Shown: in pieces, positions 1-64,000 of the stretch
Numbering within the stretch: the first letter of the stretch is position 1
How the letters are laid out: each line of letters opens with the position of its first letter
From: Chionoecetes opilio
Taxonomy: Eukaryota > Arthropoda > Malacostraca > Decapoda > Majidae
Assembly (NCBI GenBank): GCA_016584305.1
Contig: JACEEZ010020432.1
Coordinates: forward strand, 1-64,000
Reading direction: 5' to 3'
DNA: 64,000 bases
Translations under genes and position numbers: made by a program
The notes under the pieces: model-generated
Databases searched by the model: none
The model's input: the letters and a program-made list of their open reading frames with translations, nothing else
Told to the model about the DNA's origin: nothing

Positions 1-1914
1 ATGGGTTTGTCCTTTTTTGGCTTTGGATTAAACCAAGGGTTTGGGACAATTGGGGGATAAATGGGAAAAGTTTGCTGCAAATAAGTTACTAAAACCCAAA
101 GTGTAACTCCTCCAATTTTGCTGGCAGCATTGAAAGGGGAATTTGACAATCCTGATTTAAAAGGGGAATATTGGGCGCCCAGCTTGTATCTAACAATTTG
201 TGGAAAATGGCCCCCCTTTGGGTTATCAAAACCCCTGCCCCGGTCAAGAAAGAAGAACCTTGTTTTCTACTAAGAAAAAGCTAGATAAAAGGATATATTG
301 TTTGTGTGATTAACCTGAAACACCTCTGTTTGAGTTTACAATGGATCACTTTAGTAAATTCACATTTTTTTCTTGGTTTTGAGTTATAAAAACTGTAAAC
401 CATGCTTTTAAAAAAAATTTTCAGGCCTTCTCCTGCTGATGAATTAGATAATGCCCAATGAAAATTTTTTTTGAACAAAGAGAGAATATGCAAGAATATC
501 AATTTTTAAAAAATAAAAACCCTCCCCCCAAAAGGATCAAGTTTGATCAAATTGGATCCTATTTTAGAGATAAAGGTTTATTAAGAATAAAAGGTAGACT
601 TGAGTTTGCAGATTTTAAAAAATTTCCCAGACCTTTTCATCTTTCCCTGTTTTAATGAAATCAAATCAAGCCTTAACGGTATATCAAAAAATAATCGTCA
701 CTTTTTGTATCCAGTCACCATTTTTTTTAAAAAATCCGAATCAAAATCTGCAAAACCCCCCGTTTTAAAAAGCTCTCAAGGTTTGCAGACGCTCAGGGTC
801 AGGGCCGGGGGAGTAGCATCAGGGAGGGCTCATCTTCCCGCGCTGATCAGAGAGGGACGTAAAACAGGAAAAATATATTTTTAAAAAATTTTTGGTGTTT
901 CTATAGATTTTTTTTTATAGCCCCATGCAGCTCCTTTTTTGGGTGCAGCAAGACCTGTGCCTTTGGGGAAAAGTTTTTCACCGGAAAGGGTGGCGTGTGT
1001 GGGTGATACACGCCTTTTTGTGTTGGGGCGAGCAGTTGTGTTGAGAAACGGGTGTGTTACACAGCGGGTGAAAACGACGAGTGGAGGTGACCTGTGACCG
1101 GGTGTGGGGCAAGGGCGGCGCCCCCCCCCCCCCTAAGACAGTGTGGGCTCGTCCAAAACCATACCAGACCCGGTGGCCTGTGAGACAGGGGGCGCCGGAT
1201 GCAGAGCGGGGGACCACCCGACCGGGGAGGCTTTCCCCCTTAACAAGACCAAGTCCTTTTTCCCTCCCTTGGTCCCCCGTTTTTCTTCCCTTTGCCCCCC
1301 GCCCGCATATTTTCCCTCAGCTGTAGTTAAACAAGGGGGTTTCCGAGTTGGTTTGTGTGAAAAACAAACCTGGTTTTTGGTACCTTCTGTTCCCACCCAA
1401 TTTTAAACCTATTAAATCCATGTTTTGGAGAAGGGCCAGGTCCCCTCAACCCTAGGGGTCTGTAATACTTTTTCTCCACCTCTATGGGGTTTAACTATAA
1501 CCCATGCAATTGAGGTTTTTTTTCCCCCCAATTACGCGCCAGCTTTTATTTCTTTCGGGTCAATTAATGATTAGATCTTCCAGGGTTTCCCTGTTTACCC
1601 GAAGTCAATCCTTCAAAATTGGGCCCCCAAATCGACAAGGTGTGGGGGGCCCGTTTGACGTCACAATAAAGTCGTAAAACCCTTTGGAGGGAAAATTTTT
1701 TTTTTCGCGCGCTTTTTACAAAAGTCGTTTTTTTACAAAATAAGGCCGGAAATCAATTATTTTTTTTGGGGGTTTGGTGTTTTTGAATTATTCAACATAA
1801 TTCGCAAAAAAAAAAATTGGGTCGGGCGAAATTTTTAAGCTATGGAAGGTAAACATCCAGGCATTAATAAACACACAGTGTCACCTAGCCACAAGCTTCT
1901 TGTTTAGGTTTCAG
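1..1914. other. Non-coding, homopolymer-rich sequence
   Basis: No gene is recognisable here. The stretch is full of runs of T, A, C and G whose lengths look unreliable, and every open frame is short and without family motifs. Around 960-1250 it resembles the Gypsy-type LTR at 8304-9147: both carry a 'GGTGATACA' stretch followed by 'CAAGGGCGGCGCCC' and 'AAGACAGT'. That part may be a decayed LTR piece. Confidence 0.5.
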
Positions 1915-2584
1915 CAGAGGCTAGGGCACACAAAACCGTTAATCCGACTAATCGTAATTAAACGAAGTTAACATTATTCCGTTAACGATTTTTAACTGTT
2001 AAGTTAACTTTGGAAAATCATTATCGGACTAATTAACGTCGTTACATTTAACTTCCCGTTAACTAACAAGTCCGACTAACCCAATTTTATTAGTTTATAC
2101 TAATATTGTGAGTCTATTTTAAGTTTTTTGTCACCCTATTTCTTGGCTCTCTAAATCGCCTTAAAAACCTATAACAGCCTGGCCAAAACTATGAATCAGC
2201 TTTTTTAGTTTTTTTGTAAAAGTTAAAGCTATAAAATCTCGCCCTGTTTTTTCTTTTTTTTAAACTCTAAAAGCAAAAAAAAACATATAGTTTTGGGTTC
2301 TTATACAGCCTTGTAAAAACCCATAAAGGTTGATTTTAAAAGTTTGGCACTTTTCAATGGGAAGTGTTAAGGTTGCTCTTATTTAGAGCAAAAACTGATT
2401 TTTTCTTTTCTTTACTAGGATAAAAATGAACGTTTTAAAAAACGGTTTATCCGAGACTTCTCGTTACATTTTAATAGATAATTTAACTGAGTTAAGGTTA
2501 TCGAAGTAACTTTTTTAGAAACCGTTACGGAGTAACGGTTAACGAAGGTTAACTTTGTTGATTAACGGCGCCCCCCAACCACTG
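1915..2584. mobile_element. hAT-type MITE
   Basis: The segment starts CAGAGGCTAGGGCAC and ends GGCGCCCCCCAACCACTG, which read inward as imperfect inverted ends each followed by CGTTAAT. The flanking 8-mers are GGTTTCAG (1907-1914) and GTTTTCAG (2585-2592), a 7/8 match with the 8-bp target duplication known for hAT transposons. The interior is AT-rich with many TTAACG motifs and has no coding potential, so this is a non-autonomous copy. A chance pairing of the flanks cannot be excluded. Confidence 0.55.
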
Positions 2585-2769
2585 GTTTTCAGCATAAATT
2601 TATCAAGCATGCAGGTGTTTCTACTATGATGTCTACTTTAAGAAGAATAGTTGTGGGAATTTAAGGTCAAATACATATTTATTCTATGTGCTGTAGATTT
2701 ATGTTACCTATCAATTCAAACCAGGTATCACCGACACCAGTCATTCCACAGCGTAAAATCAATAAACTG

Positions 2770-3560
2770 GATACTTATCGGTGGGATAGTGGGTTGCATT
2801 ATGGCTGTAGGCGACTTTTGATCAATACTGCAATGGATCTTGTGATCCGATGGGGTCGCCGGGACTCGAGGCCCGCCCTCAGCTCTTTTCGTGAATGACA
2901 AGAGCGGAGGTGGAGGCTTAATTCGGGGCGTCAAATATGGTTCATCACACCAGCAACTGACTGCGCCAAATTGGTTATCAGTTTTGTATTCTAACACGGT
3001 CCTACTTGGTTTTATCACTAGATATGCTACCAAAATTAAACCGTATGTTACAAACTTGCTTCTGTGTAAAAGAGAAAGATGTAATTCCCATGAGGGCTCT
3101 GGAATGATACTTTGTAGACAAGAACGTCTATTAACACAATAAATGTTATCTTAGGGAGGGTCGGGGTCATTGTACTGATTCTCCCAAGGTGGGCGAAACC
3201 CACGCAGCCGCTACCACTATCCTATGACACGGGAGAATCATGTCAGGTGGCCATAGAATCTTAATGAGGCGGCGGCCAATGACCCGATTCAAAATCAAGG
3301 TGCTAAACTTATTTAAAGTGGCAATGCTTATAAACAACTGGGAAAGGGGAATATTAACTTATCCTATCCCAGTACTAATATTTACTTAATTGACCTTACA
3401 TATACCCAGATTACCATTACACATTATAGATACATATCCCTAACGACCCCCCTCTATTATGAGCGGGCGGAAAATAATCTCACTAGGGGGGAGGGGGGGG
3501 GGAAACAAACTACCACTCTACCAATTTATGGAGATGAGTTGTTTGGGGATAATTTCCACA
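2770..3560. repeat. LTR-like direct repeat, copy 1
   Basis: This stretch is repeated in the same orientation at 7121-7853. Shared landmarks in order are 'ATCGGTGG(G)ATAGTGGGTTG', 'GGTCGCC', 'AGAGCGGAGGT', 'GGGCGTCAA', 'GAGGGCT', 'AAGGTGGGCG', 'GGCGGCCAATGA', 'GGGAATATTAA', 'TTATCCTATCC' and 'CTCACTAGGGGGG'. The copies differ by many small indels. A direct pair of about 750 bp separated by about 3.6 kb fits LTRs, but no primer-binding site or pol domain was found between them. Confidence 0.45.
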
Positions 3561-4257
3561 TGGAGGCCGGCGCGAAAATTGAAGTTACGCCATGTGACAT
3601 CACCCCAGCCACATAGCGCCTGCGGAACATTGCAATTAAGTGGTTTCGGCACGTGGTCTTTCAGCTATTTTAAAATAATAGTCTTGATAGAGGTACAGTG
3701 AATAGATGCCATATACTTGATTCCGGGGGAGGAGAGTTTTATCTCCTACTTTGTAGATATCCCCAGTATAGTCGACACCAGATTGACATCAAATGGGTTA
3801 ATAAGTATCTCGTATCGGCGGAAATTCAGGGGGAAGTAAGTCTAGGAGACTTAGTCTACACTCAGATATAATATTTAATGAGAGATGTGAGAAATCATGT
3901 GAGCTGCCCTGTCTACCCTGATTTATTCCAAAAATACACCTGATATCGGCCTAATATTGTAAGCTATTCCCGGCCTGTAATGAGTTCTTATGAATCTCTC
4001 CACCAATAACTTTTAGTACGATGATGGTCGTTTGTGGAATTAGTTTGGAGGGAGGCAGGTTTTATTTGGAAGATCGCTTGAAAATTTTTCGACATCCGAC
4101 CAACCGAATAACCTCTATGATCAAGGACACAGACCAATATGGTCAATTGTTCCGTATGGGGTGGACCTGAAGCCAATAGCTGATATCTCCTCAGGAAACC
4201 CGCTTCGTATGGTTTCTGAGACAAAACTTCAAAGAGATCAGGAGATATCCCTTTGAT

Positions 4258-4460
4258 TTAACCTGAGTGGAATATTAACTTGTCCGGGCGTATTAACCTG
4301 GCAGGAGTATAACCCTGCCAGGGGAATGATAAACCTTGCTCAGGGCAGTAGTATCAACCACTGCAGGGAAGTAATCAACCTTGCAGGAAGTATTAACCCT
4401 GCAGGCGGATATTAACCTGCAAGGGAGTAGTAGTATTAACCCGTGCAGGGAGTATATTAA
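4258..4460. repeat. Degenerate tandem repeat with TATTAACCCTGCAGG core
   Basis: About ten imperfect units follow each other, each built on 'AGTATTAACC' plus 'TGCAGGG' or 'TGCCAGG' and spaced roughly 17-24 bp. Examples are 'GGAAGTATTAACCCTGCAGG' and 'GGATATTAACCTGCAAGG'. It has no coding frame, and unit length drifts between copies. Confidence 0.6.
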
Positions 4461-5206
4461 CACAATACAAGAAAAAACCTTCTATGTCATCACAGGATCT
4501 GGGATCAATTCAGATTCCCATTAGTCATATCTTCAGATATGTTGAACTGATGGAAACCAGATTAGGATATTATTCACATCTGCAGCCAGGTAGGGGGCCT
4601 TTTATTTTAATACCATAATCCTGGTATTCAATTTGAGGTTGCTATGGACCGCGACACATATTATTAGGTTTTCATTAGGTTTGGCAATTATTTCATTGAG
4701 GAAGCTGGAATACCACTGTCCTCTAAAACCTCTTATTGTGTGGGCAAGAAATAGTGGTTGCTATGCTCTGGGTAATTAAGAGGGTTGTGCTCATCGGACT
4801 CGGTGAATACTCTCCCTGTTTCGACGCGTATGGGTAGTAATGTGGGATGGGTCCCATTAACCTTACCACCAGCACTAGTGGAACATTGAGCACGTTTGTA
4901 TTTTGCTTACCTTCATTAGGTAACGCCCAAATAATCGGCCTCCTATTATTAATGGCAAGGGTACATCAACGTATTTGAAGGTATTACTAACTAGTCTGTA
5001 CACCATTATCCCTCAGCATTTCAGCTGTGTATCTTTTAGTCCAGAAACAGTTTAAACTCGTATACCAAATATTTTGGACTACTACAGCAGGCTACCCTAC
5101 ATTTTATCTTCTTAATGGTACTAGGGGTTGAACTATGTCATAGCGTGTGAGCCTCATTGATTGGCGAGAAGCGAAACCTGATATGGCTATGTTTCACTTG
5201 TAATTA

Positions 5207-5440
5207 TGGACCCCCCCCCCCCCCCCCCCCCCTCTCCTTCCCTCTCCCTCTCCCCTCCTCCCCCCCCTCCCCCTCCCCCCCTCTCCCCCTTCCTCCTTCC
5301 TCTCCTCTCCCCCCCCCCCCCTCTCTCCCCCCCCCCCCTCCCTCCCCCCCCTCCTTCGCCCCCCCCCCCGCTCCGCCCCCCCTCTTTCCCGCTCTCAGTC
5401 CCCTCCCCCCCCTCCCCCCCTCCCCCTCCCCCCGCTCTGA
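5207..5440. repeat. C-rich low-complexity tract
   Basis: More than 200 bases are almost entirely C and T, beginning with an uninterrupted run of C. Open frames through it encode only Pro/Ser/Leu and are artefacts of composition. Confidence 0.92.
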
Positions 5441-7120
5441 CTTATATCATCCTCCGACGGGCACGCGTCTTCGCTATGTACATGTCACTCTACCCTCCCT
5501 CTCCGGATCCCCCCCCCCCACACCACAACCCCCCTCCCGCCACATACACGCCCATCTCTTTCTCCTATGCTATAAGGATCTTTGTGCCCCACGTCAAACA
5601 TTGTCTTTACTTGACTGCATTACCATTATGACGGGCACACCTTCAACTCGGCCATGTTGGAAACAGCTGCTGAATACTCTTATTAGTGACCTTTCCATTC
5701 GTGGAGTAACCTACTGTAGGGTCTGAAGGATATATCACAGTAGGAGAAAGAGCGATGTTATGAACAGATTGTTTCCATTCCTGCAAGTTGCTTAAGCTTA
5801 GGCTAGGGCATGCATTTGAAGCATGTTACCTACGGAGAAAGGTTATAGGCAATTAACCAAGGACGCAATTAAACCTTCAACTCGTAGTGTACCAATCTGT
5901 AATAGATATTACGTGTGGAGGTGACGTATTTCACCATCACATAAAAGGGACACAATTTATTATTCGTACTTCCCAGAAGTCGCCCGTGGCATATAGGGTT
6001 TTATCTATTATTTGAGTAGGTCTAAGTGGGTTTACCGGGTAGCGCTTGAGAATGTGGGAGTTTGAATTCTAATGACAGGGGCTGTTTTATTTGCGTAACA
6101 GGCGCAGGATAACTACACTAGCGAGGATCTTTTAAACTCTGAGGGTGGATGATATAGCTGTTACCCTCAGCGTAAATAATAGTTGACTCCCTGTGGGGGG
6201 GTTTCTTGCGTAATACCTTGCAAGAGGATACTGTTGGGTAAAGAAGCTTTAGCTGTGAGGATGGAATATTGCGCATCACTCAGTAATCCCGCAGATTCAA
6301 TTAGTTACTTTATCGAGATTAATATTGGAACATTCGTTGTTCATGATTGATAACACATATTTCGAATCATTTCTTTAATCCCCAAGTTTGTGTTCTTAGA
6401 TTTAACTTTTAGATTTGCAGTAGAGAGCCTTCTCATATTTTCCCATTTAGTTTTTAGCTTTTAGCAGACCTCGAGTGTTTTTTAAAATAGTTATAGTCTA
6501 TAGGGGTGGTTTGGATGATCCCAGCGCTTCTATCACAGCCACATTATATAATAGTGTCAGCCAACCAATTAGCAAGCTAATGGATGTTAGTTCCCCTTCG
6601 GTCATGATTTTAATTGATTAACTCAAATGAGAGTATTAATGCAAGGTTACGTTACTAAAAACATGTTAGTATGATAATTAATTATATTATAAGTGCGGGG
6701 AAAGGGGAGGAAAAAGCTGTGGCTGGCCTAACAAGGCGGCATAAACCAGGCCTATGGCCAACCCCCAACCTTTATGTGGTTATTACAAGACTAACTAGTA
6801 CGTGTAGCCTCTGGAATGTATCTAATACCACAGGGTGAGGCATATGGTAGTGAACAGCTGAGTCATTCGGGACGCTTTCGAAGCAACACCGCCTCCTAGC
6901 TCATAAACCAGCGGTTGTGGGTAGGCTCATAATTACCTCACTTAAAGACGCACCTTGAATCACATGAAATCACTCCAGGATGTGCCTGACTCGGGGGCGG
7001 GACCAATGTGGGGAAAGTTTAGTGCACATAAAATATTTAAATCTGAGTGTCTACCTATTCAATCAAAAACATGGCTAACACCCGACCACAATCATCCCAG
7101 CTAAGTGTACAACTATAACA

Positions 7121-7853
7121 GGTACTTTATCGGTGGATAGTGGGTTGGAAATTATGCTGTAGGTTTTGATCAATACGCAAGATCTGTTATCCGGATGTGG
7201 TCGCCTTGAGGATCGGTATGGCCGCCACTATGAACTGCCTAAGAGCGGAGGTTTGGAGGAGACGTAATCGTGGGCGTCAAGTGGTTATCAAACACCAAGT
7301 AACTTGACGCGCAAGTGTTATCAGTGTTGTATTCTAAACACGGTAGTGGTTTATCACATTATATATGTACAAAATTAACGTTATGTACAAATCTCTTCTG
7401 TTTAATAGAGAAAAGATGTTAATCACATGAGGGCTGAATGATATGTAGAACAGCACGTTATTAACAACTTGAGTATCTTACGAAGGGTCGGGGTGTACTA
7501 TTCTCCAAGGTGGGCGGACACCACCGCTACCAATACCTATGACAAGTTGTATTCATGTCCGGCTCGGCCTAGAAGTCTAAGGGACGGCGGCCAATGAGCC
7601 GCGCATTCAATAATCAAGTGCTAAATGAGGGCAATCTTATAACCAATGGGAATATTAATTTATCCTATCCGCAGTACTATTCATTTATCTGAAAATACCT
7701 AATTTATTACCAATTACCATTACAATATATATAAATATCCAATACGCGCCCTCCTATTATGAAGCGGAAAAACCTCTCACTAGGGGGGGGGGGAGAAGAA
7801 AACAAACACCACTCTACCAATTATGAGCGGGTGTTGGTGGGATAATTCCACAA
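7121..7853. repeat. LTR-like direct repeat, copy 2
   Basis: This is the second copy of the repeat at 2770-3560, in the same orientation and with the same order of landmarks. It ends near 'GGGATAATTCCACA', matching 'GGGATAATTTCCACA' at the end of copy 1. It is shorter than copy 1 because of many small deletions. Confidence 0.45.
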
Positions 7854-8303
7854 TAGTTTTTGGTATAATAGGCATTAGAAGATGACAAATGTCTGTCACC
7901 AGGAATGCTGTAAGGTGTCAAAGACATGATTCGAGAGCATTTAGTCAAGTACGTAAGTGTAGTCCATCTCCCAGAATTAAGAGTGAAATCTACACCTCCA
8001 TTTACTGAGACTGGACTTGACTTGCTGGTCCTCTATTCTGTTCAAGATTTCCTTCTAGAGAAGTGTGATCTTGTGCGGATTCTGATGTTATGCTAAAACT
8101 GTTCAAGAGCCAACTACTTTATTGAGATGTTAGATGAGAGCCCGTACCCGTCTGGCGGCTAACCAATTAAGGCTCCCAGGAGATTAGAATTTGCAAGCCA
8201 AGTTTGATATTTATAATATGTTGGGTGCACCTAGTGAAGATTGAAGATTGTATTTGAAATATTATTTGGGAGAGACACTTTCCATTCTTATTGCGATAGG
8301 TAA
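7854..8303. other. Intergenic sequence, nothing recognised
   Basis: The 450 bp between the direct repeat and the Gypsy-type LTR show no coding frame, RNA or clear repeat. Confidence 0.5.
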
Positions 8304-9147
8304 TGTTACGGGAAGAGCCGCTTGTCGCGCTACTAGCGAACAAGGCAAGGTCCTTCGTCTCTACCTCTGGGGGGTCTCGATGGTGGGGGGTTCGACCCAG
8401 GTTCGGGTCGCCACGTCACTTGGTCAATTGGCCCAGAGAATGGGGGGGGACCGACGTTGGTGATGGCCGGGGCTGGAGCAGGCCCGGCAGTAGCAGAAAC
8501 ACAGCTAAGGCCGTGGGAGGAGGGATTACCCGCCCTGAAGGATTCACAGTGACAGCATGGGCGTCAGCATTAGAGCCGCGCCCCTGAAAAAGGGCGTCTC
8601 CCTCTTCTTGTGGAAGGGGGGACGATAGGGCCCTGTGGGCCAGGGCGTGGCCTGACGAGGACTCATTGGCGGCGACGTGGTGGGGGTCATGGCTCAAGGG
8701 TGGACGACCTACGCTGAGAGACTAGATTGTGATTGGGTGGGAGCGGGAGGTGTGTAGCGCGTCGGTGATACAACAAATGTGTGGCCGGCCAAGGGCGGCG
8801 CCCTTGGAGGAAGACAGTTGAATCAGTTTTTGCATGGAGGTCGTGCACGTGGGGAGACAGGACTCTATGTGTAGGAGGTGCCGTTGCACGCGTGTTTGAG
8901 AGACAGTGACTCAGTGGTCAAAGGGCGGCGCACTTTGAAGACGTTGCATGTACAGGTTGGACAATTGGTTGGTTGGACTTTCTACATATAGAGTAGTGTG
9001 GGGGAAATAAAAGCCGTGAACAGCAGTTCAGTGTCTCACCTGTCAGTCCTTCCCGTCTCCTTCATTGCCCGAGCCGTTAGTTAGTGGGGGTTGTGGTACG
9101 AAGTCTAAAGAGAAGGGGGTGGAGCCCCCCCCCCATCCTTCGTTACA
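8304..9147 (+). mobile_element. Gypsy-type 5' LTR
   Basis: The LTR opens with TGTTACG and ends CTTCGTTACA, so it has the TG...CA termini of LTRs. Close to the start is a stem-loop, GCGCTACTAGCGAAC, also present at 10227 and, in related form, at 41419. A polyadenylation-type AATAAAAGCCGTG lies at 9005-9020, the position expected for the R region. The same ending (ACGAAGTCTAAAGAG, a C run, CTTCGTTACA) recurs at 26150-26210. A primer-binding-site-like sequence follows the LTR directly. Target duplications could not be checked. Confidence 0.62.
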
Positions 9148-9148
9148 T

Positions 9149-9167
9149 TGGTGTCAGAGTGGGATTC
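9149..9167 (+). promoter_or_regulatory. Candidate primer-binding site of LTR element
   Basis: TGGTGTCAGAGTGGGAT follows the LTR end after one base. Starting TGG (complement of the tRNA CCA end) and lying next to the LTR is the classical primer-binding-site arrangement. I did not assign the tRNA with certainty. Confidence 0.4.
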
Positions 9168-10160
9168 GTGGGCTTTGGAGAGGAAGGCGGACGGCGAGGC
9201 TGTGTGGTGGAAGGTGCTGAGCATCAGTGGGGTCAGGCAAGAGGCTGACCCTTCCGCCGCAGCAACTCAACCCGATCACGCTGAGGGGAACTTTATGGAG
9301 CTTCTGGGATTGGCAACAGTTCCAGACCAGACCCAGCGTGGTTGGCACCAGAGCGGCAGGCCTCGGGGGCTCCACGGAAGGTGGAAACTCCCGGAGGTGG
9401 AACTTCTGGAGGCTGATTTGGCGCTCCCGAAGTGGAACTCCGGAGTTGGAACTCCTGGAGGCTGTGGCGTACCGGAGGTAGGAACTTCCGGAGGTAGGTC
9501 GAGCTCCCGGAGGTGGTCGGAGCTCCCGGAGGTGTGAGGCTCCCGGAAGTGGATGGTCGATACCGGAGCGCTGTGGAACTCCCGGAGACTGTGGAACTCC
9601 CGGAATATGGAACTCACGGAGGCTATGGAACTCGGAGATGGAACTTCCGAGGATTGTGGAACTCCCGGAGATGGAACTCCCGGAGATGGAAACTCCCGGA
9701 GGCTGTGGAACTCCCGGGAAGGCTGTGAACTCCGGAGATGAGAGGAAACTGCCCGGAGATAGAACTCCCGGAGGCGGGAACTCCGCGGAGATGGAACTCC
9801 TGGAGGCTGTGTGGAACTCCAGGATGGCTGTGGAACTCCCGGGATGGAATAACTACCGAGGCTGTGGAACAACTCCCGGAGAGGGAAACTCCCGGAGGCT
9901 GTGAAAACTCCGGAGATGGAACTCCCGGAGGTGGAACTCCCGGGGAGTGGAACACTAGCCGGAGGTGGAACTCCCGGGGATGGAGCTCCGGAAGGCGGAC
10001 GACCCCGGAGGTGGAACTACCGGGGAGGAACTTCACCGGAGGTGGAACTCCCGGGATGGAACTCCCGGGAGATGAACTCTCGGAGGTGAACTCCGGAGGG
10101 AACTCCCGGAGGCTGTGGAACTCGCGAGATGGAAACGCCCGGAAGATGGAAATCCCCTGT
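9168..10160 (+). pseudogene. Leader/gag region of LTR element with VELPE-coding repeats
   Basis: This region follows the LTR and primer site, where gag should start. From about 9380 to 10150 it consists of dozens of degenerate copies of GTGGAACTCCCGGAG, often followed by GCT or ATG. In one frame this 15-18-base unit reads Val-Glu-Leu-Pro-Glu(-Ala/Met). The reading frame changes repeatedly through small indels, so no single long frame survives; the longest pieces run 9148-9537, 9513-9728 and 9738-10262. Nothing resembling a capsid or zinc knuckle was seen. It may be a repetitive disordered Gag segment or simply an expanded minisatellite inside the element. Confidence 0.5.
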
Positions 10161-10226
10161 CGGGGTGTTATGTTGTCGTGGCGAGGTCGCCACGTTATAC
10201 TCTCGTGGAGGGGGTGGGCAGTGGGC

Positions 10227-10340
10227 TGTAAGGGTTACGAAGGGCTTGTTCGCTGCTACTAGCGAACAAGGCGCAATGGCCCTTTCCCAGCAAACACAAA
10301 GACGGAGGGCTCCGGCAGACCCTCCGTATGTCGTATCCGG
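10227..10340 (+). mobile_element. Second, truncated LTR start
   Basis: TGTAAGGGTTACGAAGGG followed by GTTCGCTGCTACTAGCGAAC matches the first about 50 bp of the LTRs at 8304 and 41419. The similarity fades after GGCCCTTTCCC. This could be the 3' LTR of the element that starts at 8304, meaning that nearly all of gag and pol have been deleted. Confidence 0.4.
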
Positions 10341-12480
10341 CGCCCGACGGAAGTGTACGGACGTAGGGCCGCTGGGAATTGTCAGAGGCTCACCGGGGGC
10401 CGCTCCCAGTGGCCCGCCGTAGGGTATATGACCATTTGCCGATGTTATAGTTAATGATTGAGGAGGAATATTATGGTGATACTTTCTAAGTATATGCCAG
10501 ATATAGTAATGTTTTCGGGGTGTGCACAACCCATTAGCCGCGAGTAATAGACTAATGGGGCTGTGCAACACTTATAAAAAACCTTACTATATACTGCAAT
10601 TGCTTAGAAAAATTTTAACAGAAATATCCTGTGTCGTTATCCCGTAATACGATGAAAAAGAGATGTCTATAGGATAATAATTAGCTCCGGACATTGTTTA
10701 TTTCATAAGTACAAAAAAGACATTTTCGTTTATGAGTTTAGCATGCTGGTGTACGTGTGAGAGCAACTGAACGGCGTGAACAGCCATGTAGAGAGAGTAT
10801 AGGTTGGGCGAACAACATAAAAACATCCACCCACTCGTGCGTTTTCCAAAGTAACTGATTTATTTTCACTCAGACACAGCGCTAGGCGCCGTCAAGGAAT
10901 TCCTAAAAAAGAAAGTGTCGGGTTACGGCAATATGTATATTATTCAGGTCTATTTCGATTAATGAAGGCGCGAAAACATTTATAACTAAGTTAATTATGT
11001 ATCGACTGGTTAAGGGTGACAAATTAGGCTTTTGTGGGTTTTAGACCATTTGTAATGGCTATCGTACGTACGAAGTTAGTAATTGATAGTGGGACAATGA
11101 TTTCAAATAAATATTCTATTCTAATCACTTGATATTATTCATTATGTTAACGCCATCATCTCCATTATTCAGATTAGGTGTTACGTTGAGTATGATATGG
11201 TGTTGATAATAGTTGGAAGTTATGAAAAGGAAAATATGACATGTGTTATTCCGTAATAATGCTCACGCCGCGGTTTAATCAAGTGTATTTTATATGATAC
11301 TAGACCTACAACCACAAGACTAACTGATAAACTTGTTTCCATAGTAGAAAGTCTTATATGTACGTATCTCATCTTTATTTCTATGTAGCTATCTGCTGGG
11401 GTCCTGAGTAAAAGCGGAAATATTTGAAATAAACTGAAATATGGGCCCTCTTCCTTTTGCGACATTTCAAGAACCATTCAGGGAACCCAAGAGTTCAGGC
11501 GTTCCATTTGCGCACAAAAACCCTGGCCCGAAATTTATAATAGCTTATGGGTTTCCCAAAAGAACAAATGGGGGAAAGTTCCCCATAATCCCGAAATTCC
11601 AAAAGGTTTTCGGTTTTCCCATAAAGTTCCCATAAGCGCTGGGGGATTCCGGAGGTCCCTAAGGACCTTATGTTGACTTTAACCCAACATGGCGCAAAAC
11701 AACTTTGCCCCAGCGCCAACCAGGTTTTTTCGTGCCGAAGAGACGTTCTCGGCTAATTAAAGACGAAAAATTGTCAAGGGTATCGGTAAACCATGAGGGA
11801 ATTATTATGTCACTCTCGAAAATGCTTCCTCCAAGTAAAAAAAAAGGAACCTACACTGACAGGGAATGAAAATTTAAAAACATTATGATGTTTCCCCCGC
11901 CAGGGCAAGATGCGCAGGCACGGGCTGCAGCTGTGCATGTCCTGGAGCAGCGGGAGTGGCAGGGAAAATGCTTGCTCAAGGCCGTCCTGGAAATACTCTC
12001 GTTCCCAAAAATTTGGCAGACAACATCGAAAATTCTCCCAAAGGGAAATTTTCGACGACATTTCCTTCTACAAGATAAAAAGGGGGTGAAAAAAGGTTTA
12101 ATTTTTTCTTTGTTTTTTTGACAACATTTTTCGGGCATTAAATTTTTTTTTTTTAGTATTGATGTTTAAAAATTTACTTTTTTTTTTGGCAGAAATTGGG
12201 GTAAGATTTGTTTTACCTACGCAGTCTATCTACCTTTGGAGGGCATTTTTCAGCTTCAGCACTAGTGGAGATACTATTTCCGGAAAAAACCAAAAAAGTA
12301 ATTTTTGGAAAAAAGTTAAATTTTTTTACACTAGGCCCAGAATTCCCTACAAATTTGGGGAGGGGGCTTTCTGGTTATTTTAATGGATTTAAAAACTCTC
12401 AATGATTCTGTCGCAAATTTTATTTTTGGAGATATAAAATTTTTTTAAGAAAAGCGTATTGACATGAAATTAAAGAAACC
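10341..12480. other. Non-coding, nothing recognised
   Basis: No family motif was found on either strand. From about 11440 onward homopolymer runs (A, T, G, C of 4-10 bases) become very dense, as in 1-1800. Confidence 0.45.
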
Positions 12481-12484
12481 CTAA

Positions 12485-12590
12485 ACCCCCCTTTAGATTC
12501 ACAACCTAACCTAATTTAACGTAACCCCCCCTTTAGAGTCACAAACCTAACCCCCCTTTAGTTTCCACAACCAACCAACCCCACTTTTTA
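12485..12590. repeat. Tandem CCCCCCTTTAG-ACAACCTAACC repeat
   Basis: Three to four units of 'CCCCCCTTTAG', a variable 'ATTCACAA' spacer and 'CCTAACC' follow one another. The CCTAA parts recall the arthropod telomere motif (TTAGG on the other strand). Confidence 0.6.
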
Positions 12591-14279
12591 ACCTTCTAAC
12601 TAAACCAAAATCCCTTGGGAAGTGTCCGCGGCAAGGGAAGAAAGCAGAGGCGATGCGGTCAAAAGAGGAAAAAGGGTGAGACGCACGTAAAACTTGTCTT
12701 TCTCCCCCCTATAAAAACAGGTTTTGTTGTATGTCTGCCCATACCCCCTCCTCCCCCCCAAAAAAAGGTTTGGCCCCTTTGGGGGATATGCGGATATTTG
12801 GCGGGGGACAAAATGTCGTAACCCACAAGTTATTGATTAGGTAGTGGCGAAAAAATTTCCCTGATTGGGGAAAAATTGACTGAATTTCTTCAGTCAAAAA
12901 AAGTGGGACCTGCTGGCGACCCTCACAAACAGAATGCCGGAGTACGGTCCACCCCACCCTCCCCCACCCCCCATAAAAGTAAAATAAAAAAATTTGGTTC
13001 CCGGGGGGGTGCGAGGGCCCCATTGTTGGTTAATTATGGGGTGATTACGTAATTAGGATAGGTTATGGGGTGATTATCGCTGTTAGGAAGATTTGGGGGG
13101 TCAAGGGGGCAGAGCCCCTCACTAGGAGGTTATTTTTAATTTGCTTAGGTTAGGTTGATTACTTTGGGGGGCCTTGTAACTCGGAGCTTGAAGGTTTAGG
13201 TAAATTTCCCAATCCGGGAAAATTTACCCTAGATATAGGTAATTTTGACTCCTACAAAACTCTAAAAATACGGTTTTCGACGCATTTTTAGTCCCCACCC
13301 TAAAACCCCGATTCCCACGTCCCCAACTTGTTTGGGGAAAGGGGGGAGAGTATGGGCAAACCTAGGTTTAAAACAATAACATCATTTTTCCAAAATGAAA
13401 TGGGGGGAAGGGTACGGAAGGAACACAATTAAACCATGTAGTAAAGGAGGAAAAAAACAATAGCCAGGGAGGAAGTGATGACCGGGGCAAGATAGGCAGT
13501 ATACGTAGTACAGAAAGGCATTATTCCCCCTAGTTAGGATACTCCCGATCTGCCGGGTCACACTCCCCCCCTGGCTTTTCCCCCTTTTCCCCTTCTGTAC
13601 TACGTGGTTTACCTGTTTTTTTCCTTCAGTCCCCCTTTTGTGGCTTAAAACCCTTTGACCCTTCCCCTTACTTTGGAGATATAACATTTATTTATAGGGA
13701 GGAAGACAATTTTTACATCGTTCCCCGCTAAAATTTTCTAAAGGGGTCTTATTTACACGTAATTAATTAATCCTTTAATATTGCTTTTTTTTAGTTCGTA
13801 GGTTCTCACATAATTTACTGTTCATATTTTACTGTTTCAAACTTTTTTTCAGATCTAAGAGACATTTTAGGGTTAATGTAAAAGCTACGTTTAGCGCGAA
13901 TTGTTTTCAGCAGGAACTGCTAGACCAATAGTATGGCGGAAATTTCTCCATAACATAGAGATTTATGGGGAACTTTTGTTTGTCAACCTTTTGGGAAAAC
14001 CCTAACCTTTTTAAAAAACCGGGCCGGGTCCGAGGGAAGGCGTAGGGCTAGCAAAACCCGTGAAATTTCTCTACTCAAAAATTGAGAGGTGGGTAGCTTG
14101 GGTAGAGTTTTTTTTTCATAAAAAACAATGGTCGCCCCTTGGCCCTATTTCTCTTATCGGAAGGGTTTTTTCCCCCTGCCGAGTGGAGAGGATGTAGACG
14201 GCATAAAAAAGGCATAGGGTACATGGCGGGGGAAACCCCTGCGTTCCCCACGATCTTTAAAATGATATGATCCCTTCAC
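12591..14279. other. Non-coding, nothing recognised
   Basis: Short frames at 12615-13023 and 13382-13687 have no recognisable domain and are interrupted by homopolymers. I see no supported gene. Confidence 0.45.
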
Positions 14280-14289
14280 ATAGCACTAG

Positions 14290-15050
14290 CTGATTATACC
14301 CCTCGTTATCTCTCTCTTCGTTTTCCTCTCGTTTTTCTCGTTTATCCTCTCGTGATCTCTCTGCTATCTCTCTTCTTCTTTTTCTCTCTCGTTATCTCTT
14401 TGTTATCTTTTTGTTTCTCTTGTTATCTTTCTCTGTTATCTCTCTTGTTAATTTTTGTTAATTTTTTTTGTTATTTTTCGTTATTTCTCTCGTTATTTTT
14501 GTTTTTTTCTTTTAAAATTTTTTTCTCTTTTTTATTTTTTTTCTTTCCCTTTTCCCTTTTTTTTTTTTTTTTCTTCTCCCCTTTTCATTCTTTTTAAAAC
14601 CTCTTCCCCTTCTTCTCCTCTCTTCTCTCTCCTTTTTTCTTTCCTTTTTTCCTTTCTTAAATTTTTCTTTCTCTTTTCCTTATTTCTTTTTCTTTCTTTT
14701 TCTTTTCTCCTTCTCTTTTTTCTCTTCGGATTTTCTCTTTTTTTTTTCTTTCTCTTTTTTTTCCTCTTTCTTTTAATTTTCTCGTTTCTTCTTCCTTTTT
14801 TCTCTCTTTCTTTCCCTCTCCCCTTTTTCTCTTCTCTCTCTCTCTCTCTCCTCTCTCCCCTCTTCTCCGTTTTCTTTTCCTCTTTCCCTCTCTCTTCTCT
14901 TCCCTTTTTTCCTCTCTCTATCCTCTTTTCCCCTCTCTCTCTTCTTTCCCCTCTCCCCTTCTCTCTTTCTCCCTTTTCCCCCCCTCTCTCTCTCTCTCCC
15001 CCCTCTCTCTCCTCTCTCTCTCTTTTTTCCTCCCATTTTTTTCAAAAAAC
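14290..15050. repeat. CT-rich (polypyrimidine) tract
   Basis: About 760 bases contain almost only C and T on the + strand, in the forms TCTCTCG, TTTCTTTT and CTCTCTCT. The G content is close to zero. Long open frames across it (Phe/Leu/Ser on +, Lys/Arg/Glu on -) are composition artefacts. Tracts like this can form triplex DNA and are difficult to sequence. Confidence 0.93.
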
Positions 15051-15680
15051 TTTTTCTTCCTTTTTTCCCCCCCCCTTCCCCCCCAAACCCCCTTTTCTCC
15101 TTGGGCCTGGGCCTTTTTTTTTTTCTTTTTCTTTTTTTGTTCCCTTTAAAAAGATTCCCCCTTAATCTTTATTTCTTTAAAAATTGATAGGGTTTTGTTA
15201 AAAATAGGGGTTTTTTTGGTTATTTTAAACCCAAAGGGGCAGAAAAACCCAAACTGAAAACCGTATTTTTCCCCTTGTCAAAAAAATGGGGAAAAAACAA
15301 AATGAAATTAGTTTCTTTTTATATTTAAAAATTAACATTTTTTGCTTAAAGGCCCCCCAAAAAAGGAGGACGTGATATTTCAAGGGGGGTTTTTGTAAAA
15401 GATTATTTTAGGCAAAAAAGGTAGAAATTTAACTGATGATTTAAACCCCCGGGAAAGGAGGCAGGAAACGGAAAAGGGGAAACGAAATTTTACCGCGGGG
15501 AAACAAAGATGGGAAAAGATACCGAAAAATGTAATAAAAAACTTTTTATCCTTTTATTAAAAAAGAAAGTAACAAATGTTTTCCAACCCTCTAAAAGGGG
15601 GGTGAATTTTGGTGGAAGAACCCCCTAACATTTGGGGTTACAAAAAACCAAACCCCGTAAATAACCCGAAGAGACTGGAA
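15051..15680. other. Homopolymer-rich non-coding DNA
   Basis: Dense runs of T, C, A and G are present without a coding frame or repeat unit that I can define. Confidence 0.45.
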
Positions 15681-15735
15681 AGCAACAAGAAGAAAAGCTA
15701 GCAACAAGAAGAAAAGCTAGCAACAAGAAGAAATA
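15681..15735. repeat. Three tandem copies of a 19-bp unit
   Basis: AGCAACAAGAAGAAAAGCT occurs twice exactly and a third time truncated (AGCAACAAGAAGAAAT). Confidence 0.85.
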
Positions 15736-16154
15736 GAAGAAAAAAGCCTGCAGCCGCCACACGCATACCACAAAGAAACCCCGCGACGTAACCATCCCGG
15801 CCAGCACCCAGAAAAACAGCCGCCTACCAACGTCGCCAGCGATAAGCCTAGCCATTCCAGGCTGGACATACACACCGTCCTTCGCGCCAACCTTACTACA
15901 CACACTCTCATTCCTCTCACGTCACTCGCCTCCTTTCACGCCTTAAAGAAAGAAACCAGCACGCAGTAAGAAGAAAGAAAAACAAACAAGAAAACCAGAA
16001 GCAGGAAAGAAGAAAGAAGGAAACGAAGTAACACAAGAAAGAAAAGAAAGAAAATCCTCGTCCCGACATCCCATCCCACCATCGGTAGTACCACTCTGCT
16101 TCGCCCCAAACCTCCTCGCTGCGACCCCCACCATCCCGGCCAGCCTACACAAAT
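15736..16154. other. Purine-rich non-coding DNA
   Basis: AAGAAAGAA-type sequence with no recognised gene. The short phrase 'CATCCCGGCCAGC' occurs twice (near 15793 and 16132), suggesting a local duplication. Confidence 0.4.
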
Positions 16155-16283
16155 TTGAAAGCGATAAATATAAGCGATAAGTTTTTCCGGTCTTGCGATA
16201 AACGATAAGCGGTAAATTTTCGGTTAAAGCGATATTATCGCTTTATCGCATTATCGCTTTACTTATCGCAACGCCCACGACTG
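16155..16283. mobile_element. hAT-like end rich in GCGATAA motifs
   Basis: The segment repeats GCGATAA and its complement TTATCGC about ten times and ends CAACGCCCACGACTG. On the minus strand this reads CAGTCGTGGGCG, which resembles hAT terminal sequence. A sister copy in the same orientation is at 19225-19374. The other terminus was not located. Confidence 0.35.
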
Positions 16284-16907
16284 TCAATATATAGATAACA
16301 CGTGGCTTAAAAGAAAGTTATATACTTTACAGGAGAGTATTGTTTGTTGATTGAAGTTCTCCGTGGAGCGGGGGTGTCAGTCTGACTGTCTCGCGGTGTG
16401 TGCGTCCAAGCAGGTGTCGACTGTAATTTAATAATATCTAATAAATCACCTTGTAGCAAGGAGTAAGATGATCTTGCTTTTGAAGCACACACAGAGATGA
16501 CTAAAGAAAATGCTTATATAATTTAAATGACCAATATGTACATAACACAAGATAATTAACCCTAGAGAAAAACACAAAAAGAATACTAAGATAAGTTTCA
16601 CCACCAGGTAGTAAAGCAATAATAATGATGTGAGTTGACTTGAGTAGAGTCCCCGGTGCTAATGTTGACTGGGTACTTACTTAAAGGCACAAGAATGGTG
16701 TTACTGCTATGTTCCTCGAGAGAGTAGTAACGCTTCAGCTATATACAGATGACTGACTAACAAAAGAAAACGAGGTTTATAAGTGCCCTCGTATTTGCCT
16801 GGGGCTGCTTCACTCAGCTTTGAGTCGAAACACACCGGCGAGATCCCGGAGTAGTTCCGGTGCCTTCCTTCGTGTTGATTGAGGAAGGGTAGTTAGTGGT
16901 ACTCCAG

Positions 16908-16910
<3 letters not shown>

Positions 16911-16986
<76 letters not shown>
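16911..16986. repeat. (GT)n microsatellite
   Basis: About 38 uninterrupted GT units. Cys/Val and Thr/His frames through it are artefacts. Confidence 0.98.
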
Positions 16987-16987
<1 letters not shown>

Positions 16988-17090
16988 ACACAGGATGAGG
17001 ATAAGGCGAAGCTTATGATACCTCCCCCCATAAGACGACGCCACTGGGAAGAAGTGGAGTCGTAGGAGTTGAACTGGTCAAGGTGAGCCT

Positions 17091-17590
17091 CTAGGTGCGA
17101 GAGAGAGCGTCTGCAATGATGTTGTCGGTGCCCTTGATGTGGATGATGGTCAGGTTGTAAGGTTGGAGGAAGAGAGACCATCGGAGAAGGCGTTGATTGG
17201 TAAATTTTGCACGATTTAGGAAGGACAGAGGGTTGTGATCAGTGTAGACTTTTAAAGGATCTTGACTTGGCTGGAGATAACACTGAAATTTTTGTACCGC
17301 TGAGACGATTGCCAGGAGTTCTTTCTCGATGGTGCTGTACCGCTGTTGGTGGATGTTGAACTTGCTGGAGTGGTATGCCAAGGGGTGAAGAATGCCCTCC
17401 ACCTCTTGTAAGAGTACAGCTCCTAAGGCGGTGTCGCTGGCATCTGTTTGCAGAGCAAAGGGTTTGGCGAAGTCGGGAGCGATGAGCACGGGACCCTGGG
17501 ACAGGAAGTTCTTAAGTTGGTTGAAGGCGGCAAACAGATGCGGCCAGGCGCCTGGCGGCCCGCGCTTCTGTTGTCAGTTTCTTTGAATAG
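17091..17590 (-). pseudogene. Gypsy-type RNase H fragment
   Basis: Read on the minus strand, this gives the end of a Ty3/Gypsy reverse-transcriptase region and its RNase H. The order is 'FNQLKNFL...PVL', then 'LQTDASDTALGAVL' (the first RNase H aspartate), 'YSTIEKELLAIV' (glutamate), 'VYTDHNPLSFL' (aspartate) and finally 'NIIADALSR', the usual RNase H terminus in Gypsy. The frame is open for 132 residues from 17489 and extends in frame upstream to about 17590. The catalytic core of RT on one side and integrase on the other are missing, so this is a broken fragment. It directly abuts the GT microsatellite region. Confidence 0.88.
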
Positions 17591-17866
17591 CCCCCCAAAC
17601 TGGACGCATCTGATCTCAGCTCTGTGTTTCATTGTGCTACCAGCGATCCAAAGCTTCTTTGTGTGTTATAACTTATATATACTTAATTCTTATTGTATAT
17701 TGCTATCTAAACTAAATATCTAATTAATATATATTAGTTTTATATATTTTTTGCGTTTTGAGGTGCGCCTCGCGCGTGCCTCCCGTTCGTACGAACGTCG
17801 CGTGATTTTGTGTTTTAACTTTTCCTTTTCAGGAAATCGTTTAGGTTTTTGCGTTTTATATTGCGT

Positions 17867-18990
17867 TATTAATGGGGAGTTTTCTAATAAGCTCACGCTC
17901 AAGCCTGTCTCTCAGGCTCTCACATCCTCAGCACTTTCAGGCTGAATGATCTATCATTTACCGTAAATTCTCTGTACTTCTTTGGGACATCAGAATTACC
18001 CTTCAATACAACAACTGAAACAGTTCTTAATAAAAAATGTAGTTTATCATTTTATTTGTCTGCACTTGGTGAAAATATTGGCAAAACAATTGAATATTTG
18101 AAAACTCAATCTTTAAAAATCGTCTTTTCATAAAAAAACACAAGTTCAAGCAGAATGAGGCTTCAGGAAATATCTACTTGTATGTAAGCATTCACTGAGT
18201 ACCTGTTTTGGGTGTATATGTCTCTCTTGCGACGAACATTTAACCAAGAAGTAATTTAAGTGCTTGGCACCTCAACAAACAGTCCGGGATGGAAGACAGT
18301 TGAGAGCGTTTGTTTACTATTTCCGTCTCGAAAGACGAAAGTCTCCTTTATGTGGGAAACGGTATGTGGGAGCGGATGCCACGAATATTCCAGTAGAGGA
18401 TAGAGAGTGTGATGAGATAAGCGGGTGATAATAGTTAGGATGACAGTTTCTGGTATTGAGGAGTTAGGAGTATCAGAGATATGAGCTGTGAGGTAAGGAG
18501 CGGGGCGCTGTGCTGAGTTCCTACCCGTGTGGTGTCTACAGGAAAGTGGATGATAACAGATCCTGCCGGCGGGATGGTTTCTGTGGAGATGCTGAACGCC
18601 ACACTCTGTTTTGGTTAAATGTTCGTCGCAAGACAGACAGACACACCCAAAACAGGTACTCAGTGAATGCTTACATACAAGTAGATATTTCCTGAAGCCT
18701 CATTCTGCTTGAACTTGCGTTTTTTTTATGAAAGACGATTTTTAAAGATTGAGTTTTCAAATATTCAATTGTTTTGCCAATATTTTCACCAAGTGCAGAC
18801 AAATAAAAAGATAAACTACATTTTTTATTAAGAACTGTTTCAGTTGTTGTATTGAAGGGTAATTCTGATATGTCCCAAAGAAGTACAGGGAATTTACGGT
18901 AAATGATAGATCATTCAGCCTGAAAGTGCTGAGGATGTGAGATGCGCGAGGGACATCTGGCGGCTTAGCTTTGAAAACTCCCCATTAGTG
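17867..18990. repeat. Large foldback: about 375-bp inverted repeats around a 366-bp spacer
   Basis: The left arm (17867-18250) and right arm (18616-18990) are reverse complements with few mismatches. The left arm opens AATGGGGAGTTTTC and the right arm closes GAAAACTCCCCATT. Inner ends are CGACGAACATTTAACCAA and TTGGTTAAATGTTCGTCG. No coding sequence is present in arms or spacer. It could be a non-autonomous DNA transposon with long TIRs, a foldback element, or a hairpin RNA source. Confidence 0.85.
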
Positions 18991-19224
18991 TCGCGGCGGG
19001 CGCGCTTCATTGTTCGGAAAAGTGAATTTTTGTATTTGGGGTGTCAAGATTCGGCAAGGGGTGAGGGCTTTTTTTCCGGTGGAGGCCGCACATGATGTGA
19101 CCAGGAAAAGGGGGCGGAATTTCCGGGGTTCGGGGTTGTGGGCATTCCCACCACTCCCGAAAATAAATATGGGGTTTTAAAAAGTAAAAAAAAGGGGTTT
19201 TTAAAAGCTAAGTAGCAAAAATTA

Positions 19225-19374
19225 GAGTATTTTTGGATTTATCGCAGGATTTATTCGCTTATCGCTTTAAGGTATTTTGGAAATTTATCGCTTTAATCGT
19301 TATAGGACTTAGCGGAAAAATTTATCGCTTTATCGTTATCACTTTATCGCAAAATTTATCGCTGCCCACCACTG
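19225..19374. mobile_element. hAT-like end rich in TTATCGC motifs
   Basis: Repeated TTATCGCTT motifs end in ATCGCTGCCCACCACTG. On the minus strand the terminus reads CAGTGGTGGGCAGCGATAA, a good match to typical hAT ends. It is the sister copy of 16155-16283. The partner end was not found. Confidence 0.45.
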
Positions 19375-19679
19375 TATATTGATATTGTAGAACTAATTCC
19401 CCTCCTTTAGCAGGATATCCTGAGGTGAAGTGAGAAGGAAGATTTTCCTCCCTTTTTGTGTGTCTGTATTGTCCCCTCGCCGACCCACGCCACCCACCAT
19501 CCCAGACCCCAAGGTTTTTTAGATATTACCTCCGCTCTCTCTCCTCGTCATCAGTCCATCCAGGTATGAGTCTTAATATTCTGTAAATGTCCCAGCCTCA
19601 AGATTTCGAAAAAGACGCTAAGAAAGAGTCCAGTATTCACTAGATCCTATCGTAGGCTACATTCAAGACAACACAATTT

Positions 19680-22262
19680 AAACATGGGTGATGAAGAACA
19701 AGAAAGGATTGTTAGACATGGGGATTTTACCTCCGCCGCGGGGGTTTACCTAAGTTTTCAGGGGATGCGAACACGATTGAATAATCAATTCTTGCATAGA
19801 GTGGAAACCCTGATTGCAAATAAGGAACTTACCTCAGATAGATTGAAAGATTGAAGAGCTTAAACACATGGTAGGACGCCGAAAACGGCAGGGAAAAGGC
19901 ACTGTATCTGTTACAGACAATTTAGAAAAACCTAGACGATTACGCCGCTTAGGGTTCAGGTGTTCAGACGGCAACTTCTCGAAGAAAGTGCCCAAGATCC
20001 CCTCCAGGCTATGGTTAAATACTATCGCTTAAACGTCCATCCTCGCAACTAGTTACAGAGTATATTGCAAAGCTTGATCTGTGGGGAAAGGATATGGAGA
20101 TCTGCTCAGAGCCTCCGAGTGGACATTGCCACTGGACGGTGACCACTGTCAGTAACACTAGTATCTAAATTAATCATGTCTCCAAAAATTTTAAATGATT
20201 GGGTGATGATGTTACAACCCGAAAGCTGTAAAAGGATTTGAAGGAAAACCAGTCCTTAGGAGAAATTGATTGCATGCTAAGAGGATACGCCGAGACAAAT
20301 CCTCGACACGACTCGTATGTGATGCCGATACGGTCAACTCCACGCCACCCCCAAGCTTAACTCAGGAACACATTACAGCAGGTCCTTATCACGTATTTGG
20401 AGGCCAAACGAAAACGACCTCGCACGTCCCCATGGCAACGCCCTTCTCAAGTTGAATGTTATCATGGTGGTGGGACCGGGTCACTTTCGCGATGCATTGT
20501 TACAATTCACACCTTGCGGTAATTGTCAATAACCGGAAACCGGGAAAGAAAGTTGCTACCTGGAACCTTGGTGTAGCTACCAAAAATATGTAGGCACAAA
20601 ACCAAGATTGTCGCGCGCGGCGAGCTAAACAATTTCGAGCTCAAAATTTCGTACAGGACCCCCTTCGTAGGTTTAAACCAAAGGAGGGAACACTACTCTT
20701 CAAAAAAGTCAAAAGAACCGACAAACTAAAGACTTTAGAATGTAGAAAGAGAAAAAAACTGAAAAATCCCGATAAACAAGCACACTGAAGGCCCTTTAAA
20801 TTGAAGGCAAAGTTTATCACACGCCCCTCAGATTTTCCTAGACACGGATCCATGGTAAACATAAAAGTCTTGACATCTTAAATAAGTAAGACCAGGTGTT
20901 AATTATTGAGCCGTGCCATACACACTGCAAGGCGTGACAGGCGAAAAATTAAACGTACAGTTGGAAAAGCTCAAGTCACTGTTACATTAGAGATTATTTT
21001 GATTCACTATAACCGCGATGGTGGTAAAACAAACCTTTTTCCCTGGAGATTTGTTAATAGGTTTTGGGCTACAATGCGCGAGCAAGAGATCACAGTATCC
21101 CACCAACCGTGGTGTTCACTGTTCATACAAATTCATCCCATTTCTGAATCCAGACCCGTTATAGGCGTGCTAAATACGAAAAACTAATTATGCTATTAAA
21201 CACCCAATAGCGTGGCAGAGCAATCAAAGGCTACTGATAAGCCCAAGAGAAAGGAAAATTAACTTCTCAAGGTCCCTAAATTTCCCTAACCATGCCCGAA
21301 ACAGATGAGTAGTAAGTCCCCCACAGACAACCAAAAGCTTAATACCAGGCATGAAAGGTACCACAAGTTAGTAAATCCCATGAGACAGCATCAAGGAACA
21401 AGTTACAGACCCAGATGAAGCCGTGAGAATTATCAAGGACATGTGATAGATTTCACGCTATTGCTGCCATGTCAATTAACAAGGTGACACTGGGAGTTAA
21501 AAGGATTAAAGCAGGATACAGAAGTATTTACAATGCCAGAATCCATCGAGTAAAAGGAACGCAACTCAATTCCGCTTTTAAAAATCAAAAAGGGGAAAAT
21601 TAGAAGTTTTAGTAATGAGTACACTAAATAAAAACATCACTTTGAAACCGGGAAACCCCAGATAGGACATTCCAAGTCTGTAAACACCCAATTAAAATAG
21701 TAATGAAAACCGAACTCAGAAAATCCCAACAGACCCATTCATCTGCTCAGTCCAGAAAGATGTAGAGTTGGGAGAGATCTCCTCAACCACCTTAAACCTA
21801 CCAGCCGCTGATTTAGAGCACGAACTCTTTCACTGCTAACGAAGCACGAGCACGCATAGCTTACCAGGGGACGCTTTGGGAAAGATTTGACGTGTTGACA
21901 ATCAAATAAAATTAAAATCAGGTACCCAGCCGATTTATATCCCAGCATATAGATTGCCGCATTCAAAGCTCGCCCACAGTAAATCAATTGGATTAGTGAA
22001 ATGCTCACACAAGTGTGATTGAACCTAGCGATAGTGAGTGGACTTTCCTCTTATCTAGTACCAAAGTCAGACGGCTCAGTACGCCCATCATCGACTAAAG
22101 GGAGTTAAACAAACGCACTATCCCAGATCGTCTACCTTACCAGTAATCTCTGACATTCTTCGCAGTCTAGGAACATAAAATAAACTATTCAGCACAATAA
22201 ACATAAAGTCAGCCTTCTGGCAGATAGGGAAATGCAAGATGAATCTAAAGACATGAACAGCT
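19680..22262 (+). pseudogene. Decayed 5' part (gag/protease region) of a Gypsy element
   Basis: The stretch lies upstream of, and on the same strand as, clear Gypsy RT remnants. A weak gag-like frame starts near 19686 (beginning Met-Gly-Asp-Glu-Glu) and soon meets stops. From 20270 to 22200 many A-rich codons and frame changes occur without a domain I can name, and the protease triad was not located. Assignment rests on position. Confidence 0.35.
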
Positions 22263-23190
22263 TTTTTCCACACCGACTGGACACTACAGATTTAAACGCA
22301 TGCCATTTGGTTCATCAAACAGTCCATTAACGTACATGCGACGATGAACCAGTATTGCAAGGGCTTATAGGAACACAGCAAGTGTATTCCTAGCGACATA
22401 CTCATAGTATCACAGACAGCAGAGGAACATTTTAAGAAACTAAAACTTGGTTTTCTCTAGGCGGATTTTTTTATCAGCCGGATTGAAAGTGAATATAAGA
22501 AATGTACTTTCCTACAAGACAAAAATTTTTACCTAGGACACCAAATGATAAACTGGATTAAGAACATACAGTCAAACTCGACGCCGTAAGAAAATTTCCC
22601 AGTGCCAACCACAGTTGAGAAAATAAGAAGTTTCCTTGGTCTAACGGTTACTGGGAGAATCTTTATAAAGGGATACGCCGATATAGCACAACCCCTAAAC
22701 ACACTATTGAAAAAAAATCAGACTTTCACTTGGGACACGCTCAAGAGCAAGCATTTGAAACGCTCAAATAAAATAACCAATTCACCATACTAATCTTCCC
22801 AGATTACACCAAAGAATTTATCCTATGTACCCACGCCTCAGATATAGGGCTAGGAGAATATTAATGCAGGAAAAAAAGGAAACTTCCAACCGATAACTTA
22901 TGCATCTAGACTATGCACAACCGCAGAAAAGAATTACAGCATCACAGAACGTGAAACTTTGCGTTTAAAATACTGTCTAGAAAAATTTAGAGCACATTGC
23001 TAGGTTACAAGATAAAAGTGTGGACTGATCACACAGCAATACAGAACCTGTTTAAGCTAAAAACCTCAGAGGCGACTTCGCCAGATGGTTTACGACGTTA
23101 CCCGAATTACGAAGTCAGTTTTGAATACATACCAGGAAAGAAAAACGTAGCCGCAGACGCACTCTCAAGGAAAATTAGCCCGAAACGAGG
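22263..23190 (+). pseudogene. Gypsy reverse transcriptase and RNase H remnant
   Basis: Several frames together show the Gypsy RT order. First come the 'GHYRFKRMPFG'-type motif (about 22283-22315) and the polymerase catalytic segment (about 22386-22410), whose aspartates are damaged. Then 'VEKIRSFLGL' (about 22609) and 'F.KGYADIAQPL' mark the RT connection region. RNase H follows, with the 'ASDIGLG' region near 22830, 'KVWTDHTAIQNL' near 23010 and 'GKKNVAADALSRK' at 23138-23175. Stops and frameshifts occur every 100-200 bp, so the element cannot be coding. Confidence 0.85.
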
Positions 23191-23339
23191 TAATGACCTC
23201 AATATGTTTGTATTGAAGGGAAATTATCACCTGATACAGATCTAGTCAGCACAGAACTGGAAAGGATGCCATGTGGAGCACAGTAGTAACCAAAACCCAA
23301 AAGGGCCCGCAGGTATCAAGAACCACAACTACCCGCTAA

Positions 23340-24020
23340 ATCAAGATAAATGATTTCGAAATATGCAATGAATTATATACAAAACCGCAGAATAGTATGC
23401 AAAGACGTAACAAAGAGGTATAGTGAAACAGTAGTAATCCCTCAGACACATAGTCCCAAAGTATTAAAGATGTCCATAACAGTGCCCAAGCGGAACACCC
23501 CGGAAAAAATAAGACTTACAAGCAAGCAAAAACTAAGTTACTTCTGGCCAGGCATGAGAAAAGACATATATTCCCACGTAAAATAACTGCACGATTTGCG
23601 CCGAAGTAAAGGGGAACCCCGCGTTCCCCAGCACCAATGCTAACGGTACCCTATACCCCAGGAAACCTTGGGAAGAGTTCACTCGATACACTCGAGCTTC
23701 CACTGTCAGAAAATGGATACAAATACTTGCTAGTCCCCCATCGACTATTTTTCCCGATATTGCATCATACAGCCCATGAAAAATAAAAAGGCTGAACAAT
23801 CGCATCAATAATATTCGAACAATAATTTGCAATCTTTACGACCCAAAGGTAATTGTGTCAGACAACGGGAAAAAAGAGTTCAACAGTCAGATACTAGAAG
23901 GACTATGTAGCTATTTAACATCAAGAAAATAAAAGTCAAGCCTATAGACCTCCAGAGTAATGGAGTGTAGAAAGACTCAACCGCAAAGTAATAACTTGTT
24001 TGAGGAAATCTAAATTTATC
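23340..24020 (+). pseudogene. Gypsy integrase remnant
   Basis: Downstream of RNase H, a zinc-binding-type segment (about 23460-23610, 'SYFWPGMRKDIYSHV' followed by Cys pairs in a shifted frame) leads into the integrase catalytic core. The core shows 'ENGYKYLLV', 'IDYFSRYCI', 'PKVIVSDNG' and a 'RLNRKVI' stretch carrying the expected glutamate near 23970. At least four frame changes interrupt it. Further C-terminal integrase-like sequence may continue to about 24480. Confidence 0.8.
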
Positions 24021-24480
24021 CTACAGCTGGCATGGGATACGTGGATCCCACATGTTTTAAATGTGCACTGAATTCCCAGATAAACTCAGCCACTGGAGAA
24101 ACGTCACATTACATATTGTTTGGGGAAGATAAGTTTTCCCATATGAACTTTTAGATGCAGAACCCAAGCCTGTGTATAATCAGGATGATTACGTGGCAAA
24201 TAGATTACACAAATTTCAAGTCATTCACCAGAGAGTAAGAAGCCCATGAAAGAATACTCAAGGAAAAGCAGAAACAACAACATAAAACGGCACGCGATGT
24301 AAGTTTACGACAATTTAGATTTAGTAATGGCAAAAAATCCATGTACCTATCGCCCACAGTAATAAGCTATCACCAAAATTTTAAAAGGGCCTTATAAAAT
24401 AAATTTCAAGTGCAGGTGGAAACAAGTTCAAATTCAATCTCTAGACTCGGGGGAGGAAATAATCAAAAATGCAGATCACC

Positions 24481-26042
24481 TTAGAAACAAATTGACTAGA
24501 GAACACAGATAACACAAAACATAACGACGTAGAAAGGTCACTTGAAGATTCAAGAGAAGAAACAAACATAAGTACACCAAATAGAAGGTCGGCATGTTAA
24601 ATGACACAATGAAACACATGAGTACGAAAGAAATTGCGCAGCTATTGCAAGGAATTTAGTGAAAAGGATTCCCAAACCCAAATTATGTTAGTTTTGTAAC
24701 GTAACAGAAATTCTCTTACAAAAAGAATTTGAAGCATATGTAAATGAATTGTTATTGGAACTAGGTGTGGATTGCAACTCCTTTTACAGAAAACCTGAGG
24801 TTGTTGACATGAATTTTACTAGGATGCCTAACACCGGCCTGGGACCCTGTGAGGCCCAGAGTCTTAGTTAGGAAGGTAGAAATTTTGATTGTTGTTAACC
24901 AATCTGTGTGAATCCCCTTGGAAATAGAAAAGATTATCTACAATTGAGACACCCTGACAGAAATCAAGGACAGAATACTGGTAGAAAAGAATAGTTTAAC
25001 AGCCAAATTGGTACATCCTGTTAATTGTACTACTAATTATCATTACTTATTGGATTCCTAGAAATGTTCTTTATGTACAAGAAGCCGCTACACATCAAGA
25101 TGCATCATCACACAAACATGTTCTTCATGATCCGAACCCTGTAATAGGTTTTGTCAAGCAACGTAACATAATGAATTACTTAGATGGTATAATATGATAG
25201 AACAATAACTGCATGAATTATGAATTAAGATAGAAATATTTCATCATGTATTGCTGGCAACTAGTGAAACAGAAGTCTTGTATAAGGATAGAAATAAGTT
25301 AGCTAGATTGATTAATTACCGAGAGAGAGAGCGAGAAAATGTACGCCAGAATTCTTGTAAAACCGATAATTCTTCCAGCTTGTCAAAACAAAGATCGAGG
25401 CATAGATAACGAAAAGTGTAAATTCAGCCTTTCCTTGCCTTTCATGATTGGCTGAAGAGAAAGGGGAGAACAGTATATGTCTTGTCTCTAATAGGTCCCT
25501 ACAAAACCTGACGCGACGTGACGTCATGTTCATAGGTTAGTCGTGAAAAGAATCTCACTTTTGAGGCAGATAACTTTTGGTCCACGTAAGACTCACACGT
25601 GACTGAGTGTGTAGAGACCCCACGAGAAACTTCCGTGAGAGGCAGTGAACACGAGACACAGAGTGAGAACTTGAACATTCTACACGCGAGTGAACACAGA
25701 GTGATATAGATAGTTCCTGAACACTACAAGTGAATGAAAGTACTTTGTTATCCTTTATTAAAACCAAGAAAGATAACCAACTGATTATTCCAACCCATGC
25801 ATGACAAAGGTGCATGACAAACCCGCACTAACAATAATATGAAATGAATATTTCCCACTTACAAATACGTACCAGCGGGCCTCCGGAGGATTGACGTCAA
25901 GTTGCCGCTGCTTGTCACTACTGATGTAATACTACATCAAGATAATCATATAACTGTTGTTTCAAAATGTTTACACATAGAAATATTCAATTCTTGAAAT
26001 TCTGTACATGAATTTTCAACATAGTAAATTATCCCGTCTGAA
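24481..26042. other. Probable 3' end of the Gypsy element, not resolved
   Basis: No env or other product can be identified. Segments around 25310-25860 are GC-richer with repeated GTGA/CACGAG motifs and could be an LTR, but I found no second copy upstream of 19.7 kb. Confidence 0.3.
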
Positions 26043-26210
26043 AATACACCAGCGGGCCTTCGGAGGGCTGACGGAGGTAAATTTGCCGCCGGCGGCCGCC
26101 GTTCGCCGCTCTACGGCCTACGTCGGCCCGCCGGTGATGGTTAGCTGGGTGGTGGTGTGACGAAGTCTAAAGAGAGGGGTGGATAGCCCCCCCCCCCCTC
26201 CTTCGTTACA
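26043..26210 (+). mobile_element. LTR 3'-end fragment
   Basis: GTGACGAAGTCTAAAGAGAG, a long C run and CTCCTTCGTTACA match the last about 70 bp of the LTR at 8304-9147. The GC-rich sequence before it (26043-26140) contains 'CAGCGGGCC..CGGAGG', a phrase also present at 25876. Confidence 0.6.
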
Positions 26211-26430
26211 GTAACATGTTGATTATGTTAACATGTTGATATTGCATTATGTAAGCAGTGTTTTTATAGATTCTGTAATTCCTTCATTTGATAGAAGTTA
26301 GAAACTCCTATGGTGGGGAGTATGTTGAAACCAGTGACAGAAAGGTGTGACCTTTTGTTTTTGTATTAGTCACCCCATAGTTTGGTTTTCTATGGTGCGC
26401 CATTTTAAGATAGTATTTTTTATCACATAC

Positions 26431-26448
26431 ATATATATATATATATAT
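26431..26448. repeat. (AT)n microsatellite
   Basis: Nine uninterrupted AT units. Confidence 0.9.
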
Positions 26449-26680
26449 TGTGACATTTTTTACTGTTAATTGTGATGTCATTTTATTTATAGATACTAGA
26501 AACTTGTTTGTAAGTAAGATTTAAGATGTAGGTAAGCAAGGGTTCTTAATTTCAATGTATTGGGCGCTGTAGAATATTCTAGGTAGATAAAGCAGAACGA
26601 AGAACACAACCCAACCCGCCTTTGCTCTGACCCTTTCTCGTCTTATTATGAAGATTTGCCACAGATGTTGAAGCAATTCA

Positions 26681-26956
26681 ACAGTAGTTATCTGAGCAAA
26701 TAACGTGGAATGATGAGTGAGATGAGATATATCAACATGAGAGACTAGTTCCTGTTTTGACCCATGTTTCCTTTATAGCCCTTTTCAAACAGCATTTATG
26801 CTATGAGAAAGAGAGGGTCAAAACAAGAACACTATCATAAATGCTGTTTGAAGAGTGCTATAACAGGAAACATTGGTCAAAACAGGAACTAGTCTCTCAT
26901 GTTGATATATCTCATCTCACTCATCATTCCACGTTATTTGCTCAGATAACTACTGT
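26681..26956. repeat. Near-perfect 276-bp palindrome
   Basis: The left arm, 26681-26800, and the right arm, 26836-26956, are reverse complements with only a few differences, separated by a 35-bp loop. The left arm starts ACAGTAGTTATCTGAGC and the right arm ends GCTCAGATAACTACTGT. A third, partial copy of the arm follows at about 26968-27030 ('ATATCAACATGAGAGAC'). It lies about 440 bp upstream of the V-ATPase start codon. Confidence 0.9.
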
Positions 26957-27233
26957 TCACGCACTGAAATATCAACATGAGAGACGAGTGTTCCTGTTTT
27001 GACCCATGTCGAACTCCAGGTATGCTATGAGAAAGAGAAAAGGAAGGGTGAATAAGGTACCGACCCCTATTTTGAGGTGTGACATTTTTAGAACGACACC
27101 GCCTCCACCTTTTTAACCTACCTGGTCTTGACTCTTTGATGTCGTCTGCACCACCACCGAACTCGCGCCAGGCTGTCCACTGAGCCTGTGTATTGATCAT
27201 GTGGGCGTTAATACCTATGAAACCTGGATGCTG

Positions 27234-27272
27234 ATTGGCTGATGGAACCGAGAACTAAGGAAATGGACCAAT
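27234..27272 (+). promoter_or_regulatory. Paired CCAAT boxes upstream of the V-ATPase gene
   Basis: An inverted CCAAT (ATTGG, 27234-27238, in CTGATTGGCTGATGG) and a direct CCAAT (27268-27272, in GACCAATGGGAGG) lie 34 bp apart, 120-160 bp before the start codon. No TATA box is visible between them and the ATG. Paired CCAAT boxes without TATA suit NF-Y-driven housekeeping promoters. That they act here is inference. Confidence 0.5.
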
Positions 27273-27394
27273 GGGAGGAGGCGAGAGACCCGGCAAGACT
27301 CAAGAGAACGAGAAGTGACAGCCATTTCCTCAGCTGTGTCTCGCCGCTTGTCCTACCGCTGCCTTTTTTGCCTCCAGTCCTTCACTAAGGCAAA

Positions 27395-27464
27395 ATGTCC
27401 GGCAATCCTGTATACTCTCCGTTCTTTGGCGCCATGGGAGCCTCGGCGGCCATGGTTTTTAGCG
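27395..27464 (+). CDS. ATP6V0C: V-ATPase subunit c, exon 1 (start codon)
   Basis: The exon begins at an ATG in the context CAAAATGTCC and reads Met-Ser-Gly-Asn-Pro-Val-Tyr-Ser-Pro-Phe-Phe-Gly, followed by AMGASAAMVFS. This is the typical N-terminus and start of transmembrane helix 1 of subunit c (family form: '..P.Y.PFFG.MGA..A..FS'). It ends after the first base of an Ala codon (G at 27464) at the donor site GTGAGT. Exon 2 starts with CC, completing GCC (Ala) of the conserved '(S)ALGAAYG'. The phase agreement and the missing residues supplied by this exon make the join nearly certain, despite the 15-kb intron. The exon is too short to be found by open-frame length alone. Confidence 0.93.
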
Positions 27465-28103
27465 GTGAGTCAAGGGAAAGTAAAGGAAGTAAGGAAGAAA
27501 AGAGGGAAGTAAGGGTAGGACGGTGAAGCAGATGTTTTTCCTCTCAATTAATGTCACTTTAGAATATATACTAATTTCAGCGCCCTAATTACTTATCTTT
27601 TCATAGTAAGATGAGCCTAGTGGCGGGGTGTCAAGATGAGGGTGTCTTGTCTATACCAGGGATGTACACGTAACACTGCTAGAGGGACCCCACAGGATCG
27701 TACATTGATCGGTATTATTACGGTTTAGGTCATCTGCGAGCATGACAATTCGTTATTATTCAAGTGTTTGCCCATACTCCCCCCTCTGCCTCAAAACAAG
27801 CTTAGGGACCTGGGGGTATGCGCGATATCTGGCTGGGGTACAAAATATGCGTCGGAACCACAGCGTTTTTGAGTTAAAGGTGTAAACATATCGGTATTTT
27901 GGTACTTTGGACCAGTAATTGAGTATGAGGTGAAAAGTACTCTTCATATTTATTTTGATGTGTTAAGAATGATGGTCATATTCAAAATCGTTGGAAATGC
28001 ATAATTTTGCAGTTATCCCTGCTAAACTCCTTCAGATCTTTCCTTTGCTATGAAAAAAAAATGTATGTTGTCGAGCCATAAAATTACGAAAACTAACTGA
28101 ACA

Positions 28104-28700
28104 TACGGAAATTTTTTACGATGGCACCAAACTTCCCTACACTATTGGGAGCATGGTTTTTGTTTACCTTATTGTATTCTTAGAGACATTTTCTCTGAGC
28201 TTTCCGTCGCAAATCAATAGTTTCGGAGATATAGAGTATTTTAGGTGGGGGGAAGAATATGTCTCCTTGTTTACAAAATGCCTCCCTCTTCCTCTTCTTG
28301 TGACCTGCATTGCTTTTGTTTCGGAGGCGCACCCGTGGCTACCTTACCTTACCTAACCTAACCTAACCTAACCTTACCTTACCTTACCTTACCTTACCTT
28401 ACCTTACCTTACCTTACCTTACCTTACCCTAACCTAACCTTTAACCTCCTAACTGGGTCCAATAATAAAAGTTTAATAAAATCCCAAACAAAAGCGATGC
28501 AGGTCCCAAGAAGAGGAAGAGAGAGGCATTTTGTAAACAAGGAGACATATTCCTCCCCCCACCTAAAATGTTCTATATCTCCGAAACTATTGATTTGCGA
28601 CGGAAAGCTCAAAGAGAAAATGTCTCTTAGAATACAATAAGGTAAACAAAAACCATGCTCCCAATTGTGTAGGGAACTTTGGTGCCATCGTAAAATAATA
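28104..28700. repeat. About 220-bp inverted repeats flanking telomeric repeats
   Basis: The left arm, about 28104-28322, and the right arm, about 28488-28700, are reverse complements with a few mismatches. The left arm contains TACGATGGCACCAAACTTCC and ends GCATTGCTTTTGTTT. The right arm begins AAACAAAAGCGATGC. Both arms can be read as nearly the same short peptide ('FPSQINSFGDIE.FRWGEEYV'), which reflects duplication rather than a gene. The 165-bp loop holds (CCTTA)n/(CCTAA)n. Confidence 0.87.
28341..28447. repeat. Interstitial telomere-type repeat (CCTAA/CCTTA)n
   Basis: About 20 five-base units alternate between CCTAA (complement of the arthropod telomere motif TTAGG) and the variant CCTTA. 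It lies in the loop of an inverted repeat rather than at a chromosome end. Confidence 0.93.
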
Positions 28701-29100
28701 CCGAACAGACCAAATTAGTTAGTGGGCAAGGATACTAAACAGGTCATATCTATGAAATATTGCTTATATTCACAAAAAATCGTCTAATGGTATCCAAATT
28801 ACGATGGAAATTACACTCTTTGAGTCCCAAGGGGTTAAGGTTAGGCTTCTCAACCAACGTCCAGGTTAGGTTAGTGAACTAGCGGGGGGTCTGGGGGGCG
28901 ATTTCTGTCAAGTTACGTAACCAATGTCCATGTATTGTCTAACACTTCAGTTTTGTAGTTAAAGATTTGGTAAAATTCTAGAGTCCTTTCCCGCCCTTAT
29001 TCTTGGTTTTCTTTTTTCCACATCTTCACAGATCCCTTCAGATACCTCTTAAACGTAATAATAAAGTGGGGGAGGGAGTAACATATAAAAAATAAATTAC

Positions 29101-29120
29101 TAACCTAACCTAACCTAACC
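29101..29120. repeat. Short (CCTAA)4 tract
   Basis: TAACCTAACCTAACCTAACC, four units of the telomere-type motif. Confidence 0.85.
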
Positions 29121-29250
29121 AGGTAAAATTCTAGTCGTTTCCCGTCCTTAGGTCTCGTTACGAGGTTATTGATAAGGTGAGGTAAAGGCCTCTTCCATTT
29201 GTTTACGGGTTCAAGGATCCTGCTCATCCAGTTCAGGGTTAGGTCCTGGG

Positions 29251-30025
29251 CAGGGATGCTCGAAAATCCCTCGTAAGTGACAACTTATATGAGTGTATGG
29301 CTACAATAACCGTACGAGGGTAGACCGAGGTTAATGCTCGAACAGAGACGGCACTCCCGTACGGTGATCGGTGGGCCTCTGGGTGGGGAATATTAGGGAT
29401 ATTCTAGGGATGTGTTGGGAAATTCTGCTGACCAATCACAAAGCAGCTCCTCGCATGATCTGGCCAATCACGTTGCTCTCAGCTGTCAGGGAGCCCGAGA
29501 AAGAAATTTAAAGAGAACTTCAAATGCAGCGAGACTGTTAAGCGTGTGTGTGCGTGTGTACGTCAGACAATAACACCACCACCACCGCATAGCGTCCAAA
29601 CTTATATGATGAACTAACTATACGTTTGTCTTCAACAAGTCGACCGATATATATATTTAATATATTAGGTTTGCCCTAATATGAATCTATTGCAAGTATA
29701 GCTATTGTATGTCAAATATGATATATATGGAGTCAATGATGCAATAAACACATCAGATTTCAAACAGGCAAGCATGAAATGGCTCTATATAATACACAAT
29801 CAACATAAAATATAGTGATACAACTTGTATTTTGGCGTTTATTGATGTCTTGCCGCCTCAAATATCACTCGTAGGGAGCTCAGGGTGGTGCTGAGCACCC
29901 GTAGCCTCGCGGTCCCGTAACAAGGGAGAAAACGGTTTGAGCATTAACCGTGAAAGCGCTACGAGGTAAAAGCCTCGTAGGGTAATACTTATGGTCCCGT
30001 AACTCCTTCGAGCATCTACCCCCTG
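29251..30025. mobile_element. Candidate TIR element with CAGGG...TGCTCGAA ends
   Basis: The left end reads CAGGGATGCTCGAAAATCC. The right end, on the minus strand, reads CAGGGGGTAGATGCTCGAAG. Flanking 8-mers GTCCTGGG and ATCCTGTT match at only five positions. TACGAGG motifs recur inside near both ends. No coding frame is present. The match of the ends is short, so this is tentative. Confidence 0.3.
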
Positions 30026-30539
30026 ATCCTGTTCCTGGGTTCGCGTGGCGCTAATGGAACGCAAAAACCCTGTTTTTTGTTTACAAACAAAACAAGCTGG
30101 CGAGGCAACAGGAAGGAGAGTTTTTTCCTGTCTTGTGTAAGGCTATGCTCGCATTGTACGATGATTCTGATGATAAACAGAAAGAAATTATGTACCAGCA
30201 ACAACCATCACTGACATCTTTGGCAGATATTACGTGTTACGGTAACATATTCAGCATAATAGCGATAGTTTACTATATCACCCAGTCAATGAATGAATGG
30301 TTGGCTTTGGTTTGAGCATAAGTAGCATGAAAAACTCTAGAAGACGTACACCATATGTGCATAGGGAGCTGTGTGAAGTTGTACTGTGCAGAAAGACGCG
30401 TAAATAAAAGCGAGCAAATATCGTTTTACCCTTTGAATAACAATGCATCATAACTCTAGCCGAGATAGCGGTAAAAATGTACAAGGAGTGTGCGGTTATT
30501 TTCTGAGACACTGACCATAGAAAGAGAAAGGATCCCACG

Positions 30540-30603
30540 GCCTATCAAGCAGAGCCTCGCTTCGCTCGGCTTTCAATCAATCTCCACCTCCTACTTTCTT
30601 CAT
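30540..30603. repeat. 64-bp direct repeat, copy 1
   Basis: GGCCTATCAAGCAGAGCC... to CTACTTTCTTCAT recurs almost exactly at 30900-30965, in the same orientation. Confidence 0.9.
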
Positions 30604-30899
30604 GACTTACATAGATTTTCTGCCCCCATATTATTGATTATTACCATGTGAATCTAGCTTGTGTTGATATCAGAGTCTTCAAAACAAGGCAGCGGACGGC
30701 GCAATTACCGGTCTACTCGCAAACTTGCGCCGCCTACTTGCCAAAAAAAAAAAAGTCTTTTATGAAAGAAATCACTAGGAAAATGGCCCATAAATATTGT
30801 ATGAAAGGAGTTAATTTGACCCTGCAAAACAGCCAGAATGCATATTTTAACACCTTCAAAGGCGTGGGCTTCCGGGGGGCACCTAGGCCCCCGGACCCC

Positions 30900-30965
30900 C
30901 GGCCTATCAAGCAAAGCCTCGCTTCGCTCGGCTTTCAATCAATCTCCACCTCCTACTTTCTTCAT
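30900..30965. repeat. 64-bp direct repeat, copy 2
   Basis: This is the second copy of 30540-30603, 360 bp downstream. It differs mainly by AAGCAAAGCC against AAGCAGAGCC and is preceded by GGCCCCCGGACCCCC. Confidence 0.9.
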
Positions 30966-32054
30966 TCCAACTCCTACTTTAAAAGAAAATGAAAGCACTG
31001 GATATTATATCTACTACAATAGCTCGAAATGGGAACTGTAATTAGGGCAAAGGTTTACTTTAACTACATGCCTGTACTATTTATTATATTAAAATAACTG
31101 CATGTTCTTCTCCAATACAATTATTTGTAAATCTTACAGAACAACGCCTCGGTAAAGATTTACAAGACTAACTAACCAATATCTCGTTAACTAAGCAATT
31201 TACTTCTAATCTTATCTTGGAAATGTGTTCAGGGTGCCTCCAACCCTCTTGGAGATTCCTTGAATTATTGGATATACGTACTATAAGTTTACCATAATAA
31301 ATTCTAAAAGTTAGGCCAAGAATCTGTCATTGATGCCTTCTTCCACCCCACACCCTCCATCGGAGCTAATTTCTAACTCTATTAATGTAACCTCATATCT
31401 ATCCTACAATCATGCTTGTGGTGAGGCATGCATTTCTACCTAAAACAAACCTAAGCTTAACCTAACCCAACATCTAACCACCTAACTTTGTGAAAAGATT
31501 AACTCACCTTATTGATGTCACTGGTGGCGGCTACTGGCGAGATGAGACAATGGGAAGGGAAAAGGCACCCTCACAGTATTTCTAATCAGCTATTACTTAA
31601 TTATTTTCACTAGTAAACTAACACATTTATCTTTTAATAACAAGAATAATACTAAAAATAATTAGGTCATTTTTTCTTTTATTACCGATCATTAGTTTTA
31701 TAATATAATTTTATTGTTAATTAAATTTATAGTGTATCTTTTACTTCTTTCTTTTATTTTCCTTTATATTTCACACACTTCCTTATAGGGTCATGCAGGG
31801 TTTGCTTATCTTGACTTGGCCTGACCTGACCCCCTAATGGACTGTAGGCAGGTGAAACAGGTGTGATGTAGTTGATAGGCCACTTTTATTAGTTAAAATA
31901 CATATAGGGGAAACTTATGTATGTCGCTTTTGGGTTAAACGGTTCTTTACGTTTACTTAAACGGTCAGTGTGTGTATTCATCTAGTTGTATTTTACAGGG
32001 CCTGAGCAACGCTCGTATGGCCCCGTCTCCATATCAACATTTTTATCATTCATC

Positions 32055-32258
32055 CTTGGTGCTTAGTTTTGGCCGAAGCCAGCACCCCGGAGAGCAGGTC
32101 ACAAACCCCGGCTAACACCCGGTACCCATTCACTGCTGGGTGGACAGGGGCTCGGGTTTTAAGAAAACAGCCCATCTGTTTCCGCTCCGCCTGGGGATCG
32201 AACCCGGGACTTCTCGGTTGTGAACCGAGCGTGCTTCCCCTACACTACGGAGTACCCT
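32055..32258 (-). mobile_element. SINE with tRNA-Val-like head (family B)
   Basis: On the minus strand the head, 32254 to 32183, folds as a tRNA. It has acceptor pairs CTCCG/CGGAG, an anticodon stem CTCGG/CCGAG around a loop TTCACAA whose anticodon would be CAC (Val), and a B box CCCGGGTTCGATCCCC. The tRNA-unrelated body follows, with 'CTGTCCACCCAGCAGTG', 'TGGGTACCGGGTGTTAGC' and 'CTGGCTTCGGCCAA'. The body recurs without the head at 32515, 33411 and 48180. Absence of CCA and the attached body make it a SINE rather than a working tRNA gene. Confidence 0.7.
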
Positions 32259-32514
32259 TTTTTTATTTTTTAAAAGGTGACGTTTTGATCTCAGGTCTTA
32301 CCTCGACGGTTCACCGAGGGAGACCCCCGGCTCCCTCACATTTTTACCCGGAGGATTTCTGTCAGTGGCTGGCGTGTGTACGCCTATCGTAGCAGTTGAG
32401 TGTGGCCGAAGCCAAGTTTGGCCGAAGCCGGTTTGGGGATCTTGGGAACACCCACGTGAGCAGATGTCCCCTGTAGCTACCTGCCGTGGCAGGTTCCAGA
32501 GCATCACCCCCGGG

Positions 32515-32617
32515 AAGAGGGTTCACCAGTCCCGACTAACACCCGATACCCAATCACTGCTGGGTGGACAGGGGCTTAGGTGTAAGGAGACAGCCCGTCT
32601 TTCTCCGCTCCGCCCGG
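32515..32617 (-). mobile_element. SINE family B fragment
   Basis: The body part containing CACTGCTGGGTGGACAGGGG and CCGCTCCGCCCGGGG matches the copy at 32055-32258. It stops exactly where the GT-rich tail of a family A SINE begins. Confidence 0.7.
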
Positions 32618-32880
32618 GGAGCGTGTGTGTGTGTGTGCCTACAGCGCCGTTAGGCAGATTAGGTGGGATGATAGGCCCTGGAGGTTCCCTCGAGGGCTGT
32701 AATGGTTGGCCCTTGCCCGTGGTGGCGCAGGCAGGATTTTTATAGTGACGCGTGATTTGAGGTTCATATCGCCCCCCTGTGGCCTCTGATGCACTCGCAA
32801 TCGTAGGTAGAGTTAATGGGCAGCATGTGGGTGTTCTTAGGCCACTCGACGGTGCAGAGAAAGATTTTATACCTTACGGT
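32618..32880 (-). mobile_element. SINE family A, 5'-truncated
   Basis: The + strand shows GTGTGTGTGTGCCTACAGCG, then GGATGATAGGCCCTGGAGG, GTGGTGGCGCAGGCAGG, CACTCGCAATCG and GTTCTTAGGCCACTCGACGG, the landmark order of the other family A copies. The tRNA-like head is missing, so the copy is truncated at its 5' end (right side). Confidence 0.85.
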
Positions 32881-33215
32881 AATATCAAGATCAAGTATCG
32901 CTAAAGAGGTAAATAGTCGTATGTACAGATGGAAGAGTGCTGTTAGCAAGACGTGTGTGATGTGTGAGACAGGAGTGGATGAAACTGTGGAGTACTTGAT
33001 GCTGGAATGGGAATGGTATGAGTATGCTAGAACAAAGATGTTGGAGGTAGTGGTAGGAAAAGTCGGAGTGGAAGAATGGCGAGAGATGAGAGACAGGAGT
33101 GTGGATAGGCAGATGGAGTACCTGCTGGAGATGTGTGCTGAGTGGAGGAGTGACAGTCGTGTGGCTGAAAGTGTAAAAGAATTCCTGGAGAGCACGCATG
33201 AGAGAGAATGAGAGG
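32881..33215 (+). pseudogene. LINE reverse-transcriptase C-terminal fragment
   Basis: A frame at 32816-33211 contains the zinc-knuckle-like 'C-V-M-C-E-T-G-V-D-E-T-V-E-Y-L-M-L-E' arrangement followed by 'KVGVEEWREMRD'. Similar CxxC...H/LxxxC C-termini occur downstream of the RT domain in several invertebrate LINE clades. RT and endonuclease are absent. A family A SINE tail adjoins on the left. Confidence 0.55.
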
Positions 33216-33269
33216 CAGGGGACCCCATATGAATGTGATGCAGAGAGAGGAAGGAGGGGAAAATGAAAC

Positions 33270-33636
33270 ACCTAGTTTTGCTTCCCCCTTTTGCTTCTCT
33301 CCCAACAGAATACTACGTGTGTGGGAGAACGCCAGACCACAGGCTTTACCGACAGCATCAGCTGGGTGACTCCCAACTCAAGCTCGAAGGTCCTCTCCTC
33401 TTCTGTCCTCTAGTTTTGGCCGACCACCCTGGGAGGCGGGTCACAAACCCCCGGCTAACACCCGGTACCCATTCACTGCTGGGTGGACAGGGGCTCGGGG
33501 CATTTTCAGGGTATTTTTGGGGGGAGAAAGTGAGTCTTATAAGCCGTGACATACGTTACACCTTGCACCAGACAAAATAAGCATTTTTACAGTGTTTTCA
33601 ATAACTGAGTTTCGCAATCCTCAAGTTTAGCGCTAT
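33270..33636. mobile_element. Left flank: fragment of the CCCTCCCGAGTTTCGCG element with SINE B piece
   Basis: This flank corresponds to 48085-48480 with the same order: 'GGGTGACTCCCAACTCAAGCTC', the SINE B body (33411-33505), 'GAGTCTTATAAGC', 'AATAAGCATTTTTACAG', 'GAGTTTCGC' and 'GCGCTAT'. At 33636 the similarity stops and resumes at 36872, so this is the disrupted host copy of the novel element's target. Confidence 0.75.
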
Positions 33637-34046
33637 TAGTGTGGTATGACATGTCATATAAACAGCTCCCGTGGGATTTGAATGCCAAAATTGATTTTAT
33701 TGGTTTAACTGGTTCATTTGGGGTCAAACTATTGGAAAATGATGGGGTGCAAATTTTCTGACCCCTCAACCACCCTCTGGGGGGCCGTTCCATTTTGGGA
33801 CCCCCCAGAACCGACTGAATTCCTAACTCCTCTAATAATGGACAGATTTCTATGATCTTAAGGTCGCTTTTGGGGTTTTAGCTGATGCAGAGTCCATTTG
33901 TCATGTTTTCGAGGCGACCGGAAGTGCCTATCATCGACTTCCGGTTATGTCAATGGCAAATTCAGGGTTAGTATCGTCATTATCATGGGAGAAATTCACC
34001 TATGCATGTAATACCTCTTTTTCATGTTTTTCAGGCACGATAAGAC
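33637..34046. repeat. Left terminal inverted repeat of the unclassified transposon
   Basis: About 410 bp, the reverse complement of 36474-36871. Inner boundary is at 'TTTTTCAGGCACGATAAGAC'. A GGGGGGCCGTTCC block and CGACTTCCGGTTATGTC lie within it. Confidence 0.88.
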
Positions 34047-34197
34047 AACTGGTGACGTCTATTTTGCTTTCAGAATGCCCTGTTAATAGTTAAGGATGAA
34101 AAAGTATATCATGGAATGTAAATCTATTGCTCAAGTTTCTTTGATATATATCTTTTTTAGGTTAGGCGCTGAGATGCGGTGAATACGATAATCTACA

Positions 34198-36000
34198 ATG
34201 TCCGGGAACAGTGTGTGCATCATCTGCAATGGGGGTGCCACTTCTTGCAAGAGACTGATAAACAATCCTTATATGATTGCAGAGTTTTTTCTATGTTGTG
34301 AAGAGCGACTGTCTTTGGGTCAAAAAGACATCAAACAACTCAGTGATCGTCTACCTAGCTTGGATGATGCGGCCCGAAAGGCTGTGCATTATCACAGCGA
34401 ATGTCAAAAGCCCATTGTCAACAAGGGCATGATTGAACGGCTCAAGGCCAAACGATCTCTGTCTGATTTCCAAGCCTGTCTTTCTCGAGGACCAGGACGC
34501 CCTGGCAGTTCGTCTGAATCTGTTCGTCCTAAAAGAACAAAACTCGTCCCCAAGGCAGAGGTGTGTCTATTCTCTTACTGCAGCTTTTGCCCTAATGACT
34601 ATTCTGAACCGCTCCACCGTGTTTTCTCCGACACGATGGGTGAACATTTCCTCAAAATAAAGGCCAACACTCAAGATGACTCTGTCAGAACATGTGTGTC
34701 AGATTTGGAGGGTGCTGGAGATGCTTCTGCTCTCGAGAAGTACTATCATCGGAATTGCTTGCGATCTGCTCAGCGTACCTACACTCTAAAGCACAATAGT
34801 AATGCTCAGCTCATTTGCTTTCTGTGTGATGAAGAGGTGATTATCTCTATTCAGTACACCCTCATTGATGCGGATTCAACCCTGAGTATGGCTGAGGTGA
34901 ATGGTAAATATCTGTCCATCGTGAAGAGGTACCAGATGGAGATCACGGAATCCACAAACTACCGCAAGTATCTCAGAGGGCACATTTCTGAAAGGCTTCC
35001 AAAGGTGCAGTTCGTCAAATCGGTGCGGAAAAATGAACCCGACAACCTCGTCCTCCCTACAACCATTAGCAAGGCAGTGGAAATTTGGACTTCACTACTG
35101 GATAACGACAGCACAATTTTCCAGTTGAAGAACACGGCCAACATTCTACGCCACGAAGTAATGCAACACAGAAACTGGTCCTTCTCTGGCAGCTTTGATG
35201 ACTTCGAACATCCTCCCTTGCTCCAGTTCTTCCTAACACATCTTCTATTTGGCCCTCATGTTCTCACGGTGTTGGGAATGCACAATGAAGAAGTGGACAA
35301 AACTGGATGTTGCCTCCCAATTTCTAATCCAGAACACTCGGAGTGATCGCCAGGTCATGCACCAGCCAAAGAAGGATAGCGGATTCCAGAAGACTGTCCA
35401 GACACCCCTCTCAATAGGGTTACCTCTTACCATCACTCCAGAGTGCGTGATAAGAATCTAGTCAAGAATCTATCAGAGGTCTACATTGGGAGCGATTATC
35501 AGATGATCCTATGTCTGGAAAAGCGTGTGGAGCAAGGTGTTCTCCAGAGGATGAAGGACACCGGAGGATTCTGTCTGCCTGATTTCGTGAAGAAAGGGGT
35601 GAACGCCTGGGTTGCTGTTGATAACATCGACCTCTTAGAAGATGCGCCAACTGGACAGAACACATTTCACGGCACAGTGGTCGTGATCAACCAACGAGCA
35701 GAAGAAGGAGATCCCATCAACCAGCCACTTGCCATTCCAGACAAGCTTGTCTCCCCGTCACCACTCAAGTTTGAGGTCAAGTACATAGAAGAGCAAATCA
35801 TCAAAACCAAGCCAATACTATTTCAAGTCTACCAGCTTGGACTGAGGAAACATCTTGCAACAACAGACTTTACTCGCACTTGGGCACTTGCGAACTACCT
35901 CGCTACTGTCGACAGCAGTGTTGAAACCCCAGTTGACCGACCTGGCGAGAATAAGGAGAACCAAAGTATTGACGAGCAGCCAGTTCAAGCTCTAGATTAA
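34198..36000 (+). pseudogene. Cys/His-rich protein of the unclassified transposon, two frame changes
   Basis: The first frame (34198-35346, 382 aa) starts Met-Ser-Gly-Asn. It contains repeated Cys2...His-x2-Cys modules: C7-x2-C10 with H66-x2-C69, then C128-x2-C131 with H184-x2-C187, and a third pair C207-x2-C210. Similarity-type landmarks then move to another frame (about 35300-35430, 'DRQVMHQPKKDSGFQKT.PLSIGL'). They return to the first frame for a last part (to 36000) holding 'GSDYQMIL', 'VAVDNIDLLEDAP' and 'FHGTVVV'. I recall comparable uncharacterised proteins (CxxC/HxxC modules, then a 'VDNID...FHGT' block) as widespread in invertebrate genomes. I know no proven function. A transposase role is inferred from the TIRs. 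The frame changes near 35300 and 35430 could be decay or sequencing error. The frame lies between the TIRs, with AATAAA 270 bp downstream. Confidence 0.68.
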
Positions 36001-36269
36001 AGTCCCAAAAATCCTGAGACCTCTATTCTGTCAGTGACAGAACGGATCAAGAGGGATGCGAAGCCAGTTAAGGAAGAAGTGTTGCCAGCTTGGGCTGCAA
36101 CGAAGTCTCTGCTGTTAACACGATCCTGTCACAATCGTTCCTATACCTATGATGTATACGTATTATCATGCAATTTATTGATAAATGTCTTCTATTTTGA
36201 ATGTTTTTTTTATCATTACATGTATTAGCATTGATGTACAGTTTTGTTGAGAATTTTATTTGTGATGGT

Positions 36270-36275
36270 AATAAA
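36270..36275 (+). terminator. Polyadenylation signal of the transposon gene
   Basis: AATAAA in GGTAATAAATGATTGTG, 270 bp after the stop codon and before the right TIR. Confidence 0.5.
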
Positions 36276-36473
36276 TGATTGTGTATTTTGAAATGTCAAT
36301 CTTATTTATTATATATGCAATGAAACATAATATTATACACACTACAGATACAAATAGTGTATGGGCTAAATTCGAGCAAATTACATGTACACCAATATTC
36401 ATCACACTTGGGTAGTCTTGGCATACTTACCTTTTACCAGAACATTTTGAATGTAAAATAGAGTGCACCAATC

Positions 36474-36871
36474 GTCTTATCGTGCCTGAAAAACATGAAA
36501 AAGAGGTATTACATGCATAGGTGAATTTCTCCCAGGATAATGACGATACTAACCCTGAATTTGCCATTGACATAACCGGAAGTCGATGATAGGCACTTCC
36601 GGTCGCCTCGAAAACATGACAAATGGACTCTGCATCAGCTAAAACCCCAAAAATAACCTTAAGATCATAGAAATCTGTCCATTATTAGAGGAGTTAGGAA
36701 TTCAGTCTGTTCTGGGGGGTCCCGAAATGGAACGGCCCCCCAGAGGGTGGTTGAGGGGTCGGAAAATTTGCACCCCATAATTTTCCAATAGTTTGACCCC
36801 AAATGAACCAGTTAAACCAATAAAATCAATTTTGGCATTCAAATCCCACGGAAATACACCATACCACACTA
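36474..36871. repeat. Right terminal inverted repeat of the unclassified transposon
   Basis: This is the reverse complement of 33637-34046, starting GTCTTATCGTGCCTG and ending CATACCACACTA. Confidence 0.88.
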
Positions 36872-36914
36872 ATGCCTTGTGAAGAAAGCAAGCGCCAAAC
36901 TCGGGAGGGTACTG
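36872..36914. mobile_element. Right remnant of the disrupted host element
   Basis: ATGCC, then GAAGAAAGCAAGCGC, then AACTCGGGAGGGTACTG and TA. This equals the right end of the 46519-48533 element (GAAGAAAGCAAGCGCGAAAC, then TCGGGAGGGTAGTG, then TA). Confidence 0.75.
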
Positions 36915-36993
36915 TATTCTATCTATTTTTGGGTGTAATAGTTCCATTGTTTATGTAATTCGATTCTTGTACGCTCCTTTATTTTTATCATTA

Positions 36994-38256
36994 CAGTAAA
37001 CCCTCTCGTATTCGGACCCTCATTATTCGGACTTTGACATTATTCGGACCTCCTCCTCCCCCCCCTTTTTTTTCTTTTTTTTTTCTTTTTTTCTATAAAC
37101 TTATTTTATTTTTTATAATTTTTTAGGGGTAGGTAGGGTGTCATGATGTGAGTCAGTGAGGTTAGAGGCCCAGGCAGCCAGGCAGAGCTTTTATGATCCA
37201 TCACTGAGCATGTACTTTGTATACTGTAATTGTGGTTTCTTTGTTGTGTCCAAATGTATTTGCGAGTGATCTGAGGCCATTGAGCCGTGGACCCAGATCC
37301 AGCAAAGGAGGTCATATCTCCAGCTATCACCCGCTCTCCCACCGCCTAGATACTACCTGAACTTACTACCGTATCTAGCAAGCCTCCCTCGGTAGGTAGT
37401 TAACAAGTAGGAAGGCCCTGACTGGCTTGGACGAGTAATGACGTCATCAAACTTGTCATCAGTCACCAGCCAATGACAAACTGTTTCTAAAACTTCTCGA
37501 CCAATCGTAAGTCAACAAGATGTTAAACACGACCTTTAAAGGTCGTGTCACACGGACACTTTTTCCATTAGTGTTACGAGGTGGCCGTGGCAAGAATGTT
37601 TCCACGTCACTGGCTACCCCGCCACCTCAACACCTTTAAATAACCCTTATTTAAGGTGACACGCGGTACTACACTGACCTAAATAATGACGCATGTATAT
37701 AACAGCTCACCATAATCACTACGATGTATAATAACTAGTAATAAGTCGTAAAACCCTGCCCACCATGCTGGCGAGCGACCTGCCCCGCCTGGCGCCCTGC
37801 CTACCTCTCAGGACAACACGTTGTCATCCGCCTTACCTGTGCCTTCCTGAAGAAGACAGGTCAGCTACCACGCCTGTGATAGCATCATACGATATCACCA
37901 GGGATCATAGGGCGCCTCAAGGGGTCCTCGCAGCCCTACAGACAACACCAAGGAGGAGGAAATCTCCGCTATCATGATAATGCTGCCGGCTGCCGCTGCC
38001 AGACGTAGGACTGATAGTACTGTACACTACTCCTGTACATTACTGTATTGTGTATTTTTACTGTAGATTTATTTATTTACTTGATTTATCTTATGTTTAT
38101 TGATATTTGCATGACTTAGAAATTTTCTATATTCACCTAGAATTTATTATTATTATTTTTTGTTATTATTATTATTTTATCCCTGCATTATTCGGATCCT
38201 TGCATTACTCGGACCACTCCTTGGCCCAATTAGTCCGAATACGAGAGGGTTTACTG
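36994..38256. mobile_element. pogo/Tigger-like MITE, 1263 bp
   Basis: The left end CAGTAAACCCTCTCGTATTC and the right end GAATACGAGAGGGTTTACTG are perfect complements, and TA flanks both sides (36992-36993, 38257-38258). The repeated ATTCGGACC phrases near the ends are typical of this style. No transposase is present. The stretch 37780-37970 recurs, in the opposite orientation, around 53915-54060 in another element. Confidence 0.88.
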
Positions 38257-38700
38257 TATTATTATTTTTATTATCTTGTAGTTATTATAGATTCGTACTA
38301 TTACCTTTTTCTTTTATAAGTTACGGTTAAAAAAAGGTAATCAATCGGGTTAGATGGTTTATTATATAAATGGTTGGATGGTTTATTTATTAAACTGGCT
38401 CCGTTTCCGCTCTCCACGTGGAGTGCCCGCAGGGTTTGCCCTCTCATTGGCTATCGTCATGTCTCACCAGCCAATGAGGCGCGACGTCACCATGAAAACG
38501 CGGAGTTTGTCACCTCGTGTGTGGGGCCCCATACAAACGCATGTAACTCGAGTCGCTGAGAAATCGCGCGACACAAAGTGATATCTCGAGTAGCGCGACT
38601 GGGCCAGTGACAAGCAACTGCGTGTGAATGCTCCTATAGACTTTCATTGACTGCAGTTGTGCGACTGAAATCGCCTCGTGTGAACAGGGCCTAACAGTCC

Positions 38701-39399
38701 CGGTGTGACGTTATAGAAGATCCACCGTGCCGGTTGGTCCAGTGCATACACAGAACTCTGTTTTGTAAACAAACGGACGACGCGTTATATTTGGTCCTGA
38801 CAGCGCATCATGCAAGATGGATTCTACAATAGAACGGCGACATTCGATCAAGAATGGCTGAATTTAACATTAGGATGGACATAATTATAATTCACTACAC
38901 ATTAGTCACTGGGAAGCCTTACCAAGGTTTGACAGTAAATGATGTACGTGTAGTAAGGAATTTTTGTCTAGGAATTACGTGTAGTAAGTAATAAGGTACG
39001 TGTGGTAAGGAAGGATCACTCAGAACAATTATATTGTTGGGTATATGTATACTGTATACAGCAAAAGGTTGAAAAGTAACCCAAATATAGTGTCTACGTA
39101 TTGTCAAACTCCAGGATAATTTGGAATACGCCATAAAATGCACAATAACTTAATATGCTGATTTAGAAATGGTGAACAGCTTCGTCTTATACCTATATTC
39201 TGCCCTGTTTTAATAAGACTCAAATTTACTCCATAATATATAAAAACTGCGCTACGGCTCTTCCATAACGGTCGGGCCATCCATACCGCCTGCTATTGGT
39301 CCGAGTGACAGCCCGCGTCGTCTGTTTGTTTACATGCACCGAGTTCTGCACATGCGCTGGACCAACTGGCACATTGGATCTTCTATACTGTCACACCGA
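38701..39399. mobile_element. TIR element, about 90-bp inverted ends
   Basis: The left arm 38701-38795 (CGGTGTGACGTTATAGAAGATCC) and the right arm 39310-39399 (GGATCTTCTATACTGTCACACCG) pair along their length, including GTTGGTCCAG/CTGGACCAAC and TTTGTAAACAAAC/GTTTGTTTAC. The interior is AT-rich and non-coding. No clear target duplication was found. Confidence 0.75.
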
Positions 39400-39719
39400 C
39401 CATTCAAACCTATCATGATATAAAGTTTTGGCTAATATTTAGAACATGACTGTTTCTGGATTCAAGTATTTTTCACCTTTCTACGGTTTCTACAGGTCAG
39501 AACGAGTGTGAAAGTGACAATGAAATGTGCAAACAAAAAATAATTCATAGGCTAGTTTAGGTTAGTTTGAGGGTAAGGTTAGATTATATTAGTTCAATGG
39601 TTTGCTTAGGTTATTATTTGATGCTTTTACAAATGGAGAGTTTTTTCCAGTCAAAACGCCTAAAAAGTGTATTTTTAGAAATTTGTCATCACTTTTTCGA
39701 ATTGTAAAATACACACTTT

Positions 39720-40198
39720 TTACATAAGAACATAAGAAAATAAGGAAGCTACAAGAGGCCGTGAGACCTACACAAGGTAGTTACTGAACTCTACCTATAT
39801 CCACACCTCTTCCCATCCATGAATTTATCCAGACTCCTTTTAAAGACCCTATAGACTCCACTTTGACCACCTGACGAGAGTCCATTCCAATAATTCACCA
39901 CCCTATTTGTGAACCAGTTTGTCTCTATTTCCTTTTTAAATCTATACTTTTCCAGCTTGAATCTGTTACTTCTTGTTCTACTCTGCTTACTAGCCGTAAG
40001 AATTTTTCCTACATTGCCTTTATTGTATCCCTTTAACCACCTAAAAACTTCGATCAGATCGCCCCGTACTCTACGCCTCTCGAGTGAGTGTAAATTTAAT
40101 AGCTTCAATCTCTTCTCATAACTAAAGTTACGCATCCCATGTGTTGATGTGTGGAGCAAGGGTGAACTCTTTTTGAATATGGAGCGCCATGACGTCAT
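39720..40198 (-). pseudogene. CR1/L2-like LINE, 3' end
   Basis: A minus-strand open frame (40198-39791, 135 aa) reads 'MRNFSYEKRLKLLNLHSLERRRVRGDLIEVFRWLKGYN', then 'RFKLEKYRFKKEIETNWFTNRVVNYWNGLS' and 'FKRSLDKFM'. This is the C-terminal part of CR1/L2-type LINE polymerase. The 3' end carries TTCTTATGTTCTTATG, a short terminal repeat like those ending CR1 elements. The polymerase core is missing, as expected for a 5'-truncated insertion. Confidence 0.85.
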
Positions 40199-40282
40199 GA
40201 CGTGACATCGCTGTCATGGCGGATCAGGGACGGTCAGCTGACGGCAGTTGATTAGAGGCGCCTGGTGAGTGAACATTAACGC

Positions 40283-40490
40283 TGGTAGCAGAGCGTAGTT
40301 CCTGCACTATGGCTTCGACGAAGTGGCCACCCAAGTTTGTTGATGAGTCGGCGTACGAGAATTGGAGGAAAGACATTGAAATATAGTGTGAACTAACGGA
40401 TTTGAAGAAAGAGAAACAGGCGTTAGCCATCCATTTGTCTTTGGATGGCAGGGCAAGACAGGCGTCGTCTGAAATGGAAATATAAGGAGA
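40283..40490 (+). pseudogene. Copia-like primer site and gag start
   Basis: TGGTAGCAGAGCG (40283-40295) fits a primer-binding site complementary to the end of initiator-Met tRNA. A frame from the ATG at 40309 reads 'MASTKWPPKFVDESAYENWRKDIEI', a stop in place of a probable Trp (TAG), and then 'CELTDLKKEKQALAIHLSLDGRARQASSEMEI'. This resembles the first part of Copia-type Gag proteins ('...W...M...L'). It is cut off near 40490, where a LINE piece follows. The assignment to Copia is moderate. Confidence 0.5.
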
Positions 40491-40539
40491 TGTTGGAGAA
40501 ATTGGGTTTGCTGTCATTGAAGGAAAGATGAGACTTGAT

Positions 40540-40780
40540 AGTGGTGTATGGAGTATAAGCAATGACGGGATTGGAAAGGATTGACAAAGATGACATGTAT
40601 GTGAGGGACATAGGAGCCACAAGAGGACGTGGAAAGAAGCTGAAGAAGACAAGATGCTTAAAGGATGTTGGGAAGTATAGTTTTCCTTATCAGTGTATTG
40701 ATATGTGGAATAACTTGAACAATGCAATAACATATGCCAGGAGTATTCGTGATTATAAAGTTAAGATTTACTGAATGAGA
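40540..40780 (+). pseudogene. LINE polymerase C-terminal fragment
   Basis: The frame 40562-40774 contains 'MTGLERIDKDDMYVRD', 'RGRGKKLKKTRCLKDVGKYSFPYQCIDMWNNL' and 'SIRDYKVKI'. This is the extreme C-terminus of a CR1/L2-like LINE of another lineage than 39720-40198. Only this end remains. Confidence 0.7.
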
Positions 40781-41418
40781 TATGGAGATTGAACCCAACG
40801 AGTATTACTTATTTGCCGTATATCACAACCAGATAAATACACAAACACACACACTACATTCACACCTACAGGAGTGAAAGATTGCCACTCAGTTCCTGCC
40901 AGAATTTTGAAGTCACGATTCTTTAGCTTACATTCCGTATTTATTCCCTGCTAAGTGAACAGTTGCAATAGTGTGAAAGGAGACAAGCCCAAATTGTCTC
41001 CACCCATTTGAACTTTGGAGAATTTGGGAATTTGAACCCATTTCCTCTTAGACCTCTCTGTTGAAGAGTGGTTGGTACGTAGTGGCAGCCTCGTAAGGCA
41101 TTGGCAGCAGCATTCATCTCAGTTAGTGTCATCTCCAAAGGAGGAAACCACATGTTTACTGAAATCATCATTGATTTGGCACTCAAGTGGTATTACCAAA
41201 CAATTTTATGATAAGTTTTCAGTTTCATATGTAAATGGTGTTGATAAAGTTTTTTTAAATGGGGTTATGTAAATGTAGGGAAATGTTACTTGATCATTTT
41301 GGATTGTATTTATGTTATTCTGTACTGAAGGAGGACTGCTCCATTCAAGACTATTTTGCTCTTCATTGTCGACTATGGAATATAACTACAATTACAAACA
41401 GCTAGAAAATATACGTAG

Positions 41419-42055
41419 TGTAACGAAGGGCCTGGTTCACCTGTACTGGCGAACAAGGCAAGGGTCCTTCGTTTATACCTCTGGGGCCTCGCCGGGGGAG
41501 GGTTCAAATCGTAGGTCGAGCTACCACGTCCCTTTCTCCCAATTGGCGGAGGGAATAGAACAGAGGCTACGATGAGACCGCCAGGCTGACCCGAAGGTAG
41601 AGTAGGAAAGACCTCGATCCACGGCGGGTGAACTGGTGGCGGCTGGGCCTTGCAGAGCGCCCTGAGAGGCCTGGTCTCCCCTCTCCTCGTCCTCCTGAAG
41701 GGGACGAGAGTTGCCTCGTCACGGTGGCGACTGCGAGTCAGGGTGAAAAAGGGCAGCGCCCTGTGAAGAACTGCGTAACACGGCGGTTGGACAGTGTGTT
41801 AATTGGGAGGAAGACACTGTTCGCGGGTGCAGTGAGCCAGCCAGTGTGTTGGGACGGCGAGTGTTGCGGCGAAGAGCGCGTACCCTGTGTTGTGTTGGGA
41901 AAGCAGTGCCGCGTAGTAATATGCGGGCGACAGAGAAAGTGACTCGCGGGAATTGTTGGCTTGCGTGCCTTGTAAATAATGTACAGTGGATACTAGTGTG
42001 TAAATAAAAGCCGTGCACAGCAGTAAAGGGTTTCCCCCCCTCTCGCTTTGTTACA
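41419..42055 (+). mobile_element. Solo Gypsy-type LTR
   Basis: The segment opens TGTAACGAAGGG and closes CTTTGTTACA. The opening is related to the LTRs at 8304 and 10227 (GCGAACAAGGCAAGG and TCCTTCGT). A polyadenylation-type AATAAAAGCCGTGCACAG lies 50 bp before the end, as in the 8304 LTR. The length is 637 bp. No internal region follows. Target duplication not evident. Confidence 0.75.
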
Positions 42056-42510
42056 ATATAGTATGTAGAAGCAAGTTTCTTAAGTTGTAGATACCACTGT
42101 ATGTTATACCTTACCAATGTATTTTGTCAAGAGCTTACCATGAAATTACGCCATAGAAACAAAATCAATTTAATGTGACTTCTTCAACAAGTTTTTGATT
42201 GGAGAAAAGGGAAACCTGTTCATACTGACATTATTTTGTATGTACCTTTTCACTCGTGTGTCTTTGGTGGACCTCCAGCTACAATATACATAGTTGTGGA
42301 ACATAATTTGATGTTAACTCTCTTAATTCTGAATTCCTCTTGTGTAGAGTATAAATTTCCAAGAACAGGACCAGTTGTAGGGAATGTAGAGACATATTGA
42401 AAGTGTCTATCCGAATGATTACATATTTTATTTGTCACCATATTGCATTTTTCTGAGTTAAGTGGTTGCTGGTGACTATATTATAGTTCAACAAATGTCT
42501 TCCTCCACAG
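42056..42510. other. End of intron 1, nothing recognised
   Basis: AT-rich sequence before the exon 2 acceptor. No repeats or genes. Confidence 0.5.
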
Positions 42511-42703
42511 CCCTGGGTGCAGCATATGGTACAGCCAAGTCTGGTGTTGGCATCGCAGCCATGTCTGTAATGCGACCAGAGCTCATCATGAAGTGCATCA
42601 TCCCTGTTGTCATGGCTGGTATCATCGCTATCTACGGCCTGGTGGTGGCTGTTCTCATTGCCGGCAAGCTGGACTCTGCCATCAACGGCTACACCCTCTA
42701 CCA
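42511..42703 (+). CDS. ATP6V0C: V-ATPase subunit c, exon 2
   Basis: The exon starts after the acceptor TCTTCCTCCACAG and continues the Ala codon begun in exon 1. It encodes '[20 protein letters not shown]' and then '[20 protein letters not shown]', '[20 protein letters not shown]' and 'YTLYQ'. These are the end of helix 1, the first cytosolic loop and helix 2 of subunit c, with the strongly conserved GTAKSG..I and MRPE motifs. It ends after CA of a Gln codon (42702-42703) at GTATGA, a usable but non-ideal donor. The apparent Met upstream of SSSTALG is intronic and not a start. The reading frame is intact. Confidence 0.97.
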
Positions 42704-43435
42704 GTATGACATGGGAAAAGCGGGGGGAGTAGAAAGTGATGCTAAACCACATATTCTTTTGGAATCAAAGCCTGAGATTTTGTATTAATTGTTTATTATA
42801 CATGTAGCCTCTGGGAGTGACAAACTATTGCCTGCCAAAAGGACTTTATTTGATATACGTGAGATTAGGTTTCAGTAGGGTAAGGAATGGCCTAAGAGGT
42901 TTTCTGTAACGTACTAAAAGAAGTGAAGTTCATTTAGTTAGGAAATAGAAGTTATAATTTAGTATAACTCATTTAATCTGAATTCCACCAGTCCAAAACC
43001 CCAATACAGTACGTAGTCCCAACTCTGTAAGGTGGAAAACTATTATCCAGAATCTCCATCTAATTAAATTCTTGAAAGCAGGATATTATGAACAAATCAT
43101 TCAAAATTTAAAATGCCAGAAATTTGAAAAGAAAATATTAGCCAACGTTCATGATGGCAAGAATTAAATTTTTTTTTAATCATGGATGACTTTGAAAAAA
43201 TAGTGAATTTATGGTTGTTATCAGAGGTCATCCTCATACAGTGGTGGAGCTTTCTGATTTGTTTATATAGATTTTGACTTGAACATTGACTCTAAAACCC
43301 CCAACATGCCACCCAAAATAACAGGAGAACTTGGTTAAAAGAATTCTATTCTATTAGTAGAAAAGAAGAAAGCTCATAATGTTATCATTGTGATTAATTA
43401 ATCTGTAAATGGTTCAACACTTTTTCATCATGAAA

Positions 43436-44080
43436 CTTTGATTGGGAATGATTGGGTTGAGTCAGAAGCTTTTCGTCTCATCAACTCCCCTCCTCTGACT
43501 GACTGTCTTCAATCTTTAAATCACTGCCGCAATGTTGCTTCTCTTGCTATCTTCTACCGTCATTTTCATGCTCATTGCTCTTCTGAACTTGCTAACTGCA
43601 TGCCTCCCCCACTCCCGCGGCCTCGCTGCACGAGACTTTCTACTCATTCTCATCCCTATTCTGTCCATCTTCCTAAATGCAAGAGTTAATCAGTATCTTT
43701 ACTCTTTCATCTCTCTCACTGGTAAACTCTGGAACTCTCTTCCTGTTTCTATTTTCCACCTTCCTACGCCTTAAATCTTTTCAAGAGAAGAGTGACAAAA
43801 CACCTCCCGAACTAAATTGGCCCATCCTCCTTTCTTTATTCTCTTACTCTCTTCTTTATAGGGACTGGCGTCCCCTACATTACAACGTCTTTTTTGCTTG
43901 TTATGCATGTTTTATGTTTAATTAATGTGCAGTTATGTTATTTTGTGTGCTATTTTCTCTTTCAGAATGCTTTTTCTACAGAATAGGTAGTACAGTGTGG
44001 GTAATATAGACGCTGTGTGTTTGTTGTGTTTGCTATAGTTTATTTTAGCTTGAAAAACATCTTTTTTTTTTTCTTTTTTT
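43436..44080 (+). pseudogene. LINE 3' end (Jockey/RTE-like) with 3' UTR
   Basis: Two overlapping frames give the C-terminal part of an invertebrate LINE polymerase: 'SPPLTDCLQSLNHCRNVASLAIFYRHFHAHCSSEL', 'MPPPLPRPRCTRLSTHSHPYSVHL', then 'LTGKLWNSLPVSIF'. A frame change lies near 43690. The following sequence to about 44080 is 3' UTR. The same 3' end occurs in reverse at 45840-46080, 49250-49440 and 54690-54900. Upstream polymerase is absent. Confidence 0.78.
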
Positions 44081-44089
44081 TTTTAATTG

Positions 44090-44205
44090 ATGGGGTCCTG
44101 GAACCAAACCTATATTTTACCATTAGTTATGTGTTTCGTTATACGAGATTTCGCTTTACGAGTATGCCAGGTGGAACCTAACTGCTCGTATCTTCCGGAC
44201 CTCCC

Positions 44206-44211
<6 letters not shown>
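44090..44211 (-). mobile_element. End of a pogo/Tigger-like element
   Basis: On the minus strand it reads CAGGGAGGTCCGGAAGATAC, then GAGCAGTTAGGTTCCACC, CGAAATCTCGTATAAC and ACATAACTAATGG. It is homologous to the left end of the 46453-49140 element and preserves that element's uninterrupted sequence across the point where another transposon has inserted at 46518. Confidence 0.75.
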
Positions 44212-44262
<51 letters not shown>

Positions 44263-44281
44263 GTATATTATATATATATAT

Positions 44282-44313
<32 letters not shown>
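44212..44313. repeat. (TA)n tract
   Basis: About 100 bases of TA with a few TAATATG interruptions. The Tc1-like element is inserted at a TA within it. Confidence 0.95.
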
Positions 44314-44315
<2 letters not shown>

Positions 44316-45702
44316 GTACTCGTCAAAAGTATGCGGCGCCCTGCTCCCGCTCCCGCACAACAAACAATACATAAGGAAACTTATAGAAAATAATGTATTA
44401 TAATTACCTTTTAATTTGTTGGGTGGCCTTTGCTCTTCTTCACGGCTTGGAGGCGTCGGGGTAGTGAAAGAGCTAGGTTTCTTAGGTGTTCAGGTGAGGT
44501 GTTTGCCCAGGACTCACGGATGGCCTTCTCGAGCTTGGGTATGGAGCTGACGTCTTTCCCCTGCAGATCCTTCTTGACCATGTGCCAGAGGTTCTCAATT
44601 GGGTTGAGGTCCGGGCTGTTACCTGGCCAATCCTTTATGAAGGGTACCATGCAGTCATCAAGCCACTGAGTGACAGATTTGGCAGTGTGAGCAGGAGCAC
44701 CGTCCTGTTGAAACACACTGGCACGAGTGAGCTCGAAAGAATCTGGCAAATGTTCACAAAGCAGCTCCAGGTAAATAGCTTGATTCACTTTAAGGTTTTT
44801 AGGAAGCACAACAAGCTTGCCTAAACCTCTGCCAGAGAAACAACCCCACACCATAAGTGAATCTGGGTGTTTTACGGTGCTCTCCACATACTGTGATTCG
44901 AGGGGGTCACTGCCTGGGCGACGGTACACTCGAGCTCCTCGGTTACATGTCACAGTAAATGTTGCCTCATCAGACCACAACACTGACAACCAGTCACCAT
45001 CAGTCCAAGCAAGATATTTCTTGGTGAAGGTGACCCTGCGAGCTCTCTGTGCGCGTGTAAGAAGTGGCTTCTTCAGTGGCTTTTGGCTAGTATAACCCAA
45101 CTCGTGCACTCGGCGAGATACGATACGCACAGACACTGCACCAAACACTTCAGGGTTGTTTTCCTTCAATACCCTTGCTGTAACGCGAGGGGTACTCTCC
45201 AACGAACGTTTTGGAACGTTCACAGACCTATGAGAAATCTTCCTGGGATGACCAGGCCGAAGTTTCTGTGATGGCGTTTCACCGCTCTTTTCCTCTCTGA
45301 AACGTGCCAAGTACTTCATCACTGTTGACTTAGCCACCCACAACAACTCACTTATTTTTTTCGTTTGGTGGCCTGCATCCTTTAAACCAATGATCTGAGC
45401 AATGGTTTCTTTGCTTAGTTCCTTGGTAGGTGCCATAATAAAAATATAATACCACAATCACCACTGATAAGTGCAAAACACAAGGCAGGGTCGCAGAGCA
45501 AGACACAGCAGACAACAGCTCACTCAGAAAGCCTGGAGGCTACTGGCGCCTCGCCTTGTGTCGACGGCTCAAGGTTGCCGTGATGTCATCTTCGTGCCGC
45601 ATACTTCTGTCTAAAATATTTCACCCGCATGAACATCATTCTTTCTTTGCCATAAGTATGCGGCGCCTCGAGCAAGGCGCTGCATACTTTTGACGAGTAC
45701 TG
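44314..45702 (-). mobile_element. Complete Tc1-like transposon
   Basis: 1389 bp. The left end is CAGTACTCGTCAAAAGTATG, then CGGCGCC. The right end on the other strand is CAGTACTCGTCAAAAGTATG, then CAGCGCC, so the two 27-bp ends differ at one position. TA is present at both borders (44312-44313, 45703-45704), matching the TA duplication of Tc1/mariner. A second GTATGCGGCGCC copy lies at 45657-45667, inside the right end. The transposase frame on the minus strand is uninterrupted. Confidence 0.95.
44411..45436 (-). CDS. Tc1-like transposase, intact (DD35E)
   Basis: An open frame of 341 aa runs from MAPTKELSKE (45436). It is open in frame upstream to 45457, giving 348 aa, but MAPTK is the likelier start because Tc1-type proteins begin just before the first helix-turn-helix. 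The N-terminal half holds two helix-turn-helix segments with the RPGHPRK stretch between them. The catalytic part has D163 (VLWSDEATF, numbered from the longer form), D252 (FQQDGAPAH) and E288 (SPDLNPIENLW). There are 35 residues between the last two, thus DD35E rather than the usual DD34E. The length is typical of Tc1 (340-350 aa). It cuts and pastes the surrounding element at its TIRs. No stop or frameshift was seen. Activity is plausible but not shown. Confidence 0.96.
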   Translation of the reverse strand: MAPTKELSKETIAQIIGLKDAGHQTKKISELLWVAKSTVMKYLARFREEKSGETPSQKLRPGHPRKISHRSVNVPKRSLESTPRVTARVLKENNPEVFGAVSVRIVSRRVHELGYTSQKPLKKPLLTRAQRARRVTFTKKYLAWTDGDWLSVLWSDEATFTVTCNRGARVYRRPGSDPLESQYVESTVKHPDSLMVWGCFSGRGLGKLVVLPKNLKVNQAIYLELLCEHLPDSFELTRASVFQQDGAPAHTAKSVTQWLDDCMVPFIKDWPGNSPDLNPIENLWHMVKKDLQGKDVSSIPKLEKAIRESWANTSPEHLRNLALSLPRRLQAVKKSKGHPTN

Positions 45703-45714
45703 TATATATATATA

Positions 45715-46413
45715 CAGGAAAACCTCGTTTATCCGGCACCCTCGGGGGGGAGCACATGCCGGATAACTCATTTTGCCGTTGTTTTGAGAGTTACTCTTAT
45801 GGAATCGCCCAAAATCCCAATAATTTTTTTTTTCTCTTTTTTTTCTTACATCACAAGGAACTGGCCAAGGGCACAACAAAAATGGGTAACACAAAGCCCG
45901 CTTAGTTGCCAGTCCCTATAAAGAAGACGGTAAGAGAATAAAATAAAAAAGAGGGTTGAGCCAATTTAGTTCGGGAGGTGTCTTGTTACTCTTCTTTTGA
46001 AAAGATGTAAGTCATAGGAAAGTGGAAAAATAGAAACAGGAAGAGAGTTCCAGAGTTTACCAGTGAAAGGGATGAAAGGTTTGCCAACCCTGCGTACCCC
46101 GCCAAATTTGAACTAAATTTCTGCCGATTTTCTCGGTTTTTGAAATAATTATACCTAATTAATGCCTGGGTTATCCTGCTGAGTGCCCCTTTCTACCCCG
46201 CACTCCTCGTCAGGATGAACAAGCTAGTCCTCGTGTCGCACGCCAGCAGCACGAACACTCTCCTCTATTTTTTCACAGGATCTCTCTGATGGGCTCAAGC
46301 TAGCCCGTGGTCCTCCCTGCTGGAGGCCCGAAAAGGAAAAAAAAAAAAAAAAAAAAAAAAATGCCTGGGTCGATTAGTGCCGTTGTTTTGAATGCCGGTT
46401 AAATGAGGTTCTC

Positions 46414-46416
<3 letters not shown>
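45715..46416. mobile_element. pogo/Tigger-like MITE carrying a LINE 3' end (copy 1)
   Basis: The ends are CAGGAAAACCTCGTTTATCC and GGTTAAATGAGGTTCTCCTG. The interior includes, in reverse, the LINE 3' end seen at 43690-43900 (e.g. 'GAGCCAATTTAGTTCGGGAG', 'AGAGTTCCAGAGTTTACCAG'). The same composite is at 54529-55002, so the LINE piece was present before the MITE multiplied. Confidence 0.82.
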
Positions 46417-46455
<39 letters not shown>

Positions 46456-46628
46456 GGAAGTCCCGAAGATACGAGCAGTTAGGTTCCACCTGGCATACTC
46501 GTAAAGCGAAATCTCGTACACTACCCTCCCGAGTTTCACGCTATGCGAGTTTCGCGATCCTCGAGTTTCGCGCCGAGTCCTAAATTCTTACCATCCCGAC
46601 TTTCGCGCATTATATCCCCGAGTTTCGC

Positions 46629-47080
46629 GTGTTTTTTTTTTTTTTTTTTTGGTGTGTGTGTGTGTGTGCGCCTACAGCGCCGTTAGGCAGTGACCTCCAG
46701 GGGTGGGTTGGTAGGCCCTGGAGGTTAACTTGAGGGGTGTGATGGTTGGCCCTTGCCCATGGTGGCGCATACAAAATTTCTATAGTGACGCCTGTGATTA
46801 GAGGCTCATGCCGCCCCCTGTGTCCTCCGATGCACTCGCAATCGAAGGTAGAGTTAATGGGCAGTGTGTGGGTGTTCTTAGGCCACTCAACAGTGCAGAG
46901 AAAGATTTTAAGTGGATTTTACAGCCCTCATCAAGGATCGAACTCGGATCACCGAGAACGCCACTCGGAGACTTCTTCTTCTTGTGACCTTTTCTGCTTA
47001 GTATCACTTTGTAGGGTCTGTCAAGCTCGTGCTCGAGCTTGACATATATCTTGACGCTAACCACTCTGCTACCGCCTCCC
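46629..47080 (-). mobile_element. SINE family A, copy with split Pol III promoter (unit 1)
   Basis: On the minus strand the head contains an A box in GCGGTAGCAGAGTGGTTAGC (about 47075-47056) and a B box in CCGAGTTCGATCC (46947-46935). Then follow the family body and a tail of CACACA plus poly(A) (poly(T) on +). About 88 bp ('CTTCTTCTTGTGACC'...'CATATATCTT') sit between the two boxes and are absent from the copy at 50214-50622. Confidence 0.88.
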
Positions 47081-47234
47081 ATAAGAGACGTACGGGACAC
47101 GTCTTTCTTCCTTCCTGCTTAGTATACACTACCCTCCCGAGTTTCACGCTATGCGAGTTTCGCGATCCTCGAGTTTCGCACTGAGTCCTAAATTCTTATG
47201 ATCCCAACTTTCGCGCATTATATCCCTGACCTTC

Positions 47235-47238
<4 letters not shown>

Positions 47239-47301
<63 letters not shown>

Positions 47302-47727
47302 GTGTGTGTGTGTGCCTACAGCGCCGTTAGGCAGTGACCTACAGGAGTGGGATGGTAGGCCCTGGAGATTAACTTGAGGGCTGTGATGGTTGGCCCTCGC
47401 CCGTGGTGGCGCAGACAGAATTTCTATAGTGACGCCTGTGATTAGAGGCTCATGCCGCCCCCTGTATCCTCCGATGCACTCGCAATCGAAGGTAGAGCTA
47501 ATGGGCCGCATGTGGGTGTTCTTAGGCCACTCAACAGTGCAGAGAAAGATTTTAAGTGGATTTTACAGCCCTCATCAAGGATCGAACTCGGATCACCGAG
47601 AACGCCACTCGGAGACTTCTTCTTCTTGTGACCCTTTCTGCTTAGTATCACTTTGTAGGTCGTCTGTCAAGCTCGTGCTCGAGCTTGACATATATCTTGA
47701 CGCTACCCACTCTGCTACCAGCCTCCC
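47239..47727 (-). mobile_element. SINE family A, copy with split Pol III promoter (unit 2)
   Basis: It has the same structure as 46629-47080, including the 88-bp insert between A and B boxes (B box 47579-47591). The poly(A) tail is about 60 bases long (47239-47300 as T on +). Confidence 0.88.
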
Positions 47728-47770
47728 ATAAGAGACGTACGGGACACATCTTCCTTCCTTCCTGCTTAGT

Positions 47771-48084
47771 ATAGTATAATAATAGGCTTAGTATAGCTTG
47801 TATGTAGTTTTGCTTAGTTTTTTTCCATTTGTTTGTGTTTTTCTCTACAGGAACAGCCGGTGTCGCATAAGATAGGTAACACCTCGAAATAAGTAGCACC
47901 TTACCCTACTATTTACCACAAAATACTCCTTTATAAGTGATTAACCATGATGTGTGTGGTACTGTGGTTTATGGAGGTACTGGAGGAGACAGGAGAGAAG
48001 AGAGGAAGGCATTGTGACAGTGTTATTGCCGTATAACACTGTCACACAACCATCAGCTGACAAGATATGTGTCAGGCTCACTCA
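47771..48084. other. Interior of the inner element, nothing recognised
   Basis: Non-coding. The phrase GTGTTATTGCCGTATAACAC near 48020 is a short palindrome. Confidence 0.5.
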
Positions 48085-48174
48085 CTCAGACCAAAACAGC
48101 ATCCGCTGGGTGACTCCCAACTCAAGCTCAACCTCAAGCTCCTCTCCTCCTTCCTCTTCTCTACGTAGTGTTGG

Positions 48175-48310
48175 CCAAAGCCACCACCCCGGGAAGCGGG
48201 TCACAAACCCTAGGCTAACACCCAGTACCCATTCACTGCTGGGTGGACAGGGGCTTGGGGCATTTTCAGGATATTTTTTTGGGGAAAAAGTGAGTCTTAT
48301 AAGCTGTAAA
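48175..48310 (-). mobile_element. SINE family B fragment
   Basis: Body with CATTCACTGCTGGGTGGACA, GGGGCTTGGGGCATTTTCAG and GAGTCTTATAAGC, homologous to 33411-33545. No tRNA-like head. Confidence 0.75.
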
Positions 48311-48319
48311 ATACGGTAG

Positions 48320-48423
48320 GTACACAGCCCTCAAGTTAACCTCCAGGGCCTACCATCCCACCCCTGGAGGTCACTGCCTAACGGCGCTGTAGGCACACAC
48401 ACCAAAAAAAAAAAAAAAAAAAA
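48320..48423 (+). mobile_element. SINE family A, 3' end only
   Basis: CAGCCCTCAAGTTAACCTCC, GGCCTACCATCCCACCCCTG, CACTGCCTAACGGCGCTG, then CACACACACC and poly(A). It has the opposite orientation to the copies at 46629 and 47239. Confidence 0.88.
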
Positions 48424-48619
48424 CCGGACTAAATAAGCATTTTTACAGGGTTTATAATACCCGAGTTTCGCGATCCGCGAGTTTCGCGCTATGCCTCCGG
48501 AAGAAAGCAAGCGCGAAACTCGGGAGGGTAGTGTATAGCAAAATACATAACTAATGGTAAAATATAGGTTTGGTTCCAGGACCCCATCAAAGACATGTTT
48601 TTCAAGCAAAAATAAACTG

Positions 48620-48993
48620 TAGCGGTCCCAAGGTTGGGGCCACACACCTGGCTAATTACCCCTAAAGGTCAGGCTGCACACCTGGCTAAAAACCCTTCAG
48701 GTCACGCTTTGCTTGGGGTGACCTGACTGGGGTCAACCCAAATCCCCCTTTGTCCAGCCCTGGAGTCCTGTATTCAGGCAGTTACCTACCAACCACTACA
48801 GTGAGAGGAACACAGGGAGAGGAGGAGTGTTGTTCCTCTCACTGTAGTGGTTGGTAGGTAACTGACTGAATACAGGACTCCTGGGCTGGACAAAGGGGGA
48901 TTTTGGTTGACCCCAGTCAGGTCACCCCCCCCAATCAAGGCGTGATCTGAAGGGTAATTAGCCAGGTGTGCGGCCCCAACCTTGGGACTGCTA
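48620..48993. mobile_element. hAT-like foldback element, 374 bp
   Basis: The arms 48620-48812 and 48830-48993 are near-perfect inverted repeats. The ends are TAGCGGTCCCAAGGTTGGGG and CCCCAACCTTGGGACTGCTA, close to hAT-type ends. The host sequence reads AATAAACTATAGCAAACACA at the homologous point 49268. Around the insertion it is AATAAACTG on the left and AAAACTATA on the right, consistent with duplication of about 8 bp. No gene inside. Confidence 0.82.
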
Positions 48994-49147
48994 CAAAACT
49001 ATACCAAACACAACAAACACAATGTTTGAATGTCATAGCATTGGATTTTCGATCTCGTGTATTGAAAATAGACCCTAATTTACTCAGCTCGTATCATTGA
49101 TTTCTCGAATACCGAATGCTCGTATAACGGGACTTCCCTGTATATTA

Positions 49148-49445
49148 TATATATACACACAAACCTCGTTTTCCCGGACTAATAGGGGGGAGCACTGGTC
49201 CGGGAACCGCAAAAGGTTCCCATCAATTAAAAAAGAAAAAAAGAAAAAGAAAAGTTTTTCAAGCTAAAATAAACTATAGCAAACACAACAAACACACAGC
49301 GTCTATATTACCCACACTGTACTACCTATTCTGTAGAAAAAGCATTCTGAAAGAGAAAATAGCACACAAAATAACATAACTGCACATTAATTAAACATAA
49401 AACATGCATAACAAGCAAAACAGACGGTGTACTGTAGGGGACGCC
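49148..49445. mobile_element. MITE end plus reversed LINE 3' UTR
   Basis: CACAAACCTCGTTTTCCCGG resembles the pogo-like ends elsewhere. It is followed by 'CATCAATTAAAAAAG' and the reversed LINE tail (GTTTTTCAAGCTAAAATAAA, AGAAAAAGCATTCTGAAAG) seen at 43930-44080. The other end is not defined. Confidence 0.55.
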
Positions 49446-49468
49446 ACGTGATACAAGAGAAGGTAGTG

Positions 49469-49690
49469 TAGCGGTCCCAAGGTTGGGGCCGCACACCTGC
49501 TAATTACCCCTAAAGGTCAGGCCGCGCATATGCTTAATTACCCTTCAGGTCACGCCTTGCTAGGGGTGACCTGACTGCGGTCCCAAGGTTGGGGCCGCAC
49601 ACCTGCTAATTACCCCTAAATGTCAGGCCGTGCCGTATGCTTAATTACCCTTCAGGTCATGGCTTGCTAGGGGTGACCTCACTGGGGTCA
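49469..49690. repeat. Tandemly duplicated half-arm of the foldback element
   Basis: Two units of about 110 bp, 49469-49575 and 49576-49690, each read CGGTCCCAAGGTTGGGGCCG...AGGGGTGACCT. They are followed by GGGGTCAACCAAATCCCCC. They match the outer part of the left arm of 48620-48993. The right arm is missing. Confidence 0.85.
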
Positions 49691-49739
49691 ACCAAATCCC
49701 CCTTTGTCCAGCCCGGGAGTGGTAGAGCGTGCATTTTGA

Positions 49740-49879
49740 ACTTGATAATTTTACTCACCCCAGTTTGAATGTCGTATCATTGGATTTTCGATCTCGTATA
49801 TTGAAAATAGACCCTAATTTACACATCTCGTATCATCGGATTCTCGTATACCGAATGCTCGTATAACGGGACCTCCCTG
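49740..49879. mobile_element. Right end of another CAGGGAGGTCCC-type element
   Basis: 'ATCTCGTATATTGAAAATAG', 'CCGAATGCTCGTATAACGGG' and 'ACCTCCCTG' repeat the right end of 46453-49140. Confidence 0.72.
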
Positions 49880-50133
49880 TGTACCGTATTTGCCGGCGCA
49901 TAAGACGCACCTCCGCATAAGACGCACCCCTATGTTACAAGAGGTTTTTAGAAAAAATAAAATATTGGTGTTTTTGAGGGGGGTAAAAAAAATTGTAAAT
50001 TTATCAAAAGTTATTAAAAAAAAAAAAGGATTTGTAGGGGAAAGCAAAGGATTATGAGCATGTACCTAAATACAATATTCACAGTGCAATGAATGTGAAT
50101 GAAAAATTATGAATAATAATGGCATTACACGTA

Positions 50134-50201
50134 CAGTAAAACCCTTATAACTCGGCACTGTATAACTCGGAATTTGATATAACTCGGGATGGCAAAGACA
50201 A

Positions 50202-50240
<39 letters not shown>

Positions 50241-51623
50241 ACACACACACACACACACCCACCCACACCCACCCACACACACACAGACACCTATGTCTAT
50301 AGTGCGTGTAGGCAGTGAGCTCCAGGGGTGGGATGGTAGGCCCTGGAGGCTCACTCGAGGGCTGTGATGGTTGGTCCTCGCCCGTGGTGGCGCAGGCAGG
50401 ATTGTTATAGTGACGCCTGTGATTAGAGCTCAATGCCGCCCCCCTGTGTCCTCCATGCACTCACAGTAGAAGGTAGAGTTAATGGACAGGGCATGTGGGT
50501 GTTCTTAGGCCACTCGACGGTGCAGAAAGATTTCAAATGGATTTATGGGTCTCACTCGGGATCGAACTCGGGTCTTCGAGAACGCCACTCGGTGACGCTA
50601 ACCACTCTGCTACCGCCTGACCTAAACTGCATCTCATGGTTTTCATTCGGCATATCATGCCCTCACAACCTCTTCTGTGAACAATTAAACAAAGTCGGCA
50701 AAAAATAATCTATCGCATATTGATTTTATAACTGCATTTTCTTCGCTTACACTCGGCATATCGTCAGTCGCATAAAGTCGTATTTTTGTCCTTTTGATCT
50801 TTTCTCCCGGGCTCAGGCTCTTCAATTTCATTCCCTTCCCTGCTGGAGACACTCTTGCATGATGAGCTGACATCTTGAAATACAGTACGGGTATGATGTA
50901 ATCCCAAAACACTAAAATAGGTGGCAAATTAAAGCAAAGGTCGGGAACGACTGTTTTCAGCCGTTCAGCTTCACAGCTGAACGGCGTCAGCTGAGCCGTG
51001 TTTATGTGTCCAAGAAACCGTCTTGGATACGAATTCCGTTTCTTGTCGAAATTGAAAAAGGATTGGTTTCTGTTTCAAAAACAGACAAGCTTGGTAGGAG
51101 CCGAAATAATAATCATGCAAAAAATTGCAAACAATATCACAGAGTAGTATAACACACTTTTCAGAAAGTGAAAGAATTGAGATTCGTAATCCAAGACGGT
51201 GCTTGGACGACAAAAACACGGTGCAGCCTACGCGCTGGTTCCTGACCTTTGCTTTACTTTGCCCCCTATTTTACGTGTTTTGGATTACATCATACAGTAC
51301 TGTATATCAAGATGTCAGCTCCATCACGCAAGGGTGTCTCCAGCAGGAAGGGAATGAAATTGAAGAGCCTGAGCCTGCAGGAAAAGGTAAAAGTGCTGGC
51401 AAGATGGATGCAGGTGCGCCATGCGTGCTATTTGTGCTGAGTTTGATATCAAACCCAAAGCACATTCCATTCTTACCCGTTCACGGGTAAGTGTAGTTTT
51501 TATGCTTTTAAAATACTGTATTTACATTGTTTTTTTGTTTTTTTCCCCCTATCAGAGGAGGCCCATTGCATAACTCGGCAAGGGCCGGAGCCCCTATCGT
51601 GCCGAGTTAAAAGGCTTTTACTT
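50134..51623. mobile_element. Nested pogo/Tigger-like element
   Basis: The left end is CAGTAAAACCCTTATAACTC and the right end, on the minus strand, is AGTAAAAGCCTTTTAACTC; TA precedes the left end. Inside is a SINE (50214-50622) and an inverted duplication (left about 50795-51062, right about 51160-51395). Both arms read 'KGMKLKSLS..EK.K', resembling the psq-type N-terminus of Tigger transposases. No catalytic domain remains. Confidence 0.72.
50214..50622 (-). mobile_element. SINE family A, full length
   Basis: On the minus strand: A box in GCGGTAGCAGAGTGGTTAGC (about 50618-50599), B box CCCGAGTTCGATCCC (50572-50558), body with CCGTCGAGTGGCCTAAGAAC, 'GGGCCTACCATCCC' and a GT/CA-rich, poly(A) tail. 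The A and B boxes are about 30 bp apart, as in tRNAs. This makes it the best reference copy in the window. Confidence 0.92.
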
Positions 51624-53640
51624 TTAGAAACCGAAAGCTACCTTTATTTCAGCCATAAAGTTAAGTTAGGGGAAATCAGATTAGGTTAGGATAGAGGTGG
51701 GGTTTGGTTAGTACAGATGATATAGAGAAAAAACGAATATTACCAATAATATGCCAGTGTGAAACGTAGCAATGTTTGCGGGGCGGGACCTGGAGGGCAG
51801 GCTGCCCCCCCCCACACACACACATGTAAACAAACATTGCTGTCCGCAAAACGAGAGCCAGATTTATTCAAAACACATCAAAACTATTCGGAGGACTAAG
51901 TTTTCGGCCTCGAATCGGTGGTTGCCCAATAACAAAAATTCACGAAGATATTTAGGTAACACTGTCTGTAAGGGAACCATCTGTACCTTGTTATTGTTGT
52001 AATTTTTGAACGGCACCGTTGTCGGGATCACGATATTTGCCCTGGTTTATACCTATAATCTATCACAGTCACGAGGGTTGATTAGTTCTTCTTCAGGAAG
52101 GTACAGGTGAAGGCTTTGGGCACACTCTGAAATCACGGCAGCTTTCCGTCAGACGTGCCTTGTATTCCACTATTTTTTCACGGTTTCCGTCATTTTCGGC
52201 AGTTCCTGCTCACCCTCTAAGCAGACTTGTGCCTCAGAGGGTATGGTTGAAGAATTTGCATTAATAGCACTTCTGTCGATGAAGAAAGGAGTTGAAATCT
52301 AAAAGACACTGTTTTGGGTAAAATAAAGCCTTGAAAAAACGACAATTATCAGCACGGCACGTCTCATTACGTTAAAACATTTTTTCCCAGAAAACCGTTA
52401 CGTGACAGGACGGTGGTGTATTGGAGGGTGACGGCGGCGCCCGTTTAGTGTTTAACAGGTCTATTTTTTGAATGTAAGAAATTAAAAACGGATGTGATGA
52501 GACGGTGCCCTGTCACCATATGGTATGGTGTGATTCGGCCTTTAGGCGGACGATTGTGGCGCCGGATGGTCTTGGTTTTTGGGCACCGTTGTGGAAGACT
52601 TTTGTTCCCGTCTACGGTACCGTTGCAGCCTTTTTACTACATTCTTTCATACAGTTTCCTATCCGTAGGGTACAAGGGTGAGGATTGAGGGTCGAGGTGG
52701 TTTCAAAGGCCTATGTTGTCTCCTATCCCACCTTGCTTACCACTGTAGCGGCGCTAACACACACACGCACATACACACCTACATCGGCTTAGGCCACCTC
52801 CCTGTCTGGGATCAGGATTAGAGGCCCGAGGGTGACCTGACGCTGACCTGACTTGTCCTCGCCGACACAACTGCAACACCAGCAATGTAATTCAGTCAGG
52901 CACAGGACACACAGAGACACACGCCGCGCACCTCTTGTCCCCACGTTGTACAATGACTCGCTGTCAAATACACAACAAAGCCAGGACGCCCTTTCTCCAT
53001 CCTTGTCTGTATAGACCGACTCCCCAAGATACTACACCTCCCTCTCACCGCTCACACTCCTTCAAATAAAACTTTAACACGCCCTTTGTTTCACTATTCC
53101 ATTTATCAACAATACTCATTCCAGCGAAGATTCCATCACCATTTTCTGCCTCCCTGCTATCATCTCCTTCCAACTGTTGTGTGAACTTGTGTGGTGCGAG
53201 TCGAATGCGGGTTAATTAAGGCGACATCTAATATGCGGGATGTTTGTCTTTTCCATGGGTGCGGGGAGGAGTCTGAGCGGTAATGACCCACGGTGGGTGC
53301 GCGGAGGGCGTCGCCGAGTGAAGTATCCCAGGTGAAGCGGCAGACCTGAGATATCAGACTTTTTACAATGGAGAGCAGCAGCGGGGGGTGGACGATGTTT
53401 ACATCTGACACGGCCATCTTGGCAGCAACAATCGCTATCTTGTTGCCCCAGCTCTTATTTTCTCTTAAACTCCAACCTTTTCTTAGTATTATGAATTACT
53501 GTTGATAACACAGTTACAAATTTGTGCTCAGTGAACTACTACTCAACACAGATCACTCCAGACCCCTTTAGTAATACACCACCAGGTGTTCTGCATTCTC
53601 TGCCCGACCTCTCATGCGCTAATATGGCCGCATTAGACGC
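51624..53640. other. Interior of the 3.8-kb element, no gene recognised
   Basis: Frames such as 52494-52688 (+) and 53160-53417 (-) have no recognisable motif. The sequence is GC-richer than its surroundings and includes (CA)n at 51810 and 52760. Confidence 0.45.
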
Positions 53641-53721
53641 AGGGTGAACTTTGCATTCCTTTTTAAGGGAAAAAACTGCGTCTTATGCGCCGGCAAATAC
53701 GGTATATACTATATATATTAC

Positions 53722-54447
53722 GCACACCCCCTCGTTTTCCTCGGACTATTAAGGGGGAGCACTGGTCTGGGAACCGCAAACGTCCGGGAATCGCAACAGT
53801 CCGAGGCCATTACCCACCCCGGGACGTTTATCCTACTCTAGTATTTACTGTCCGGCAACCGCCAATATCAACTACCCCGCAGCGGACTTTTACGTCACTT
53901 TGTTGTTTTTAGGGCTGCGAGGACCCCTTGGGGAGCACTATGAGCCCTGATGATGTCCTATGATGCTATCACAGGTGCTGTAGTTGACCTGTCTTCCTCA
54001 GGAAGGCACAGGTGAGGTGGATGACAGCGTGTTGCCAGGAGGGGTGGACGCCAGCCATCGCCAGCAGGGTGGGCAGTCACAGGTGGCGACGTTCAGGGTG
54101 AGGAGTTGAGAGCGTAGCACTACACGGTGGGAGTGGAAGCGCGGACACTGTAGCAGTAAGTGTTCAATAGTCTCAGAGACGTTCCTGCACCAAAGGCAGT
54201 GGGGGTCAGGGGACTGACAGAGGCGGGTCAGGTGAACTGTGAGGTCGTGTGCCCAGGTGGCATGCTGTCACCTGGCGGGAAGCGCTGACACAGACCAGGG
54301 GTGACAGGAGACGCTCAGACCGCCGGACAACTTTGTCGATTTACGGACTGGACCAGGCATTTGTCCGGGACTCTGACATATCCCCGGACCTCGGATTTTG
54401 ACCGGGAAATCCGTTATCCGGGAATGGAGGTCCGGGAAAATGAGGGT
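53722..54447. mobile_element. Degenerate pogo-like element
   Basis: The left end includes CCCCTCGTTTTCCTCGGACT and the right end, on the minus strand, TACCCTCATTTTCCCGGACC. A middle segment (53915-54060) is related, in reverse, to 37780-37970 of the MITE at 36994, with 'GGGGTCCTCGCAGCC' as a shared phrase. Confidence 0.55.
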
Positions 54448-54526
<79 letters not shown>

Positions 54527-54528
54527 TA
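54448..54528. repeat. (TA)n tract
   Basis: About 80 bases of TA with few interruptions. A similar tract follows the next MITE at 55003-55070. Confidence 0.95.
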
Positions 54529-54630
54529 CAGGAGAACCTCGTTTATCCGGCACCCGCGGGGGGGGAGCGCATGCCGGATAACTCATTTTGCCGTTGTTTT
54601 GAGAGTTACTCTTATGGAATCGCCCAAAAT

Positions 54631-54666
<36 letters not shown>

Positions 54667-54898
54667 CCTTTTTTTTTTTTTTCCATCACAAGGAACGGCC
54701 AAGGCACAACAAAAATGGGTAACACAAAGCCCGCTTAGTTGCCAGTCCTATAAAGAAGACAGTAAAGAGAATAAAATAAAAAGAGGGGCGAGCCAATTTA
54801 GTTCGGAGGTGTCTTGTTACTCTTCTTTTGAAAGATGTAAGTCATAGGAAAGTGGAAAAATAGAAACAGGAAGAGAGTTCCAGAGTTTATCAGTGGGG

Positions 54899-54932
<34 letters not shown>

Positions 54933-55002
54933 TGGGGACGATTAGTGCCGTTGTTTTTGAGGCTGCCGTTGTTTTAAATGCCGGTTAAACGAGGTTCTCC
55001 TG
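54529..55002. mobile_element. pogo/Tigger-like MITE carrying a LINE 3' end (copy 2)
   Basis: The left end CAGGAGAACCTCGTTTATCC and right end GGTTAAACGAGGTTCTCCTG form the TIRs. A reversed LINE 3' end is inside (54690-54900), plus poly(T) and poly(A) runs. The copy at 45715-46416 has the same construction. Confidence 0.87.
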
Positions 55003-55320
55003 TATATATATATATTATATATAATATATATATATATAACATATATATATATATATATATAATATATATATGCACACCCATTTTAAAAACACAATCAGCA
55101 CAATTAATTCCGAATAAAAACATTAAACCCAAAAAATATGGTTTCTGGTTTATTGGAATTTTTTTTTTTTATCATATGAAAATTTTTGTATAGTATTTTT
55201 TTTCTTCCCTGCGCACAGGCAGTATGGTTCGGAACCTGTCTCATAATTTACTTGTTAAAGGTAATGAAGCAAGTGGAAGGCACCAGAGTTACTGCAACAT
55301 GAATATTAAAAGTAAAATTG

Positions 55321-55647
55321 GGGAGGCAGTGGTAAAGTGGTTAGCACTGCAAGTGGCGTGCTAATTGTGCAGAGTTCAATCCCCGAGGGGTGCTAAAAAT
55401 GTTCTGCAATCATCGAGTGGCCGAAGATTACCACATGCAGCCCATTAATTATACATTCGCGGCGAGTGCATCAGAGGATACGGGGCACATAAGCCTCTTA
55501 TCACAAATGCCACTATAAAAATTATGCCTGCGCCACCATGGGCGATGCCAACCATCACAGCCCTCAAGTGAACCTCCAAGCCTAACATTTGAGCCATGGA
55601 GGTCTACTGCCCAGAGGCACTACAGGCCGAAATGTGAAAAAAAATAA
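55321..55647 (+). mobile_element. SINE family A, full length and diverged
   Basis: A box GTGGTAAAGTGGTTAGCACT (about 55329), B box AGAGTTCAATCCC (about 55371), then the body with 'CGAGTGGCCGAAGATTACCA', 'GTGCATCAGAGGATAC', 'GCCTGCGCCACCATGGG' and 'ACTGCCCAGAGGCACTACAG', and a short poly(A). It is older than the copies at 47 and 50 kb, judging by its many differences. Confidence 0.87.
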
Positions 55648-55649
55648 CT

Positions 55650-56110
55650 GGCGACACGACATCCCTGTCCAACCTTCACTGAGAAGTTTTCCCCCTTCTC
55701 TATTTAACCTCACACATGCCTTAATTTCCCTTTATAAGCTTTACGCAGGTCATAATAATGTCCCACCTACTCCATACATCTTAAGTATCTGCCACATTGC
55801 ACTTCTGTTGATTTTGCCAGATGCTTTCTCCAGGTCCATAGATGCCATATAAAAGTTTCTTCCCTTTGCTATGTATTTCTTACATACTTCCTTGAACCAA
55901 ATTCACATGGTCTTACAGCAGCTTTGTTGTGCTACAACAGCCTCACTCCTTCCTGAATCCATCTTCCACATGACATTCAATTTTATGTATAACTTTCAAT
56001 TAGCAATCTAGCAAAAAGCTTTCCTGGTATGCTAAGTAAACTTATTCTTCTATACTTAGTACAAACCCCCTTATTGCCTTTGCCCTTATACAGAGATACA
56101 ATATACTCAA
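55650..56110 (-). pseudogene. LINE reverse transcriptase remnant
   Basis: On the minus strand, 'YIVSLYKGKGNKGVCTKYRR' and 'ISLLSIPGKLFARLLIE' match the first RT motifs of invertebrate LINEs. They are followed in shifted frames by 'KYIAKGRNFYMASMDLEKAS' and 'WQILKMYGVGG', where the usual catalytic-block residues are partly changed. Stops interrupt it. Confidence 0.8.
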
Positions 56111-56204
56111 CCTTCGATATAACTGATTTCGGATTTAACGGATTCCATCTGCTATTGGACAAGCGGACCAAACCTTTCAAAAAGTCCAATCCTAATAATA
56201 TTTT

Positions 56205-56470
56205 TTATTTTTTTTATTTTTTTATTTTTTTATTTTTATTTTTTATTTTATACATTTCGCATATAGCGCCTGTAGGCAGTGATCTCCAGTGCTCGGATGG
56301 TAGGTCTTGGAGGTTCACTTGAGGGCTAAGATGGTTTGGTTGGGCCTTGTCTGTGGTGGCGCAGGCAAGATTTTTATAGTGGTGCCTGTGATTAGAGGCT
56401 CATGCTGACCCCCTGTGTCCTCCGATGCACTCGCCGTTGAAGGTAGAGTTGATGGGAAGCATGTGTGCTC
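56205..56470 (-). mobile_element. SINE family A, 5'-truncated
   Basis: T-rich tail (TATTTTT repeats), 'GCGCCTGTAGGCAGTGATCT', 'GGATGGTAGGTCTTGGAGG', 'GTGGTGGCGCAGGCAAG', 'TGTGTCCTCCGATGCACTCG' and 'GAAGGTAGAGTTGATGGGAA'. No tRNA-like head. Just left of it, 56100-56170 reads like a degenerate Tigger-type end ('CTTCGATATAACTGATTTCG'). Confidence 0.82.
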
Positions 56471-56559
56471 TCGATGTGTCTCTTCGGTACCACACCTTGT
56501 TCCCGGCACACGTTGGGGAATGCCCAACAATGCCTTAACAACAATCTCCTCCTTTCCTA

Positions 56560-57360
56560 TTCAAATCTGATGCTTGCTTTTAATATATGTTGAATATATT
56601 AACATATGTTTGAATAATTTAACCATCCACTTTACCACACAATCTCCTCCTTTCCTAAGCATTTCCAATGTGGTCACATTCAATCCAGGTGACTGACTTT
56701 CCACACCACACTTCATTTTCTTCAGTGCACACCACCTCAGTTTTGTTGATCTCTTTATATTCCTCCACTTTACACTTCATTCTCCCCCTCCCTAAACTGT
56801 TTCACTTCTGCTTCTCATTATTTTCATAAAGCAAACTTTCAAAATACTCTCCCCATCTACTTTTCTTGCATCCCTACCTTACAGCTGTCTAGCACCTCTT
56901 TATTAGTGCCCAGGATCACCTATAATGTTTGCTTCCTTACCCTCCTCACATTGTTTTCTTCTTGCAAATATTTAATCGTATCATTCCTAAAGTTCCGAAG
57001 CTATTTCTTCCTCACCTTCTTTTCTTCCTCAACTTTCTGCTTTATGTCTACATTTACTTTTGGGCTCTTTCCATCTTCTTTCCTCCCTACTCTGCAGATA
57101 CCTGTTGTATTGCCTCTTGTTTTTTCTTCAGTTGTTTCACCTCATTAAACATTCACTCGCCTTCTTTTGCCTTTTCACCACCTAACTTCCTTAAACCACT
57201 TACTTCCTTTACACACCTGCTGTCATTCCCTCCTGAAATGCTGTCCATTCCATTTCATTTCTCCTTACAGTGCCTGCCATCTTACTCCTCTCTTCCCTTA
57301 TCTTCTCATACCTCTTCCTACCCTCTTCTTTATGTAGTTTACTAACCCTCATTATTTATA
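56560..57360 (-). pseudogene. LINE remnant upstream of RT
   Basis: On the minus strand, phrases such as 'RWGEYFESLL' and 'WIECDHIGNA' in shifting frames fit the linker between endonuclease and RT of the same LINE type as 55650-56110. The family A SINE at 56205-56470 lies between the two pieces, suggesting it inserted into the LINE. ACAATCTCCTCCTTTCCTA occurs twice (56538 and 56638). Confidence 0.5.
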
Positions 57361-57531
57361 GGACAGAAGAAATAGGAATCGCAGGAAAGAAGTTCTGTAA
57401 TAATATAGATGGAGTCACTAGATATTTAAAGGTGAATGGTGAAATAGTTTAAGTAGGGGTTGAAAGCTGATGCAGAGCAAGGTACAATAGTGGGTTAGGC
57501 TGACCTTGTGACTTATAATTATTTATACATA

Positions 57532-58053
57532 CTGTAAACCATCACTTTAACGAACCAATTTGGGGGAAGGGGGTGATGTTATATCTGTAAGTCCTTTATA
57601 TCCAAGGCATCCAAACTTTTTGCATGTAACAAACTTTGTTCATTATATGAGGTAAAAGTTTGCTATTTTCGACCATTTCCATGTATAATGAACTTTGTTT
57701 GTTACATTAGATGAAAGTTCGTATACATACGTACATGCAGCCATCACAAATACTACACGCATACAGGGAAATTAATACAATACATGTTGAGGCATGGGAG
57801 GACGTGAGAGGAAGTGTTTACAATCAGGCTGAGAAAGCTAGACTGGATGCACAGCCGCGCACCACCCGGTCGGATTTGTTTACACTGCTACCGACCGACC
57901 TGCGTGTACATGTTCAGCCAACCCACCACTGAACCAAACCCCGCATTTATCAAACTTGTTCGGTAAATCCCCACATATATTGGACTAGTAGAACAAGTTT
58001 GTTGAAGCCGAAAATTTGTTAAAATAGAGGTCCGTAAAAGCGAGGGTTTACTG
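57532..58053. mobile_element. pogo/Tigger-like MITE, 522 bp
   Basis: The left end CTGTAAACCATCACTTTAAC and the right end (minus) CAGTAAACCCTCGCTTTTAC are flanked by TA on both sides (57530-57531, 58054-58055). Interior non-coding. Confidence 0.72.
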
Positions 58054-59573
58054 TATATCTTTTTGATAGATATTTATATGAATATCACACTCGCATATTT
58101 TCTTGTCTTTCTTGTCTTCCTAGGAGTTGCATAGTCTTATTTTTTCACTAGGAATAACTGGGCATTAAGGGGAGAGTCCGTCGTGTATTAAAAATTGCAT
58201 CTACGGTCATGAATAATGTATATGTTGTGTATATTAGTACCCTTGTTATCACATGAAAATTTCAAGCTGATCAGATGAAAGGAAAAAATTGAAAAATTTA
58301 AGGACATTTTTTTTCTTTGGTTTTTGATGAAATTTTGAATTGCTTCTTCTCAGCCATTTTTTGACCGAATTCCTTGTGACATGCGCATCTGATAATTCAT
58401 ATTTATTCTAACAATTTGTCCTGTTGTTTTTTTGAAAATCGTTTGCGAAAAAACTTTTACAAAATTGTAAAAAAAAAAATTATTTGTGAAATTTTTAGGA
58501 TAATTTTCATATATCAAAACTAAGCCTTTAAAAAAAAAAAAAAAAAAAAAAAGATTTTTCTACGATATTTGATTTTGTGTGTCCTAAAGTTTCGTGAAAA
58601 TCGTGCCAAAAATAAAAGCAGAGAATAATTTTATGTTCATTTTATACTAGTTTTGAGAAAAACGCATTTGAAGTTTTGCTAAAGTTTCTGCGCTCTTCTT
58701 GTTTATTGTCTTCTTCGGTGTAATTCTTCTCTTTTCTAGTCCTTTTTGGATGTATACATTTGTTCCAAAATTTTTTGTGAACAGGTTGCCTTTTTCATAT
58801 CCAAATTGTGTTCCAGAATTGTTACCTGGGTACAAATTTCACCCTGAAGATTGCTGGGTTTTTTTTTTTTTGAAGGCTTAGTTTTTGATATATGGGAAAA
58901 TGATCCAAAATTTTTTCAAAAATATATATATTTTTTTTTACAGTTTTGAAAGTTAAATGTCCCTCGCTATGGGCTTTTAAAATTTATGTCCACTGAAAAA
59001 AATTCCACCATTCGAAGCCAAAGGATAGGGTGTTGCCATAGACCATATATCTCAAATTCGTATTTAAAAAAATTATGTTCAAAATTTTCACGGGCGGACC
59101 CCTCCCCTTAGCCACATATTACATCTTATGACAATGTAAGGTTGCTTCAAGTTTGTGCTGGATGCATGACATTGCATCATCACCTTTCTGGATGCAAAAA
59201 AAAAAAATCAGTTTTTTTTGTTTCCTGTACATTTTTATTAATAATATGCCATACCACCGATGTGTGTAAAGAGCGCAAAATCTTCTCCACTTACATGACT
59301 CTAAAACAGCAAATTATGCTGTCTGGTTGTTTAGGGAAGTATATTAAAATTGTGCCCTGAATTTTCAACACTATTCATATTCATGTGTAGCAAATTAGCT
59401 AAATGATTGATTAATGCATTCTTGAGGTCACAATTAAGTTTTGTAGGACTTAGAATCTCAATGTTTTGTTCTATCTTGTGATGCAAATATCATTTTATCT
59501 GCCTTATGATCATTGTTTATCATTGTTGATCATTATTTGTCTGAGTACAAGTTCTAAAAGATTATCTTTTCAG

Positions 59574-59725
59574 GGGTTTCGTACATTTGGGGGCTGGCCT
59601 CAGCGTGGGGCTGTCTGGACTGGCTGCAGGTTTTGCAATTGGGATTGTAGGTGATGCAGGAGTGAGGGAACAGCCCAGCAGCCCCGCCTCTTCGTGGTAT
59701 GATTCTGATTCTCATCTTTGCTGAG
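59574..59725 (+). CDS. ATP6V0C: V-ATPase subunit c, exon 3, with two 1-base deletions
   Basis: After the acceptor ATTATCTTTTCAG the first G completes the Gln codon of exon 2. Then it reads '[20 protein letters not shown]', '[11 protein letters not shown]', which is helix 3 of subunit c. Relative to the invariant family sequence, one G is missing in the GGG at 59666-59668 and one in the GG at 59696-59697. Between these points the conserved [11 protein letters not shown] segment is present in another frame. 'MILILIFAE' follows. The last codon, GAG (59723-59725), is the glutamate of helix 4 that carries the proton and is the DCCD/bafilomycin-region residue. The donor is GTGAGT. The exon is 152 bases but should be 154 for the phase to match exon 4. 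Both gaps are in G runs, so sequencing error is the likelier reason, but loss of function cannot be excluded. Confidence 0.95.
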
Positions 59726-62700
59726 GTGAGTCTACAGCACACCAAGTATCCTGCTCATAACATAGTATATGCCACATCTAACATTCATTCATAGCACAGC
59801 AAGCATCCAGTTCCTAACATGGAGTACAGCACAGCATCCAACTCATCACATGGGGTATAGCACAGCATCCTGCTCATAACATGGGGTACAACATAGCATC
59901 CATCTCCCAACAGAATATCCTACAACATCTCCCTCCACAGTATCCTATATCCTGACATGCGCACGACACTGCACCCCCCCCCCCCCCCCCCGCACGCACA
60001 CACATGAGGAGGGAGGGGCCCGCCCCTTAAAAGTTAAGTTTAGGTCACAAACTACAGCACAAGATATATTGTCTAAGGCATGGAAACTGGCAAAGACAGA
60101 AGAATATAAGAAAATATGGATAAGAAAAGATATGAATGAGGAAGAAAGAGCCAGTTTGAATGTACTGTTTAAAAAAGCCAAAGAAAAAAACGAATTGAGA
60201 ACGGAAGAGGAAAACAGAAATTCTATTGGAGAGTTTTGGACCAAAAACTGAAGAAGTGGTATCTAAAAGGGAAAGAGTAAGAGAAGATAGTTCAAGGAAA
60301 ATGAAAAGGATGGCAGGTATCATACACAAATATAAATGGGCTAGTGTCACATTAACAGAAGTAAACGATTACCTGAGAGCCAAGAAACCAGACATATTGG
60401 GTTTAGTAGAAACGAAGCTGAGTGATTCTGAGGATGTGCCAGTTGGGAGGGTCAATATTATGTATGGAGGAGAAACAGAAATCAGAAAAAGGGAGGTGGT
60501 GTAATGGTGTTAACAAGAAAGGTGTGGTAGTAGAGAATGTGGAAAAAGGAGAAGGTATGTTGTTGGTGTTAAAGGCAGAGGTGTTGAAGGTAGAGTTGGT
60601 GATGAAAAAAGGAAGAATAAGAGACTTAGTACTCGTATACGTTCCACCTAAGAAAAATTATGGTAAAGAAAGAAGAGTATGGAGACATGATAAGAGACAC
60701 AGGCAAATGTTTAAAGAATACGATGGAAAATTTTGAGAACATAATTTTTGATGGGAGATTTTAATTGCAAAGAAGTCTGCTGGGAAGAATGGTATACTGA
60801 AGGAGGAGAAGACTCATGGGGTGGTAATTGTTGGATTTGGTAATGAATAACATTATGACTCAGTGGATAAAAGAGAATACAGATTCAGAGGTAGCGAAGA
60901 ACCATCAAGACTAGATCTACTATTGACGAAAGAACTGGAAGTAATTAGAAAAAGTAAATTATCAGTGCCCACTTGGAAAGAGTGACCATGGTACTTATTG
61001 AATTTGAAGTAAATGATAGCAAAAAAGAGGGGAGAAGAGAACACAAGAAAGGAAGATACAATTATGGAAAAGCAGACTTTGACTGATTAAGAACATTTTT
61101 CGGAGAGACAGACTGGAGTAGTTTCCATGCAACAAGGAGTACCCAGAAAAATGGGATGATTCATCCAAATTTACACAGAAGGAATAAATAGATATATTCC
61201 AAGGATGGTTATCAGAGAAAAGAAAAAGAATGAATGGTTTAACAGAAAATGTGAATTAGCAAGACTAGAAAGTGAAAAAACATGGAATAGTTGGAGGAAA
61301 AAAAGGAGGTATCACCTTGTGGAGAAGTACAAAACAACTAGAAATGAATATATAAGAATCCGAAGAGAAGAGGAAAGTAACTATGAGAAAAATATAATAG
61401 AAAAATGTAAGAACGAACCAAACTTTTCTATAGATATATAAATGGAAAAATGAAAAACAAGGAAGGAATAGTCGAATAGATAAGCTGAAGGTAGAAGGCA
61501 TAGTGTACGAAGATGCATTACAACAGGCTAAGGTGATGAATAAGTACTTTCAGACTGTATTTACAAGAGAAGGTGAATTTAAAACGAAAAATATAATAGC
61601 AAAAGAAAATATAATGGAAGACATAAAAGTAGACGCAATAGAAGTAAAAAGGCTAATGGAAAGTCAAGATGTGAGAAAAGCCCCGGGTCCAGATGGAGTG
61701 TCGAATTGGATAATGAAAGAGTGCAGTAACCAACTAACAGGAAAGTTACATAGTATGTAGTTATGTACTACATACATAATTGAGAGTTCACTTAAGGAGA
61801 GCAGAGTCCCGCTTGATTTGAAAAAAGCAAATATTGTGCCAATTCACAAAGGAGGAGACAAAGAAGAACCATTAAATTACAGGCCAGTATCATTAACAAG
61901 TGTAGTGGCAAAAATGTGTGAAAAAATTGTGAAGGACAGATGGTTGAAATATTTGGAAGAGACAAACACACTCGCAGGTGGTCAGTTTGGTTTTAGAGGA
62001 GGAATGTCCTTGTACAACGAATTTATTAAGCTTTTACTCGAGTGATCGATGTGACACAGGAAAGAGAGGGTGGGTCGATTGCATATACCTGGACCTAAAG
62101 AAGTCATTTGACAAGGTACCTCACAAGAGACTGCTCTGGAAGCTAAAACATGTAGGAGGATTGAAGGGTGGTTTGCTGAAGTGGATGGAAGACTTTTTGA
62201 GCAACAGAGAGATGAGAACAGTAATAAAAGATCAGAAGTCAGAATGGTGCCGTGTGATAAGTGGAGTTCCTCAAGGATCAGTTTTGGCCCCAGTGATGTT
62301 CTTGGTCTATGTAAATGATATGACAGAGGGAGTGAACAGTTATATGAGCTTATTCGCTGATGATGCTAAATTACTAAGAAAAGTAGAAAGTATAGAGGAC
62401 TGTGAGCATTTACAAAATGATCTAGATAAGATTTTCAGATGGAGTCAATGGAGGGCATTTTCCCTCCATTTTCCCAATTTTCAGATGGCCAATGGCCAAT
62501 CCGCCCCTAGTGGTGACCCTCGGGAGGGGCGTCGTATGGTGGGCGAGGCAACGCGCCCCCCGGCGTATGCCCGCAATGATTGTTTGATTGATTCTCTTTT
62601 CATATTGGTACTCCCCATTTACCCACCATTTCATCCACTCTTTCATCCCCTACTTTTCTATTCTTATCACCCTTCACAATCACCTTTCTTCCAGTCTGAA

Positions 62701-63922
62701 AACTCCACATTCATTCAGTCATTCAGGTCATTCAGGTCACTCCAAAATTTCATCATTTCATTCTTACCTTTCACTGTTTTAATGTTCACCCAAGCATATT
62801 TGACTATTTCAATTGTAAGAGACCTTCCATCTCCTTTCCTGCACTCTGCAGCACCTTAACCACGCTGGTGGGTCTCACTTAATCCTAACACATCCACTTT
62901 CACTCTTATACAACTAAAACCATTTTTCTCTTTCTAGCATTTATCACTCCATTTGCATAAAAACATACAGCCCTAATCCCCTCATTTATCCTGACTCTTT
63001 AGTTGCACTTAGCCATTAAATTCCCCACCTCTAAAAACTAGAGGCCACTGATGGGTGGCTAGTCCAATGCACTTACCCAGGGAGCAGGGTACCAGTTGGT
63101 CAAAGATTAAAAAAGCTAAAAACCAAAAACAGTAGATGGTTGCTGCGCCCTCCCTGTAACTTCCACCTTACAAGGTGTACTAACAGTGTGACCCTGTGAA
63201 GGTGGGGATGAGCTAGGATACCACCCGTGGGAGGAGTACCCCTAGTTGCTAGTCTTCTCTACCCAATACCCTGACTGGGTAGCTATGCATAGTTTTCTTG
63301 CTACCTCGCACCTCAGTTAACCTCATCGGTTACGATACTGCCACTATGCAAAGCTACCTTTTTATGCCTTTTACATCATCTTGGATATATATCAACTGTC
63401 TGAATTTTAACATTCACAGATGCAAAAATATGGATATTGATATCAGGCCTGCATATTTTGCACATGTAAATTATATTTTCCTGAAAACATTGAGGTATAA
63501 TGCAGATATGGCTGTCACCTTATTACATCCTCAGTGATGCGGATGTTTTCTGTCATTTGATCATATATGCTAACAGTTTTATGATCAGTATCAATAATTT
63601 CTAGCTTGTTAATTTGATGGCTACTATGTCACAAATTAAGGAAAAAAACTGATGTAAATGAGGATGCAGATATTTGGTACACCTCTAATATGATGATGTG
63701 TTAGCTTCAAGTGAAGTAACTCATTACAATGTGCTTTATTTTGCCATCTTGTGTTGAGTGTAATACATATGTGTGTATATATGTGTACACTCTTCAATAA
63801 GCCAGAAACATGCATGTACTTGTAAAGATTTCTGTGATAAGATACCTATGATTCGCACAACACTTAAAAGTAAGCATCAGGCCTTATCAAAATGGTCCTT
63901 TAATATAAATGGTGGTCCTCAG
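59726..63922 (+). other. Intron 3 of V-ATPase subunit c
   Basis: Donor GTGAGT at 59726, acceptor GTGGTCCTCAG ending 63922 (a weak polypyrimidine tract). It holds a C run at 59975-59990, a LINE (60055-62460) and otherwise (59726-60050 and 62461-63922) nothing recognised. 'ACAGCACAGCATCC' type phrases repeat around 59790-59880. Confidence 0.85.
60055..62460 (+). pseudogene. CR1/L2-like LINE, broken
   Basis: Frames in order give the end of ORF1 ('KIWIRKDMNEEERASLNVL', 60115-60170). The endonuclease start follows ('TLTEVNDYLRAKKPDILGLV', 'ETKLSD', 60349-60430). Then come the RT N-terminal region ('RKAPGPDGVSNWIMKEC', 61676), RT block 'LNYRPVSLTSVVAKMCEKIV' (61872-61932) and 'GQFGFRGGMS'. The last blocks are 'YLDLKKSFDKVPHKRLLWKL' (62086), 'ISGVPQGSVLAPVMFLVYVN' (62258) and the catalytic FADD (62352-62363). 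Stops and frame changes break the reading several times. It stops abruptly at 62455 before the C-terminal part. The FADD motif itself is intact. It is on the same strand as the V-ATPase gene. Confidence 0.9.
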
Positions 63923-63982
63923 GTGCTGGGTCTGTATGGACTCATCGTGGCCATCTACCTATACACCAAGACAGCCTCGTAA
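63923..63982 (+). CDS. ATP6V0C: V-ATPase subunit c, exon 4 (stop codon)
   Basis: The exon starts at 63923 directly after AG and reads 'VLGLYGLIVAIYLYTKTAS' then TAA (63980-63982). This is the second half of helix 4 and the short lumenal C-terminus of subunit c, highly conserved up to YTK. The frame follows exactly from the GAG that ends exon 3 (phase 0). The 3' UTR is cut off by the window edge. Confidence 0.97.
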   Translation: MLGLYGLIVAIYLYTKTAS

Positions 63983-64000
63983 GGGCCCAGCTACACCACC

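What the first reader, a model, noticed from the sequence alone, without database searches (positions are those of the whole stretch)
33637..36871. DNA transposon with 400-bp TIRs and an unclassified Cys/His-rich protein
Long, well-matched terminal inverted repeats surround a single protein frame with three Cys2/His-Cys modules and a 'VDNID...FHGT' block. The end sequence TAGTGTGGTATG and the AT dinucleotide border fit no superfamily that I can name (Tc1 uses TA, hAT 8 bp, piggyBac TTAA). I recall similar uncharacterised proteins in many invertebrate genomes, so this copy may show what they are: the transposition protein of an undescribed superfamily.
Basis: partly seen in the sequence, partly recalled or inferred. 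Interest (0 to 1): 0.88.

Follow-up and report, generated by a model that had tools for sequence, protein, structure and literature searches.

The report
Deleted Academ-like DNA transposon copy
This 3.2-kb stretch is a broken, internally deleted copy of a DNA transposon; its full-length relatives in the same genome carry a gene, itself frame-broken there, for a protein of about 1,600 residues that is predicted to join a DDE transposase to a flap-type (FEN1/XPG-fold) nuclease, so the element likely belongs to the known Academ superfamily and is likely not a new one.

Summary
The element is real: 3,235 bp (33637-36871), TIRs of about 450 bp, 95% matched over 430 nt. The 'single protein frame' is the frameshifted N-terminal part of a protein of about 1,600 aa; relatives of 6.4-7.2 kb in the same genome carry the rest. 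The window copy lacks 3,030 bp of it, and 14 other copies share the same junction, so one deletion derivative reached 13 distinct sites. In 28 relatives D476, D691 and E932 are invariant; the central model aligns best with Hermes, ISCth4, Transib and RAG1. A C-terminal domain models confidently as a FEN1/Exo1/XPG-fold nuclease. Transposase plus nuclease with a 3-bp duplication matches AcademX, the nuclease-bearing lineage of the Academ superfamily (named 2010). Comparison with a Repbase Academ protein was not possible. No deleted copy read has an intact frame, and their changes fit neutral decay. Verdict: ordinary non-autonomous member of a known, little-studied superfamily; the fused flap nuclease is the interesting part.

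The parts
33637..36871 (+). whole non-autonomous element, 3,235 bp
   Evidence: TIR ends; boundaries supported by paralogous empty site at 48423-48536
33637..34098 (+). left TIR (12-nt perfect tip, then 430 nt at 95% to the right arm)
36422..36871 (-). right TIR
33634..33636 (.). left flank TAT: one side of the target duplication (3 bp in the family)
   Evidence: empty relative reads GCGCTATGCC
36872..36874 (.). right flank ATG: duplicated part is 2 bp (AT) as seen; likely TAT with one T lost at the junction
34198..35346 (+). ORF, 382 aa: N-terminal part of the transposase, with two conserved Cys/His modules (34216-34404 and 34564-34758)
35249..35461 (+). stretch in a shifted frame that holds the middle of the same protein (between two frameshifts)
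35443..36000 (+). ORF, 185 aa: start of the predicted DDE domain, with the VDNID...FHGT block (first catalytic Asp likely in DNID, 35620-35631); ends at an in-frame stop of this copy
36139..36142 (+). deletion junction (CGTT, CC filler, TATACC): 3,030 bp of the full-length element missing here; same junction in 15 of 19 elements aligned
48423..48536 (+). paralogous empty target site: the flanks joined without the element, 85% identical

Best explanation
The window holds a broken, internally deleted copy of a DNA transposon that is likely a member of AcademX, the nuclease-bearing lineage of the known Academ superfamily, and that was likely moved in trans by the protein of full-length relatives. 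Shown by sequence: TIRs, 3-bp duplications in the family, one shared deletion junction at 13 distinct sites, and a full-length protein of about 1,600 aa with invariant D476/D691/E932 and further conserved acidic positions in a C-terminal domain. Predicted: the central domain is an RNase H-like DDE transposase with a long helical insertion before the Glu, as in Hermes and RAG1; the C-terminal domain is a flap-type 5' nuclease. Inferred: the N-terminal zinc modules and the Cys-rich tail bind the TIRs; the DDE domain cuts and joins the strands with a 3-bp stagger (cut and paste); the nuclease trims a strand end or flap during excision or integration. The window copy keeps both TIRs, so it could serve as a substrate, but it lacks the second Asp, the Glu and the nuclease, so it could not act as the enzyme.
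Confidence: 0.86

Rival explanations
1. An undescribed superfamily: a DDE transposase fused to a flap nuclease that arose independently of Academ.
For: No direct comparison with a Repbase Academ protein was possible; in 28 relatives Pfam names nothing but DUF6589 (4 members) and TCR (1) at E 0.01.
Against: Predicted DDE core, separate nuclease domain and 3-bp duplications together fit the published AcademX rule, and curated bivalve Academ elements are of similar length (mean 5,565 bp, PMC10294476 passage; 6.4-7.2 kb here).
Confidence: 0.07
2. The deleted copies are kept because their truncated N-terminal protein represses the full-length transposase, as KP elements do for P elements (recalled).
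For: The truncated frame keeps both zinc modules and could in principle bind TIRs; the majority frame of the 17 aligned copies has no stop.
Against: The 14 deleted copies whose frame I could align all carry frameshifts or stops; 215 of 299 singletons are non-synonymous, 215.9 expected without selection.
Confidence: 0.05
3. A host gene family with a captured or inserted zinc-finger protein, the inverted repeats being incidental.
For: Homologues appear as unnamed predicted genes in cnidarians and a sea urchin.
Against: Dispersed copies with the same ends, own target duplications and empty relatives of their sites; the protein lies between the TIRs in L009, L025 and L027.
Confidence: 0.02

Closest known systems
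Academ superfamily, AcademX lineage (Kapitonov and Jurka 2010 and Kojima 2020; both seen only as cited)
   Same: DDE transposase (predicted here), encoded nuclease (predicted here), 3-bp duplications (3 or 4 bp in AcademX), long element
   Different: This copy has lost 3 kb including two of the three catalytic residues and the nuclease; TIR length and end sequence not compared with Repbase entries
AcademH lineage of Academ
   Same: Same superfamily by the cited literature
   Different: AcademH carries a helicase and makes 9 or 10-bp duplications; neither was found here
hAT (Hermes), Transib and RAG1, and ISCth4 (solved structures)
   Same: Predicted DDE core; helical insertion between the second Asp and the Glu in this model
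   Different: No fused nuclease domain and other duplication lengths (both recalled); no conserved C/DxxH motif here
FEN1 / Exo1 / XPG / GEN1 nucleases
   Same: C-terminal domain fold and conserved acidic positions
   Different: 7-15% identity in the listed rows; fused behind a transposase

Membership tests
Academ (AcademX) | DDE/D transposase with RNase H-like core | tested here: met
   D476, D691, E932 in 28 of 28 relatives; central model aligned best to DDE transposases and RAG1, though Foldseek alone was not significant. Prediction only; the window copy keeps the first Asp alone.
Academ (AcademX) | encodes a nuclease (not a helicase) | tested here: met
Academ (AcademX) | 3 or 4-bp target duplication | tested here: met
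   3 bp in 15 of 18 copies, 13 of 16 distinct sites; the window copy shows only 2 bp
Academ (AcademX) | sequence similarity to Repbase Academ transposases | not testable with these tools
   no Repbase; key paper not held
AcademH | helicase domain and 9 or 10-bp duplications | tested here: not met
   3-bp duplications; no helicase family in the Pfam scans of pieces and relatives
Tc1/mariner | TA target duplication | tested here: not met
   duplications TAA, TTT, TTA, ACA, TCT, AAA, TGT, TAT
piggyBac / Kolobok | TTAA 4-bp duplication | tested here: not met
   no 4-bp duplication in 18 copies
hAT | 8-bp duplication (recalled); C/DxxH motif between second D and last E | tested here: not met
   3 bp; no C/DxxH column pair in half or more of 28 relatives (motif rule from a passage in PMC9587614)

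The most novel reading that the evidence does not exclude
Academ-type elements run a two-nuclease transposition machine: a RAG1/Hermes-like DDE core makes the first cuts and its covalently attached FEN1-type flap nuclease removes the displaced strand or opens an intermediate, setting the 3-bp duplication. RAG1, by contrast, relies on a separate host nuclease for hairpin opening (recalled).
Probability: 0.3. Interest if true: 0.65.

Novelty: new member of a known kind. Interest (0 to 1): 0.34.

Why it matters
It replaces a claimed new superfamily by a known one and gives a likely identity to a class of unnamed invertebrate proteins. It also sets out a testable domain plan (zinc modules, DDE core with helical insertion, FEN1-type nuclease, Cys-rich tail) for Academ. 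In the passages of eight papers that I read, Academ appears in lists, as HMM profiles, as a bivalve or fungal component and as a TSD rule; none of those passages gives a worked-out transposition mechanism.

Tried and rejected
Rejected: AT or TA as the family target duplication. A third conserved Cys module. Repressor selection on the truncated frame. Host-gene origin.

Led nowhere: Pfam and PDB sequence searches with window pieces and a PDB profile search with A3. Foldseek alone on the 985-residue central model (best E 0.21). Paper search for DUF6589 (no papers). The paper on AcademH/AcademX is not held. Joined flanks gave 4 matches across the insertion point among 84 hits; the one for L027 (75%, in L017) was too weak to use. 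One search missed most right ends and was redone. One search counted codons in a wrong frame and was redone as (its divergence values do not depend on the frame).

Rows left out of the TSD count: of 28 fetched loci (L009-L036) plus the window, 11 gave no pair (L018, L019, L020, L024, L028, L029, L030, L034 lack a usable second end; L026, L031, L035 have no recognised terminus). L032 and L010 were left out of the frame analysis (no coding match; nested insertion). L017 and L033 were left out of the singleton count because they share the flanks of L015. A1 holds 28 and A3 40 of the 54 homologues.

Full report
Observation. The inverted repeats are real. The two arms match over 430 nt at 95% (33669-34098 / 36422-36851), and a perfect 12-nt tip TAGTGTGGTATG closes each end. 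Between tip and arm the two ends differ in a short stretch. The claimed single frame is three pieces: 382 aa, a stretch in another frame, and 185 aa. Aligned with 16 other copies, the window copy has two frameshifts and one in-frame stop.

The family in the genome. The window is contig C15813 of a 1.94-Gb assembly. A search with 400 bp of the left TIR scored 40 of 243 candidates and listed 40 matches, some of them two ends of one element. I fetched 28 stretches. L009 (7.2 kb), L025 (6.4 kb) and L027 (6.6 kb) carry the whole element, all with broken frames. The window copy equals L027 without 3,030 bp (L027 element 2517-5546), with a CC filler at the junction (window 36139-36142); it also lacks about 340 bp that are absent from L009 and L025 too. 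The same junction, allowing single base changes (the filler reads CT in L022), is in 15 of 19 elements aligned. L015, L017 and L033 share flanks, so these are 13 distinct sites. The deletion therefore likely happened once and its product then moved repeatedly. Mean pairwise divergence among 12 such copies is 3.7%.

Target duplication. Of 18 copies with both ends, 15 have a 3-bp duplication and none a 4-bp one; by distinct flanks 13 of 16, against 8.3% for mismatched flank pairs. The exceptions are L013, L027 and the window. The joined flanks of the window copy match window 48423-48536 at 85%, straight across the insertion point (GCGCTATGCC). The window site thus shows a 2-bp AT duplication, which I read as TAT with one T lost. 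For L021 a 94.7% empty relative agrees with the 3-bp duplication ACA, apart from 4 extra bases nearby.

What the window copy can do. It keeps the two N-terminal Cys/His modules and the first Asp, and lacks everything after about residue 640 (numbering of P0001). No truncated frame is intact in the 14 deleted copies whose frame could be aligned, and singleton changes fit no selection (215 non-synonymous of 299; 215.9 expected). It was therefore likely a passive substrate.

Classification. A passage in PMC10045372 states that within Academ, AcademH makes 9 or 10-bp and AcademX 3 or 4-bp duplications, and relates this to the helicase and nuclease they encode. Both AcademX features are met by the family. 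Academ was added to Repbase from a 2010 report (PMC4455052 passages). Curated bivalve Academ elements average 5,565 bp (PMC10294476 passages). Not tested: similarity to a Repbase Academ protein. DUF6589 of Pfam matches 4 of 28 relatives, in P0050 and P0052 over the second half of the DDE region, and weakly L027 (E 0.043); that Pfam family of unknown function is likely part of this transposase.

Papers. Seen as passages only: PMC10799480, PMC10045372, PMC12210899, PMC10294476, PMC8290104, PMC4455052, PMC9783078, PMC9587614. Kojima 2020 was not readable.

Noticed in passing
window 44411-45457 (-): Open frame of 348 aa that looks like a Tc1-type transposase (resemblance recalled, not searched).
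   Followed up: no
L026 330-9472 and L035 3384-9642: Relatives whose ends read ACACTAATAGTGTTTGTATG in place of TAGTGTGGTATG: the inverted repeat runs on past the usual tip into a short palindrome.
   Followed up: no
L013, right end: Complete ends but no matching duplication (taa / tac), so perhaps a recombinant between two copies.
   Followed up: no
L018: Two left-type ends in the same direction about 3.3 kb apart with nearly the same flank, as if locus or assembly were duplicated in tandem.
   Followed up: no
window 32182-32254 (-): Predicted tRNA-Val (cac) near the element.
   Followed up: no
window 61978-62859 (+): Frame that looks like a fragment of a non-LTR reverse transcriptase (motifs recalled).
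   Followed up: no
P0044 and P0077: Proteins of this family filed under a bacterial bin (Sedimenticola sp. MAG), likely animal DNA in the bin.
   Followed up: no
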